A DNA stretch of 64,000 nt, from assembly GCA_023053575.1 (NCBI GenBank), contig JAKZAP010000020.1:15867998-15931997 (forward strand), written 5' to 3'. Origin of the DNA: Branchinecta lynchi (lineage: Eukaryota > Arthropoda > Branchiopoda > Anostraca > Branchinectidae). A model generated the notes under the pieces. The model did not search any database. It was not told where the DNA came from and was given only the letters and a program-made list of their open reading frames with translations. The position numbers and the translations under genes are program-made. Every line of letters starts with the position of its first letter. The first letter of the stretch is position 1. This document shows, in pieces, positions 1-64,000 of this stretch.

Positions 1-734
1 TACCTGAGTCGAAACTGACTCCCTATAGCTAGTTTTCCAGGTCACGGGAGAAAACTCCGTGAAGCTTCTCGAACTTCCGCAATCCAGCCTGTAAAAAAGT
101 TTCTGAGCTCACAAATTGCCTGTAGGGACACAATCGGGTGACGATCTTAATTTCAGTCCCTTATCCTCTACTCCTTTGCCAAAGATCTTCTCTGTCCCGG
201 TCGCTATCCTTTTGATTCAGTGACCGGATTTCCTTGTAAATCAGGTCGGGATGCCCATCTCTTGGAAATTATGAGATACGTAATTATTCTTATTCGAGGG
301 ATTATCGTGCGATTTGGCAGCGGGCACGGAATATTACAAGAGCTTCCTGTGGGACTGTTTTGTTGGTGGTTGTTGCAGGGCCAGAGAAAATACTTTTCCA
401 GTTACGGTACTTTGCTGGTGTGGTACTAGTATCTTTGAACACTCCTCCAAGTTAGACTAGGCTTTGTTTGTTTACCTCTGAAACAGTCAAGGAAACAGTA
501 GGCTAAATTGAGAGCCCAGTAGGGGTCGGTACAACCCTACCAAGAACAAATAAGCCAATAGAACCCCCAACTTTGGTCTGTGCAGCGACTATGGATACCC
601 CGACAAAATTGAGCTGAGCTAGAGGTACTTGCTTAGCTTTTAGTTTATGCCCGTCTACTTCCCTCCTAACCGCTGCGCATGTCAGAGGAAAAAGTGCAGC
701 AGGCGTGCTGACGCGCTCTGCAGCGCGTCACCCG
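1..734. other. No gene recognised; left flank
   Basis: I see no supported gene here. The 69-codon open frame near 220-429 has no recognisable domain. A short motif (CCAAGAACAAATAAG near 537-551) recurs at 11534-11555 and in inverse orientation near 1230-1252, so part of this stretch belongs to a dispersed repeat. Confidence 0.4.
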
Positions 735-1027
735 ATGAAAAATGTGTAGCCTGCGCAGTAGTATGGTAGTAGTACGAAAAAGTTGCGTGTAATACTACGT
801 AATAGCAAAGAATACTATCATTGACTCTGCCTCAGATTGATCCAGTCTTATCTATTTGGTATCCAGTAGCATCCTGTCTTGCCGTAGAAGATCCAGTCTT
901 GCTAATAGTAGCATATAGTAGTATGCATTAACACGGTAGCCTTGAAGTGTAGGAGCATCGTTAGTACTGCATGCTACTTTTTCGTGCTACTTCATAGTAC
1001 TGTTTTGAGACAAATTTTTCATCGGGC
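722..1027. mobile_element. MITE-like inverted repeat, TAGTA-rich
   Basis: Imperfect ends face each other: CACCCGATGAAAAAT on the left, and its inverse (ATTTTTCATCGGGCAC) near 1015-1029. Inside, GTAGTACGAAAAAGT at about 768 is mirrored by ACTTTTTCGTGCTAC at about 978. The core is rich in TAGTA words. I could not fix a target-site duplication, so boundaries are approximate and the superfamily is unassigned. Confidence 0.5.
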
Positions 1028-1386
1028 ACATGCGATGCCACAACAGTATACAACCAATCGGCTTTTACTCTCAAAATTTCTTCTCTGGGGCTTTACTGCG
1101 ATATAGCTGCGATATAGCCGAACTATGATGTCCCGCGTAGCTCCTACCCTCCGCTCGCCTGTATCGGGCAGGGTATTGGGAATCTCTTCGACTCCGCATG
1201 GTAGTACTACAGAGATAGGGAGACGGTGTTTCTTGTTCTTATTTGTTCTTGGTCCGACTGTTCTACCTGTCCGATGTGTGGTTGTATGGATAATTACCTC
1301 AAAGTACACTTGCAAGCAATGGATGCCCGATGAGTAGCTTAATTGCGTTCTTGATGACTGTTACTTTCGGGTTGTCGACTCAGGGT

Positions 1387-1709
1387 CAGTCTACCACAAA
1401 TCCCTGATTTTGGGATACCCTATGCCAAATGCTGGATATCTCTAGCATTTGGCATAGCCTATGCCTAACGCTGGATACCCTATGTCAAACAGTGGATACC
1501 TGTTTCCAATAAGATATTGATGATTTGATGAAGCTCTGAAATCAACCAATCAGAATTAACCTATACTGAAATAGGTCAGGGTTAGAGTACCAACAGGTAT
1601 CCAGCGTTTGGCATAGGGTATCCAGCGTTAGGCATAGGCTATGCCAAATGTTAGACATATCCAGCGTTAGGCATAGGTTATCAAAAAATCAGGGGTTTGT
1701 GGTAGACTG
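1387..1709. mobile_element. hAT-type MITE with 8-bp TSD
   Basis: The 323-bp element starts CAGTCTACCACAAA and ends with the inverse. It is flanked by identical 8-bp copies of CTCAGGGT (1379-1386 and 1710-1717), the duplication length typical of hAT transposition. The arms contain repeated GGATACCCTATGCC and GCATTTGGCATAG words in both orientations, so the whole element can fold. There is no coding capacity, so it is non-autonomous. Confidence 0.85.
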
Positions 1710-1738
1710 CTCAGGGTGGACCAGTCTTCCCTCCACGG

Positions 1739-2024
1739 TTGAGCAAAATAACTCTAGAGAGTAATGTGAAGAATTATCCTTCCCGTGCATCAAAAATGGG
1801 CCTCCTTCCAGCGCCGCCCAGCGAGAGAAGCTTCAGCGAACTGTTCGGCTGTGCAGTGGCGGACTAGAGTTATTTTGCTCTGGATCAGAGCCAGCGCTGG
1901 TTAACGACTCGTCGAGTTTCAGTAGGGAAGTTCTCGTCCGCTAGCGGAGCTAGTGTCGTTGCGATTTGACTGAGTGTCACTTTTTCAAAGTTCCCGCATA
2001 ACTCTCTAGAGTTATTTTGCTCAG
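1739..2024. mobile_element. hAT-type MITE with 28-bp TIRs and 8-bp TSD
   Basis: The 286-bp element has 28-bp terminal inverted repeats (left starts TTGAGCAAAATAACTC, right ends GAGTTATTTTGCTCAG). Identical 8-bp duplications CTCCACGG lie at 1731-1738 and 2025-2032. A third internal copy of the terminal word occurs near 1866-1880. It lies only 29 bp from the previous MITE but has unrelated termini. Non-coding. Confidence 0.87.
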
Positions 2025-2109
2025 CTCCACGGCCGAGCTTTCCAGTTCTTGTCCGGTTGCTTCCTTAAAGGAGTCGGAAGTTTAGTTGGTTACGGTTTCT
2101 TCTGACAAA

Positions 2110-2345
2110 GCATTTCACAAGGGAATTACTCGGTTCGAGAAGAACCAGAGTTGAGAAAAACTTAAAACATTTATTGTATGAATGTGAAAGTTTGAGTGAG
2201 CTTCCGTCAGAAACTTTTGGAGAAATGGAAGGGGAGCGAATAAAGAATGGATCTGCAGCCTCAGGGGGAATAGTTGTTTTGGTAATAATAAACGATTGAC
2301 AAGGATAGCCCTATTCCATAGGGCTAGGTTATTATAGTGTGTGTT
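2110..2345 (+). pseudogene. LINE 3'-end fragment
   Basis: One forward frame reads NLKHLLYECESLSEL, which resembles the C-terminal Cys/His cluster region of non-LTR retrotransposon ORF2 proteins, then runs into a non-coding tail. The tail (GGGGAGCGAATAAAGAATGG, then TAGCCCTATTC with its inverse ATAGGGCTA) recurs at 5199-5310. Only the last part of a 5'-truncated copy is present. Confidence 0.5.
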
Positions 2346-2349
2346 TTTT

Positions 2350-2575
2350 TGTTCTGTATATACTCTATATGACTAAGTCTAAAATACGCCAGCTATCCTC
2401 AGGAAGAAGTAGTAAGCGTATCCGTACGACTCAAACTCAACGACTCAAATCCTGTGTCAATCAATGACCGCGATCTTTGGCAGCAGCTGTGACACTATTT
2501 CTGCCTTTCTTCCGCTAGATACCCGGAGAGGCCGGAGATTTTACATCGGCAAGGAGAGATAGTCATCAGTATTTG
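2350..2575. repeat. Dispersed repeat R1, copy 1
   Basis: This stretch is clearly similar to 48070-48290: both share CTCTATAT..AAGT, CACGCCAG/TACGCCAG, GATCCTC, GCGATCTTTGG, CAGCTGTGA and GCATCGGCAAG in the same order. The second copy lies immediately upstream of MAM exon 3. No protein is evident. Confidence 0.6.
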
Positions 2576-2619
2576 CCAAAGCCGCTGGCTCTTAGCATAA
2601 TTCAAATGGCTATCGCTCA

Positions 2620-2945
2620 TAATGCCCAGGACTCAGAGAGCGTGTTCCATCCTACTTACCGTAGTTACTGCGGTAACTGCGAATCCTGCCTTTTTGCCGT
2701 CAAGGCTGGAACGAGTTTTCTATTTTCCAGCAGGATATCACGCCACGGGCGAATTCGACCAACCGTTACAGAGATGCGTAGTTACTACGCTTACCACGCT
2801 CCCGAGCATGGTAAGCAAATAGTAACTATTAGTTACTATTCCGAGAAGGTTGGAACGGTCAGCGTAGTAACTTTTCGTGAGAATGGAACGGAAATAGTAA
2901 CTAATACTAACTATTGTTAGAAGGGTGGAATACGCTCAGAATGTC
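2620..2945. repeat. GTAGTTACT dyad-rich repeat
   Basis: Repeated GTAGTTACTRC and AGTAACTATT words in both orientations, with near-identical flanks at each end (CGCTCATAATGCCCAGGACT and CGCTCAGAATGTCCAGGACT). This is compatible with a small self-complementary insertion in a duplicated flank. The overlapping open frame is a by-product of this repeat. Confidence 0.4.
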
Positions 2946-2949
2946 CAGG

Positions 2950-3176
2950 ACTCAAAATGCCCACGGTCAGGAGGCTGACGGTTCAGAATGACTGCTCCCC
3001 GGTTGGTGTCAGACACTTCACCCGGTCGCTTCACTCTAATGACTAACCAGTGCTTCCACTTGCTCCACTTCGAAAATCCTGCCGGGAACCCAAAAATCCT
3101 GAAAAATCCTGCTCGGAAAGCCCAAAAATCCTGCAAAGAAATCCTGCCCCAAAAAACAAAGAAAATTCCGTACTAG
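2950..3176. repeat. AAAATCCTG-word repeat with CAGTGCTTCCACTT terminus
   Basis: CAGTGCTTCCACTT at about 3049-3062 is followed by repeated AAAATCCTG words. The same word cluster in inverse arrangement lies at 4955-5085, ending AAGTGGAAGCACTG. The same end sequence occurs at 9601-9615. This looks like a hAT-like non-autonomous element whose other ends are eroded. Confidence 0.4.
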
Positions 3177-3384
3177 TTAAAGGGACAGTTTTTAATACTA
3201 TATACAGCTGGAGGATTTAAGCAAACGCAGCAGAATTTTCGTCTCTATCTTTTGGGAGGACTGGGACGGTTTTGCCGTAAGAACTAAATGAATATTAAAA
3301 GACTAAATACTGCAAATACCAACACTACCATTACGTCACTAGACGGGACTTGAAAATGTATAGACAACAGGCGCATTGGCAACG

Positions 3385-3600
3385 ACTGTACCCAGGACAA
3401 ATTATACTATGCGCCGCAGGCAAACATTTTTGAATTTGGGCTTTTTTTTCTGGCAAAATATAACTTAAATTCTAGCTTTTAGTGTAGTTTTAACTCGCAA
3501 ATATTCCAAGCCTTCAACACCTACTAAAAGTGAAACACCCTTCTTCGAAATAGGGAATATATACTACAAAATGCGCCACAGGCGAAATTTTCTGGAAACA
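3385..3600. repeat. GCCGCAGGCG-word tandem repeat, short copy
   Basis: Two diverged units each carry GCGCCGCAGGC or GCGCCACAGGC followed by A/T-rich sequence. The same word is repeated at 41950-42500 and singly near 8830 and 9410. Confidence 0.45.
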
Positions 3601-3616
3601 CTGATGACAAAGTGTC

Positions 3617-4740
3617 TTTTTGGGATCCCAAAACGTAAGTGGAGGGATACCTATGACAATCGCAAAAGTTGTCCGTCTGTCCGTCCGTCCGTCTGTGTGC
3701 ACTGTAACTCTCGAAGGGAATGAGATATTTTGATGAAACTTAGTGTGAGGATTCTTTGGGTCAAGATTAAGGTCAAGTTCGTAGATGAGCTATTTAGCCC
3801 TACATTTAGGGGTGGGGGAGGGGTTTTAAATTAAGGACAAATTAAATATTTTTAAACAGATAATGTGATAGTCGATTATGAGGTAAGAAGACATGTTGAA
3901 CACGATGGTGAAAACCATTTTGTCATCGGAAAAGTAATTCGCCCGGAAACCGGCCAAAACCGGAAAGTTTGTTAAAGTAAAAATTTTATTTAAAGTTGAT
4001 TAGATGTTTGATTTAGGGGTTGGAAGCGATGCTGAACACAATGGTGAAAACCATTTTCTCGCCGAACAAGTAGTTCGCCCGGAATCCGGCCAAAACCGGA
4101 AAGTTTGTTAAACGTAAAAGTTTTATTTAGAGTTGATTAGATGTTCGATTTAGGGGTAAGAAGACATGCTGAACACTTATGTGAAAACAATTTTCAACCC
4201 AGACAAGTAGTTCGCCCAGAATCCGGCCAAAACCGAAAATTTTTAAAAGTTAGAGTTTTATTTGTAGTTGATTATATATTCGATTTAGGGGTAAAGAGAT
4301 GGTGAATCCGTGTATGGCAATCAATTTTTTACCCGGACATATAGTTCAGCGGGAATCCGGCTGGACCCGGAAAATTTGTTATAAGTTGAATTTTTATTTG
4401 AAGTTGATTAGATGCTCAGTATTGGGGAAAGAAGATACGCTGAGTTCGTTTTTGAGCTTTCTTTTTTCGACTGAAAAGTAGTTCCGAAGTTCGGCCGAAA
4501 CCGGGACATTGGCAGAAGTGGCAGGAAGTTTTCGTCAAAACAGAGATGGCTTATAGGGGTAAACACACATGCTGATTCAATACCTGAACTTGTTTTTCTC
4601 AGATGATTAACCTGTTTTTGAATTTTAATAGTAAAAATGTTCAAAGATTCTGGCGAAGACTGGATCTGGCGAAGACAAGACCCGATTGTCTGGATCAAAT
4701 ATTGAATTTTTGGGATCCCATCGAAACCTTTGGTCTTGTT
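3617..4740 (-). mobile_element. Family 2 element, copy A
   Basis: Read on the - strand it begins AACAAGACCAAAGG and ends with the palindrome TTTTGGGATCCCAAAA (3618-3633). The body is a tandem array of roughly 130-bp units carrying the words CCGGTTTTGGCCGGATTCC, GGTTTTCACCAT, TTCAGCATGTCTTC and ATCTAATCAACTTC. It is followed by AAGTTTCATCAAAATATCTC and a (GGAC/GACGGAC) stretch near 3680 about 50 bp before the palindrome. It is one of six copies in the window. Non-coding. Confidence 0.75.
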
Positions 4741-4954
4741 GCTATCCGAAATAAAGACGCCATCAGACGATTTAAACGAAAGAAATAAACCACATTTCTT
4801 CGTTTTCTAATAAAAAGGACTTTGGTATCAGATGGTCAAAATTGGACAAAAACAGAACGTCAAACGAAGCCATATAGCTAAACTAGAGCTTCCATTATGG
4901 TTGCGTTTTCTAAAAAATGACCGACTCATACTGCAGTCTGTTATAAATATCAGC

Positions 4955-5085
4955 AAATTCCTGGTAAATCCTGAATAAGTCCGGAAATCCTGCAAAATCC
5001 TGGAATCTCAAAAATCCTGAAAAATATCCTGACGGGATCCAAAAATCTTGAATTTCAGGATAAATCCTGCAAAGTGGAAGCACTG
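4955..5085. repeat. AAATCCTG-word repeat, second copy
   Basis: A run of AAATCCTG words ends in AAAGTGGAAGCACTG near 5068-5082. It is the inverse counterpart of the repeat at 2950-3176. Confidence 0.4.
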
Positions 5086-5645
5086 TGACTAACCTCACAT
5101 CCACCCAGTCTCCAAGACTGCGCAACCCTTTGATGTTGTGTTACACCGAGCTAATAAGTCAGCGGTTGTCGCCTACCTAAAGCGCAGCAAATGGAGGGGG
5201 GAGCGAATAAAGAATGGATATGTAGTCTCAGGGGGAATAATTGTTTTCTAATAATAAACAGTTGACAAGGCTGCTGGGTAGCCCTATTCAATAGGGATAG
5301 GTTCTTATAGTGTGTTTTTATTTGTTCTGTGTATTTGCCATAGCATTTAAATGGCTTTCGCTCAAAACGCTCACAACTCAATTCACCCGGTCGCTTCACT
5401 CTAATGACTAACCTCACATCCACCCGGTCCCAGGACTGCGCAACCCTTTGCTGTTGGATGTACAACAAGCTAACAAGTCAGCGCTTGTCGCTTACATTTT
5501 AACAGTACGTGCTTGTATTCGTTTCGTATTTATTGTTTGTTAGTTTGTGTCTTATTTGTATTATTAGTGAGGTATGTTTTTCCAGTTCCCACCTGTGTTA
5601 GCCTAGTGCTATTAGGGTTGAAATAAAATTAATTGATTGATTGAT
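5085..5645 (+). mobile_element. LINE 3' end with (ATTG)n tail
   Basis: A roughly 90-bp segment at 5091-5160 is repeated at 5403-5495 (CTAACCTCACATCCACCC, then GACTGCGCAACCCTTTG). One frame of the second copy reads as a LINE-type C-terminal tail. The sequence then passes through a short 3' UTR with GGTTGAAATAAA and ends in a GATTGATTGAT tail at about 5630-5645. It is a 5'-truncated non-LTR copy on the + strand. Confidence 0.6.
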
Positions 5646-5689
5646 ACACGGTTTCTACCCAAGATACAAGAAAGCCCAGAGGGTAGTGA

Positions 5690-6360
5690 AAGCAGAACTG
5701 AAACCTGATATATTATTCCAGTATTTTCCTTCTCAATAACAAGGGCAATTGCGTATTTTCGATTTTGTTTTCACACTCGTTTGCATGCTGTTTCTCTCGG
5801 TCAAAATTTAGGTTGCGTTCCGGAACTTAACAATCGTTAACAAATTGTTAACAGTTGTTAACTTTTTGCGTTCCACGTTTCTGATTTCGAAATTTAAGCT
5901 CCGCCCACGTACAGTTTCCGTTCCAGAGCTTAACGATTGTTAACTATTTTGTAACGATGGTCGGTCAGCATCGTTACAAAATAGTTAACAATTGTAGAAC
6001 TGGGAATAGTTTATGATCTTAAAGCTGCAGTTAGCTCCGCCCCGAAGTAAAGTTAATGATAGTTAACGATTGTTAAGTTCGTGGAACGCAACCTTAATCT
6101 TCCTGTGTAATTAATCCCGCCTCTCGCGTCGTTTCTGATTGGTTCAGTCGGAAGGTACGGACTGTACAAACCAATCAAAAACAATTTTTGTTGGCAACTT
6201 TAGTCAAGATTGCGCGTTGGGGAGACGTTGTGACAGTTGGTGCAGTAGTTAGTGTTTAGTCAGGACTGTTTTTCTACCGCGGAATTTGAACTGGAGTGCA
6301 TCAGCTGTATGCCGCTGGTGGGAAATTGGAACGATCAGGTCTTCAGTGAACTCTTTTTTA
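5690..6360. repeat. Dispersed repeat R2, copy 1 (interrupted by a MITE)
   Basis: Left part (AGAACTGAAACCTGATA.., ATTTTCGATTTT) and right part (GATTGGTT.AGTC, TACGGACTGTACAAA, GCAGCTGTA) match 48615-49290 in the same order. The Harbinger-like MITE at 5811-6093 sits between the two parts here. The copy at 48.6 kb has unrelated sequence at that point. Confidence 0.55.
5811..6093. mobile_element. PIF/Harbinger-like MITE with TTA TSD
   Basis: The ends are GGTTGCGTTCC..GGAACGCAACC, extending to about 30 bp of inverted repeat (..AACTTAACAATCGTTAAC). The flanking trinucleotide TTA is present on both sides (5808-5810, 6094-6096), the usual target duplication of PIF/Harbinger elements. The centre holds a second, near-perfect palindrome (TTAACTATTTTGTAACGATG and its inverse, about 5939-5996). 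Non-coding. Confidence 0.75.
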
Positions 6361-6408
6361 ACCCTAATCTCTAATCTTTAACCCTAACCCTAATCTTTCC
6401 ATTTTAAC
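6358..6408. repeat. Short telomere-like (AACCCT) tract
   Basis: TTTAACCCTAATC and AACCCTAACCCTAATC words occur here, a few degenerate units of the animal telomere repeat. This is interstitial and short. Confidence 0.5.
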
Positions 6409-6429
6409 TTTAAAACTCTGTTGTCTTTA

Positions 6430-6600
6430 CTATTATATTCGTAATTTAACTTTTTCGTTAAAGGACATATCCTACCTATAATACTGACGCAACCTACTTC
6501 CGTAACCACTGCAACAATTTCTCAACCCGGAGGCCCGAATTTTGTACGGTACATTCTAACCCCTCTAACAAAACCTCGTTTATTTTCTCACTTGCCGTGA
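6430..6600 (-). repeat. CCTTTAA-end element fragment
   Basis: This is the inverse of the right part of 25012-25354: TTAAAGGAC, CTATAATACT.ACGCAACCT, GTACATTCTAACCCCTCTAAC and ATTTTCTCA are all shared. Other partial copies lie at 39250-39320 and 41600-41700. Confidence 0.5.
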
Positions 6601-6662
6601 TTCACTACCGTCGATGCGTATCACGCTGTCGACGTTTGTCTGCGAGAAGTATTTCCTATCAG

Positions 6663-7745
6663 AACAAGAGCAAAGGTTTCGATGGGATCCCAAAAATTCA
6701 ATATCTGATCCAGACAACTGGGTCTTGTCTTCGCCAGATCCAGTCTTCGCCAGACTCCTTGAACGTTTATACTATTAAAATTCAGAAACAGATTAAGGCC
6801 AAATAGCTAATCATCTGAGAAAACCAAGTTCAGATATGTATTCATCATGTGTGTTTACCCCTATAAGTAGTAACTAATTGTCCGGCGAAAAAGAAAGCTC
6901 AAAAATGAACTCAGTGTATCTTCTTTCCCCAATAATTAACATCTAATCAATTTCAAAGAAAAATAACTTGTAACAAATTTTCCGACTCCAGCCGGATTCT
7001 GGTCGAACTATATGTCCGGGTAAAAAACGATTATCACACACGGATTCAGCATCTCTTCATACCCCTAATTCCGATATCTAATCAACTACAAATAAAACTT
7101 CAACTTTTAACAATTGTCCGGTTTTGGCCGGATTCCGGGCGAACTACATGTTCGGGTAGAAAATTGTTTTCACGTAAGCGTTCAGAATGTCTTCTTGCCC
7201 TCAATCGAAAATTTAATCAACTCCAAATAAAACTTTTAATTTTAACAAACTATCCGGTTTGGGCCGGATTCCGGGCGAACTACTCGTCCGTCGAAAAAAT
7301 GGTTTTCATTTTTCACACACGATGGAATGTCTTCCTACCCCTAAATCAAACATCTAATCAACTTTAAATAAAAACTTTTACTTTTAACAAACTTTCCGGT
7401 ATTTGGCCGGATTCCGGACGAACTATTTGTCCGATGACAAAATGGTTTTCACCGTCGTGTTCAGCATGTCTTCTTACTCCATAATCGACTATCACATTAG
7501 CTGTTTCAAAATATTTTGTTTGCCCCTTAATTTGAACCCCCTCCCCACCGCTAAATGTAGGGTTACAAAGCCCATCTACAAACTCGACTGGTCCGATGAC
7601 CCAACGAATTCTCACACCAAGTTTCATCAAAATATCTCATTCCCTTCGAGAGTTATCGTGCTTACAGACGGACGGACGGACGGACAGACGGACAACTTTT
7701 GCGATGTCATAGGTATCCCTCCACTTACGTTTTGGGATCCCAAAA
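6663..7745 (+). mobile_element. Family 2 element, copy B
   Basis: It starts AACAAGAGCAAAGG and ends at TTTTGGGATCCCAAAA (7731-7745). The core holds about eight diverged roughly 130-bp tandem units. A GGACGGACGGACGGACAGAC stretch is at 7672-7692. Apparent open frames (for example 7403-7804) are repeat by-products. There is no protein domain. Confidence 0.75.
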
Positions 7746-8135
7746 GTATTCAATTATTTTTAAATACTGTACTTGAAGAGTTAACAGTGCGAGGGGTCCT
7801 TTAATAGTTTCACCTTGACTTTTTACAAAAAATTAAACTATTAAAAATCAAAATGAAGGAAAAGCATTCAAAATAAAAAATATTGTAACATGAAAAACAG
7901 CTCAAAACAGAAAAACTTAAAAAAAAAGCACACCCACACCGAGTGGTGCCCTTCCTCCATAGTGTACTTCTGCTGTTGGCAAAACAGCTACACCAAAAAA
8001 TCAAGACTCGTGTTCCTTTACAGTAAAACAACTTCAGTGAACCTTTAACGTATCGCCTCGCTTTATCATTGCTAAGCCCTACCTAATGGGTAATACCCAT
8101 ATTCCTTAGTATGACAGGCATTGTTTTCTTTCCAG
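7746..8135. other. Intron sequence before MAM exon 1
   Basis: A/T-rich, no supported gene. GAGGGGTCCTTTAA at 7791-7804 matches the termini of the CCTTTAA element family seen at 25 kb and 40 kb. The last 15 bases form a normal polypyrimidine tract and AG acceptor for exon 1. Confidence 0.5.
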
Positions 8136-8250
8136 GTGGTTACATATTTTTCGATATATTTGTACAAGGCCAGAGGCAAGAATTGGCTAAGTTAGTCAGC
8201 CCTTCGATACAGGGGAAAGATGGCCAGTCTCGGAACTGTATCACATTCTG
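8136..8250 (+). CDS. MAM-domain protein, exon 1 of 3 visible
   Basis: Acceptor TTTTCTTTCCAG precedes it and donor GTAAGA follows. The 115-bp exon begins in phase 1 and reads GGYIFFDIFVQGQRQELA, then SPSIQGKDGQSRNCITFW without a stop. This fits the middle of a MAM domain: the GGY-hydrophobic strand, the 'arrayed SP' stretch, then the Cys-x-x-hydrophobic-W strand (C at about residue 34). MAM domains are extracellular adhesion and recognition modules of surface or secreted proteins. The two bases left at the 3' end (TG) are completed by the first base of the exon at 24839 to give Trp. The N-terminal third of the domain must lie upstream; I did not find it in 1-8135. Confidence 0.72.
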
Positions 8251-8389
8251 GTAAGATTTATTTTCTTGTTAAGGGCGGACGAGTCCCCTGTTCGAAGGTG
8301 TCAAGTTCCTACCAGTGTCAAGTTCCATGGGGTAGGAATAAAAAATCAGTTAAAGTTGAACTGAAGGGCTAAATATTCTTTGAGTCCAA

Positions 8390-8560
8390 GCTGACTTTGA
8401 AACATTTATTCAAACAATGTTTACAACGGATACGTCAGCTATGATTCTTCATCAGCGATATTTCGGCCCTTCTTGGCAAGGGTCCTCGTCAGGCTATCAA
8501 TCCTCTAGTTCAACTTCGGTGAAGGAAGCTAACCTGTAATCAATACAGGTAATCCAACAG
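8390..8560. repeat. Dispersed repeat S (GGCCCTTCTTGGCAAGGGTC), copy 1
   Basis: It shares AAGCTGACT, ACGGATACGTCAGCT, ATATTTCGGCCCTTCTTGGC and AAGGGTCCTC with 20880-21010, 24195-24400 and 36855-37085. The central word is itself a near-palindrome. The copies vary at the ends. It is a short non-coding element of unknown class. Confidence 0.6.
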
Positions 8561-8950
8561 GTAATACAATAAAAGAAGGGCTAAATATGCTCACCAAGAA
8601 TGGCATAACTTTAGTAGAGATATGTTGACTTGAGCAGTTATAGTTAATTGATTTAATGTTGACGAGACGGGTTTGTTGGATGAGTTGGCGGGTGCTTTTG
8701 GTCGATAGGGCTGGCCGAGCACGCCTTTTCTGCTTTCTGGCAGGAATGATTATGTTATTTGTAAAAAAGAAATTCAGATAAAACCCCACCTAAATTATGC
8801 TTCTTGTACAAAATAGAGAATACTATGAAACGTGCCGCAGGCCAAAATTTTTTGAGACGTTTATCAGGGTAGTTATATATCAATTATAGATCTGTCTTTA
8901 ACGAGTGCTTCGCTTGACCATCTTCTCTCAGTGGTGACAAAGCCGATTTA

Positions 8951-9371
8951 ATAGTTGCGCTTTTGCTGATACCATGATATCTGTTACCACAGTAACTGGA
9001 TCTGCAATTAGTAGTTTTTGCAGTTACCGTGGTATCTGATACGCGGTGCCCTGCAAAAACGACTATTGCCGAAATTGCGCTTTTCGAAGTCATCCCAAAA
9101 GAAAAATAGATATCTAGTTACATCACTAAGTGCTGAACTTCTTTCTCACCAATCTGATAAAATTTGATGAAAGTGAGATGACTTTTCAGATACCACGACC
9201 AGTTACCACGGTCGGACCGTAGTATCTGAATATCTGATACCACGGTAACTGGCCAGATACCACGATAACTGCAAAAAAACCTTTTGACCGTAGTTTCAGA
9301 TACCACGATAACTGCAAAAACGACTTTAGACCGTGGTATCAGATACCATGGTATCTGCAAAAACGCAACTA
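8951..9371. mobile_element. MITE with repeated GATACCACGGTAACTG dyads, copy 1
   Basis: The ends (TAGTTGCGCTTTTGC and GCAAAAACGCAACTA) are inverse to each other. The inside carries at least eight GATACCACGGTAACTGC-type words in both orientations. A second copy is at 44345-44687 with the same central spacer (TCGAAGTCATCCCAAAAGAA, GAAAGTGAGATGACTTTTCA). The flanking bases allow a TA or AAT duplication, so I do not assign a superfamily. Confidence 0.65.
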
Positions 9372-9479
9372 ATGCCCTGCAGTGGCAGCCAAACAATTTT
9401 GAAATTATGTGCCGCAGGCGAAAATTTCGAAAAGGGTCTCTTTTTTGCTAAAATGCAGAGATTTTGTTCACAGATTAAA

Positions 9480-9616
9480 TGATGATGATGAGACAGTAAG
9501 TAAGGGGACCGGAAAATAAGTAGGAAATAAGTAGGGAAGTGATCCAAAATTTGGTAAGTAGAAAATGCCGAAAATAAGTGGTCTACTGCCAAAATAAGTA
9601 GAAGTGGAAGCACTGA
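9480..9616. repeat. AATAAGTAG-word repeat ending AAGTGGAAGCACTG
   Basis: Several GAAATAAGTAG/AAAATAAGTGG words precede the terminal sequence AAGTGGAAGCACTG. That terminal sequence is shared with the repeats at 3.0 and 5.0 kb. Probably a non-autonomous hAT-like remnant. Confidence 0.4.
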
Positions 9617-9894
9617 TAGACAGATAATAATGAGTCATGACGGCGAGCGCGAGGGGTTAAGTCCGATCTTCACCTCCCGGAACTTCCGGAATTTGGGCTT
9701 CCAGATTATTCTTTGACGTCTTCTTTACATTGACTCTGGAATATGAACCGGTCCAAACGTATATCAAAATAATCCAGAAAAAACGGGGCTTTTGAACTTC
9801 CAGATTTCCGATTCAAAAAATTTTCGAAAAATCTGGGAAGCTCGGAAGATCGTAAGAAAGACAAAAGCTAGGCATAACAGAGGGACTAAATGTT

Positions 9895-10110
9895 TTGAAC
9901 ATAGAGGTATAATGACATAGAGGTGCGACAAGTACGTAAGAATAAGTTAATTTGATAAAAAACGATTATTCGGAAACAGCGAAGCGACGAAGTAACGCAC
10001 TTTCATCAGGCCTCCAAGACTATTTAAGTGAATAGATTTGATGGATGACTAGACTGTCGTACTTCAGGCCTTTCGGTTAAACTTCAAGCGTTTGTGAGAC
10101 GTGGGGGCTC
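9895..10110 (-). repeat. Dispersed repeat Q (ATTTTCATCGGG), copy 1
   Basis: It contains GCGACGAAGTAACGCA, TTTCATCAGGCCTCCAAGAC and TGACTAGACTGTCGTA. Related copies are at 36590-36800 (inverse), 39680-40010 and 61790-61865. The 39.7-kb copy has both arms, so the family may be a foldback-type element. Confidence 0.5.
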
Positions 10111-10655
10111 GTTTAATCTAAAATTATTTCTGTAATATTTGTTTATTAAAATAAAGTATCCGCGTATTATCTGTTCATGTTTGAGAGGAAAAGTGGAACG
10201 TGAAGTCACATCGTTGAAATTCTGGTAACAATCATCGTAAATAATCATGGGCAGACAACATGACGATTTGGGAAATAACGAGTCCTACTCGAATCGTTTT
10301 CGAAGACGCTTCTTGTCAACAGCGGTACAAACAACTTTGTTGTTTTTTCCCGACTCATTGAAGATTTGTTTTCATGGGCTAATGGAATGAGAGTGTTTGT
10401 GCTGAAGAGGTCTATTCTTTAATTGGAAAGGATTGAACAAAAAATGTTTGCGGGCAGCCATTCCCATTCGTAATTGGGCTGGTGTAACTTCCTTCAGAAT
10501 CGGAACCCAAACCGCTTTTTGTCGACCTGAAATTCCAGCCACTTTCAATATCGTGAGAAATTGGTTGCGCAGCATATAGTGGAAAAATCGACGTGTTCGG
10601 TATTTCTGTGGCACTTGTTGCCCTCTGTTCGTAGGTATGTGTTTATTTATTACCT
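10111..10655. other. No feature recognised
   Basis: I see no gene or repeat boundary that I can support. The 80-codon open frame at 10372-10614 on the - strand has no family I recognise. Confidence 0.35.
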
Positions 10656-10663
10656 ATCACAGG

Positions 10664-10997
10664 CAGGGGCGTTACTAGCCAAAATGTTTTTTTTTTTGGG
10701 GGGGGGGTCAAGGAATTTACCGACTGGCTGGTAATTGTTACCGACTGTTTTTGCAAAAAATGACTGTTTTCAAGAAAAAATTTACGGTTCAGAAAATATC
10801 GATTGATTTTCAGAAAAAAATGACTGTTTTGACGAAAGATCGACTGATTTTTAGAAAAATCGACTGTTTTAATGAAAAAAATCAACTGTTTTGACGAAAA
10901 ATCCCGGTGCTTCGCGCCGACTCGGTTATTTTTTACCGACTGGCCGACAACATTGGGGGGGAGCCCCCCCTCCCCTCCCCCGGTCGTGACGCCCCTG
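10664..10997. mobile_element. hAT-type MITE with 8-bp TSD
   Basis: It begins CAGGGGCGTTACTAGCC and ends GGTCGTGACGCCCCTG, the classic CAGGGGCG hAT terminus. It is flanked by exact 8-bp duplications ATCACAGG (10656-10663 and 10998-11005). The inside consists of about six diverged AAAAATCGACTGTTTT units and G/C homopolymers near each end. A diverged relative without clear ends lies at 59690-59880. Confidence 0.88.
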
Positions 10998-11235
10998 ATC
11001 ACAGGTCTAGGCCCAAGGACCGAGTGTAAGTAAAAGCAAGAACAAATACGACCAAGAATCTCCGTCTCCCCATCTCGCTGATGCAATCGTGCGTAGTCGA
11101 CTAATGCAGCGTTTACGAATCCGATCTTGGTGACAAGATTATGATTACACGCAGAGAGAAAACAATAAATTCACTAGCCATTAAAACAAAATTTTTCGAG
11201 AGTATTTATGACATCAGTACTGATGACTGCTGCTC

Positions 11236-11427
11236 TCAAAAGCTAGCTAGACTTTTTTTTAGTCTTTTTACCAGCGCCGCCGACGATTTTCCTTTCAAGT
11301 AGACCGGAATTCCTTTCATCGTGAAAGGATTCTCGTCCCGCTGGATTTTTCTTCTAGTCGTCTTCACGAAGGGAATCTTTTTGAGTCGACCGGAATTCTT
11401 TTCTACTCGACGGAATTTCTTGTCCAT
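11236..11427 (-). CDS. Small Lys/Arg-rich ORF, unrecognised
   Basis: A 63-codon frame starts at an ATG (11427) and ends in TGA. It is strongly basic (MDKKFRRVEKNSGRLKKIPF.. ending VKRLKKSLASF). I do not recognise a family. It has no neighbours that support a gene, and the nucleotide sequence carries repeated GGAATTC.TTTC words that could create the bias by chance. A small basic protein or part of a larger spliced gene are both possible. Confidence 0.2.
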   Translation of the reverse strand: MDKKFRRVEKNSGRLKKIPFVKTTRRKIQRDENPFTMKGIPVYLKGKSSAALVKRLKKSLASF

Positions 11428-12203
11428 GTTAAACGCTACATAAAGTATGGTCAATTTCCAACCCGAGCTAGCGGAGGTGGAGGTTGATCAGAAGTAGTTA
11501 CCTCTACAGAGAAGGTGTAACTTCTCAGTGTAACCAAGAACAAATAAGAGCAAGAACAATAGTCTCTCGTCCATCCGCCGATCAACAATGTCCCGACAAA
11601 AATGAGCTTAGGTATAGCTAATACAGAGCCTTCTTGGACGCCCGTGTCTACTCGTTGGTCTCCGCCGTTACACACTAGAGTCATTTGCGAAGAAAACAAC
11701 GTAGCCACTATTGAGACGGATGTTCTGGCTTGTTCACACGGGAAGGAAACAGCGTTGATTTTGTTTGAGTAAACGCTCGGCGTCTGATTAGTGATGCGAA
11801 AAATAAAAGCGAACTTGACGATGGTTGTTCGTAATCGCTTTTGTTATACCATGAACAGCAATATGGACATTGAAATCCATTGTGAACTAAGAGTAGTTTA
11901 ATTAAGGCTTGCGAGGATTACTGAAATTACTGAAAAGGTAGAATAGCTTGGAACAGTCAAAATAATACCAGTAGGCGAGTGTATATTTTGTGTTTTTTCT
12001 TCTTTTTTCCCTTTTTTTCCGAAATGTATAATTGTATACATTCCGATTTAGTGACTTCGATTTCGATTCAGTAGTGAATTGAAAGACGAAAAGTTCACCT
12101 CAACATGGTCTATCTATGTCTTTTAGTCCACTACTTACAAATAATTCGATGTCAACGGCGTATTTTCCCGTCAAATAAAGTCTTTGGTTTTCGTAGATAG
12201 ACC
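11428..12203. other. No gene recognised
   Basis: It contains a short dispersed motif (CCAAGAACAAATAAGAGCAA at 11534) shared with the window start, and otherwise A/T-rich sequence up to the left end of the long-TIR transposon. Confidence 0.4.
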
Positions 12204-12629
12204 TAGTACAGTCAATCTAAATTAATTTTAGGGGTTACCTCAAACAAATTGCAAAAGTTTTGATTTTGGTATCATTCGAACCGGAAAAAAATTCTCTACA
12301 ACATATACAAAATCGGCCAAAATCGGTCGAGGCGAAATTGACATTTTTTCGTCTTTTCTTCTAAAATAACGACTTTAAAAAAAAATAACTTAGAAAACTT
12401 AAAAAGTCGGTGATAGGAAAATCTGGTACGTAGATCACGAATATGGACTCGGTTCTTTGTTTTGACCATCCCTGAGCCGTTTGCCCCCCCCCCTCCCCAC
12501 ACACACGCGCGACGTAAAGCGTGCATTAATATACGTTGGATATTACACGAAGTCGGATCCACGCAGAGAAAATGTACACTTCTTATGCCGAAATGCCAGG
12601 AAAAAGTCGTGTCCTAGTATCTTGCATAT

Positions 12630-12660
12630 TCCTGCCCCCCCCCCCCCCCCCCCCCCCACG
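12630..12660. repeat. Poly-C tract
   Basis: A run of about 25 C, with a shorter C-rich stretch at 12481-12500, lies between the left TIR and the gene. A matching G-rich stretch lies at 15240-15260. Confidence 0.9.
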
Positions 12661-12689
12661 TACACCCAATCAAATAAATGGTTTTGCAC

Positions 12690-14961
12690 ACATCTCGAAA
12701 TTGTCCTGGAAGTAATGGATGGACGAGCTTCTCTTGATCATATCTCCCAGTCTTCAAGTCTCATGAAGGTCAAAACTTCTCTGTCGGCTCTTAAATCAGC
12801 GCGAAGTCACGAGAATCGAACAAGAAAACTGTAGATCCAGTACATGGACATGGTTGCCATTCTTCGAAATTTCCTCAGAGCTGAACGTACAGGTCAATGG
12901 AATCTTCATTTGCAAACAGTTTCCGACATGCTCCCTTACCTCGCAGCAGCTGGTCACAACAACTACACGAAGTCGGCGATGCTGTACCTGCAGCAGATGA
13001 ACAGACTTGAACATACAAGCCCAACACTTTTCCAGTCTTTTGAAAAAGGCTTGCACGTTGTAAGAAGATCGGACAGATTTTGGGCCGGTTTATCTATAGA
13101 TTTGGTCATAGAACAAGAATTGATGAGAAGTCTGAAAACGGCAACCGGATTGACTAGAGGTAGAGGAATGACGGAAGTACAGAGACTTCAGTGGGTAATG
13201 GGATGTCCAGCATGTGCTCACGTTAATCTTCTGATGCAAGAACTGACGGATGTTTCGTATCACACAAGCGACCAGCACAAAGAGTCTGGTCTTTCAAGGC
13301 AGCAGAGGGACTGGAAAGACACACAAATAGTTATTGACTTTGTCGAGCAGTCGTCTCCTTTCGAGGGTGATCCGCTATCGCTTCGAAGCCTTGCTACTGG
13401 CATGACTGCTGCAGAAAACGTGAACGCCGACAAAGCAGTGGAAGTCGGGAAGAAGATTCTTGACGGAATGGTAGGGAAATCGCTGAAGGAGCATTCGTTG
13501 AAACGGAAGGATCAGGCAGTCCTTATGACGGCGAAGCAAAAAATGGAGGAGAAATCCACCGTTTAGACCCTTCATTGCTGTTTCAGCGTCTTCTAACTGT
13601 ATCCAAAAGACTGAATATGGACGAGGAATCTTAATTTAAATATGAGCTTTGCTCCTATCCTGCGTCGCTTTTTGACGATTCTGGCACGTTCCGAAAGCCA
13701 AATAAACCAGAGCTGGCAAAAGCTATCAAGCGTCTTTCAGAAATTGATACTATTGGGAAAAGCTTAGTCTGACTTGCACCTACGTCTTAGAGCTTATTGT
13801 GCTTACGGGCACTTTGCTTCACAGGATTCCCTGGGCGAAGAAAGAAACATATTCGGAGATCTTAGACCGATACTGGAACTACATTTCGGCCATATATCCA
13901 GACGCCATTATTGTCTTTGATGGCTACGACCTCGCTGCTTCGACGAAAGATATGACTCATCTAAAGCGAAACCGTGTCACTAGACGGGAAGTACTGTTTA
14001 GCCCAGAAATGAGACTGACCACCAAAAAAGAGGAATTTATTTCGTGCAAAAGAATAAAGCCCGTTTCGTCAATGTACTTTCTGATTATTTACGAGGCAAA
14101 GGTCTGAGAACCATCCAAGCTAAAGCTGATGCTGACTTGCTTATTGTGCTTACAGCGGTTGAGTGTTCGAAGACTTGGGATACTGTAGTTATCGGTGACG
14201 ATACCGACTTGTTGGTGTTGATACTTTATCATTGTAGTCCTGAGCACCACAAGGTCTACCTGCACAGTGAGCCTAATGCAACCACTTCAGGCGCAACTTG
14301 GGACATCGAAGCCATTGTTAAGAAGATTGGGACTGAAACCTGCAAACTGCTTCCTTTTGCTCACGCAATTCTTGGCTGCGACACAACTTCCCGTCTACAT
14401 GGACTTGTCAAAGGGATTGCGCTTAAACGGCTGAGAGACAACTAACAGTTTAGGGAAAATGCTTCAGCGTTTTCTCGAATTGGTGCTTCGAAAGAAGAGA
14501 TTAAAGCAGCGGGAGAGGCTGCACTTTCTATATTGTACGGCGGTAAATCTACTGACAATCTTGACAGTTTCCGGCACCGAGTCTTTCAGCAGAAAGTAGC
14601 AACGTCTACAACTTTCGTCCATCCCCAAGATCTACCTCCTACCTCAGCAGCAGCGAAATTTCACTGTTTCCGAACCTATGTTCAAGTACAAGATTGGGTC
14701 GGGCTTCAGAGCACTGCCCTTGATCCTGAGAATTGGGGATGGAAACTCCAGAACGGCATGCTGTACCCTATCCTCACGGATCTTCCAGTGGCACCAAAGA
14801 AAATTCTCACAGTCGTGAAGTGTGGTTGTAAGGGATCCTATGATAGTGACCGGTGCAGCTGTCATCGAAATGGCATCGAATGCAACATTGCTTGCAAATC
14901 TTGCAAAGGAACTAGTTGCTCTAATGCTCAGGTCCAAATCGAAGATGAAGAAGACATGTGA
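12690..14961 (+). pseudogene. Degenerate PIN/FEN-like nuclease with CXC cysteine cluster
   Basis: One ancestral coding region can be followed through three frames. An N-terminal helical region (12690-13566) includes IQYMDMVAILRNFLRAERTG, HVVRRSDRFWAGLS and GLTRGRGMTEVQRLQWVMG. Next comes LLFQRLL..KYELCSYPASLFD (13548-13740). A nuclease-like part follows with VFDGYDLAASTKD..THLKR (about 13913-13970), KADADLLIVLTA (14122), VIGDDTDLLVL (14191) and AILGCDTTSRLHG (14364). The C-terminus is Cys-rich (14821-14925, CGCKG..CSCHRNG..C..C..C). The acidic spacing resembles PIN/FEN-XPG nucleases, and the C-terminus resembles tesmin/TSO1 CXC clusters. I recall large families of uncharacterised invertebrate proteins with these motifs. 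Lesions: TAG 12832 (where the family has Trp), frameshift near 13545, TAA 13633, stop plus shift near 13767, shift near 14042, TAA 14443. The role (transposase, cargo or host-derived) is inferred, not known. Confidence 0.65.
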
Positions 14962-15845
14962 TTAATTAAATAAAATGTGATGAACCTCTAATCCCTTTGC
15001 AATTTCAAATTACCTGTGATTTTTTGTTCAGATTAAAATCAATGATTTACCTAGTTGTGAGAAGTTGCTTATTGGATTCTAAGAATTTGGGGTGGTCACG
15101 TTTAGGGTGGAGGGTAGTGGTGGGGGGTGGGGTAAATTGACGTGCACGACTTCTTCTCTGCATTAGTAGTCCAGTTTTTTTCTGTAGGGATTCATCCTCG
15201 CGTAATGTTGTTCTCAGACCTATATCGACGCTTGATTTATGGGCGGGAGGGGGGGGGGAACTGAACATGAGCGTTCAAAACAAAAACAAAGTGCATATTT
15301 GTGATCTACGTACCATATTTACCTATTACCGATTTTCTATACGTGCAAATTAAGTTGTTTTTTAAAAGTTGTCATTTTAGAAAAAAAGACGAAAAACGGT
15401 CAATTTCGCCTCGTCCGATTTTGGCCGATTTTTTATATGTTGTAGAGAATTTTTTTCCGGTTCGAATGGTACCAAAATCAAAACTTTTGCAATTTGTTTG
15501 AGGTTAAACCTTAGATTGACTGTACTAACCTTGCCATATGGGTTCTTTCAAATTCAAATTCAAATTCACTTTATTAATCCAAAAATTCTTCATTGCGAAA
15601 AATAGCATAGGAAAACGTCAACAAAATTTCACTAACGTACAAGTACATACTATACTAAAAACTTCATGCAATATACAATTTTGGTACAATTTTGGCTAAT
15701 ATTATATACAATTTGTTTCTGTTACAATAATATTCAATCATCGGGTCAAAAACTTATGACTACGTGTAGAAACAACACAATGAAATCACTATTAATAAAA
15801 CAAATATAAACTTGGTCACAACTGATAAAAATAACAACAATATAA

Positions 15846-18023
15846 TCAAACAGAGTTAAAATGGCGAATAAAATATGGCGCAAAAGATTTCAGATATCGC
15901 TCAGATGATTGAGATGGAGGGAGCTTGAGCTGGGGTCTACTAGCAAGTTTAGCCGCTCTTCTTGTTGCCCTTACGTCTTCCCGTTCTATGAAATCCGGTA
16001 GTATGTCCCTGTGATCATCGGAGTTTAGTAATTTTTTCCCGAAATTCATGACTAGTTCGTGACGTCTTTCCTTTAACGTTTGTAGTTTTAGGACTTCGAG
16101 GCTTGCCTGGTACTCGACGTACTCGTTTCCCATGATAATTTTGCAGGCACGTTTTTGTATATTTTCGATTCGGTCACTCTGATCGACAGTAAGGGCACTA
16201 TGCCAAACAGGACAAGCGTATTCGACACTTGGTCTCACATATGTTTTAAAGCATGTTAGTAGTGTGTTTCTCTTGAGGCCAAACCTTCTCAGGTACGAAA
16301 ATGACTTGAGTAAACCTGCTGCTTTGGACTCGATGCTGGCAACATGGGTACTCCATCTCAGGTCATCGTCGAAATGAACACCTAGGATTTTTACGGAGCT
16401 TGTGCACTGCAGGTAATCAGTAGGAAGGTCAGGTACGTCTTGCTTGAGGAAAGTGACACAGAAGAGGGTGCTTTTTTCTTCACTAACTGCAAGTTTTACT
16501 TCATTGGCTTCATCCTTGAGCTGTGTGAGAAGGGCCTTAACCGGTTCGACAGGGTTGTTGTCAGAGAGGAGGCGGAGCAGGGACATCGAGAGACCGTCTG
16601 CGAATTTGTACCGTGTTCTCAACTCTCGCATGAGTCTGTTTATGACCAATAAGAAGGCCAGGGGACCAATTTTGGACCCTTGAGCGGCTCCGCAGGAGAT
16701 TCCAAGAAGTTCAGAAGTGTCACTTTCCTCGAGCTGCACGCATTGCAGTCTTTCAGAGAGAAAGCTTGCCAGCATTCTGACAGCGATTTTCCGGGCTCCC
16801 ATGTCGATTGCCTCTTTGATGACAGTTTTGTGATCCAGGTAATCAAAAGCTTTTACAAAGTCGGCTATGATACAGTCAACGTACGCCCCCTGCTTTTCCA
16901 GATGTTCAAGCATATCTTGCAGAAAGCGCACAAGGTAATGTACTGTGCTGCAACCGGGTCGGAACCCATATTGTCGAGGGTCTAATTTGCTTTTAATGTC
17001 TTCGTAAAGCCATTCGTAAATAATACTTTCGAACACCTTGGAAAATGTGGAGGTTTTTGAGATGGGTCTGAGCTCACTTACTGATTTGGGTGAGGTTTTT
17101 TTTGGTATCGGGGTTATAAAAGCGGTTTTGAATCTTCTGGGAAAAACTCCTTGAAGAAGGCACTGATTTACCAGAGAAGTGAATGGTGCGGATAGCTCGG
17201 ATGAACAAAGTTTGATTACCTTTATAGAAGGTTCGCCTGGAAACGAAGCCTTGTTTTGGTCAAGTTTGGAAAATGCCTTCTTTATATCCTCAACTTCGAT
17301 CACAGGAATTTCGTCTGAGGTTGGCGTCTCGGGAAGTACGGCAAGGCCTGGGTACTTGCGGCATATTTCGGCAAAATGTAAGTTGATTGAGTCCGCTGAC
17401 AATTTTACCCCCTCGCTGTCGGTCAGTATCAGTGGTTTTCTGTTTTTGCCCATGAGTTTCTGAACCTCCCCATGAAATTTCTTCGGGTCCAGATCAGTCA
17501 GTTTTTTCTCAGTTTTTCTCCCGTGTTCGTGTCTGCATTTCTTAATTTTCCTTAGCTTTTTCGCTTTGGTCGTATCGCCACCAATATGTTTGCTGTCACG
17601 TTCTCGAATGAGTGTTTTAATTTCCTCTGATATCCATGGCTTGAGATTCGACTTTACGTATTTTGTTTTGATTTGAAAATGTTCTTCGAAGAGAGCGTTC
17701 AGCTGGTCACAAAATACGTTTGCCATCTGCTCTGCGTCACTAAGTCTGTACAGATAACTCCAGTTGTGAGACGCGAGGGTAAGTTTGAATGACTGTACGG
17801 CCAGATCACTGTAAGAACGGTAAGTGATTTTCCTTTGCTCCTGAGCGGGTAATGAGACTTTTGGTTTCCAAATTATTGTCAGATGGTCGCTCATTCCTAT
17901 CGCCGCAGTGGTTTCGGGATCACTGTAATAGTCCTGTAAAGTTGTAAAGATGAGATCAAGTGTTTTTTTCTCTCTAGTTGGGACCTTCACCACTTGGTGC
18001 AGTTGGAGCGTTTCTTCGATCCA
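15846..18023 (-). pseudogene. LINE ORF2, C-terminal part: EN end plus reverse transcriptase
   Basis: This 715-codon open stretch continues the frame of the upstream endonuclease segment after one in-frame TGA (18022-18024). It starts with the endonuclease C-terminus (VPTREKKTLDLIFT.., GMSDHLTI). The reverse transcriptase follows: FITPIPKK, LRPIS, FRPGCST, ADFVKAFDYLDH, then the catalytic box. That box reads KFADGLS where family members have F/Y-x-D-D: the second Asp codon is GGT (16593-16595), a loss of a metal-binding residue. A thumb/connection region and a basic C-terminus follow (RATRRAAKLASRPQLKLP). The coding frame is otherwise intact. It cannot be an active copy because of these two lesions. 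Confidence 0.85.
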
Positions 18024-19277
18024 TCACACCTTGATGTCGTTGAAATCACCACACAATATGATACCCGCAAGGGGATATTTACTCCGAAAGTGGTCGATGC
18101 AGAATTGTAAATAGGTGACGAGCTTTTTGCGAAATGGTCCCTTTGGTGGGTAATAGACTACTCCGACGATTAGGGATGAAACGCACTTAGGTAGAGATTT
18201 AGGTCTTGCCCATAACCATAAGACTTCTATGTCTTTGTCTCTAGGTATTGGTGATTCAAGCAGACGATTTGTTATCGTGGTGCGGCAAATGACTGCTACA
18301 CCACCACCATGGCTTACAGCAGTATTGTCATTGGTCATGCGTGGGAGGAGATAGCTGGTGTATCCATCAAACGAAAGAATATTCGAATTCACAAGCCAAG
18401 TTTCGGTGATGCATGCAATATCTACCCGATGCTGCTGGAACAGGACGTCAAGCTCTTCAATTTTGTTGGTGACAGAGCGTACATTTGAAAGAAACAGTTT
18501 TGGAAATACAATCCCTTTATCTACAGTGCCTTTAAGTTCGGACATAGTTTGCACGTCCTTCTTTCTATCTTTTCTTGCATTTTGGTTCCGTTGTGGTATA
18601 TGTCTTGGTGTAGTGTTTAACAAAGTAGTGGTAGTAGAGGTGCATATCTGTTTGTGGAGAACGGCTGGAATGGCGGGTGCGGCATCCACTGTCCCGGGTA
18701 TTGTTTTGTCTGGCGGTCTGACATTTTTTCGGGCCGTAATCCAGAGGGTGTGGTCAACTGGAACGAGAGTCTGCTCGGTGATTCGTCGGGAGTGGTACGT
18801 GGGATCTGATGCACCGGTGAGTCCTTGCGTTCTTGAGGAAGGCGGAGGTGTGTCTCTGTGGCTTTGTAGCAAGATCTGTAGAAAATTGCCTACACTTCGG
18901 TTTCCAGTGCTATCAGGCTTGCAAATCGGTTCGAGGGTACTAGTGTTGTTTGTTGACCAGCTGGAAGAGTAGCGGTGACTTTGATTGTTGGTGGTGGAAT
19001 CCAGATTTTGGGATTCCCTACAGGTAAGGTCCGTGGTAGTATTTGGACAGATGGGGAGTGGGCTGGTGGTACTGCAGACATTTGAGGAAACGGTTGGATT
19101 GCAGGGGGGTAAACTGGGAGTTTGGGAGTTCCTGTACTCGTCTTGCCACTCCTGTAGAAGATTCGCGACTTTCGTGGATTCTCTGTCTGGTGGTTTACTG
19201 TCGTTTGTACTGTAGATCGTATTTCTGGGGGATGATTGGTTTGTTGTTGGCGGTTTGAGTTTTTTGGAACGGAGCAT
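18022..19277 (-). pseudogene. LINE ORF2, N-terminal part: linker and AP-like endonuclease
   Basis: It starts at an ATG (19277) that lies inside ORF1 in the -1 frame. The first 250 or so residues are Pro/Ser/Thr-rich linker without a domain I recognise. The rest is an exonuclease-endonuclease-phosphatase fold: LFLSNVRSVTNKIEELD, ACITETWL (catalytic Glu), GGGVAVICR, and IILCGDFND (catalytic Asp/Asn). The frame ends at TGA 18022-18024 directly after GDFNDIKV, then continues open (WIEETLQ) into the RT part. Its function was nicking of target DNA for target-primed reverse transcription. Confidence 0.82.
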
Positions 19278-19552
19278 GTTGCTGTGTGGAATTTATTGCA
19301 CTTTATCGCACTGCAACTACCGAGTTCATTCTTCTCGCACTTCGCGGGATGCAAAAAACGGCATTGTTTACCTCTTTTACAACCATCGGGTTTAAGGTGG
19401 AAAAAGCAGACGGCTGTTCTGTTAGCAGGGTGAATGAAACGGCAATTGTCACCATTTCGGCAGTGACCCTTAGCGAAGTAACGGCAACTTTCTGGCTGGA
19501 GAATCGGGGTAGAGATTTGGACCTGCAGGGAGGCTGACGAAGCCTCCCACAC
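18890..19552 (-). CDS. LINE ORF1 with three CCCH zinc fingers
   Basis: A 220-codon frame, open further upstream into the neighbouring repeat. Three CCCH fingers occupy about residues 23-95: C-x7-C-x5-C-x3-H (CRYFAKGHCRNGDNCRFIH), C-x8-C-x5-C-x3-H (CFFHLKPDGCKRGKQCRFLH) and C-x7-C-x4-C-x3-H (CEKNELGSCSAIKCNKFH). A Pro/Thr/Ser-rich tail follows. CCCH fingers usually bind RNA, so an RNA-binding role for the retrotransposon particle is likely. The last 388 bp overlap ORF2 in the -1 frame. A canonical slippery heptamer A-AAA-AAC lies in zero frame at 19259-19265. The true start is missing because of 5' truncation. Confidence 0.75.
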   Translation of the reverse strand: MWEASSASLQVQISTPILQPESCRYFAKGHCRNGDNCRFIHPANRTAVCFFHLKPDGCKRGKQCRFLHPAKCEKNELGSCSAIKCNKFHTATCSVPKNSNRQQQTNHPPEIRSTVQTTVNHQTENPRKSRIFYRSGKTSTGTPKLPVYPPAIQPFPQMSAVPPAHSPSVQILPRTLPVGNPKIWIPPPTIKVTATLPAGQQTTLVPSNRFASLIALETEV

Positions 19553-20879
19553 TATGGGAGGAGTTGGTGAGGGGGAGGGGGTCTGGATTTCTGATTATCC
19601 GGGAGTTCGGTACTTCCAGATGTACTAGGACGATGCAACTGGGCTGGCACATCAGGGACTTGAACAAACTGACTTAACAATAATCGTATGGATGATTCGA
19701 TCATCATGGAGGGAGTGGAGGGATGGGGTGTCCGGAATCTTGAGGTTTTATAACTCTTGAACGGTTGATCGGATCTTAATGAAACTTGGTATTTGGAAAG
19801 ACCCCGTGTCTCAGACGATTCAAATACAATCCGGACCGGATCTGGTGACTTCGGGGGGAGTTTGAGAGGGGAACCGGAAATCATGGGAAACGCCTGGAGT
19901 GGAGGGGTCAAGATGAAACTTGGTGGGAAGAGCAAGCACAATTCCTAGATACACCATTGAAATAATAACAGGACCGGATTCGGACACTATGGGGGAGTTT
20001 CGGGGGGGGGGGGGGGGGGGGGGTCCGGATTTCTGATTTTCCGTGAGTTCGGTACTTCCTGATGTACTAGGGCGATGCAACTGGGCTGGCTATCATGGAC
20101 TAAAACAAACTGACCTGGCAATAGCAATCTGCATGATCCGATCATCGTGCAGGAGTGGAGGGATTGGGAATCTGGAATCTTGTGGCATTCATAATTGTCA
20201 AACGGGAGATCGGATTTGAATTAAACTTGGCAAGTAGAAAGAGGTGTCGTCTCAGATGTTCCATGTCAAGCCAAGACCGGATCTGATACGTGTTGGGGGG
20301 GGGGGGGGGGGGGTGAAGAGGGACGCCGGAGTATTCGTGAAAAATGCCTAGCGCCGACGGATCGGGATGGAATTTGGGGGGAAGAACAAAGCTGTAAATA
20401 GATTCTTGATAGAACTTTATCATATCGGTGCTTTTTAGGGTGAGTCAGAGGGGTTTTCCGGGAATTTCGGTGATCGCAAGCTAGGGTACTTCTAGATATG
20501 CTAAGGACAATGAAACTAGGCAGGCATATTAGCGACCAGACTAAATAGAATTAAAGACCTGAATTTCTGTTCCTGGATCCGGCCATTTTGGGGGAAGAGG
20601 GAGAATCCAGAAATTACTGAACGGGTGGTCCGATTCGAGTGAAACCTTATGGGTGATAAGAACTAACGAGATAAATATGCAAAATATGTCTCCGAACCAC
20701 ATGCGGCATTGGCTGCGGTAGCTGAAGAGGGGGGGGGGGGTGAACTTTGTGAAATGGTCAAAAACCAAACGAATGGGCCGACTGGGATGCAAGTTGGACA
20801 GTACCGAGTTTCTGCTGCCTAGTGTGTTATTTGGCGTCCGGACTGGATCCGGCAACAGTTAAGGATTAGGATCAGGCAG

Positions 20880-21010
20880 AAACTGTAAATATTCCTTCCG
20901 CCCAAGCTGACTGCGAATCATATTTGACGGTGCAAAACGGATAAGTCAGTTACATTTTATTAGAGCTATATTTAGGCCCATCTTGGCAAGGGTCCACTTC
21001 AGGCTCAAGC
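20880..21010. repeat. Dispersed repeat S, copy 2
   Basis: CCCAAGCTGACTGCGAATCA, TTTGACGGTGCAAAACGG, ATTTTATTAGAGCTATATTT and CATCTTGGCAAGGGTCC match the other S copies. It is inserted in, or fused to, family 1 sequence. Confidence 0.6.
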
Positions 21011-21016
21011 CGCTCA

Positions 21017-21187
21017 AACTGGAAAATGAACTACCAAACTGGAAAATGAACTTAGTTCATGAACTACCAAACTGGAAAATGAACTTAGTTCTATTAATAA
21101 AGAAATAGAAAACCGTGATTTCGGGGGTTTTTTTCTTGGAAAATGAACTTAGTTCATTTTAGAACTTAGTTCATTTTCCAGCTTTAG
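21017..21187. repeat. GAACTTAGTTC palindromic repeat
   Basis: ACTGGAAAATGAACTTAG is repeated and mirrored (CTAAGTTCATTTTCCAG near 21165-21181), forming a foldback. A segment inside (AATAAAGAAATAGAAAACCG) is the end sequence of the foldback element at 22198-22946. Confidence 0.5.
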
Positions 21188-21589
21188 ATTATCCGAGGCG
21201 ATGCCGGAAATGCTCAGGCTCACGTGAAATTAGATACCTCATTTCTAGGTCGATCCTAGGGGGGTTGGAGGGGGGTGGGGGATTTTGTGACATTCTCATC
21301 TACTTTTGTCTACCGCCTACTCGTAACAAGTGCCATATGAGCTCGTAGTTCTCGTTGTCGCAATATTGTTGATCGGTGGGTGGACGAGAAACGGAGGCTC
21401 TTGCTCTTATCTGTCCTTGGTAAAAGAAAAAAGAAAAAAATACACTGTAGCCTACACGCAGTTCACTCATGATGTAGGATTATATGTGATAGCTGCAAAA
21501 CTATATTACATTTACGTTATATGTCGTTATATTACGTTAAATTATATTACGAGTTTGATAGTTTCTGGTGTAAACCAAATTTTTGTGTG

Positions 21590-21832
21590 GCAAATGTCTA
21601 GGGACCAAACGAGTGGATCTATTGGGTTGACACTTGGAAGGTGGGAAAGTCATTTGCCCTAATGGTCGGAGGTGATTTCAGAAATGTTCAGACTTGAGTG
21701 AAACTAGATATCCTATGTCTAGGTCCAAACCACATGTTTGGATGTCGGGGTATTTTGTGACGTTCTCGTCAACTTTCTTTACCACCTACTCATAACAAGT
21801 GCCATATAAGCTCGTAGATCTTGTTTCAATCA
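21590..21832 (+). mobile_element. Family 1 alpha right end, extra copy
   Basis: It duplicates 21190-21356: GTGAAACTAGATATCCTA, TTTGGATG.CGGG.TATTTTGTGACG, then CAAGTGCCATATAAGCTCG near 21797 and GATCTTGTT. Confidence 0.6.
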
Positions 21833-22197
21833 CTTCGCAACATTCAACGAAAAATTGAATGGCTGCTTTCCTTCATGTTCGGACACAGAAGACTATTATG
21901 CTGGTCACTACGACAGTTAGCACACTTAAAGGACAACTCGCACTATACATAGTGTTTCTGCCAACATTTTCTGAGGAAGTTGACCACTTTAAAACTTTGG
22001 CTATGCCGACAGAAAATTACGTTAGGCCTTCGCTGACTTCAGCCTCTTTCCGTTGCCTTTGCCGTGTACGATAATTTTCGCTAAATTTTCATAACCGATC
22101 TACGGACCAATAAGATTACCGGAAAGAATGCCCGGGAGCCTGATACGTCACGTAAAGAGAGGAAACGTGTCAAGTTTGACTCTGTGTGATGCTAATA

Positions 22198-22946
22198 AAG
22201 AAATAGAAAACCGTGATTTTCGGTTTTTTTTTCTTGATCAGCTAATTATCCCTCTAGGATGATGTGCGAGGGATAAATATAAATTCGGATATTTCGGTTG
22301 CACTTCCGGCAAACCGTCCTCAGCGAAAATCAAAACAAAACTAAATCATAAAATCCACCACAATCACAACAGGAGAACGATGCGATAAAAATAACAAAGC
22401 TGTAAAACGCCCTCGCTGTAAAACACCCTCGGGGCATACAGAGCAAAGAGGCTATTTCGCGAGTCGCGCATGAATCTTGTTAGCAGTGGCCAGTTTTGTG
22501 GAAGATTTTATCCAAAGTGGTCAAACGTATAATGGATTTTTCGAGTGGGCCGTTTTCTGGGTGAAAGCGTCTGCGCTTTCCCAGAAGGAAGGTAAATTGT
22601 AAATATACACAGAGCTCAGAATTGTAAATAATCACAGATTTGTACATATACACTTTTAACACGCACATTTTATCTTTCGTTCTTTTATTTTTATCTGCAT
22701 CCGCACCGTTTTCTTCTGGTTTTTAGTTACATCTCGTCTTATTGTCTGTTGGTCCCGCATCGTTCTCCTGTTGTGATTGTGGTGGATTTTATGATTTAGT
22801 TTTGTTTTGTTTTCGCTGAGTACGCTTTGCCGTAAGTGCAACCGAAATATCCGAATATATATTTATCCCTCGCACATCATCCTAGAGGGATAATTAGTTA
22901 ATCAAGAAAAAACCCCGAAAATCACGGTTTTCTATTTCTTTCGTAA
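22198..22946. mobile_element. Foldback element with about 190-bp inverted arms
   Basis: The left arm 22198-22385 and right arm 22755-22946 are near-mirror copies: AAAGAAATAGAAAACCGTGA, GATAATTA.., CCTCTAGGATGATGTGCGAG, TCGGATATTTCGGTTGCA.TT, ACCACAATCACAACAGGAGA. The 370-bp middle is unrelated and non-coding. GATGCTAATAAA occurs just outside both ends (22189 and 22980). No clean target duplication was found. Confidence 0.75.
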
Positions 22947-22949
22947 TGA

Positions 22950-23829
22950 ATGGTCAGCTTGGCTTCAAACCTCATATTCGATGCTAATAAACGAGATAGG
23001 ATAAACTTATGTGTAGATTCTCGGGAACGAGGATGGAGGGAGTTACTGCAGAAGTAGAATGAGTTGCTTTAATGAGTACTACGCGTCCTTTGATGGTTCA
23101 GTTAAGTTATTTTAAACTCATGCCAAGTCTAAGAGAGACGTTAGAAACGGAATAGCGTTAAAGGACACACGAATGAAGAGTACCAAGTATCAACCCTATC
23201 TGAACGACTTCCGTTAACATTGCCTGCAGAAAACCCAATCCAAATACGAAATAGTGTTTCCAAGCTATGATTTTTGCTCCATTTTGCATCTGTCCTTATT
23301 TCAGTACCGAAAATTTTTAGAAACGAACAAATGTCTCCAATCAACCCTTCTTCTGGAATATTTTTTAACCAGTTAAGCCCAAACAAGAAATTCCAATACT
23401 ATCCGGCCAGCGCTGTACAAGATTTGAATGAATTGCACTTTTTGTCTTGGAATCTGCATGTGCAAACCTCCGGAAAGAACATCCTTATTTTGAAAACTTC
23501 ACGCTCAGGAGCAGAATGCTCTCCGTGGCCATGTCTATAAATGCATTCTCCATGGTGTGTTCAAGTATGGTTTTATTGTTCAAGGGTCCTTTAAGAGGGA
23601 ATGTTGGATTATTAGACTGAAACGTAGAACACTGGTGAGCATGGTGAAATATGGGAAAAGGTTAGCTTCCATGCCAAGTAACAGACTGGTAAGGAAAGTG
23701 TTCGAATTTACACTATAGCATCAAAGGAGAAGAGGAAAGGGGCCCGTAAGGTACCGGACCAGATTCGCGTCGAGCCGATTTAACCGATAGGTTTATAGAC
23801 GATATCGTGAAAAGCTGATAGCCTTATTG
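22950..23829. other. No gene recognised
   Basis: Open frames of 81 and 88 codons overlap on opposite strands at 23141-23540; neither shows a domain I recognise. TTCAAGGGTCCTTTAAGAGG near 23580 resembles the CCTTTAA element ends. Confidence 0.35.
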
Positions 23830-23998
23830 TAGTGCTTTATCATATATCTATCGCAGTTTATTTTAACCAATTTGGCCAATCAATTAATTAACCTGATTGT
23901 TTTTTTTTTTTTGTCGTCTAGTGTAGGATAATATTGTTGGTAGCCTGTGCTATCCAATGGTGATTCCAATTTTGTCCAATTTGATTGATTGATTAAAA
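23830..23998 (+). mobile_element. LINE 3' UTR with (GATT)n tail
   Basis: Non-coding sequence ends in TTTGATTGATTGATT. The form is that of other LINE 3' ends in the window. Only the tail is convincing. Confidence 0.4.
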
Positions 23999-24194
23999 TC
24001 GTCGGTTTCCGGATTGACCATCTGTATTCACCCAATCGAAAACTATCTGATTACAAAATTGGCAACAATCGTCGCATAATAGATTCACCGTGGATCTTAT
24101 CCGCGTACGAAGTGAGAATTAGGGAGTTGGGGGAGGGGGGGGGGGGTAGTAAGAAAAGCGATACTTTATTGATCGCTCAGTCTTCTTCAGTAAA

Positions 24195-24400
24195 CGCAGT
24201 TAAACGATGTATTTGATAGTGCAAACGGATATGTCAGCTGAATTTTATTGGAGCTATATTTCGGCCCTTCATGGCAAGGGTCCTCTTCCGGCTCAAAACC
24301 GCTAAGTTGAAAAAAACAACTTCTGGGAAGAAAAAATCCCGTTTTGTACCATCAAATATTCGCAGTCAGCTTAGGCTGAAGGAATATTATTAAAAGATGT
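24195..24400. repeat. Dispersed repeat S, copy 3
   Basis: TTTGATAGTGCAAACGGATA, TTTTATTGGAGCTATATTTC and GGCAAGGGTCCTCTTCCGGC are shared. The right end TACCATCAAATATTCGCAGT mirrors the left-end TTTGATAGT, giving weak terminal inverted repeats. Confidence 0.6.
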
Positions 24401-24534
24401 AGTTATGCAAACAAATAAATAAAAATATCCGAGCGGAGCGAGTCCCTACCACGTCTCCTAACGCGTTTACATTGTCTTGACATGATTCATTACCAGTGTA
24501 CATGCTCTTAACAGTATCTAAGCATGACCCTAAA

Positions 24535-24737
24535 CAGGGCCGTAGTTAGAGGTGGGGGGAGGGGGTAGGGTTCCCCCCCCCCAAAAAAAACATACAAAAA
24601 TAATGAATATGTATAGGCTTTTTCCTCTAATCTATATATTTTTTTTTACTTTTTTGTCCGACCGGCAGGCGAATTTATTTCGGGGGAGGGTCCCGGAGGG
24701 TCTCCCCCCCGAAAATAAATTCCTGTATACGGGCCTG
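24535..24737. mobile_element. hAT-type MITE with near-perfect 8-bp TSD
   Basis: It starts CAGGGCCGTAGTTAG and ends CTGTATACGGGCCTG. The flanks ACCCTAAA (24527-24534) and CCCCTAAA (24738-24745) agree at 7 of 8 positions. G/C homopolymers lie just inside both ends. Non-coding, 203 bp. Confidence 0.75.
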
Positions 24738-24838
24738 CCCCTAAAAGCCGCAGTAATTGCCTCCTCTCTCTCGTCCAAGAAACAAAACTGATATTTTTTA
24801 TTTCGATGACGGTTTCTAACAGCTTAACGGTGTTTTAG

Positions 24839-24938
24839 GTTTGCCGCCTATGGCGCTGGAGATACGACTCATCTGAAGCTTTCAAGAGAGCCGATTAACT
24901 CTCCTTCCGGGGACTCCACTGCGGGCGCCGAAGTAGAG
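24839..24938 (+). CDS. MAM-domain protein, exon 2 of 3 visible
   Basis: Acceptor TGTTTTAG precedes and donor GTAAGTG follows. Its first base G completes Trp from the exon at 8136-8250, giving CITFW-FAAYGAGDTTHLKLSR. It then reads EPINSPSGDSTAGAEVE and ends in phase 0. FxxYG-x-G-x-x-x-L is the conserved centre of MAM domains after the Cys-W strand. The intron to the previous exon is about 16.6 kb, consisting largely of transposons. Confidence 0.72.
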
Positions 24939-25011
24939 GTAAGTGCAATCCTTAGAATTTCCGGGATGGGGGGGGGGGGGGGGTAACTCTGTGGGTCGGA
25001 AAGTAGTGCGT

Positions 25012-25354
25012 AAAGGACCCCTCGCACTTTTTACTCTTCAACTTACAGTAGTATAAATTATTTGAATACTTTAAGACTAGGCTGTGCTTTCGACAAATAA
25101 CACACGGTTTTGGCCGTTTTAAGCCTTTCCGAGACCCGTTGACTTGCAGCAAAAACAGGGAAACTTGTCGCAGATAACCGTCGACAGCGTGATACATCGA
25201 AGGTAGGAAAAGACGGCAAATGAGAAAATCAGCGTGGTTGTGTTAGAGGGGTTAGAATATACTGTACGAAACTGGGGTCTCTGGGTTTTGAAATATTTGG
25301 AGTGGTTATGGAAGCAGGTTGCGTTATTATTATAGATAAGACAGGTCCTTTAAA
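25012..25354. mobile_element. CCTTTAA-end element
   Basis: It runs from AAAGGACCCCTCGCACTTTT to GGTTGCG..ATTATAGATAAGACAGGTCCTTT, with short inverted ends AAAGGACC/GGTCCTTT. The middle (TTGAATACTTTAAGACTAGG, GCAAAAACAGGGAAA) recurs at 40490-40610 and 34970-35030. Non-coding. Confidence 0.55.
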
Positions 25355-25639
25355 GGTTTAGTTTTCCTCCGAATTCGAAGAAATAAAATTGTCAGCACAG
25401 ACAACTGGGCACATTGCATCATAAATAACAAAATGTTGTAAAACCCTCATGTTAAAGAAAACCTAAAAAAGCTGTTTCTGCCTGACAGTGAAACTTATGT
25501 ATGTTTTGTAATACATGCAAGCTTTTGCGTAACCCAAAGTATCATTAAGAATGACACAACTTGATAAAAATTCACCTTTTTCAGGTTGTTAATTGCTGGG
25601 TCTCTAAACCCCTTTGCTAAACTGTCACCTTGCTACATC

Positions 25640-25755
25640 AGGTCTCCCAAATTCCTTCTCTTAGCATTATGAATCGTCAGTAAATAAATAGTAATGGCAT
25701 TGCTTTTCCGAAATAGCCGGTTACAAAAAAATTACTTACTTACTTACTTACTTAT
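25640..25755 (+). mobile_element. LINE 3' UTR with (TTAC)n tail
   Basis: It ends TTTTCCGAAATAGCCGGTTA followed by AAAAAAATTACTTACTTAC. The same end (TTTTCGAAATGGCGGGTTAC..TTACTTAC) is found at 40435-40487, so both are 3' ends of one LINE family, oriented +. Confidence 0.65.
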
Positions 25756-26279
25756 ATTGTTGAATTTTAGATATCGTCTTGTAAACACTTCCACGTTACG
25801 AATATTTTGAATGTCTTCTTTAGTTTTTGTAATCTTCCTTCTTCCAAATTAGTGCGATTTAGGATGAGAATTTGTGAAGCCTCAAAACTAGTCCAGCCTT
25901 GACCATGGGTCAAAGCAGAGGGTGGTTTATATGAAGCAAAAGCCGAAGGTCATCTTAGCATGAAGAAGTCCAGGTTTTGATAAGACTTTTAATAACAAGA
26001 GATTACAAGATCCCACAGATTCCCCCTCCCCTCCACTCGTCCTTGTATGATCGTTTCTGGGAAAGTGACGATTTCCAGGTCTATCAGGTCAAAGACAGTA
26101 AAAGTGGGAAAGACCGGAAACTCCCGTAAGCCCCATGAGTCACAACAATCAGCGCCGTTTAGCGGATGTTCTTTCGTTAAAAAGTCGCTCTGTTGACAAT
26201 TTCTTCCATCACTTTCCGCAGAATCATCATCAAAGCACGTTTTGTTTATGATGAGCATTCTTTCTCCATTCAGATTTCT
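25756..26279. other. No gene recognised
   Basis: Single-copy-looking intron sequence. An 89-codon frame on the - strand (25989-26258) has no recognised domain and no splice context I trust. Confidence 0.35.
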
Positions 26280-26299
26280 TCTTTAATTGGAATAAAAAA

Positions 26300-26415
26300 C
26301 AAGTAGGAAATAGGGGTCGGCACCGTTTCTGATTTTGGCTAAAACAGAAACGGTAAAAAACCGAACAGAAACAGAAACGGTGATAAAAAAACGGAAAACC
26401 GTTTCTGTTTTTCCG
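26300..26415. repeat. GAAACGG-word repeat, left of family 1 insertion
   Basis: ACAGAAACGG and CCGTTTCTGTTTT words occur repeatedly. The complementary arm (TTCGGAAAAACAGAAACGG) follows the family 1 element at 31498-31520. The 5-kb element therefore sits inside a palindromic repeat. Confidence 0.6.
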
Positions 26416-29400
26416 TTTTTATGGCACTTGAGCTTACTCAAGTGCCATATAGCGATTGTTATTTCTGTCCGTCAGTCGGTCTGTCGGTCTGTCGGTCCCG
26501 GTTTTGCTAGTTTGGGCACTTCCAGATAAGCTAGGACGATGAAACTTGGCAAGCATATCAGGAACTGGACCAGATTAAATTAGAAATTTTCGCTTCCTCG
26601 ATCCGACCATCTGGAGGGGAGTGGAGGGAGGGGGAATCCGGAAAAAATAGGAAAAATAAGATATTTTTAGCTTACGAACGGGTGATCGGATCTTAATGAA
26701 ACTTAATACATGGAAGGACTTCGTGTCTCAGACCCTCCATTTTAAATCCAGACCGGATCCGGTGACACTGGGGGGAGTTAGAGGGGGAAACCGGAAATCT
26801 TGGAAAACACTTAGAGTGGAGGGATCCGAATGAAACTTGGTGGAAAGTACAAGCAAAAGTCCTAGATACGTGACTGATATAACCGGAACGGATCCGCTCA
26901 CTTTGGGGGAGTTGGGGGGGGGGGAGAAGTCCGAATTTGTAGTGATCCCGCGAGTTCCGTGCTTCCTGATGTGCTGGGACGATGGAAATTGACAGGCATG
27001 TCTGGGACCCGACCAGCTTAAATAGGAAATCATCAATTCCCCGATTCGACCATCTGGGGGGGGGGGGGAGTGGAGGGAGGGTGAAGCCAAAATTTGAGGT
27101 ATTTTTAGCTTGCGAACGGGTGATCGGATCTTGATGAAAATTGATATTTAGGATGACCTCGTGTCTCAGACACCTCACTTCAAATCCGGGCCGGATCCGA
27201 TGACACTGGGGGGAGTTGGAGGAGGGAACCGGAAATTTTGAGAAACGCTTAAAGTGGAGGGATCGGGATGAAACTTGGTGGGAAAAACAACCACAGGTCC
27301 TAGAAACGTCATTGACATAACCGGACCGGATCAGGGCACTGTGGGGGAGTTGGGGTGGGGAACCGGAAATTTTGAGAAACGCTTAAGGTGGAGGGATCGG
27401 GATGAAACTTGGTGGGAAAAACAAGCACAGGTTCTAGACACGTCATTGACATAACCGGACCGGATCAGGGCACTGTGGGGGAGTTGGGATGGGGGTCCGG
27501 ATTTCTAGCGATCCCGCGAGTTCGGCATACTTCCTGGTGTCCTAGGGCGATGAAACTTGGCAGGTATGTCAAGGATCCGAACAGATTGACTTGAGAACAG
27601 CCGTTTCCCCGACCCGACCATCGTAGGGGGAGTGGGTGGATGGGGAGTCCGGAATCTAGTGGCGTGCATAACTTTTGAACGGGTGATCGGATCTTGATGA
27701 AAATTGATATTTAGGATGACCTTGTGTCTCAGACACCTCACTTCAAATCCGGGCCGGATCCGATGACACTGGGGGGAGTTGGAGGAGGTAACCGGAAATT
27801 TTGAGAAACGCTTAAAGTGGAGGGATCGGGATGAAACTTGGTGGGAAAAACAAGCACAGGTTCTAGACACGTCATTGACATAACCGGACCGGATCCGATG
27901 ACACTGGGAGGAGTTGGAGGAGGGAACCGGAAATTTTGAGAAACGCTTAAAGTGGAGGGATCGGGATGAAACTTGGTGGGAAAAACAAGCACAGGTCCTC
28001 GACACGTCATTGACATAACCGGACCGGATCAGGGCACTGTGGGGGAGTTGGGGTGGGGGTCCGGATTTCTAGCGATCCCGCGAGTTCGGCATACTTCCTG
28101 ATGTCCTAGGGCGATGAAACTTGGCAGGTATGTCAGGGATCCGAACAGATTGACTTGAGAACAGCCGTTTCCCCGACCCGACCATCGTGGGGGGAGTGGG
28201 TGGATGGGGAGTCCGGAATCTAGTGGCGTGCATAACTTTTGAACGGGTGATCGGATTTGAATGAAACTTGTCTGGTGAGCTATCGCCTCGGACGTTCAGT
28301 GTCACGTCCGAGTCGGGTCCGATACCTGTGGGGATGGGGGGGGGGGGTGGAAAACTCAAGAAACTCTAAAAGTAGAGGGATTGGGACGAAACTTAATGGA
28401 TGGAACAAGCATTAGGCCTAGATGAAATTGACGGAGCCAGATGGTTTCGGGGCTCTGTGGGGGGAGTTGGAGGGGGTTTCCTGGAATTCCGGTAGTCGTG
28501 AGTTAGAATAGTTCCAGATGTAAAACGATAACGAAACTTTGCAGGCATATTAGCGACCCGAATTATCTTGACTTAAAAACCTGACACAACATACCCCCGG
28601 AAACTTCCGTTCCTAGATCCGAGCATTTTTGGGGGAGCAAGAGAAGAGAAATATAGACTTCTATAAATTGCGAACGAGTGGTCTGATTCGAGTGAAACTT
28701 CATGGGTGATACGAATCGATGGCCTCGACATGTAAAACATGCGTTCGAACCATATGCGACCACAATTAGGGGAATTGGGGGTGGGGAGACTTTTGACATG
28801 CACAAAAACCAAACGGATGGACCGAATGAGATGCAATTCGACAGTGCCGAGTTTATGCGGCCTAGATTTGTTATTTGGCGTCTGGGCCGGATTCGGCCAA
28901 GGTAGGGGGGGGGGGGGTAATGGAAACTTGCAGATAGGCTATGCTCCAATTTCAGTCAAACTTGATGAGGGAATTAAGGATTGGGCCCGAACCGGCTCCG
29001 ACAACGTTGGTGGGAAGGGGGGGGGGGGTACCGGAACTTTCCAAAAATGCTCAGATTCGAGTGAAACTTGGTAGATGGTATAAACGAAGATGCTTTAGGT
29101 GGTCGATTTTTTTTTATTCCGAACCAGATTCGGCCACGGTAGGTGGAAATAGAGTGAGTACCGGAAATCGTGTAGCACGTCTAGGGATCAAACAAATGGA
29201 TTTATTGGGATGAAAGTTTGAACAGTCATGTGCATTTGCAATCGAGACGATGCCGGAACTGCTCAGAAATGAGTGAAACTAAATATCCTATTTCTATTTC
29301 CGAACCACCTTTTTGGATGGCGGGTGTATTTTGTGACGTTTTCTTCTACTTTCTTGTACAGCCTACTCGTACAAGTGCCATATGAGCTCGTAGCTCTTGT

Positions 29401-31496
29401 TGTTCTTTTTTTTGTTCTTTTAAATTATCTGTTGACAAATTACTTTATCTTTATTTATGACTACAAAAACATCGTATTTGGGCTCTGCCCACGAGAGATA
29501 TGTTTTGCTTTATTATTGAATACATTGAAATTAGTGAAGGGGGGGGGGGGATCCGAAAAAGGTAATATGAGGTAGTTTTAACTGACGAACGGGAGATCGG
29601 ATCTTAATGAAACTTGATATATGGAACGACCACGTGTCTCAGACGTCCTATTTTAAATCCAGACCGGATCCGGTGACATTGGGGGGAGTTGGTGTGGGAA
29701 ACCAGAAATCTTAGAAAACGCTTAGAGTGGAGAGATCGGGATGAAACTTGGTGGAAAGAACAAGCACAAGTCCTAGATATGTGGTTGACATAACCGAACC
29801 GGATCCGCTCACTTTAGGGGGGGGGGGGGGTCTAGTTTCTAGTGATCCCGCGATGTCGGTACTTCCTGATGTGCTTGGACGATGAAAATTGGCAGGCGTG
29901 TCAGGGACCCGAATAGATTGACTTGAGAATAGTCGTTTCCCCCATCCGACCATCGGGGGGGGGGGGGTAGAGGGAGGGGGAATCCGTAAAGATTAAGTAT
30001 TTTCAATTTCCGAACGGGTGCTCAGATCTCGGTGAAATTTGATACATAGGAAGACCTTGTGTCTCAGACATCCCAGTTCAAATCCGGACCGGATCTGGTG
30101 AGACTTTGGGGGAGTTGAAGGGGGGAACCAGAAATCTTGGAAAACGCTTAGAGTGGAGAGATCGGGATGAAACTTGGTGGCAAGAACAAGCACAAGCCCT
30201 AGATATGTGTTTGAAATAAGCGGACCGCATCCGTTCACTGTGCCGGAGTGGGGGGGGGGTCCAAATTTCTATAAGTGATCCCGCGAGGTCGGTACTTCCT
30301 GATGTGCTAGGACGATGAAACTTGGTAGGCTTGTCGGGACCCGAACAGCAATCTATCTTTTAACTTGAGAGTAGTCGCTTCCTCGACCCGACCATCGTGG
30401 GAGGAGTGGAGGGATTGGGAATCCTCGATCTAGTGGCACGGGCAGTTTTATAATGGGTGATTGGATTTCAGTGAAATTTGGCAAGTGGGAAGAGCTTCAT
30501 CTCAGGTGTTCCATGTCAGGTACGGGGAGGAGGGGGAATCCGTTATCTTTGAGGTATTTATAACTTTCCAGTGGGTGACCAGATCTTAATGAAACTTGAT
30601 ATTTGGAAAGACGCCGTGTCTCAGACGACCCAGTCCAAATCCGGATCGGATCCGATGACTGGTGGGAGCAGGAGGGGGGAACCGGAAATCTTGAGAAACG
30701 CTTAGAGTGGAGGGATCGGATGAAACTTAGTGGGAAGAACCAGCACAGGTCCTAGATACATCGTTGACATAACCGGACCAGATTCGAACACTGTTGGGGA
30801 GTTGGGGCGGGGGGGGGAGGGATGATCGGTATCTCCTTATGTTCTAGGACGATAAAACGTGGAAGACTTATCAGGGACCCAAACAGACTGACTTGAGAAT
30901 TGTCGTTTCCCTGATCCGAACATCATGGGCAGTCGATTGATTGACGGGAAGAGGATAAGTCGGAGATGCGACATTTATGTTTCCGAGTCATATTCAACCA
31001 CGGTTAGCGGAGTTGGAAGGGGACTCCCGGAAATTTTGTGTCTCGTATAAGGGTCAAACAAGTGGAGTAATTTTAATGAAACTTAAATCAGAGAGCATAT
31101 GCCCTAGATGACGTATTTTAAGGTTCGAACCGGATCCAACCACGACGGGGATGGGAGGGGGAGGAGATTTCCACTCCCAAAAAATGCTCAGATTCGAGTG
31201 AAAGATAGGTGGTAAGAGAAAATGCTTCAGATGATCCAGTTAGGAGTCTAGACCAGGCTCGGCCGCGGTATATGGGGAATTGGAAGGGGGTACCGGAAAT
31301 CTTTGGGCACGTCTCTCGATTTCTTGGGACGAAACTTGGAAGGTTGGCGATGGATTGGAGGCGATGTCGGGAACTAGATATCCTAATTTTAGGTCCGAAC
31401 CGCATTTTTGGATGGTGGTGTGTTTTGTGAAGTTCTCTTTTACTTTCTTTTACCACCTACTCGTAACAAGTGCCATATGAGCTCGTAGCTCTTGTT
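26416..31496 (+). mobile_element. Family 1 element, alpha type, 5.1 kb composite
   Basis: The left end TTTTTATGGCACTTG is followed by a hairpin (GGCACTTGAG-CTTA-CTCAAGTGCC) and a GTCGGTCTGTCGGTCTGTCGG stretch. The right end is CAAGTGCCATATGAGCTCG..GCTCTTGTT. Between them lie some 20 or more modules with GATGAAACTTGG, GGGTGATCGGATCTTGATGA, GACCGGATCCGATGACACTG and poly-G tracts of 7-13. A second alpha right end at 29366-29404 and unrelated sequence at 29405-29535 show that at least two copies are joined. All long - strand open frames (for example 27505-28016) encode repeats of one peptide and are by-products. Confidence 0.75.
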
Positions 31497-31497
31497 T

Positions 31498-31580
31498 TTC
31501 GGAAAAACAGAAACGGACCGTTTTTACAAAAAAAACGGCCGCTTTAACGGGTATTTCTGTTTTTTTTTCCTACTTCTTTG
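31498..31580. repeat. GAAACGG-word repeat, right arm
   Basis: CGGAAAAACAGAAACGG, CCGTTTTTACAAAAAAAACG and ATTTCTGTTTTTTTTT mirror the repeat at 26300-26415. Confidence 0.6.
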
Positions 31581-31784
31581 GGTTTATCAGATAACAGTAA
31601 GGCGACCATCCGGAACGGTAAGGCGGCTGTTGGAAAGTGAATAGCGTGAGGAGGGGACAGCGTGACAGCAGAAGGCTGTGAGAGAAGGTCGAGTATAACT
31701 CTGTAAGGTGAAAAAAAAGGACTCTGCACCTGTCTAGTAAACTAAGCCCTTTTTTATACCCATGGTCTAATGCTGGGGTATGCT

Positions 31785-33210
31785 GGCAGGGGTGAGTGAC
31801 AGAACCGGACCTGATTTGTTCACTGTGGGGAAGTTTGAGGGGGGTTTCGGAATTCCGGTGATACGGAGTTAAGTTACTTCCAGGTGGGCTAGGGCAGTGA
31901 AACTTGGCAGGCAAGTCAGCCATCCAACCAGAACTTCACGATCCGACCACTGTGGGGGGGGGGGGGGGAGTGGAGGGAGGGGGAATCCGGAATCTTGAGG
32001 AATGTATAACTTTGAAACGGGTGATCGGATCTTAACGAAACTTGTTATTTGGTAAGACCTCCTGTCTCGGATGTCCCATTTAAGTCCAGCCCGGTTCCGA
32101 TGAATGTGGGGGGGGGGGGGGGGGGGGTCGGAGAGGGGAACTGGAAATCTTGTGACACGCTTAGAGTGGAGCGATTTGAATGAAACTTGGTGGAAAGGAC
32201 AAGCACAAGAACTAGATACGTCAGTGATCGAACCGATTCCGATGCACTGTGGGGAGAGTTAGAGGGGGATTCCGGCCATCGCGAGTTGAGGTATTTCCAG
32301 ATATGCTAGGACGATGAAATTTGGCTTGCACATGAGAGGCTTGACTTGATTGGCTTAGAAATAATCAGTTCCTCGACCCAACCGTCGTGGGGGAGTGGAG
32401 GGAGGGGAATCTGTAATCTTGAGGTATGTATAACTTTTGAGTGAGTTGTCGGATCTTAAAGAAACTTGATATTTGGAAAGACCTGGTGTCTCGGATGTCC
32501 CATTTCAAGTCCGGACCTGATCCGATGAATGCGGGGGGGGGGGGATCTTGTGATACGCTTAGAGTGGAGCGATGGGGATGAAACTTGGTAGGAAGAACAA
32601 GGACCAGAACTAGATATATCAGTAACAAAACCGGACCGGGTTCGGGCACTGTGAGGGGAGTTGGTGGGGGGGGGGGGGTCTGGTAATTCTGGTGATCGCG
32701 AATTAAGATACTCTCTGATGTATTAGGGCGATGAAACCTATCTAGAAACTTAGAAACGTGACAACACTGGCTTAGAAACTGTCACTTCACCGATCCGAAC
32801 TCGACGGTTTTGCTCAAAAATTAATTTTTATCACCCTTACAGTGCGTTTCTTAACCGAAAAGTAAAAAAACAACAACACTGTAATCAAACTATATATACT
32901 CTTGATTCCCAAGAACCCATGATAATTTTTGCCTCAAGGGGTTTGCTTACAAGTGAATTTCTTAAAGTTCAAATAACAGTTTTGAGTTCATTACAGATGA
33001 ATAGCGCCCTTAAAGCGCGCATCATCATAGCCAAATGCAACAATAAAATAGTTTTTACGAATAATACATTCTCATGATTTCTAAGGACCCATCATTCTTA
33101 TGTCAAGGATTTGCTTACAAATGATCACAACCAACCCACGAAATGATGATTTCCTACTTTCATCCTCTGACCCAGCCTTGCAAGTGCCATATGAACTTCC
33201 AGCTCTTGTT
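31785..33210 (+). mobile_element. Family 1 element, beta type
   Basis: Family 1 modules (GATGAAACTTGG, CGGGTGATCGGATCTTAACG, poly-G at 31951-31966, 32107-32127 and 32534-32544) run into a second array of CTTAAAG.GCG / ACCGAAAAGTAAAAA / CATGATAATTTTTG.C / TCAAGG.TTTGCTTACAA units (about 32820-33130). It ends with the beta terminus AGCCTTGCAAGTGCCATATG..CCAGCTCTTGTT. The left end is absent. Confidence 0.65.
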
Positions 33211-34128
33211 CAAGTTTGCTGTGTTTTGCTTTTTTCGTTGTGCATGTGGAACTGTTTTTATAGACCTGGTCTTTGTTGGCCTAAATTGCCCTTAAGGGCA
33301 AAAAGGTCTGTTACCTACACATGTGCTATTTTATCCAACTGTTCTTTCTAGGCTCAAAAAGTAGGTTCTTAGAAAGACTATTCAAAACTTGTGTTTTCCA
33401 AAAAAAGATCATTATAGGATTTGTAGGCTATTCAGCCTATAGCCTATCCACGGATGTCCACTGATGATAACATGGATGCTCTGCTTTAAAAAACTCCAGA
33501 AATTCTTAAAACTAAATATTTTCGAAGTTTTAGTACCTCAAAATATTGGTAAAGAGCTTATCTATCTAATGAAATAATAAAAATGTGCAGTTTGATGGAT
33601 GTTTTTCCTAGAAAATTGACAATTTAGTCAAAAAATTAAAGAATGTTCGTTTTAGCTCGGTTTTAAGACGTTTTTAAGAAAAATTCGTTAATTAAAAAAA
33701 GATAGTAAATACACCATTTGTCCATAAAAAGAAGATTCAGAATATGTATAATCTGTTTGATTTAGTTTATGCGGTTTTGCTAGGAAAATTGTTTTCCTAC
33801 AGTTGGTCTTTATAGGCCTAATTTGGCTTTATAGGGTAAAAAGTCGGTGATGTACATCGGTGCGGAGTGGTGCGGTACGATTTTCGTTCTCAGCACAAGA
33901 ATTTAGTATAGTTAACTTCTTCAAACCTTCTGTAGCTCGTGAGCTACCCCCCCCCCCCCCTGTTTTTGAACGATATCGCAGTCTATAGCTGGATCCCGGA
34001 CTATTTTAAAACACGCGAGGCGAAAAACAGCGTAATTTAGCAGCTTCTTATGGGACTTTGTTTCAAGTTCCTGTACTCGAAAACTTTGGTTTTTCTAGGA
34101 GCAAACTTATACTACGAGACAAGTGCGT
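33211..34128. other. No gene recognised
   Basis: A/T-rich intron sequence with a poly-C run at 33947-33961. Nothing else I can support. Confidence 0.4.
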
Positions 34129-34131
34129 TTA

Positions 34132-34689
34132 AGGCCCATTCACAACGGGTTTTTAGCTAATACTCGGTACCAGCCAGTTCTGGAAATCGCTCCGAGACCG
34201 AGAATTAGCTGGGTTTCTGCCGTTCACAGTTGATATTGGTGTCAGTTTCGGGTACCAGCTAGTCTCGCACCCAAGTTGAAATCAGTTCAAATTTTCAGGG
34301 TACTAGCCGATCACATTACTTAGGGGAATACTCAGGAATATTCCGATTGGCTAATGCTGAACCATGTCAGACCGAAAAACAATGACCTAATCCCTTTTTT
34401 TTTCAAGATAGCAAAGAGTGGATGTGATTTTATCTATTGGGCTTGGTTCGAAACTGGTTCGAAACTAGCCAATCAGAATATTCCTCAATATTCCCCAAAA
34501 TAATCTGATTGTTTAATACCGTCAAAAGTTGAACTGATTTCAACTTAGGTGCGAGACTTGCTGGTACCCAGAACTGGCACCTATATCAATTGCGAATGGC
34601 AAAAGCCCAGCTAATTCTCAGTCTCAGAGCGATTTCCAGAACTGGCTGGTACCGATTATTATTAGCTAAAACCCGTTGTGAATGGACCT
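34132..34689. mobile_element. Harbinger-like MITE, long inverted arms, TTA TSD
   Basis: Ends AGGCCCATTCACAACGGGT and ACCCGTTGTGAATGGACCT are inverse. Arms of roughly 200 bp (CTCGGTACCAGCCAGTTCTG, AATTAGCTGGGTTT, GGTGCGAGAC inverse) frame a short middle. TTA flanks both ends (34129-34131, 34690-34692). Non-coding, 558 bp. Confidence 0.72.
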
Positions 34690-35035
34690 TTATGGTAAGC
34701 GACGGAAATTCATTTTCTATGGTTTAGTCAAGGACTAGATGGGTTGCCGCGGGGAAATCTTTGGGGTGTGTAATTTGTTTTCTTAGCTTAACATTTGAGT
34801 TGGCGGTTATATTGAAAGAGTGTGCGCTGGAGTGCGAGGCATCTCCTTGAGGAGGACTGGGAACATAAATGGGTTTGCTTAGGCAATCATGCCTACAATG
34901 GAAATATGAATGGGTGACCAATCGTCACCTTTACCAGCTAGTATGATCACACTCAAAGCTCACCTTGCACTACTTACTGTTTATATTCCAGTATTCAAAA
35001 CTATTTGAATACTCTAAAACTAGGCTCTTACTTAG

Positions 35036-35150
35036 AATAGAATAGAATGGAATAGAATTTTATTTTTTCAAAAGTAGCATTCACAGCGTTACCGCCGTAT
35101 TTGACCTTTTCGTCTTACAAAATCATGAATAACATAAAACTCTAAAGCGA
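35036..35150 (-). mobile_element. LINE 3' end, - strand, (TATTC)n tail
   Basis: Read on the - strand, A/T-rich 3' UTR ends AAAATAAAATTCTATTCCAT then TCTATTCTATTC. The orientation matches the LINE at 15.5-19.5 kb but the tail unit differs. Confidence 0.5.
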
Positions 35151-35270
35151 ACACTTGTCGGGAGTATAATACGTATGGAAAATAGTGAATCGTGGCAAGA
35201 GTAATGGTTAGTCAGATATCGTTAGTGGCGAGGGGTTGCCCACTCAGTTTTTGGGTGCTCAGCAGGTGCC

Positions 35271-35410
35271 CGGTGCCCGTCGGTGCCTGCCGGTGCCCGT
35301 CGGTGCCTGCCGGTGCCCGTCGGTGCCTGCCGTTGCCCGTCGGTGCCTGCCGGTGCCTGCCTGTGCCCGTCGGTGCCTGCCGGTGCCCGTCGGTGCCTGC
35401 CGGTGCCCGC
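35271..35410 (+). repeat. 10-bp minisatellite CGGTGCCYGY, site 1
   Basis: About 14 perfect-period 10-bp units alternate CGGTGCCTGC and CGGTGCCCGT, giving a 20-bp dimer. Because 10 is not a multiple of 3, all frames are open and spell Pro/Val/Gly/Ala/Cys-rich peptides. I do not call these proteins. The left flank carries GCGAGGGGTTGCCCACTC (35229-35246). Confidence 0.9.
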
Positions 35411-36100
35411 CGCGTAAGTACTACAGGACTTTGCCCCACGGAATCTACTAGAATTTTGGAATCTACCGGAATTTTGCTCAGGGAATCTACCGGAATTTGT
35501 TCCGGGGACCTAACGGAATTTTGCTCGGGGCATCTACCGAAATCTTGCGCAAGGAATCTATTGGAACTTGTCTTAGGGAATTTACTTAAGGCTGGATCAG
35601 GGGATCTACCAGACTTTACCCCACGGAATCTACCAGAATTTTGGAATCTACCGGAATTTTGCTCAGAGAATCTACCAGAATTTGCTCAGGGAACCTACCG
35701 GAATTTGGCTCGGGACATCTACCGAAATCTTGCTCAAGGAATCTATCGGAACTTGCCTTAGAGAATTTACTGAAGGCTGGATCAGGGGATCTACCGGACT
35801 TTGCCCCACGGAATCTATTAGAATTTTGGAATCGATTGGCATTTTGCTCAAGGAATCTAGCGGAGTTCTGCTCAGAGAATCTACCAGAATTTTTCTCAGG
35901 GAATCTACCGGGATTTTGCTCATTTGCTCAGGGAATTTACCGAAGCGTTCTCAAGGAATCTACCGAAGTCTTTGTCAAGGAATCTATCGGAACTTGTCTA
36001 TTTACTAGAGGCTAGATCAGGGAATCTATCGGACTTTGCTCCGCGGAATCAACAAGAATTTGGCTCAGGGAATCTACCGGAATTTTGTTGCTTACCGGAT
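35411..36100 (+). repeat. 24-bp tandem array GAATCTACCGGAATTTTGCTCAGG
   Basis: Roughly 28 diverged units of about 24 bp centred on GAATCTACCGGAATTTTGCT lie here. A higher-order block of about 186 bp marked by GCCCCACGGAATCTA.. recurs at about 35434, 35617, 35803 and 36025. Overlapping open frames in three forward frames (up to 189 codons) repeat an ESTGILLR-like octapeptide. They are most simply explained by the satellite. Confidence 0.8.
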
Positions 36101-36589
36101 AAGAACAGACTCACAGCTTACCAGAATGACCCCAGCACACAACTTACCAGAGTGATTCTTGCAGACAGACAACATAGCGTACCCGAACATTCATAGGGTG
36201 ATTCGGGTAATCTCGAAAGTTTCTGTAGCTTTCAAGAATTAGTTCCATCGTTTCCAACTACAGTTAAGGTACCGTCTACTCCAGTTTGGACAGCTTTTCC
36301 GGTGATTAGTTCAAGGACAAGCTAGCCTTGTTCCGACATGATCTCAAAAGTCGCCAGAAGAGCCTCGAAACAAACAAAAAGAAAATATTCGAAATTTTTC
36401 GTGAATTGAAAGATGTCTTCTTAAGTTTGGAAAGCTTTCAAGCTGGCCAAGACAACCCCTGTTACATGCAAGACCTTTTAGCAAGATGAGTGTTGGTTAA
36501 GATCACTTCGCGTCAAACATTGATTGACCAGCATCTGTTTCTAATCGCATTTGAAACCGATCTAACAAAGCTGACAATCTTTAAGTTTA
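36101..36589. other. No gene recognised
   Basis: Decaying edge of the 24-bp array, then unremarkable intron sequence. Confidence 0.4.
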
Positions 36590-36800
36590 ACCGAATAGGC
36601 CTAATTTCCGACACGTCCAGTAACATATCACTTATTCACTTAAATATCCTGAAAACCCGATAAAATGCGTTACTTCGTTTCTCCGTTATCCAGGAATAGT
36701 TGATTTCATAGAGTGAACTTATTCTTTCGGATTTGTCATACCTCTATGTGCTTGTCCCTCTATGCTTGAAATATTCACCAACTAGCAATGTAAGGCATTG
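36590..36800 (+). repeat. Dispersed repeat Q, copy 2
   Basis: CATATCACTTATTCACTTAA, CCCGATAAAATGCGTTACTT and CTTGAAATATTCACCAACTA are inverse or parallel matches to 9895-10110 and 39680-40010. Confidence 0.5.
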
Positions 36801-36854
36801 CCGAAAAATCAAATAAAAATATCAGATTCATTGCAAGACATGTCCTAAAATCGC

Positions 36855-37085
36855 ATTCTTATTTGATAGTGCAAAACGGATCCGTCAGCTGGATTTTATT
36901 AGAGCTATATTTCGGCCCTTCTTGGCAAAGGTCGTCTTCTGGCTCAAACCCGCTCAAGTTGGAGAAATTAGCTTGTGGGAAAACCAACAAGTTCGTTTCC
37001 CGCAAGTTTTGTTTTCCCATAAGTTCTTTTTTCCAACCTGAGCACTATAAATATGATTCCAGTCAGCTGGGGCTGAAGGAATATT
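36855..37085. repeat. Dispersed repeat S, copy 4
   Basis: TTTGATAGTGCAAAACGGAT, ATTTTATTAGAGCTATATTT, CGGCCCTTCTTGGCAAAGGT and, at the far end, CAGTCAGCTGGGGCTGAAGG. The best preserved copy in the window. Confidence 0.65.
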
Positions 37086-37295
37086 TAACATCATTTTCCT
37101 ACTTTTCTACAGGGGTAACTTCTCCAACGTCACATCTACAGCCCTGGAAAGGCAGGCCTTTGTTTAAATTCAAATTCTCCGTGTCTGTATGAATTTTGGT
37201 TTGCCATGCAAGCAGCGCACGCTCTGAAGGTTATTACGAAAACTACAAAATCCCTCAGATGTGTTCAAAATATTTCAGTATCCAAACATCAAAAT

Positions 37296-38209
37296 TAACA
37301 AGATCAAAGGTTGCGATGGGATCCCGAAAATCTAATATTTGATTCAACAATTGGGTCATGTCTTCACCGTTCAGTCTTCGTCAGATTCCTTGAATATTTT
37401 TACTGTTAAAATAAAGTTCAAAAATGGATTCAGCGAGTCTCCTTCCCCCGATACCGAATCTCTAATCGATTTCAGAAACAACTTTGAGCTTCAACCAAAT
37501 TTCCAGCTTCGGCCAAATTCGTGATGAACCATTTGTCCAGCAAGAAAACTAAGTTTAAATATGGATTCCTTACCCCCAATGAATATCTTATTAGCTTATA
37601 AAACATACATATTTTTACCGTAAATTCGATACCCTCCTCTGCCTCTAAAGATAGGACTAAAGGACCCATCTACGAACTTGAGCTGTACTTTACCAGTAAA
37701 TCCTCATTGAACAACATATTTCCTCGTTCGAACATTATATATTAACCCCTTCGGCCTTCGATTACACTAGATCTCTCCGACGTCCATAGAACAAACAAAT
37801 GAACGTCCTCATCCAACGCTCAGAGCTATGCAGGTTTGAAAATTAAGGGGTAGGGACTGCTACCGAAAATTGGTCGACAAATTTTGTGTCCGGTTTTTGC
37901 CGGTTTCGCGGTGAACTACTTGTCAGGCAAGAAAATAACTTTCGTATTCGGATTCAGCATGTCTCCTTACCCCTAAATCAACTATCTAAATAGCTTTTAA
38001 AAAAAAAAAATTTTACCCTTAATTTGAAACCCCCCTCCCCGACTCCTAAACATAGGGCTACAGAGCCCAGCTACGAACTTGACCTTACCATTAACCCAAA
38101 GAATGTTACATCCAAATATCTCATTTCCTTCGATAGTTAACGTGCTTACAGGCGGACAACTTTTGCGATGTCGTAGGTATCCCACTACTTGCGTTTTGGG
38201 ATCCCAAAA
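37296..38209 (+). mobile_element. Family 2 element, copy E (diverged)
   Basis: It starts AACAAGATCAAAGG and ends TTTTGGGATCCCAAAA (38194-38209). The GACGGAC stretch is reduced to AGGCGGACAACTTTTGCGAT. Fewer tandem units remain, and the copy is more diverged than the others. Confidence 0.65.
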
Positions 38210-38269
38210 ATAAGCTGCCTTTCCAGTAAAACTTTACTGCAAAAAAAAAAAAAACCTGCAAAAATTCCG

Positions 38270-38355
38270 GTAAAACTTCAGAAAATTTCGGTAAAATTGC
38301 GAAAATGCACTCCCCCCCCCCCCCTTATCAGGAAGGTATCGGGACGCCCCTGGCT
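38270..38355. repeat. Right end of a hAT-like MITE
   Basis: Poly-C (about 38312-38325) is followed by CGGGACGCCCCTG, the inverse of the CAGGGGCG hAT terminus. I could not locate the left end or a TSD. Confidence 0.35.
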
Positions 38356-39030
38356 GCGACTCTAGGGAAGAGTCGCATGCTTTTCTCAATACATTTTTTA
38401 CGACTACGTTACTACTTTGCCATTTCACGCACCACTATCCACAAGGACCGAAACTGCTTCGACAGATTTCACCACCGTTAGCGTTGTATTTGCTTTTTTC
38501 TCATTTTTTTAATGATGAGTACAATCATTCAACTGGAGTATATTGGTGATGTCGGTCCGCAGTGTGTCAAATAACCGAAGCGACATTTCTACCTTTACTA
38601 CCCAGACCCGTCATTTGACAGACCTCTGATTTTCTAAGAAGGAGTGACCGAAACTGACTGAGACAAGTTTCTGACATTTCTGGGCCATATCCTCGTGAAA
38701 AATAGCAAAATCATAATTTTATCACGAAGGAAACAATTCAGGTCTGAAAGGGTTAAGATGACGAAATGACACATATTATCTTTGCAATACTTAGTCCTTC
38801 AGATCATATAGGCTAGCCTACTTGTCAATGGAGGAGGAGTTGCTATAGATTAAGGGGATGTATCGGAGTTCCTCGGGTCTCCTTGTTGTTTCAAGATTCA
38901 CGTTTCTTGATGTTCTTCTGAAACAAATAGCTTCGGTCGCTATTTCGAAAACTAAAATCCTGAATAGGCTACCCATGGTGAAAGAATCCTTATTAGTGAA
39001 AACATTTTGTTTTAAACAGGTTCAAAAAGC
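38356..39030. other. No gene recognised
   Basis: Intron sequence without repeats or domains I recognise. Confidence 0.4.
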
Positions 39031-39160
39031 CGGTGCCTGCCGGTACCTGCCGGTACCTGCCGGTGCCCGTCGGTGCCTGCCGGTGCCCGTTTGTGCCCGC
39101 CGGTGCCCGTTGGTGCCTGCCGGTGCCCGCCGGTGCCCGCCGGTGCCTACCGGTGCCCGA
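39031..39160 (+). repeat. 10-bp minisatellite CGGTGCCYGY, site 2
   Basis: Thirteen 10-bp units of the same sequence and strand as 35271-35410. Shortly to the right (39185-39201) stands GAGTGGGCAACCCCTCG, the inverse of the motif left of site 1. Confidence 0.9.
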
Positions 39161-39289
39161 GTCGGGGTGCACAGCCGGTGCTGGAGAGTGGGCAACCCCT
39201 CGGTTAGCGGGTTTATAATGTAACATATGAAGTTAGGTCTCCGGGCTTAAGAATTAAGGAGCGCAATTACGAAGTACGTTGCATTGGCA

Positions 39290-39350
39290 TAATAGACACG
39301 GCAGGTCCTTTAAAGTTTAACTGAACAGGCAACTTATTTTTACATCTTAG
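39290..39350 (+). repeat. CCTTTAA-element end with AAGTTTAACTGAA
   Basis: GGCAGGTCCTTTAAAGTTTA followed by ACTGAACAGGCAACTTATTT. The same sequence, inverse, is at 40165-40200. Its right half recurs at 43500-43527 and 61435-61465. Confidence 0.5.
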
Positions 39351-39679
39351 ATTCAAATACATTGAATTATTACAACACCTATTGGGGATTTTCATTCTGT
39401 CCACAGTAGTCTTCAGTAGGGACGTTGGGAATGTGGACGCTTTCCCATGGTGAATCCGTCCACAATTCGCCCGCGAAAATCACTGCACTATCACTATCAC
39501 TAGCTAGCACTAGTTTTTGGCACTGCAGACTGCAGACACATCTTTGTTTATTTGATACACAATTTATTTACTCGTTTGCTGCTGGTATTGTTGCCAAATG
39601 TTCCAGGCACCATAGAGATATCACAAAAACGGGAAGAGCGGCAAGCACAATGGGATAATCGATTATTTGGAAATATCAG

Positions 39680-40010
39680 AAAAACAAACTAACGCTTTTT
39701 CATCGGGTTTTCAAGATTATTTAAGCGAACAAGTGATGGGTAACTAGACTGTCGTATCCTAGCCCTTTTCGGTTAAACTTTAAAGTTTCACCTGGTAGTT
39801 ATGAGATACAAATCTAGTTACTCATAACTTTCTCACTTAAAATAGCCGCTTGAAGTCCGATGAAAAGGCTTTACTCAGCAGCTCCACTATTCACATAATC
39901 CATTTCATCGAATGAAGTTTTTTCTTTCGAATTTGTGGTACATCTATAATGTACGATCGTAGTGTATATGTTTGAAATATTTAGCAACTGAAATATTTTT
40001 TTGTCACACT
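39680..40010. repeat. Dispersed repeat Q, copy 3 (foldback form)
   Basis: TTTTTCATCGGGTTTTCAAG at 39698 is mirrored by CTTGAAGTCCGATGAAAAG at about 39850. Both arms also carry TTACTCATAACT/AGTTATGAG words. This is followed by TTTCGAATTTGTGGTACATC, shared with copy 2. Confidence 0.5.
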
Positions 40011-40379
40011 CAGTAGCTGGGTTTCTTGAGATGTGACGTAAAAATCTGAAATCAGAAATCCCAGAGCTTCGCTTTTGTTGAAGTGAAGGTGAACAAAACA
40101 AATCAAAGATCCCTTGGCAGCGCCACGATAATTTATTGTATTCAGATCTGGAATGAAAAAAATAAGCTGGCTTTCAGTTGAACTTTAAAGGACCACTCGT
40201 ACTATTGTTCTGCGAAAGAGTGAGATTAAGAAATTATGCCATAACCATGCATTGACGGGGAAGTTCAAAATTCAAGATGTAAGTTTTACCATTTTGGATG
40301 TTTCTTCTTCGCTTTGAAAAATTCGTTGACAGCAGAGCCCAACCAACACCCGACCTTCTCCACTACTTCCTTGCCCAAG

Positions 40380-40487
40380 ATTGAAAACTAGTGTCTTTTT
40401 CTGTGTCTTTATGTATTTTATTTATTTTCTTTCGTTTCCTCTGCGTTTTCGAAATGGCGGGTTACAAATAAATTACTTACTATTTAC
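40380..40487 (+). mobile_element. LINE 3' UTR with (TTAC)n tail
   Basis: It ends CGAAATGGCGGGTTACAAAT then AAATTACTTAC. It is the same 3' end as at 25640-25755. Inserted in the CCTTTAA element. Confidence 0.6.
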
Positions 40488-40620
40488 AGTTTAATATGTT
40501 CCAGTATTTTATTTAAAACCCGGCGCCGCTGTCAACAAATTACCCACGGCTTTGGTTGTTTTGACTTTTTCCAGGTCTGTTGCTTCCTAGCAAAAACAGG
40601 GAAAAAATTTAAGAAACAAG

Positions 40621-41502
40621 TTTTTATGGCACATGGGTTCCGGCCAAGTGCCATATACCGATCACTTTTCCATCGGTCGGTCTGTCGGTTGGTCGGTTAG
40701 TCCGGTGATCGCGAGTTAGGGTACTTCCAGATGTGCTAGTACGATGAAACTTGGCAGGCATATTAGGGACCCGACCATCGTGGGGGGGGGGGGGCGGGAT
40801 CCGGAATTTAGTGACATGCATCACTTTCGAACGGGTGATCCGATCTTAATGACACTTGATATTTGGAAAGACTGAGATGTCCCACTTCAAGTCCGGACAG
40901 AATCCGATGAATGTGGGGGGGGGGGGGGTCGGAAGGGGTTACCGGAAATCATGTGACACGCTCAGAGTGGAGCGATCGGGATGAAACTTGGTGGGACGAA
41001 CAAGGGCAAGAACTAGATACATCAGTGACAAAACCGGACCGGGTTCGGGCCCTCTGAGGGGAGTTGGGGGGGGGGGGTCCGGAATTCCGGTGATCGCGAA
41101 TTAATGTACTTCCAGATGTGCTAGGGTGATGAAACTTGGCTTGAACATTAGAAACTTGACAAAATTGTCACTTCTCACATCCGACCATCCCTTAAAGTAC
41201 TAATCCTAACCACAAAGTACAAAAAATACTTTTAAGCAAATTATAAATTTTAACTCAAAGAGTTTTGCCCAAAAATTAATTTTAGCACCCTTAAAGTACG
41301 TTTCTTAACCGAAAAGTAAAAAAAATAGTTTCACCAAACGACATATATTCATGATTCACAATGGCACATGATAATTTTTGACCCAAGGATTTTGCTTACA
41401 AGTGAATTTCTTAAAGTACAAATAATAATTTTGAGCAAAATAGTCCTACTTCCTTCCTCTGACCCAGCCTTGCAAGTGCCATATGAGCTTCTAGCTCTTG
41501 TT
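40621..41502 (+). mobile_element. Family 1 element, beta type, compact full-length copy
   Basis: At 882 bp it is the shortest copy with both ends. TTTTTATGGCACATGG with its hairpin partner CCAAGTGCCATAT, and the GGTCGGTCTGTCGGTTGGTC stretch, are on the left. Three or four GATGAAACTTGG modules with poly-G follow, then the CTTAAAGTACG unit array, then CCAGCCTTGCAAGTGCCATA..CTAGCTCTTGTT. Non-coding. It defines the minimal family 1 structure. Confidence 0.8.
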
Positions 41503-41939
41503 TCCGATAAAGTTCGCGCAAACATCCAATGACAGTATGACACGCATTGAAGGTAGCGAAATAAGTGTGGAGACCCGTGAGGTGCCGCTGGAAATGTTAG
41601 AATTTGCCGTATGAATTTGTGTTAAACGGGTTTAAGAAATGGATGGTTTAATTTCTGAAGTAGGTTGCATTAGTATTATAGGTAAGACAGTCCTTTAATA
41701 CACAGATACAGGGGCAGTTCGAAGGGCTTGGGCTTCAAAATATACGATTGGCTAAAAACTCAGCACCAGCAGGCTCAAGAAATATTAACGTTATTAAGTT
41801 CTAAAATGTTGCGGAGAATGCCATTGTAGTAATAAAATAATAAACAAATAAGTAACAGGAATTAGACGACGTAGTTCATATCAAATTTCCCTGTAGAGAA
41901 GACAAGCCTTGGTAACAGCTTCTGACATCTCTACTGAAG

Positions 41940-42530
41940 ACAAACTAAAGTGAGCGCCGCAGGCGAAATTTTATCAATCCGAGCAAAGTTCAACTACTCC
42001 TTTACAACTTCTACCTTTTAAAACCGCACATGAATGTTCAACTAAATAGAAATAGGGTAGGACTACGAAAGAGCCGCAGGCAAAAAAAAAATTAAATCGC
42101 TCTTTATCCGGCAATATTCGACTACTTCCCACACAGACTCTTGCTTGAACGTGGCTCACATTCTAAGCAGCAGCTTTTCCTTATGTACCCAAGACAAATT
42201 TAAACTCAGCGCCGCAGGCGATTGTTTTGTAATCCGACCTTTTTCTGGTATTTCTAGCTTTTAAGGTGGCTGAAATCTGAGGCCTAACACCTCACCTAAA
42301 TTACGGGCCATTCAACCAGATAGCGAGTAGGCTACTATGAAAGACGGCACAGGGGAAGTTTTGCGAAACATTTTAAAGGCTGCCTAGGATATCACATATC
42401 TGTCCGTGCCCCGATAACTCGGAAACGGAGTGGAATATTTTCCCGGAAGTTGGTACGTGGTAGTGCTGTTCAAACGTCGCGCCGCAGGCGGAATTTTCGA
42501 AAATCAGCCTGTTTTCAGCGCCACATAGGA
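41940..42530. repeat. GCGCCGCAGGCG-word tandem repeat
   Basis: Five diverged units spaced roughly 110-140 bp, each with GCCGCAGGCGAAATTTT or a variant (41955, 42070, 42210, 42345, 42480). The same word is scattered at 3400, 3575, 8830 and 9410. Non-coding. Confidence 0.6.
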
Positions 42531-42539
42531 AAAATCACG

Positions 42540-43260
42540 ATTTGGTAATGGCATTTATTTTCTAACAAGCTCAAAACACACGATATTTCGTAACGTAATG
42601 CCTTATAGAAAATCTCTATACAATCATACCACCAGAAATAAGTCATTTGCTGTCGAAATTCGCCCAACTGCCTCGTCTGGCAAGCTGAAAACTTACGACT
42701 GTCTCTAATATACGACTAGAAAATCCCTTCCTAAAATACGACAAGCGAAAATTCGCGGTTGATGTTATTCTGGCAAGTTCCATACGACTGTGATTCTGAC
42801 AAACTGAGAACACAAAACTGTAAATATGACAAGTTAATACATACTACTAAAATCTCTATGGAACAATACGACCAGAAACAGGTCATTTGAAGGCGAAGTT
42901 CACGATTAGCTAACTGTTTTGTCTGCCTTTATCTGACAAGGTCAAAACTTACGACTGGCTCTAATTCACAACTAGAAAACCCATTCGTAAAGTATGACAA
43001 GAAACGGGTCTTTTCAGGCGAAATTGGCGGTTGATGTCCTTCTGGCAAGCTCAAACATACGACTTTCAATCTGGAAAACTCAGAACACACAACTGTGAAT
43101 CTGAAAACATACGAATAGAAATTTCTTCGTAGCCATTCGATTAAAAAATGTGATTTGTGGGTTCAGTTCACGTTTTTTAACTGCCTGTATGTCATTTGAA
43201 AAGCTCCAAATATACGACTGTCAGACAGACAAGCTCAAAACATACGACTGAGAGTACATT
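42540..43260. repeat. About 240-bp tandem repeat with TACGAC words
   Basis: ATCTCTATACAATCATACCA..CCAGAAATAAGTCATTTG (42612) recurs as ATCTCTATGGAACAATACGA..CCAGAAACAGGTCATTTG (42850), with a third partial unit. All units carry ATACGACTG and TCTGGCAAGCTCAAA words. Confidence 0.6.
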
Positions 43261-43264
43261 CTCT

Positions 43265-43325
43265 GGAGCATAGGGGGGTGAGTCACCCCCCCCCCCACGC
43301 CCCCCTCGAACCGCCCCTGCACAGA
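43265..43325. repeat. C-rich hAT-like end
   Basis: Poly-C and CGAACCGCCCCTG resemble an inverted CAGGGGCGG hAT terminus. The partner end was not identified. Confidence 0.3.
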
Positions 43326-43545
43326 TACGCATCCTGGTGTTAGATATAGAACTGAAAGTATTTCTTCAGACCAATCTGACTGGAATCCTATCTGGTAATA
43401 TGAATCGAAGTCAGATTAAAAAAAAAAAAAAAAAATATTTGTCAGCCGATAGTGTTTCTTCCAGCGATATTGGATCGCAGGTTCCTTTTGCTAGCTCAAA
43501 GCTTAACTGAAAAGCCAACTTATTTTTATGGCACTTGCAGCTCAC

Positions 43546-43908
43546 TATATCTCTCAAGGTACTGAAACGAGGAAGGAAATGGTGGACTAGAGATATTTTA
43601 GTTTCTGACCCCTCGCTGGACTCGGAGGATTTTAGTCGCCTACCGACAGAACGAGAAATGAAAAGGAGAATTACAAATACTATAGTAGCTGACCCCTCAC
43701 TGAACTTAATGCCTACCCATGTCAGGATACTAAAACGAGGAAGGGATGGTAAACTCTGAATTTGAAAAGTAGCTGACCCCTCAAAGAATAGTAAATAGAG
43801 CAACGGAACGGTGTGGCGATGCCCTTCCTTGTTTTAGTATACTCTTCGTGGTTTTAGTATGCCTTCCTGCTTTTCTCGTGTTCCCCTCCCTTTCTGGTTT
43901 TAGTCGAC
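43546..43908. mobile_element. ACTAAAACGAGGAAGG foldback element, right part
   Basis: Repeated ACTAAAACGAGGAAGG and GCTGACCCCTC words end with CTGGTTTTAGTCGACCCCC, the inverse of the left terminus at 63586. AACTTAATGCCTACCCATGT is shared with 63830-63860. A short family 1 left end (TTTTTATGGCACTTGCAG) lies directly before it at 43525. Non-coding. Confidence 0.6.
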
Positions 43909-44344
43909 CCCCTCAATATACTACTTCATATGGGAGAGCGTTCCAGCAGTCCTCCACCCTGTTTTGGAAAGACCATCGGCTAAGGTCTTTTGAAAATCTC
44001 CAGCCACTTGAAGTCATGTCCGCCTTTATAAAGCACAACTCTTACTGGAAATGATCTTTTCACGATGAAATGGCTCAGAAATATCTTTTCAAAATACCAT
44101 TACTTTCCACGTGAAATTAGCGATTTTCCTGTTAGTGCTTGTCGACTCTATTCAGCCTTCCCGCCCACCGACGCTGCGCGTGGACGCAAATATTTGAAAA
44201 TAGAACGAGCCGTGGTTAAAAAAGCGGGAAAATAAGCAAAAAAAGAAGAAGTCCAGAATAGAATATAGACCTGAGATAGACCCCCATGTCTTCCAAAACG
44301 AAAAGGAATACTTTGAAGCTGCTCATGTCCTTTATGTGTAAGAG

Positions 44345-44687
44345 TAGTTGCAGATACCATGGTATCTGTAACCACAGTAACTGAATCTGCAATTAGTCGT
44401 TTTTGCAGTAACCGTGGGATCTGATATACGGTTGCTTTGCAAAAACGACAAAACGAAATGGCGCATTTCGAAGTCATCCCAAAAGAAAAACATATATTCA
44501 GTCACTAAGTGCCATACTTCTTTTCCACCAATTTAACAAAAATTGATGAAAGTGAGATGACTTTTCAGATGCCACAATCAGTTACCACGGTCGGACCGTA
44601 GAATCTGAATATCAGATACCACGATAACTGCAAAAACGACTTTAGACCGTGGCATCACATACCATGTTATCTGCAAAAACACAACTA
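44345..44687. mobile_element. MITE with GATACCACGGTAACTG dyads, copy 2
   Basis: TAGTTGCAGATACCATGG on the left and ATGTTATCTGCAAAAACACA then ACTA on the right. The same dyads and spacer as 8951-9371, somewhat shorter. Confidence 0.65.
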
Positions 44688-44954
44688 GTTGTTCGCGAAC
44701 CTTCAAGCTTTCGGCAAAGCTTATGTTGCTTGACTGGCAAAACTCGGCTAAGCCGGAAAAGGGCTAAAAAAGGTGCCAACCGAACAACGGCGAAAGGTCA
44801 TCGATTTCAGAAGCGTATAATCCCACTAAAGGCAGAATTAGCAAAAGGGGTGCTTGAGAATGTGTCAACAGGCACGTTTTGCTTGTAACAGCAGCCTACT
44901 CCGACCTTGCATCCTTATTGAAGCGGAATAATAATAGTAGTATTGTCACAATGC

Positions 44955-46357
44955 ACAGAAAAATATACTATTGGTCTCTACAGAATTTTGCAGGCTTTTT
45001 CTGGGTACAGGATGTCCTTAAAACAAGAAATTGCTCGTTACAAGATAGAGTTCTAAATTTGAAGGCTTTGATTGAAAAATATGGGAAGGGAAAAGACAGG
45101 CTGTTTGTGGCGTTTTTAGACTTAAAAAAAGCGTTCGATAGTGTAGATAGACTACTTTTGGGAAAAGTATTGATAGAAATAGGACTACCGATGGTGTTTC
45201 TTAAACTAATTGTAAGTATATATAGCTCTTACTAAGGGGGTGGTAAAAATAGTAGGGGGAGGATTCTCAAGAGTTTTTAGAAGTAAGAAAGGATTGAGAC
45301 AGGGTTGTACGCTTTCTCCGAGGTTATTCGGGATTTTTATTAATGATATGGTTGAGTTTCTAGAGAAGAGAAGGGCCCCGTCGTTATCTTTAGGTGGGAT
45401 ACCCTTATCAGTACTGCTTTTTCGCTGATGACACTGCGCTTGTTGCGAAATCGGAATTTGACCTTCAAGTTCTATTAAATCTGGTGGACGAGTATTTGAA
45501 TCTAAAGAAATTAAGTTTAAACGTTAAGAAAACAGAAGTTGTAGTTTTTAATACAGGAAGATATAGTGGGAAGATGGATCCACCAAAGTTTTACTTCAAA
45601 GGACTAGAATTGAAAATTAGCTCTCAGTTCAAATATTTGGGATTTATGGTAATGGAAAATGGAAGTTGGAAGGCTCACCTTAAAGAAATGGTGATCAGGG
45701 GAGAAGCTGCATCAGCAGCTATATTCAGAAATTCTACATTAATGGGTATAAAAAATTTGAAAATGCACAAGCATGTTTTTATGTCTATGGTTTTACCAAT
45801 TATCCATTACGGGGCAGAAATATGGGGACATGAATCAGCAACGCAGCTCGAGTCTATTCAGCTGCAGTATTACAAAAGATTATTTGGGTTACATCCTACA
45901 ACCCACACTCAGGCGATGAAGGGAGACCTAGGAATTTTTTCTTTAAGACGGCATAGGGTAGCTCAAACTATTAGATTCTGGCAGAAAATAATTGCTTTGC
46001 CAGATGATAGGCTTGCGAAGGCAGCTTATTTGGAAATTTTAAGTGCAGGGAAAATAAAATCATGGCCATTCCAAGTCAAATCCATACTTGATGAGGTTGG
46101 ACTTTCGTGTATTTGGAATGCTGGACTGGGCCCTCCTGATCAATTTCCAGGTTTCATATATGAAGTACTGAGAGTTATTGAAGACCAGGAAACACATAAA
46201 TGGCTTGGAATTATTTCTTCATCGGATACACTTAGAAGTTATACTATGGTGAAGACAGTTTATGAACCAGAATTTTATTTTAAGCTTAATCTACCCGCGA
46301 TTTATTTTCGGTACTGGATCCAACTGAGGGCAAATTGCCTACCACTCCACGGTAGAA
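44955..46357 (+). pseudogene. LINE reverse transcriptase, degenerate
   Basis: RT motifs appear in order across frames: LQDRVLNLKALIEK and VAFLDLKKAFDSVDR (first catalytic Asp) up to a stop at 45233; then, shifted, SKKGLRQGCTLSPRLFGIFI (45285-45345); then, after a second shift near 45400, FFADDTALVAKS with an intact catalytic Asp pair (45421), LNVKKTEVVVF, FKYLGFMV and a long thumb/connection region to RANCLPLHGR, where family 2 interrupts. Two frameshifts and the insertion make it a pseudogene. The endonuclease part is missing. I place it only as a non-LTR RT, of the group with a C-terminal Cys/His cluster. Confidence 0.82.
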
Positions 46358-47594
46358 AACAAGACCAAAGGTTTCGATGGGATCCCAAAAATTCAATATC
46401 TGATCCAGACAACTGGATCTTGTATTAGCCAGATCCAGTCTTCGCCAGACTCCTTGAACATTTTTACAATTAAAATTCAGAAACAGAATTAAGGCCAAAT
46501 AGCTAATCACCTGAGAAAACCAAGTTCAGATTTGGATTCAGCATGTGTGTTTACCCCTATAAGTCATATCTGTTTTGACGAAAACTTCCTGCCACTTCTG
46601 CCGATTTCCCGGTACCGGCCGAAATCAGGGTATCTTCTTTCCCCAGTAGTGAACATCTAATCAACTTCAAAAAGAAATTTAGCTTATAACAAATTTTCCG
46701 ATTCCAGCCGGATTCCGGTCGAACTATATGTCCGGGTAAAATATGATTGTCATACAGTGACTCAGCATCTCTTCTTACCCCTAAATCGGTTATCTAATCA
46801 ACGAGAAATAAAACTTTGACTTCCAACAGATTTCCGGTTTTGGCCGGATTCCGGACGAACTACATGTCCGGGTAGAAAATTGTTTTCACATAAGTGTTCA
46901 GCATGTCTTCTTGCCCTAAATCGAACATCTAATCAACTCCAAATAAAACTTTTACTTTCAACAAACTTTCCGGTTTGGGCCGGATTCCGGTCGAAATACT
47001 TGTCGGTCGAGAAAATAGTTTTCACCATCGTCTTCAGCATGTCTTCCTACCTCTAAATCAAACATCTAATCAACTTCAAATAAAACTTTTACTTTCAACA
47101 AACTTTCCGGTTTGGGCCGGATTCCGGGCGAAATACTTGTCCGTCGAGAAAATAGTTTTCACCATCGTCTTCAGCATGTCTTCCTACCTCTAAATCGAAC
47201 ATCTAATCAACTTCAAATAAAACTTTTACTTTCAACAAACTTTCCGGTTTTGGTCGGATTCCGGGCGAACTACTTGTCTGATGACAAAATAGTTTTCACC
47301 ATCGTGTTCAGCATGTCTTCTTACCCCATAATCGACTATCACATTAGCTGTTTCAAAATATTTTGTTTGTCCCTTAATTTGAATCCCCTCTCCCACCCCT
47401 AAACGTAGAGCTACAAAGCCCATCTACGAACTTGACTGGTCCGACGACCCAACGAACCCTCATACCAAGTTTCATCAAAATATCTCGTTATCTTCGAGAG
47501 TTATCGTGCTTACAGACGGACGGACGGACGGACAGACGGACAACTTTTGCGATGTCATAGGTATCCCTCCACTTACGTTTTGGAATCCCAAAAA
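46358..47594 (+). mobile_element. Family 2 element, copy C (inside the LINE)
   Basis: It starts AACAAGACCAAAGG after LINE codons LPLHGR and ends TTTTGGAATCCCAAAA before LINE sequence FDRNKKSPDGK. This gives the best boundary evidence for family 2. Two adjacent 135-bp units (46955-47090, 47090-47225) are nearly identical, showing recent unit amplification. GGACGGACGGACGGACAGAC is at 47516-47535. Confidence 0.8.
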
Positions 47595-47783
47595 GTGTTT
47601 GATAGGAATAAGAAGAGTCCGGATGGGAAATATGCGTGTCCCCTTTGCGGTGGCGAAGACGAGGATATTGGCTATTTTCTAAGCCGGTGCCAAGAGCTTT
47701 CAGATCTCCGTAGATCTCCGTTTCGGTGGGTAAATCCCGACACTCCCTGGTATCCTGAAGTGTACATCCGCCCAGGCGATTAG
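47595..47783 (+). pseudogene. LINE ORF2 C-terminus with Cys/His cluster
   Basis: FDRNKKSPDGKYACPLCGGE then DEDIGYFLSRCQELSDLR: a CxxC...(H/Y)...C cluster typical of the C-terminus of several LINE clades. It is followed by a stop (47781) and a 3' UTR. It is the continuation of the RT at 44955-46357 across the family 2 insertion. Confidence 0.75.
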
Positions 47784-47935
47784 TAAGATTTGTAGGTTTG
47801 TGTCTAGAGCGTTAGAATATAGAAAGCTTTCCGTAGATTAGTTGTATGTTGATTGACGTTTCTGTGTATTAATAACCTGTACCTGTATATGGCCCTCGGG
47901 CTTTTTCAAATACAATTATTATTATTATTATGGAA

Positions 47936-48060
47936 GGGCGTTCCAGCAGCCCTTCGCTTTCTGGGGGAATGTCGTCTGCCGATATCTTTTTGGAATCATT
48001 AGCTTGAAGTCGTGTCTTTGCAAGCCATTTTTTTTTTCAGAAGGGACGTTTTCGTAGTTT
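47936..48060. repeat. Dispersed repeat GCGTTCCAGCAG
   Basis: GGGCGTTCCAGCAGCCCTTC and AGCTTGAAGTCGTGTC match 43932-44030 (GAGCGTTCCAGCAGTCCTCC, CACTTGAAGTCATGTC). Class unknown. Confidence 0.4.
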
Positions 48061-48069
48061 ATCAAAAAG

Positions 48070-48290
48070 AAATCTCACTTTAATACTCTATATAAGTTCA
48101 AAACACGCCAGTGATCCTCGGGAAGAAGGAGAAGTAACTACTAACTCAAACTAACTACTCAAAGTCAACAGCTCAATCTTTAACCAATCAGGGCGATCTT
48201 TGGGAGCAGCTGTGATTCCGGCTCTTCCGCTAGGTACAGGGCGATTTTGCATCGGCAAGAAGAGTTAGTCATCAAGAGTATTCACTACTA
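48070..48290. repeat. Dispersed repeat R1, copy 2
   Basis: Similar to 2350-2575 in the same word order. It ends about 20 bp before the acceptor of MAM exon 3. Confidence 0.6.
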
Positions 48291-48302
48291 TTTTGATTTT
48301 AG

Positions 48303-48468
48303 ATCTGGAGTATTGGCGTTGGTCAGATGGATATTTCGAGGCCTGACTGGACTTTCGGACAGGCGTCTTATGATGCTTCAGGTCTGTACAGGCTGGTTTT
48401 CGAAGGTAAGGCGAACAATGGTGGTTTCGCTGTAGACGACATTCGTGTCTTCGAAGAAGACTGCCAAA
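48303..48468 (+). CDS. MAM-domain protein, exon 3 of 3 visible
   Basis: Acceptor TTTTGATTTTAG, donor GTAAGT. The 166-bp exon starts in phase 0 and ends in phase 1. It reads IWSIGVGQMDISRPDW then TFGQASYDASGLYRLVFEGK then ANNGGFAVDDIRVFEEDC. This is the hallmark C-terminus of a MAM domain: a Trp strand, Y/F-x-hydrophobic-x-FEG, GG-x-(I/F)A-(I/V)-DDI, and the closing Cys. It follows exon 2 (..AEVE) in frame. The protein continues in a downstream exon with phase 1 that I could not identify with confidence. Confidence 0.8.
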
Positions 48469-48614
48469 GTAAGTTAGTTTATTTTGCCCTTTCTGTTGTG
48501 TTCTTGTCACTCTCTGTCAATGGCCTTGTTTTCGACCCGGTAATCTCTCGTGTACATCAGTAACAAGTTCCGATGTGCACAGAATTCTACAGCATTTCAT
48601 TCCCCACTAAACTC

Positions 48615-49290
48615 TTTAAAATAGAACTGAAACCTGATACGATTCCATTATTAGCGCCATCTCTAGTGGCGTACTATTTTCGATTTTCCTCTCACAGTCC
48701 TTCCATGTTTTTGAACGTTAGAGCTTGGTCATACTGGGCTCATTGCGTAGCTTTTTGAGTTGCAAAAGTAGAAAAAAGAAAAAGATACAATTAATTTTGA
48801 ATGTTGTCGTATAAAGTTCAGGAGTATAATTAGAGCAAAACAGCGTGTATAATTGTGTTACAGGAACCTTAATTGCAGTCTGCTCATTATCCCCAAACTG
48901 CCACATAGTCCATCAAATCTCACGTCCTCTAGGGATTTTCAGTTGTTTGTCGAATAGGCGGCTTTTTGAGCCTAGTGTGACCAGGCTCTTACCCAAACCT
49001 GATCTTCCCACAGAGAGAATTTTCAAAAGTGAGCCCCACGTCTCGCGGGCGTTTGTGATTGGTTTAGTCAGAATTACGGACTGTACAAAACAATCAGAGA
49101 CGACCATGATTGCTTGTGAGGTTAGTGAAGATAGTGCGTATGGAATTGTGACTTCACAGTGGTGAGATCTTGGTGAGATACCGAGAGAGTTGATGCATGG
49201 GAGCTGATCGTTTTTGGAATGCAGCAGCTGTAAGTCTGTGGTGGGGCATGGGGACGATAGGCTTTTCAATGAGCCTTTTCAAAGATAACA
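48615..49290. repeat. Dispersed repeat R2, copy 2
   Basis: AGAACTGAAACCTGATACGA, ATTTTCGATTTTCCTCTCAC, TTGGTTTAGTCAGAATTACG, GACTGTACAAA and GAATGCAGCAGCTGTAAG match 5690-6360 in order. The MITE present in copy 1 is absent. Confidence 0.55.
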
Positions 49291-49604
49291 TGAGCGTAGG
49301 AATAGGGTTTTCCGGGCTTCTTGGAACTGCGTAGCTGCGGACGCCGGAATAAAATCTCGATACCATCAACGCGGTACTTTATTCTTAGTTCTCCCTGAGT
49401 GATATGTAGAAGAAAGCGCATTGCCGGAAATAAATCGCGGTCTGTTCCCAGCACGACCAACCCTTGCTGTTCCAAAGAAAACTGCTGTTGGCGTCGTAAC
49501 GACGACTTCTGGAAGTGTCGAAGCCGCAGAGCCTGAATTTCCAACAAGCTAAGAATTTGTGTTTCTGACCTAATTTGCACCAAAATTGTATCTGCACTTC
49601 CCAT
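49266..49604 (-). CDS. Unrecognised 112-codon ORF
   Basis: ATG at 49604, stop at 49266. The composition is normal (Leu, Arg, Gln, Phe; QGLVVLGTDRDLFPAMRFLL and RIKYRVDGIEILFRR) and not repeat-like, so it could be an exon or part of an element gene. I recognise no domain. The right side touches repeat R2, so it may belong to that element. No splice or promoter evidence. Confidence 0.25.
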   Translation of the reverse strand: MGSADTILVQIRSETQILSLLEIQALRLRHFQKSSLRRQQQFSLEQQGLVVLGTDRDLFPAMRFLLHITQGELRIKYRVDGIEILFRRPQLRSSKKPGKPYSYAHVIFEKAH

Positions 49605-49727
49605 ACTGTACGGTTTTTTTAAATTCGTACGGTTCGCAAAACATAGCCGATACGTATAAGAAAGTGTTACTGAATATTAATCTGAAATAAAATTTATGAG
49701 TAGTTCACTGAAAGACAAAATACTCCT

Positions 49728-49812
49728 CAGCCGTGATTTGAACCCAGGACCCCCCCCCCCCCCCCCCCCGCTCACTAGGCAGATGCTCTAATAGTGAGCT
49801 ACCGAAGGGAGT
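49728..49812 (-). pseudogene. tRNA-like sequence with poly-G insertion
   Basis: On the - strand: GGTAGCTCACTATTAGAGC (A box/D arm), ATCTGCCTAGTGAGC (anticodon arm, anticodon AGT = Thr if folded conventionally), about 20 G, then TCCTGGGTTCAAATCACGG (T arm, B box). Acceptor strands pair poorly. The variable region has been replaced by the G run. This is a tRNA pseudogene or a tRNA-derived SINE head; no body with a tail was identified. Confidence 0.5.
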
Positions 49813-49889
49813 GTTAACAGTTTGAACAAGTACAATATTCATGTATAAGCCGTTTTGTCGCCACAATTTTTAGTTCTTGGGCACAAACT

Positions 49890-49935
49890 GGCCGCCCCCC
49901 CCCCCAAAGGTATAAGGTTAGTTACGCCCCTGGTA
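49890..49935. repeat. C-rich hAT-like end
   Basis: Poly-C, then AAGGTTAGTTACGCCCCTGG, the inverse of CAGGGGCGTAACTA, almost the terminus of the MITE at 10664. Left end not found. Confidence 0.35.
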
Positions 49936-50253
49936 AGAGGAGATGCTTAACTTACGCATCCCCATCCGACTTCGGGTTGGAGGGGTCTAGACAAATTTTT
50001 GACGCACATAGGGACCGAACGGGTTGTGCGATGGGGGGGGGGGTACAAAGAGCACCTGCCTACATGCGCCGTTTTTTCGTCCTGAAGACAGTTTACATCC
50101 CCATTTAACGGGATTAAATGTTACATAGATGGAACGATGGGCAAGGGACTTGTACCGTGACCAGTAAACCAAAACTGAATTTACCAGTTTACTTCTCACG
50201 GTCCCATGTATGACTTTATGACTAGAATAAAGTTTGAGGCTTCATACATGCTA

Positions 50254-50610
50254 AACTGTCAGAAGTATCATAAGAGATAATACGAGGATGCACAGCTTCA
50301 ACGGATAATGCGTAACAGATAACACTTTGGATGTTATCTGTTGTGTTTCAAAATGTTATGCATAATAACCATTATCATCAGGAAGAACCGAAAACCGCCA
50401 AAAAGTATCTGCTGAGTTTTCCGACATCATGAAGATAAGGAATAAAGTTAGTTGATGCTTTTTTGGCTCTTCTTAACAAAGCTTGTTATGCATAACATTT
50501 CATGCATAATGTTTTCAACACAACAGACAGCATCCGAAGTGTTATCTATTACGCATTATCTGTTGAAACCGCGCATCCTCGTGTTATCTGCTATGAAACT
50601 TCTGACAGTG
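50254..50610. mobile_element. mariner-like MITE with about 95-bp TIRs, TA TSD
   Basis: Ends AACTGTCAGAAGTATCATA and TATGAAACTTCTGACAGTG are inverse. The arms stay similar for about 95 bp (CGAGGATGC.C.G.TTCAAC, GATAATGCGTAA, AGATAACACTT.GGATG). TA flanks both ends (50252-50253, 50611-50612). Non-coding, 357 bp. Confidence 0.78.
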
Positions 50611-50879
50611 TACAAGGCAACCTCAATCCGCTCCTTTCGAGAAATGACAGTTTGGTAGCCGACGTCTTAAATTTTTGTTTCCATTAATGTCGCGTTTTCG
50701 CCGATTAAAATAAATCAGCCAGGATATGCAGCGTAACTTAAACTTTGTAGGGATCGACTAAAAAGAGGCACGGCATGGTGTAGGAGGCATGCTACTAAAA
50801 AGAGGCACACGTACTTTTATCCCGCTAATTCTTGTACCTATTTTTACGTAGTTTCATTCCATCATTTATTTCTGGTAAT

Positions 50880-50999
50880 TTCTTGTAAGTGTATTAGTTA
50901 ATTTGTTTCTTGTGTGTCTGTATATTTTGCAAATTTGTATTCCTTTTCTAGCTTTTAGCTATTCGGATTAAACTTGATTGATTGGTTGATTGATTGATT
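50880..50999 (+). mobile_element. LINE 3' UTR with (GATT)n tail
   Basis: TTTTCTAGCTTTTAGCTATT and GGATTAAACTTGATTGATTG, then further GATT units. It lies inside the foldback element. Confidence 0.6.
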
Positions 51000-51117
51000 G
51001 ACTGCACTAGGAGACATGCACCGTCTGTGCCTTTTTAGGACCCGTTATCTGGCGTGCCTCTTTTTAGTACTCAAGCGAACTACTCAACTTTCTGCTACCG
51101 GAACCAGCTCGAGTAAA

Positions 51118-52370
51118 AACAAGATCAAAGGTTTCGATGGGATCCCAAAAATTCAATATTTGATCCAGACAATTGGGTCTTGTCTTCGCCAGATCCAGTC
51201 TTCGCCAGACTCCTTGAACATTTTTACTATTAAAATTCAAAAGCAGGTTAATCATCTAAGAAAAACAAGTTCAGGTATTGAATCAGCATGTGTGTTTACC
51301 CCTATAATCCATCCCTGTTTTGACGAAAACTTCCTGCCACATCTGCCAATTTCCCGGTTTCGGCCGAATTCCGGAACTACTTTTCCGGCGAAAAAAGAAA
51401 GCTCAAGAACGAACTCAGCGTATCTTCTTTCCCCAATATTGAACATCTAATCAACTTCAAATAAAAATTCAACTTATAACAAATTTTCCGGCTCCAGCCG
51501 GAATCCCGTATGTTCGGGTAAAAAACGATTGTCATACACGGATTCACCATCTCTTTACCCCTAAATCGAATATCTAATCAACTACAAATAAAACTCTAAC
51601 TTTTAACAATTTTCGGTTTTGGCCGAATTCCGTTCGAACTACTTGTCTGGGTAGAAAATTGTTTTCACATAAGTGTTCAGCATGTCTTATTACCCCTAAA
51701 TCGAACATCTAAGCAACTCCAAATAAAACTTTTACTTTTAACAAACTATCCGGTTTTGGCCGGATTCCGGGCGAACTACTTGTTCGGCGAGAAAATGGTT
51801 TTCACCATTGTGTTCAGCATGGCTTCCTACCCCTAAGTCGAACATCTAATCAACTTCAAATAAGACTTTTACTTTCAACAGACTTTCCGGTTTTGGCCGG
51901 ATTCTGGGCTAACTACTTGTCCGGCGATAAAACGGTTTTCACCATCGTGTTTAGCATGTCTTCTTACCCTTTCATCGAACATCCAATCAACTTCCAATAA
52001 AACTTTTACTTTTAACAAACTTTCCGGTTTTGGCCGGATTCCGGGCTAACTACTTTTCAGATGACAAAATGGTTTTCACCATCGTGTTCAATATGTCTTC
52101 TTACCTCATAATCGACTATCACATTATCTGTTTAAATATATTTAATTTGCCCCTTAATCTAAAACCCCTCCCCCACTCCTAAATGTAGGGCTAAATAGCC
52201 CATCTACAAACTTGACCTTACCCTTGACCCAAAGAATCCTCACACCAAGTTTCATCAAAATATCTCATTCCCTTCCAGAGTTACAGTGCGCACAGACGGA
52301 CGGACGGACAGACGGACAACTTTTGCGATGTCATAGGTATCCCTCCACTTAGGTTTTGGGATCCCAAAAA
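51118..52370 (+). mobile_element. Family 2 element, copy D
   Basis: It starts AACAAGATCAAAGG and ends TTTTGGGATCCCAAAA at 52354-52369. About eight tandem units, with the GACGGACGGACGGACAGACG stretch at 52298. The right neighbour AGAGGCACGACAG is a foldback word, so it inserted within the arm of the host element. Confidence 0.8.
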
Positions 52371-52564
52371 GAGGCACGACAGAAAACAGGTCAAAAAAAA
52401 ATGCGCAGACGGTGAATGCCTCCTGATGCAGGCGTGCCTTCTTTTAGTATGCCGTGCCTCTTTTTAGTAGCATGCCTCCTGCACCATGCTGTGCCGTGCC
52501 TCTTTTTAGTCGATCCCAACTTTGTATCCTACGGTTGTCACTTATAATTAAATTGTAACTTCGT

Positions 52565-52788
52565 ACGCTACGGTTCCCGGGGAACTAAACTCCCGGTGGT
52601 CTGCGGGGACACAATCTCCAAGTTAACCAAAAATCTGCCCGGAAGAGTTCAAGCCAGGATAGCGCATCTCCATTTGCCTAGATTCTGCCAAGACTTGCCT
52701 GAACTGACAGCAGTCGGTATGAGCGAAGGCTCAGTTCAAGTTCGTACTGTGTGCCTCCTGGTTAAAAGCCTGATAGAACGGTTTAAGG
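52565..52788 (+). CDS. Candidate exon, unrecognised
   Basis: An open frame (FVRYGSRGTKLPVVCGDTIS, LTKNLPGRVQARIAHLHLPR, FCQDLPELTAVGMSEG.., VRTVCLLVKSLIERFK) ends exactly at a strong donor, AAG|GTAAGT at 52788/52789. The composition looks protein-coding. I cannot name the domain or find a convincing acceptor, and I cannot show a phase match to MAM exon 3. It may be a downstream exon of the same gene, another gene, or element remnant. Confidence 0.3.
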
Positions 52789-53039
52789 TAAGTCTTTTTT
52801 TCCTTCTTTGCACAGTTTGAGATGGTAGTATAGCAAGCACCTATTGCATATGTGTCATCTACTTTCATCCAAATAACTTGGCCATTCCTACCAAGTACTC
52901 ATGAATATTATTGCATCGAGCTGTGAATGTGGGCATCGCGCTGTTAGCATTGCAAGCACCCATTGCATCTGTTTCTTATGTATCTTATATGTTTTCTTAT
53001 ATTTCTTATTATATTAAAGCGGGCCTTAGACCAGATGAA
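52789..53039. other. Short direct duplication, no gene
   Basis: GTATAGCAAGCACCTATTGC and GCATTGCAAGCACCCATTGC are repeated about 120 bp apart. Otherwise nothing. Confidence 0.35.
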
Positions 53040-53462
53040 CGTAAATAGATGGCGAGTCTAAGGGTGGGCTCTGCCTTTGGGAGAAAGAAGAAAGTTTATA
53101 GGTAAAGTTTAGCTATGTACTGGTCCTTGCTTCTGTCCTATGTGTGGTTCACTAGGGGAGGATATCTTGCATCTGGAGGGTAGATGCGTTGAGTTAAATG
53201 ATCTGCGTAAAGAGATTTTTGTATATAATAGGATGGAGGATGAGGATTTGATTAAGGTTATGGGGAAGACAAGTTTTGGGGATCTTCGTCGGATTGGGAG
53301 GTTCCTCAAGCAGTCTATGGAACATCAGGAGCATTTTTTGGAGTAAGGGTTCCCTCTTTTTGGTGTAAACCTTTTGTTTGTGATTATTGTTTTGTGTTTA
53401 TTTTGTTTTCCTGCCATGGCCCCACGGGCTTTTTGGAAATAAATTCATTCATTCATTTTTTC
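53040..53462 (+). pseudogene. LINE 3' end with Cys/His cluster and (ATTC)n tail
   Basis: CFCPMCGSLGEDILHLEGRC then VELNDLRKEIF: CxxC..H..C cluster, with ORF end at 53343. The 3' UTR carries CATGGCCCCACGGGCTTTTT and ends AAATAAATTCATTCATTC. It is 5'-truncated and related in layout to 47595-47935. Confidence 0.7.
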
Positions 53463-53906
53463 TTGTCTCAGTAACTTGGTTGATCTACCCATAATTGTTG
53501 TTCGGCAAGAAGCAGAAGATGCATCCCTAGATGACACACATGATTTCAAATGGCAGGCCTTCTGTGCCTCATATCGCTGGATTACACGAGAATGCCCCCC
53601 CCCCCCCCCGATTTTGTGACTCGAATTTTTGCGGAAAATTCAAATTTCAAAGAGCACAATACGTATTAACAATCATGAAAACGCAAATGGCATAAGCCGA
53701 GAGACATGTCAGTGTCATACGAAAGTGACACTTTGTTGATTATAATTGATTTGTCACACAAAATTTTAAACCCTAGCCTAGGCATTACAGATTACAACAA
53801 AAACAAATAGGCTACACATCAGCACGAGAGTCTTGGGGTTTTATGGCACTTGCAGCCTCTGGCTTGATATACCCATCGCAATTCCGTCTGTCGGTCGGTC
53901 TGTGTA

Positions 53907-54891
53907 ATAGTGGGTGCGCGGCCCTAAATAGACACGACACTATGTAGACACGTCAGTAAGTGGACAAAATCCGACGCCACATGGACAAATGTTCCGACAT
54001 TACGTGAACAAAAACAAAAACGACACTACGTGGACACCATGGTACATTGAACGACGCTACGTAGACACGACGATATATCGAACGACATTACAGTAGAGGT
54101 ATGCTTATGCGAACACTTTTTTAACTGTTACACTACCTTGCTTTTGTCAATTGCATATAAAACAGTAAAACAGAAAAGAAAAATTATAAACTTAATATCA
54201 GCTAACAGCCAAGTATTTCAGGGTTATCCCAACACAAACTTGAGGCAGAAATTCAATTTATTTTCTTTGATTTTGAATTTTAAAAAAATCTTCTTCCTCT
54301 TTTGACTGCATCTGCAGGTTCGGACCGCCATCTTTTCCATTGAAGTTGCGTTCCACTTGGCAAAATTTTCAAAATTAACAAAGGGAATCAGCTGATAGTT
54401 CAGTCACTTTCATCTTTGAATTAGCAAAATATTCAAAAAGTGCAAACAGCGTGAATGGTTATTATCAGTATTTATTGGAAAAAGTGCCTTGTTTGGGTTT
54501 TAGTTTTTTCTTCGGCGATCGTTCACATTTACCAGACGTTCACATAATCGTACCTCTACTGTACGTAGACACGACAGTACATCAAACGACACTGCGCAGA
54601 CACGACGGTACGTCGGACGACACTGCGTGGACACGTCACTACGAGGACAATATTCAACACTACTTCGAAGATCAAAAATTGTCTACTTAGTGTTGGTACC
54701 TGTAACGTCGTGTCCATGTAGGGTCAGTACTTGTACCGTCGGGTCCATGTAGTGTCGGTCTTCGTTCCGTCGGGTCTCTGTAGTGACGTGTCCATGTGCT
54801 GACGCTTTTTTCGTTTCCATTTACTGTTGTGTCTTTGTAGTGTCGTGTCTACGTAGGGACATCAATCCCGTCATAGCGTGTCACACTTTTG
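53907..54891. mobile_element. Foldback element with GACACGAC words
   Basis: Both sides consist of roughly 20-bp units such as ACGACACTACGTGGACACGA, direct on the left (53930-54090) and both direct and inverse on the right (54562-54870). The ends CCTAAATAGACACGACAC and GTGTCGTGTCTACGTAGGGA are inverse. It is inserted in the head of family 1; a target duplication is unclear. It contains the mariner-like MITE. Confidence 0.65.
54091..54561. mobile_element. mariner-like MITE, 24-bp TIR, TA TSD
   Basis: CAGTAGAGGTATGCTTATGC..GAAC and its inverse match at 21 of 24 positions. TA lies at 54089-54090 and 54562-54563. The 471-bp middle is A/T-rich without a transposase frame. Confidence 0.82.
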
Positions 54892-56469
54892 CGGGTTAGG
54901 GTACTTCTAGATGTGCTAGGACGATGAAACTTGGCAGGCATGTCAGGGACCCGACCAAACTGACTTGGAGATAATCAGTTTCCTGATTTGACGATCTGCG
55001 AGGGGGGGGGGCTGAGGGCGGGGGAATCCGGAAAATTGAGTAGCGCTTAACTTTGGAACGGGTGATCGGATTGAAATGAAACTTAATAACTGTATAGATG
55101 ACGTTCGATGTCCCAGTTGAAGTTCGGATCGGATTTGACAGCTATGGCGGAAGACTGGTGGGTGGGGGAGACCGGAATTCTTGAGAAACTGTTAGAACGG
55201 AGAGATCGGAGTGGAAGTTGCTGGAAAGAACAAGCATATGCTCTAGATAAATCGTTTACACAATTGGACTGAATCCGGACGATACTTGGGGGTGGGGGCC
55301 CAGAATTCCGGTAATGGCGGTTCTGGGGATTTTCACGACGAAACTTGGCAGGCATATCAGGGACCCGACCAAACTGACTTGGAAATACAAAAATTCTCGG
55401 TCCGATCATCGTGGGGGGAGTGGAGGGATGGGGAATCCGGAATACGTGTCATGCGTAACTATGGAACGGGTGATCGGATTCCAGTGAAAATGTTTAATTC
55501 AACAGAGGATGTCTCTGATGTTCTTTGTCATGTCCGAACCGGATCCGTCAACTGTTGGGGGGGGGGGCGGAAAATAGGTGACCCGCTTAGACTGGAGAGA
55601 TCGGGATGGAACTTGGTGGGAATAACGAACAAAGGCTTTAGGTAAATCATTTACATAATCGGATTGGATCCGGGCACTATGGGGGAAGTTAGAGAGAGGG
55701 GGGGGGGGGGGGAAGCGGAATTCCGGTTATCGCAAGTTAAGGTACTTCTAGATGTGCTAGGAAGATGAAACTTGGCTGGAAAATTAGAGATTCGACATTA
55801 TTAGCTTGGAAGTCGTCACTTCCAAAGTCCGTTCATTCCTGAAAGTACTAATCTCAACGGCAAAGTAAAAAAAAAATACTTTGGAGCAAACTATACATTT
55901 TCATGACATGAGCCCATGGTCATTGGAGCCTCAAGGGTTTTGCTTACAAATGAATTTCTAGCTCTCTTAAAGTGCGCATCTGAACTGCAAAGTAAAAAAA
56001 TACTTCAGATCAGACGATACATTTTGGCCCATGATAATCTGTGACAAGAGTTTTGATTTAAAAATGTATTTATTTATCCCGGCAATCCCATTAAAGTGCT
56101 CTTCTGAACCGAATTTTGAAAAAAAAAACCTTTGACCAAACCAGATATGTTACTGACCCCCAAGGGTATATTATCGTTTTTATCTTAAGGGTTTTGCCTA
56201 CAGATGAATTACTAGCGCGCTTAAAGTGCGCATCATTACAACCAAGTGCAAAAATAAATACTTTTTATCAAACGATACATTCTGGTGGTTTCCAAGGGTC
56301 CGTGATCATTCTTATCTCAAGGGTTTAGCCTACAAATGATCAGAACAAACCCACGAAAAGGCAAATTTTATATTTCATCCTATGAACCAGCCTTGCAAGT
56401 GCCATATGAGCTTCCAGTTCTTGTTCATTTAGTTACAAATAAATTAAAGCCCATATAATAAAATTACCT

Positions 56470-56972
56470 ACATCAAGCAGTTAGGCATGACACTGAGGAT
56501 CCTTTTAGGATAAAATGGCAAACTCGCAATCCAGAAGTCCTTTTTGTTGAGATTTTTTTGTTGAGAGTCTCCCATTACTGTAGGAAAAAGGTTTTTGAAA
56601 AGAATAGGTCTTTGCCAGTGGCTGAGTTTGCTTGCCGATTTTGTGGTGAGGTAGAAGATAGTTTATGCCATCTGCTGACAGATTGTCCGGGGGTGAAGGA
56701 GATTAGAGATAGTTTTTTTTAGAGGGGTGGCCATACTATTTCCTGGTATTATGAAGTCGACGAATCGTCAGGTAATTCGGTCCGTATGTAAATATTTTAA
56801 GTGTATACTGGAAGTTTAGATCGGAGGTAATTTGGCGAATACTAGAAGGGTAAAAAGAAGTGATCTTATTGTATGTAATACTGAAGGTCAATTTTGTTAG
56901 TTAAGTGCGATAATGAATACTGTTGTATGGCCCTTTGTTGGCTTTAATAAATTATCATAAATTATTATTATG
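56470..56972 (+). pseudogene. LINE 3' end with Cys/His cluster and (ATT)n tail
   Basis: FLLRVSHYCRKKVFEKNRSL then FACRFCGEVEDSLCHLLTDC: CxxC..H..C cluster, followed by a frame break and a 3' UTR with GTATGGCCCTTTGTTGGCTT and ATTATTATTATGG. 5'-truncated. Confidence 0.7.
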
Positions 56973-57143
56973 GCATTAATTTTTATTTTCAGTCTTTCGA
57001 AATTACCCCTAAATCAAAGACAAAGCCGCATTCCCGCGAGTTACAAATTGTGGGTGAAGTGTGTGGCACACTTAGAAATTCGCCACAAACACCGAAAACG
57101 CCTGGCACACATACATGCCGGGAAAATGCCTCTAGCTTCTTAA

Positions 57144-57552
57144 AGCGTATTCTCGCCGTTTCCCGAGGACTCCACGTGAGGAGTCCCTGCGTTTTTGTTT
57201 GTCCCGGGGAATCACTCCCCGTATTTTCGCGATTCACGACAGACGGGGAATGCTCCGATTGATCACCATCATCAAAAAGGACTCCCTTTCAGATTCGGAG
57301 GGGAATCAATTTTTGCTGGTGTTGGTGCAATGTAAAGTTAATTAAAAACAGTCCGAATAAGCCAAACCAAAAATAAAGTGGATTCTGACTAATTTCGTAA
57401 ACTGCATATTTCTTTTTCGAAACAAAATCCATTTTAGGCGGATTCCTCGCGTTCTCGTTGTTTTCCTAGGCGGAGTCCGCGTAGAGCGACTACCTCTATT
57501 CTAGCCGTTCCCTTCGATTCATTGAAGAGTCCTCGGGGAACGGCCAGAATAC
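57144..57552. repeat. Inverted repeat CGTATTCTCGCCGTTTCCCG
   Basis: AAAGCGTATTCTCGCCGTTT then CCCGAGGACTC (57138-57170) is mirrored by GAGTCCTCGGGGAACGGCCA then GAATACGCCTTT (57526-57560). The segment and its flanks are G/C-richer than their surroundings. A MITE or palindromic remnant; no TSD found. Confidence 0.5.
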
Positions 57553-57784
57553 GCCTTTAGACGCTGGATCGCTTGTCACCTAATCCTGGTTTCTAACCTG
57601 CATCCCTGGAAAACGTGTTTCTCTTTGGGGAAGATACGGAATAGAATCGTCCCTTGGGGGCTACAACTTTGAAAATAAACTTATAATTATGCCTCTAGAG
57701 ATTCCTTCTTCCGTCAGCTTCTGCTTTCGCTCGATTATCGCGAGGAAATAATTTACCGGTGTCAACATAATAAAACTCCTGTTT

Positions 57785-58190
57785 TGCGCCTAAGGAAATT
57801 TTGGACAAGACAAACTTTTCGAGAACAAAGACATTTGAAGATCTCTCTTGAAGATGCTTATTATAATCGTAGCTTGACAAGCTGAAACTAGAATATTCTA
57901 AGTTTTCATATTATTTTTTACATTTCAGCCTGAATCGAGAGAAAACCCGAAATTTGAGATCCAAGCAGATTTTTTGCTTTTGGAAGGATTTAGGACAAAA
58001 CAAACTTTTCGGGAACAAAAAGAGTCCTAGCTCTATCTTCAAGATGAAAAATTATTAATTGTCGATGGACACGCTGAAACTGGAATATTGTAGATTTTCA
58101 TATTATTTTGACATTTTGGCCCAAATGCGAGCAAAACCGGAAATTTGAGATACAAATCTTACAATATTTTTTGGTTTTTGATCAGTATAA
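57785..58190. repeat. About 190-bp tandem duplication
   Basis: GACAAGACAAACTTTTCG..GAACAAAGA, GCTGAAACTAGAATATT and AACCCGAAATTTGAGAT (first unit) recur as GACAAAACAAACTTTTCG.., GCTGAAACTGGAATATT and AAACCGGAAATTTGAGAT (second unit). Confidence 0.65.
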
Positions 58191-58284
58191 CATTGACGGT
58201 AACAACGCGACAACCCAACAGTGACAACGTTGCGACAACGCAACAGCGACAACGTTGACTGTGTAGATATTGCATTGACAGTTT

Positions 58285-59335
58285 TCATGGGACTTGCACC
58301 CCCCCCCCCCCCCTTTTATGTGACATGTAACGATCGTGTCGGACATCTCTCCACAAGACAACTTGACATAGCGACAGCTGGGAACCGACTACTTGCCACG
58401 CCGACATCTTGCCACAGTGCCAACCTGCCAAACCGATAGCTCGCCACAGCGACAAGCCGACACACAGACATCTTCCCACAGTGCGACATCTCGCCACATT
58501 TATAGCATAAAGTACTGTATTCAATTACTATTTATTCGAACAAAATTTTTCATGGAGCAGATAATAATGGGCAATGCCTCTCAGTAAATCAAGAACACTG
58601 CTACGGTTATACCGACCGACAGTTCTTTCGATTCTTTGATTAGTCTTCAAATATTGTTTCTTTGGCCAGGAGAACAACCTGCCTGATTTGGTCCACGTCG
58701 GCCTTTCACAAATTTACTTTAATCTTGAAACATTTCAGGCAATGCCTAAGACTTGAGTGGCTTGATCCTATCAGCTGGTTAAAGCTGAGATGCCAACCTT
58801 CTATGTTGTTGCTGGTTCGAGGAAGATGCCCAGCAACTCGATCGGTGCGTGTCGGGACATCTTAATTTATACCACACTGAACTCCTGACCGATATGTGTT
58901 TATATTTATCTGGGACATAGGATTGTTATTGCGGATTAAGAACTGAAAGGTTTAGTTAGTTAGAGGACCCAAATTCCCTTGGGTCAACTGAAGCTAAACG
59001 TCTATCATATTTTTTGAATATTTATTTTCTTTTTTTTACCTAAAACATTTTGTGTGGCGAGTTGGTTTTGTGGCAAGTTGTCTCTATGGCGAGTCGTCCC
59101 TGTGGCGAAATGACGTTGTGGCTAGTTATCGGTGTGGCGAGTCGTCGGTGTGGCGAGTCGTCGGTGTGGCGACTTTTCGGTTCCTTGTTGTCGGTGTGGC
59201 GAGTTGTCTTGTGGCGAGTTGTCCTGGAATCGTAACGATCGTTTTTCCGTCGGTCAGTCAGTCCGGTGATCGTGAGCTAGGGTACTTCGAGATTGTTGGT
59301 TACTCGACTTGGGACCTACGTGATCGCAAGACTTG
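58285..59335 (+). mobile_element. Family 1 head fragment, split by a foldback element
   Basis: Left piece: TTTTCATGGGACTTGCACC, poly-C, TTTTATGTGACATGTAACGA. Right piece: CGTTTTTCCGTCGGTCAGTC then CGGTGATCGTGAGCTAGGGT. Together these match the first about 110 bp of family 1. Confidence 0.55.
58338..59231. mobile_element. Foldback element with TGTGGCGAGTTGTC words, 11-bp TSD
   Basis: The left arm (58338-58500) has GACAACTTG.CA.AGCGACA words. The right arm (59050-59231) has the inverse, TGTGGCGAGTTGTC and TGTGGCGAGTCGTC. GTAACGATCGT flanks both sides (58327-58337, 59232-59242), matching a 9-11-bp target duplication. The 550-bp middle is non-coding. Confidence 0.72.
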
Positions 59336-59537
59336 GAATGTCATCTTCATCCTCAACTGTTGTTGAAGGTGGTTGGGATCACAAGAGATACTTCCCAGAT
59401 TCGGACAATATGCGTTGATTGCTGCTTCCCTCACAGAACAATGTTGTAAGAAAATTTAAAGCAAGTATCAGCTGGGTCGCCCTGGTTTTTGCGAAACTGG
59501 CTTCTTGATCAACTGTCTGACCTTCAGTTACCTACAG

Positions 59538-60340
59538 CAGTGGTTCCCAACCGGTGGTACGCTTACCCCAAGGGGTACGCGAGACCCTTGAAAGGGGTAT
59601 GCGAAGGAACCAAAATTGAGTTAGTTTGTAGCTTCAAAATATCGCCTCACTCATTTTGATTGCCGAAAGTCTAATATTACCAGCAGAGGCCAAAATCACC
59701 AGCCAAAATGTATCCTAAGGGGCAAGGTATTTTTACTGGCCGACAGATCAATTTTTACGACTATTTTTTTTTTTAAAGTAACTGCTTTTACAAAAAATCG
59801 CTGGGCTTCGCGCCTACTCTTATCTTTTTAATCGTCTGGCAGACCTTTTTGTGGGGATTGGTATTGTCAACCCATGTGCGACTCTTGTGATTACAAGCCC
59901 TAGTGAAAGTCAGTGAAATAATGTTGATTTAAAAACAGCTAGCCTACTGCCGTATAATCTGTTTCTGTGTCAAACAACATTGTTTCAAGAAGAATCGAAG
60001 ACATTGCAAGTGATTATTGCCATTCTGGTTGCGAATTAAGCTAACAAAAAATATTGCGATGCAGCTTCACGAAAGCACGGAGAAGATCAAAACCAAACAC
60101 AGAAACAGGCTGACAGTAACAAATATGTCGCTAATGACGTCGAGCTCGAGATTTTAAAATGTTTTGCTACAAAGCAGCCTCTACTGATTGTCTCATTGAT
60201 TTTGTATATATCTTTACACAGATGTGCCTTATCATTTGTGACAATAACCATCGACTTTTTCGCGTTCTGAAAAAGGGGGTACGCAAACTTATCGAGCCTT
60301 GATTAGGTGTACGCGATACGGAAAAGGTTGGGAACCACTG
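59538..60340. mobile_element. Non-autonomous hAT element, CAGTGGTTCCCAACC ends
   Basis: CAGTGGTTCCCAACCGG at the left and GGTTGGGAACCACTG at the right, the terminus type of Charlie-like hAT elements. The flanks ACCTACAG (59530-59537) and ACCAACAG (60341-60348) agree at 7 of 8. Subterminal GGGGTACGCGA words are mirrored on the right. The interior has no intact transposase. A diverged relative of the 10664 MITE (CTTCGCGCC, GTCTGGC) lies at about 59690-59880. Confidence 0.8.
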
Positions 60341-60348
60341 ACCAACAG

Positions 60349-61430
60349 CAAACGTCCTGTCCTAGCCAGGTTTCTGACTGTCGTCAGTCTCAAGCTGAGT
60401 TCATTGAGTAGATCTGGATAATTTTTAAGCTTATGCTATGGACGGACTATCAGCGTCGGGCGGACGTGCACTATAGTTCCTTCTTGGATCCTTGGCACCA
60501 TCACCAGGTAAAAGTTGAGATTTCTTCGACTTGATGCTGAAAATGCAGAAAATCTAGTCGCGGAAACCCGAATCAGTTCGCAGCATAATCTTTTTTCATT
60601 TTTTCAACCCACTTTTTGGATAACAGCGGAGTATGGGTAAATACACAAAGTAAAATACACATATTAAAGCGATAAACAAAACAATGCAAATAAACACGAC
60701 TACATTCACTTGAATCTGAAGTAAACTTTGAAGAAACTACGAGAGAATCGCACTCGGAATCAGAATCAAAGTTGCGTTTCCTCGGAGTTGATCTGGAGTG
60801 TTTAAAAGCTTTTATTTCTAACAATCTCTGCACTCACTTGAATCCTAATGCAATAAGGGAGGAACAAACGTTCGTGAGAGAGTTCGGCTGAGATCCGTCG
60901 TAGCAAACAAGGACGGAGGAGCTCTGTTACAATCGTTTCGAAATCCAAGAGTGCGTATTGGGTTCCTTAGTAAATACCAGCCCCTAAGATACTCCTCGGA
61001 AAAAGTGGAGACGTCTGCTAGGTTGATATGATTGACGATTTGATTGGCTTTACGTCTGTTATGCAGATGACTTGATTGGCTGAACAATACGAAACATATA
61101 TGAAACTAATTACAAGAAAGAATAGCTAAGTAAGTCTCAGTGATAAATCCCGCATATACAAAGTGTAAAAATTGAATTTAGTGAGTCTGACCTTAAAACA
61201 AAATTTGCTTCATCAAAATAATATCGAAGCTTCTACAAAAAGGATATTCTTACAAGATAGCATTGTGGCATTAAATTTTCTTGATTTTGAAAAAAATCAT
61301 GTTTCTAAGTTAGAGTTAGTTTAAAAATTTCGACGGGTTGACAATTTGAAACGGTAACGAGGAAACACAGGCAAAGTCTGCTGCCAGGGCAACGTAAGTC
61401 ACGTTTGTATTGAGGATTTATTTCGTTTCT
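60349..61430. other. No gene recognised
   Basis: Two open frames of 80-86 codons on the - strand (60573-60833, 60845-61087) show no domain I know. A short palindrome (GATTTGATTGGCTTTACGTC / GACTTGATTGGC) lies at 61034-61080. Confidence 0.35.
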
Positions 61431-61434
61431 GCCT

Positions 61435-61865
61435 TAAAGTTTAACTGAAAAGCCAACTTATTTTGCATCATTTAACTAAATACACTGCATTATTTGGGTT
61501 ACGTTAAGGGGTTGTTTTATTTTTCACTATTTTAGCATGACATTCAAAATATCTACCTCAATCTTCACAATGCAAAATTTTGCTATAGCGCGGAAAATTC
61601 GAATCTTAATACACATGCGGCTTTTCAGTGACCAGGGATCAGCTCGCGGACAGTAGCTCGCTTTGTGACCACTTATTTTTCGTAAATCGGTGTCATCAAG
61701 CATACAACACAGGCACAAGCGCATAGAGGTATCGCAAATCCAACAGGAAAATCCTACTGTATTAAATCGATTATCCGTGGACAGCAGAGCAAAGAAGTAA
61801 CGCATTTTCATCGGGTCTTCAAGCCCCTTCGAGTAAATAAGTGATCGGTGACTAGATTGCCCATC
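61435..61865. repeat. AAGTTTAACTGAAAAGCC end and repeat Q copy 4
   Basis: TTAAAGTTTAACTGAAAAGC then CAACTTATTTTGCA (61435-61468) matches 39312 and 43500. GAAGTAACGCATTTTCATCG then GGTCTTCAAG (61794-61823) is the fourth copy of repeat Q. The sequence between them is unremarkable. Confidence 0.45.
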
Positions 61866-62013
61866 TCAGACCTTTACAGTTAACCTTGAACAATTGGGCA
61901 TGCTTTCAAGAAGAGCAGTATGTACTGCGTATCCCAACCAAGATTTAAAAACTTTACATACACCTTTTTTGACGAATCCCAGTTACTGTTATTTCGTTCT
62001 TATAACTATCATT

Positions 62014-63094
62014 GTGATCCCAAAACGTAAGTGGAGGATACCTATGACTTCGCAAAAGTTGTCCGTCTGTCCGTCCGTCTGTTAGCACGTTAACTCTCGA
62101 AGGGAATGAGATATGTTGATGAAACTTGGTGTGAAGATTCTTTGGGACAATTGTCAGGTCAAGTTCGTAGATGGGCTTTGTAGCCCTACATTTAGGGGTG
62201 GGGGTTCAGATTAAGGGAGAAAAAAATATTTTTAAACATCTAATGTGATAGTCGATTATGGGGTAAAAAGACATGCCTAGCACGATGGTGAAAACTTTCC
62301 TTGCCGGACAAGTAGTTCGTCCAGAATCCTTCAAAAACCGGATAGTTGGTTAAAAGTAAAAGTCTTACTTGAAGTTTATTAGATATTTGATTAGGGGGTA
62401 AGAAGACATGCTGAACACGATGATGAAAACTATTTTCTCGTCGGACAATTCATTCGTCCGGAATCCGGCAAAAACCGGAAAGTTGGTTAAAATTAAAAGT
62501 TTTATTTGAAGTTGTTAGCTGACAGATTAAGAAGACAAGACTTATATGAAAAGTATTTTCTACCCGGAAAAATAGTTCGCCCGGAATCCGGCCAAAACCG
62601 GAAAATTCGTTAAAAGCAAAACTTTCATCTGAAGTTGATTAGATGACAGATTTATGGCTAAGGGGACGCTGAGTCTGTATATGACAACCACTTTTCACCC
62701 GGACATATAATTCGTTCGGAGTCCGGTTGAAACCGGAAATTTTTTTGTAATTTAAAGTATTTGAAGTTCATTAGATGTCCTTTATCTACTTCAAACTGGA
62801 TAACCGTATAAGGATATACGCTGAATTCGTTTCTGAGTTTTCTTTCTTTTCTGGACAAGTAGTTCACTCGGAATCCGGCCGAAACCGGAAATTTGGCAGA
62901 AGTAAAGCAGGAAGTCTCGGTCAGTATCGTCAGAATAGATATGTCTGATAGAGGTATATCTGAAATTGGTTTTCTCAGACGATTAGCCTGGCGAATACTG
63001 GATCTGGCGAATACTGGATCTGGCGAAGACAAGACCCAGTTGTCTGGATCAGATACTAGATTTTTGGGATCCCATCCAAACATTAGGTCTTGTT
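62014..63094 (-). mobile_element. Family 2 element, copy F
   Basis: Read on the - strand it begins AACAAGACCTAATG and ends TTTTGGGATCACAA (the terminal palindrome has decayed). GACGGACGGACAGACGGACA lies at 62062-62084 (inverse). Core units carry CCGGTTTTTGCCGGATTCC and TTCAGCATGTCTTC. It has more point changes than copies A-D. Confidence 0.7.
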
Positions 63095-63189
63095 TACCAC
63101 GACAGAACGTAAAAAGGCGATATTTATTAGCATCAGTTATAAGGCATATGTTTATATCTGATATACAATGGGCGTACAATGGGCTACCA

Positions 63190-63235
63190 GACCTGATTTC
63201 AGATTCAGATTCAGATTTCAGATTCAGATATTTTT
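63190..63235. repeat. (TTCAGA)n microsatellite
   Basis: GATTTCAGATTCAGATTCAG and further units. A purine-rich AAGAAAGAAAAG tract follows at 63385-63450. Confidence 0.85.
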
Positions 63236-63585
63236 TACTTCACCAAAAACTTTCACCATTATACAAAAAAACTCAACAACCACATAAAAGACAAAAGTCC
63301 TGCGGGTGGCTGTATCTTCCAACCACCTTTTAACTTGAAATTATTCAATAAATAATGACATAAAAACTAACCTAATGTATTTTCAAAGAAAGAAAAGAAA
63401 AAAGTTGTAAAGAAAGAGAGAGAGAAAAAAAGAATATAGGAAAGAAAAATGATTTCCTCAAACAAATAACACTACAACTACGACAGAAGACTCATAAACG
63501 ATGGAAGCGAGATATTAACTACATACCAACTTGATTTTGGAACATTCGCGTACCCCTTGCGGGGTCTCTAGTACCCCTTTAGGTA

Positions 63586-64000
63586 GGGATCGACTAAAAC
63601 CAGGAAGGGAAGGGAACGCGAGAAAAGCAGGAAGGGCATACTAAAACGAGGAAGGCTGTCGCCAGAATTCGCCGCACCGTTCCCTTCCTCTATTTAGTAT
63701 TATTTGCGGGTTCGGCAACTTTTCAAATTCAAAGTTCACCATCCCTTCCTCGTTTTAGTATCCTGACATGGGTAGGCATTAAGTTCAGTGAGGGGTCGGC
63801 AACTATAAAAATTGAGCTTAATGCCTTAAAACTTAATGCCTACCCATGTCAGGAATCAGGATACTAAAACGAGGAAGGGATGGTAAATTTTTAGTTTGAA
63901 AAGCTGCCGCCCCCTCAAATAATACTAAATAGAGGAAGGGAACGACGCCGCGAATTCTGGCGACAGCCTTCCTCGTTTCAATATGCCCTTCCTCGTTTTA
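63586..64000. mobile_element. GGGATCGACTAAAACCAGGA foldback element, left part (runs off window)
   Basis: It starts GGGATCGACTAAAACC and carries repeated ACTAAAACGAGGAAGG, CTAAATAGAGGAAGGGAACG and their inverses. A central palindrome (CCTGACATGGGTAGGCATTA / TAATGCCTACCCATGTCAGG) lies around 63760-63860. The right side within the window ends in TTCCTCGTTTTA. The right terminus lies beyond 64000. Confidence 0.65.

Follow-up and report, generated by a model that had tools for sequence, protein, structure and literature searches.

The nuclease of AcademX DNA transposons is of the XPG type. The accessible part of PMC9587614 counts Academ as one of the superfamilies that have a DDD/E transposase. 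The accessible text of PMC10045372 gives AcademX target site duplications of 3 or 4 bp and AcademH duplications of 9 or 10 bp, a difference that it ties to a nuclease in the one and a helicase in the other. The sources for Academ and AcademX are Kojima (2020) and Kapitonov & Jurka (2010), taken here through excerpts of PMC10045372 and PMC4455052. According to an excerpt of PMC10294476, the Academ consensus elements of bivalves have a mean length of 5565 bp, and within molluscs Academ occurs almost only in bivalves. Literature searches combining Academ with nuclease, XPG, Rad2 or lineage names brought up no paper whose entry describes the Academ protein itself, and searches on DUF6589, with or without transposition, found no paper either.

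Within the 64-kb stretch of DNA analysed here (the window), we find an element that is best explained as a decayed, internally deleted, non-autonomous cut-and-paste DNA transposon of Academ type, belonging to the nuclease-bearing lineage AcademX. We put the probability of this reading at about 0.84. Transposons of this kind are familiar from many animals; the copy in the window is broken and shortened. It comprises the following features:

12201–12203, no strand: putative target site duplication, left copy, ACC; direct reading from one element copy
12204–12497, + strand: left terminal inverted repeat (TIR), starting TAGTACAGTCAATCTAA; 247/273 aligned bases match the right arm
12498–12708, + strand: stretch with C runs at the expected place of the gene's first half; probable deletion junction
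12709–13539, + strand: decayed C-terminal part of the predicted DDE domain (DLVIEQ) and linker; from tblastn of P0001 residues 411–685, alignment and residue check
13545–13772, + strand: second frame piece, linker as far as the XPG-like domain
13784–14038, + strand: third frame piece, in which the XPG/FEN-like nuclease begins (VFDGY)
14047–14958, + strand: fourth frame piece, remainder of the XPG-like nuclease (DADLL, GDDTDLL, GCDTTS) and C-terminal CXC cluster
15245–15527, − strand: right TIR, the reverse complement of TAGTACAGTCAATCTAA ending at 15527; from pairing with the left arm
15528–15530, no strand: putative target site duplication, right copy, ACC; direct reading

An earlier note on this DNA had proposed a long-TIR DNA transposon, and the ends bear this out. 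The inverted ends are sharp and set the element boundaries exactly at 12204 and 15527; the arms, given in that note as about 230 bp, are real and prove to be longer. They align over 304 columns with a local alignment score of 349, whereas none of 1000 first-order Markov shuffles exceeds 40. Among 5000 random pairs of window segments at the same spacing, 53 score at least 60 and two (366 and 351) exceed the TIR score; in a window so rich in repeats, long inverted pairs thus occur more than once, and the 15 best random inverted pairs all begin at 3912–4148, the site of another inverted repeat family. ACC lies directly outside both ends, and the flanks (left, AGATAGACC; right, ACCTTGCC) are identical over 3 bp only. 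Exactly matching ends with ACC on each side are the trace expected of an insertion, and it is plausible, as had been hinted, that ACC/ACC is a 3-bp target site duplication, here read from one copy of the element. Searches of the 64-kb window revealed neither the ends nor the gene a second time, and in a scan of viral contigs the 17-bp element end had an exact match in one contig.

The window holds several other repeats. A non-LTR retrotransposon occupies 15849–19591 (− strand), its 3′ side close to the right ACC, with frames for a CCCH zinc finger, an endonuclease and a reverse transcriptase; it has 112 protein matches, the closest 56% identical. A second reverse transcriptase fragment lies at 45394–46428 (+ strand). 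A dispersed repeat occurs in both orientations at 3882–4443, 6941–7474, 46651–47325, 51555–52105 and 62247–62652 and carries arrays of mostly 136–137-bp units, with stretches up to 95% alike across loci. A large family of related repeats with G runs extends over 19.6–32.7 kb, 40.7–41.2 kb and 54.9–55.9 kb, successive copies often being ~420–570 bp apart, and a fold-back element at 34158–34661 has 226-nt arms that are 82% complementary, with 52 nt between them.

The gene remains consist of four frame pieces between 12718 and 14958 on the + strand, 739 residues when read through, with four in-frame stops (12832, 13632, 13770 and 14443). Nuclease motifs are found at 13913–13927 (VFDGY), 14128–14142 (DADLL), 14194–14214 (GDDTDLL) and 14374–14391 (GCDTTS), followed by a CXC cysteine cluster at 14821–14919. 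One conserved cysteine of the cluster is replaced, as is the first conserved Asp of the nuclease family in the third frame piece. The surviving part keeps DLVIEQ (13099–13116), which holds the final acidic residue of the triad inferred for the DDE domain. A Pfam scan of the four pieces gave a single match (E 0.7), and Rfam at gathering thresholds gave no match anywhere in the window. C-rich tracts are present between the left TIR and the gene, at 12482–12510 and 12633–12660, near the probable deletion junction.

Relatives of the gene are numerous in invertebrates, as the earlier note had stated: a protein search returned 462 proteins at E ≤ 0.001, and the 120 listed are 40–51% identical. Named sources among the matches listed are a sponge, corals, sea anemones, a sea cucumber, a sea spider, mussels, other molluscs and one fish; several diverged relatives can occur in one species, the listed names including 6 from Mytilus edulis and 3 from Nymphon striatum. 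Scans of DNA for relatives gave 71 pattern matches in viral contigs and 11 in genome contigs, none of them confirmed, and P0121 had no tblastn match in phages or plasmids; these scans thus supplied no DNA context for the relatives. Several relatives greatly exceed the window gene in length, and its first half was therefore sought with residues 1–780 of P0024, which matched 403 proteins of up to 1599 aa among the 120 listed. Of 236 proteins fetched from these two protein searches, 93 have 1350 aa or more (median length 1483). All 93 match the element, the match beginning at residue 748 (median; range 630–845), and all 93 carry DNVD- and TFDQ-type motifs in the first half. Queried against the window, the first 760 residues of these proteins matched at 12616–13110, adjoining or overlapping the gene start; outside this interval no window match reached E < 0.005, the rest having E ≥ 0.008. 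The single gene of the earlier note thus has the motifs ascribed to it but, judged by sequence comparison, about 745 codons (~2.2 kb) of its first half are absent from this copy. With 3.3 kb present and ~2.2 kb absent, an intact element would be ~5.6 kb long.

Structure prediction for the relatives agrees with the PIN/FEN-class nuclease proposed from the motifs. Residues 740–1078 of P0001 are predicted to adopt an EXO1/FEN1/XPG-like fold, and the first half of the long relatives is modelled as an RNase H-like transposase fold with a helical insertion. The first-half alignment profile gave two matches among solved structures (E 0.43 and 1.6), which are not meaningful, and when viral structures were searched by Foldseek with the first-half model, none matched at E ≤ 0.001. 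On these models the intact protein of ~1,480 aa would comprise an N-terminal cysteine-rich region, a winged helix, an RNase H-like DDE domain with helical insertion, an XPG/FEN/EXO1-like nuclease and the CXC cluster. Since in the long relatives the half lost from this copy carries the predicted DDE-type domain, the XPG-like nuclease is most likely an accessory domain fused to the transposase. The earlier note had described a system without a DDE transposase, against which the predicted domain and the retained acidic residue of DLVIEQ speak; its proposal that the PIN-CXC protein mobilizes the element survives in that the family is probably the mobilizer, the nuclease itself being more likely accessory to the DDE half.

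We suggest that N-terminal DNA-binding regions would recognize the TIRs and that the DDE domain would cut and join the ends with a 3-bp stagger, which would leave the ACC/ACC flanks, while the XPG-like domain may trim flaps or end structures. With the ~745 codons the window copy appears to have lost two catalytic residues of the inferred triad, its first and second Asp, so that any movement after the deletion would be only by an intact copy elsewhere; frameshifts and stops presumably arose with decay. As the half predicted to cut and join is deleted here, only the attached repair-type nuclease was noticed at first. Internal deletion can in this way give an ordinary transposon the look of a transposase-free mobile nuclease.

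The element, compared with Academ by description, is probably a new member of that superfamily. It has an XPG-type nuclease, a predicted DDD/E transposase whose DDE half is taken from relatives, and ACC on both sides of its one copy. The earlier note's undescribed superfamily probably gives way to AcademX, a nuclease-encoding lineage with 3–4-bp duplications in the accessible print of PMC10045372. That the DDE, XPG and CXC group is instead a separate, unnamed superfamily resembling AcademX seems unlikely to us. In its favour, Pfam offers no named model beyond a weak DUF6589, and the likeness to Academ is one of described features. Moreover, among the minority of hits that are named, relatives come from bivalves and also from gastropods, namely limpet, periwinkle and dog whelk (P0118, P0200, P0178, P0109), a misfit with the near-restriction to bivalves in the excerpt of PMC10294476 that counts against the Academ name. 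Against a separate superfamily, the combination of a nuclease with a DDD/E transposase, the putative 3-bp duplication and the expected length agree with Academ/AcademX as far as printed in the sources at hand. It is similarly doubtful that the DDE-XPG-CXC transposases, which are common across marine invertebrates, form a superfamily separate from Repbase Academ, one whose single polypeptide unites a flap nuclease with a P-element-like transposase so that the two together shape the transposon ends. Capture of a host or cargo gene between the TIRs of an unrelated element is very improbable: the association of TIRs and gene is known from one copy only, but what the TIRs enclose is the C-terminal portion of a predicted transposase, a gene with several diverged relatives in several named species, and we reject this reading. 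We also reject, as scarcely credible, an undescribed superfamily with the PIN/FEN-CXC nuclease as sole enzyme, which the window copy suggests by showing just the nuclease half and a DDE-domain tail, since the DNVD/TFDQ-type motifs of every long relative belong to the predicted RNase H-like transposase fold.

An abundant set of invertebrate database proteins, labelled 'uncharacterized' or 'Tesmin/TSO1-like CXC domain' and in some cases matching DUF6589 weakly, most likely represents transposases of the Academ type that we favour here. The models place the winged helix first, then the P-element-like DDE domain, the EXO1-like nuclease and CXC, a map with which the part played by the nuclease in transposition can be tested.

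Among known systems, EXO1/FEN1/XPG nucleases resemble the nuclease model in fold and in the order of acidic motifs, but here the nuclease is fused to a transposase and identity in structural alignments is only 12–17%. The P element, hAT (Hermes) and RAG1/Transib transposases share with the first half the RNase H-like fold and helical insertion predicted for it; they are not known to carry an XPG-like or CXC domain. The target duplication of the P element is 8 bp, whereas the flanks here agree over 3 bp only. AcademH is placed in the same superfamily in the accessible text of PMC10045372 but has a helicase, not a nuclease, and the longer duplications. From AcademX, as described in the parts of these sources at hand, the window copy differs in being decayed and without the first protein half, and its gastropod relatives in their distribution; the two are alike in a transposase with nuclease, in TIRs, in a putative 3-bp duplication within the printed 3–4 bp and in expected length.
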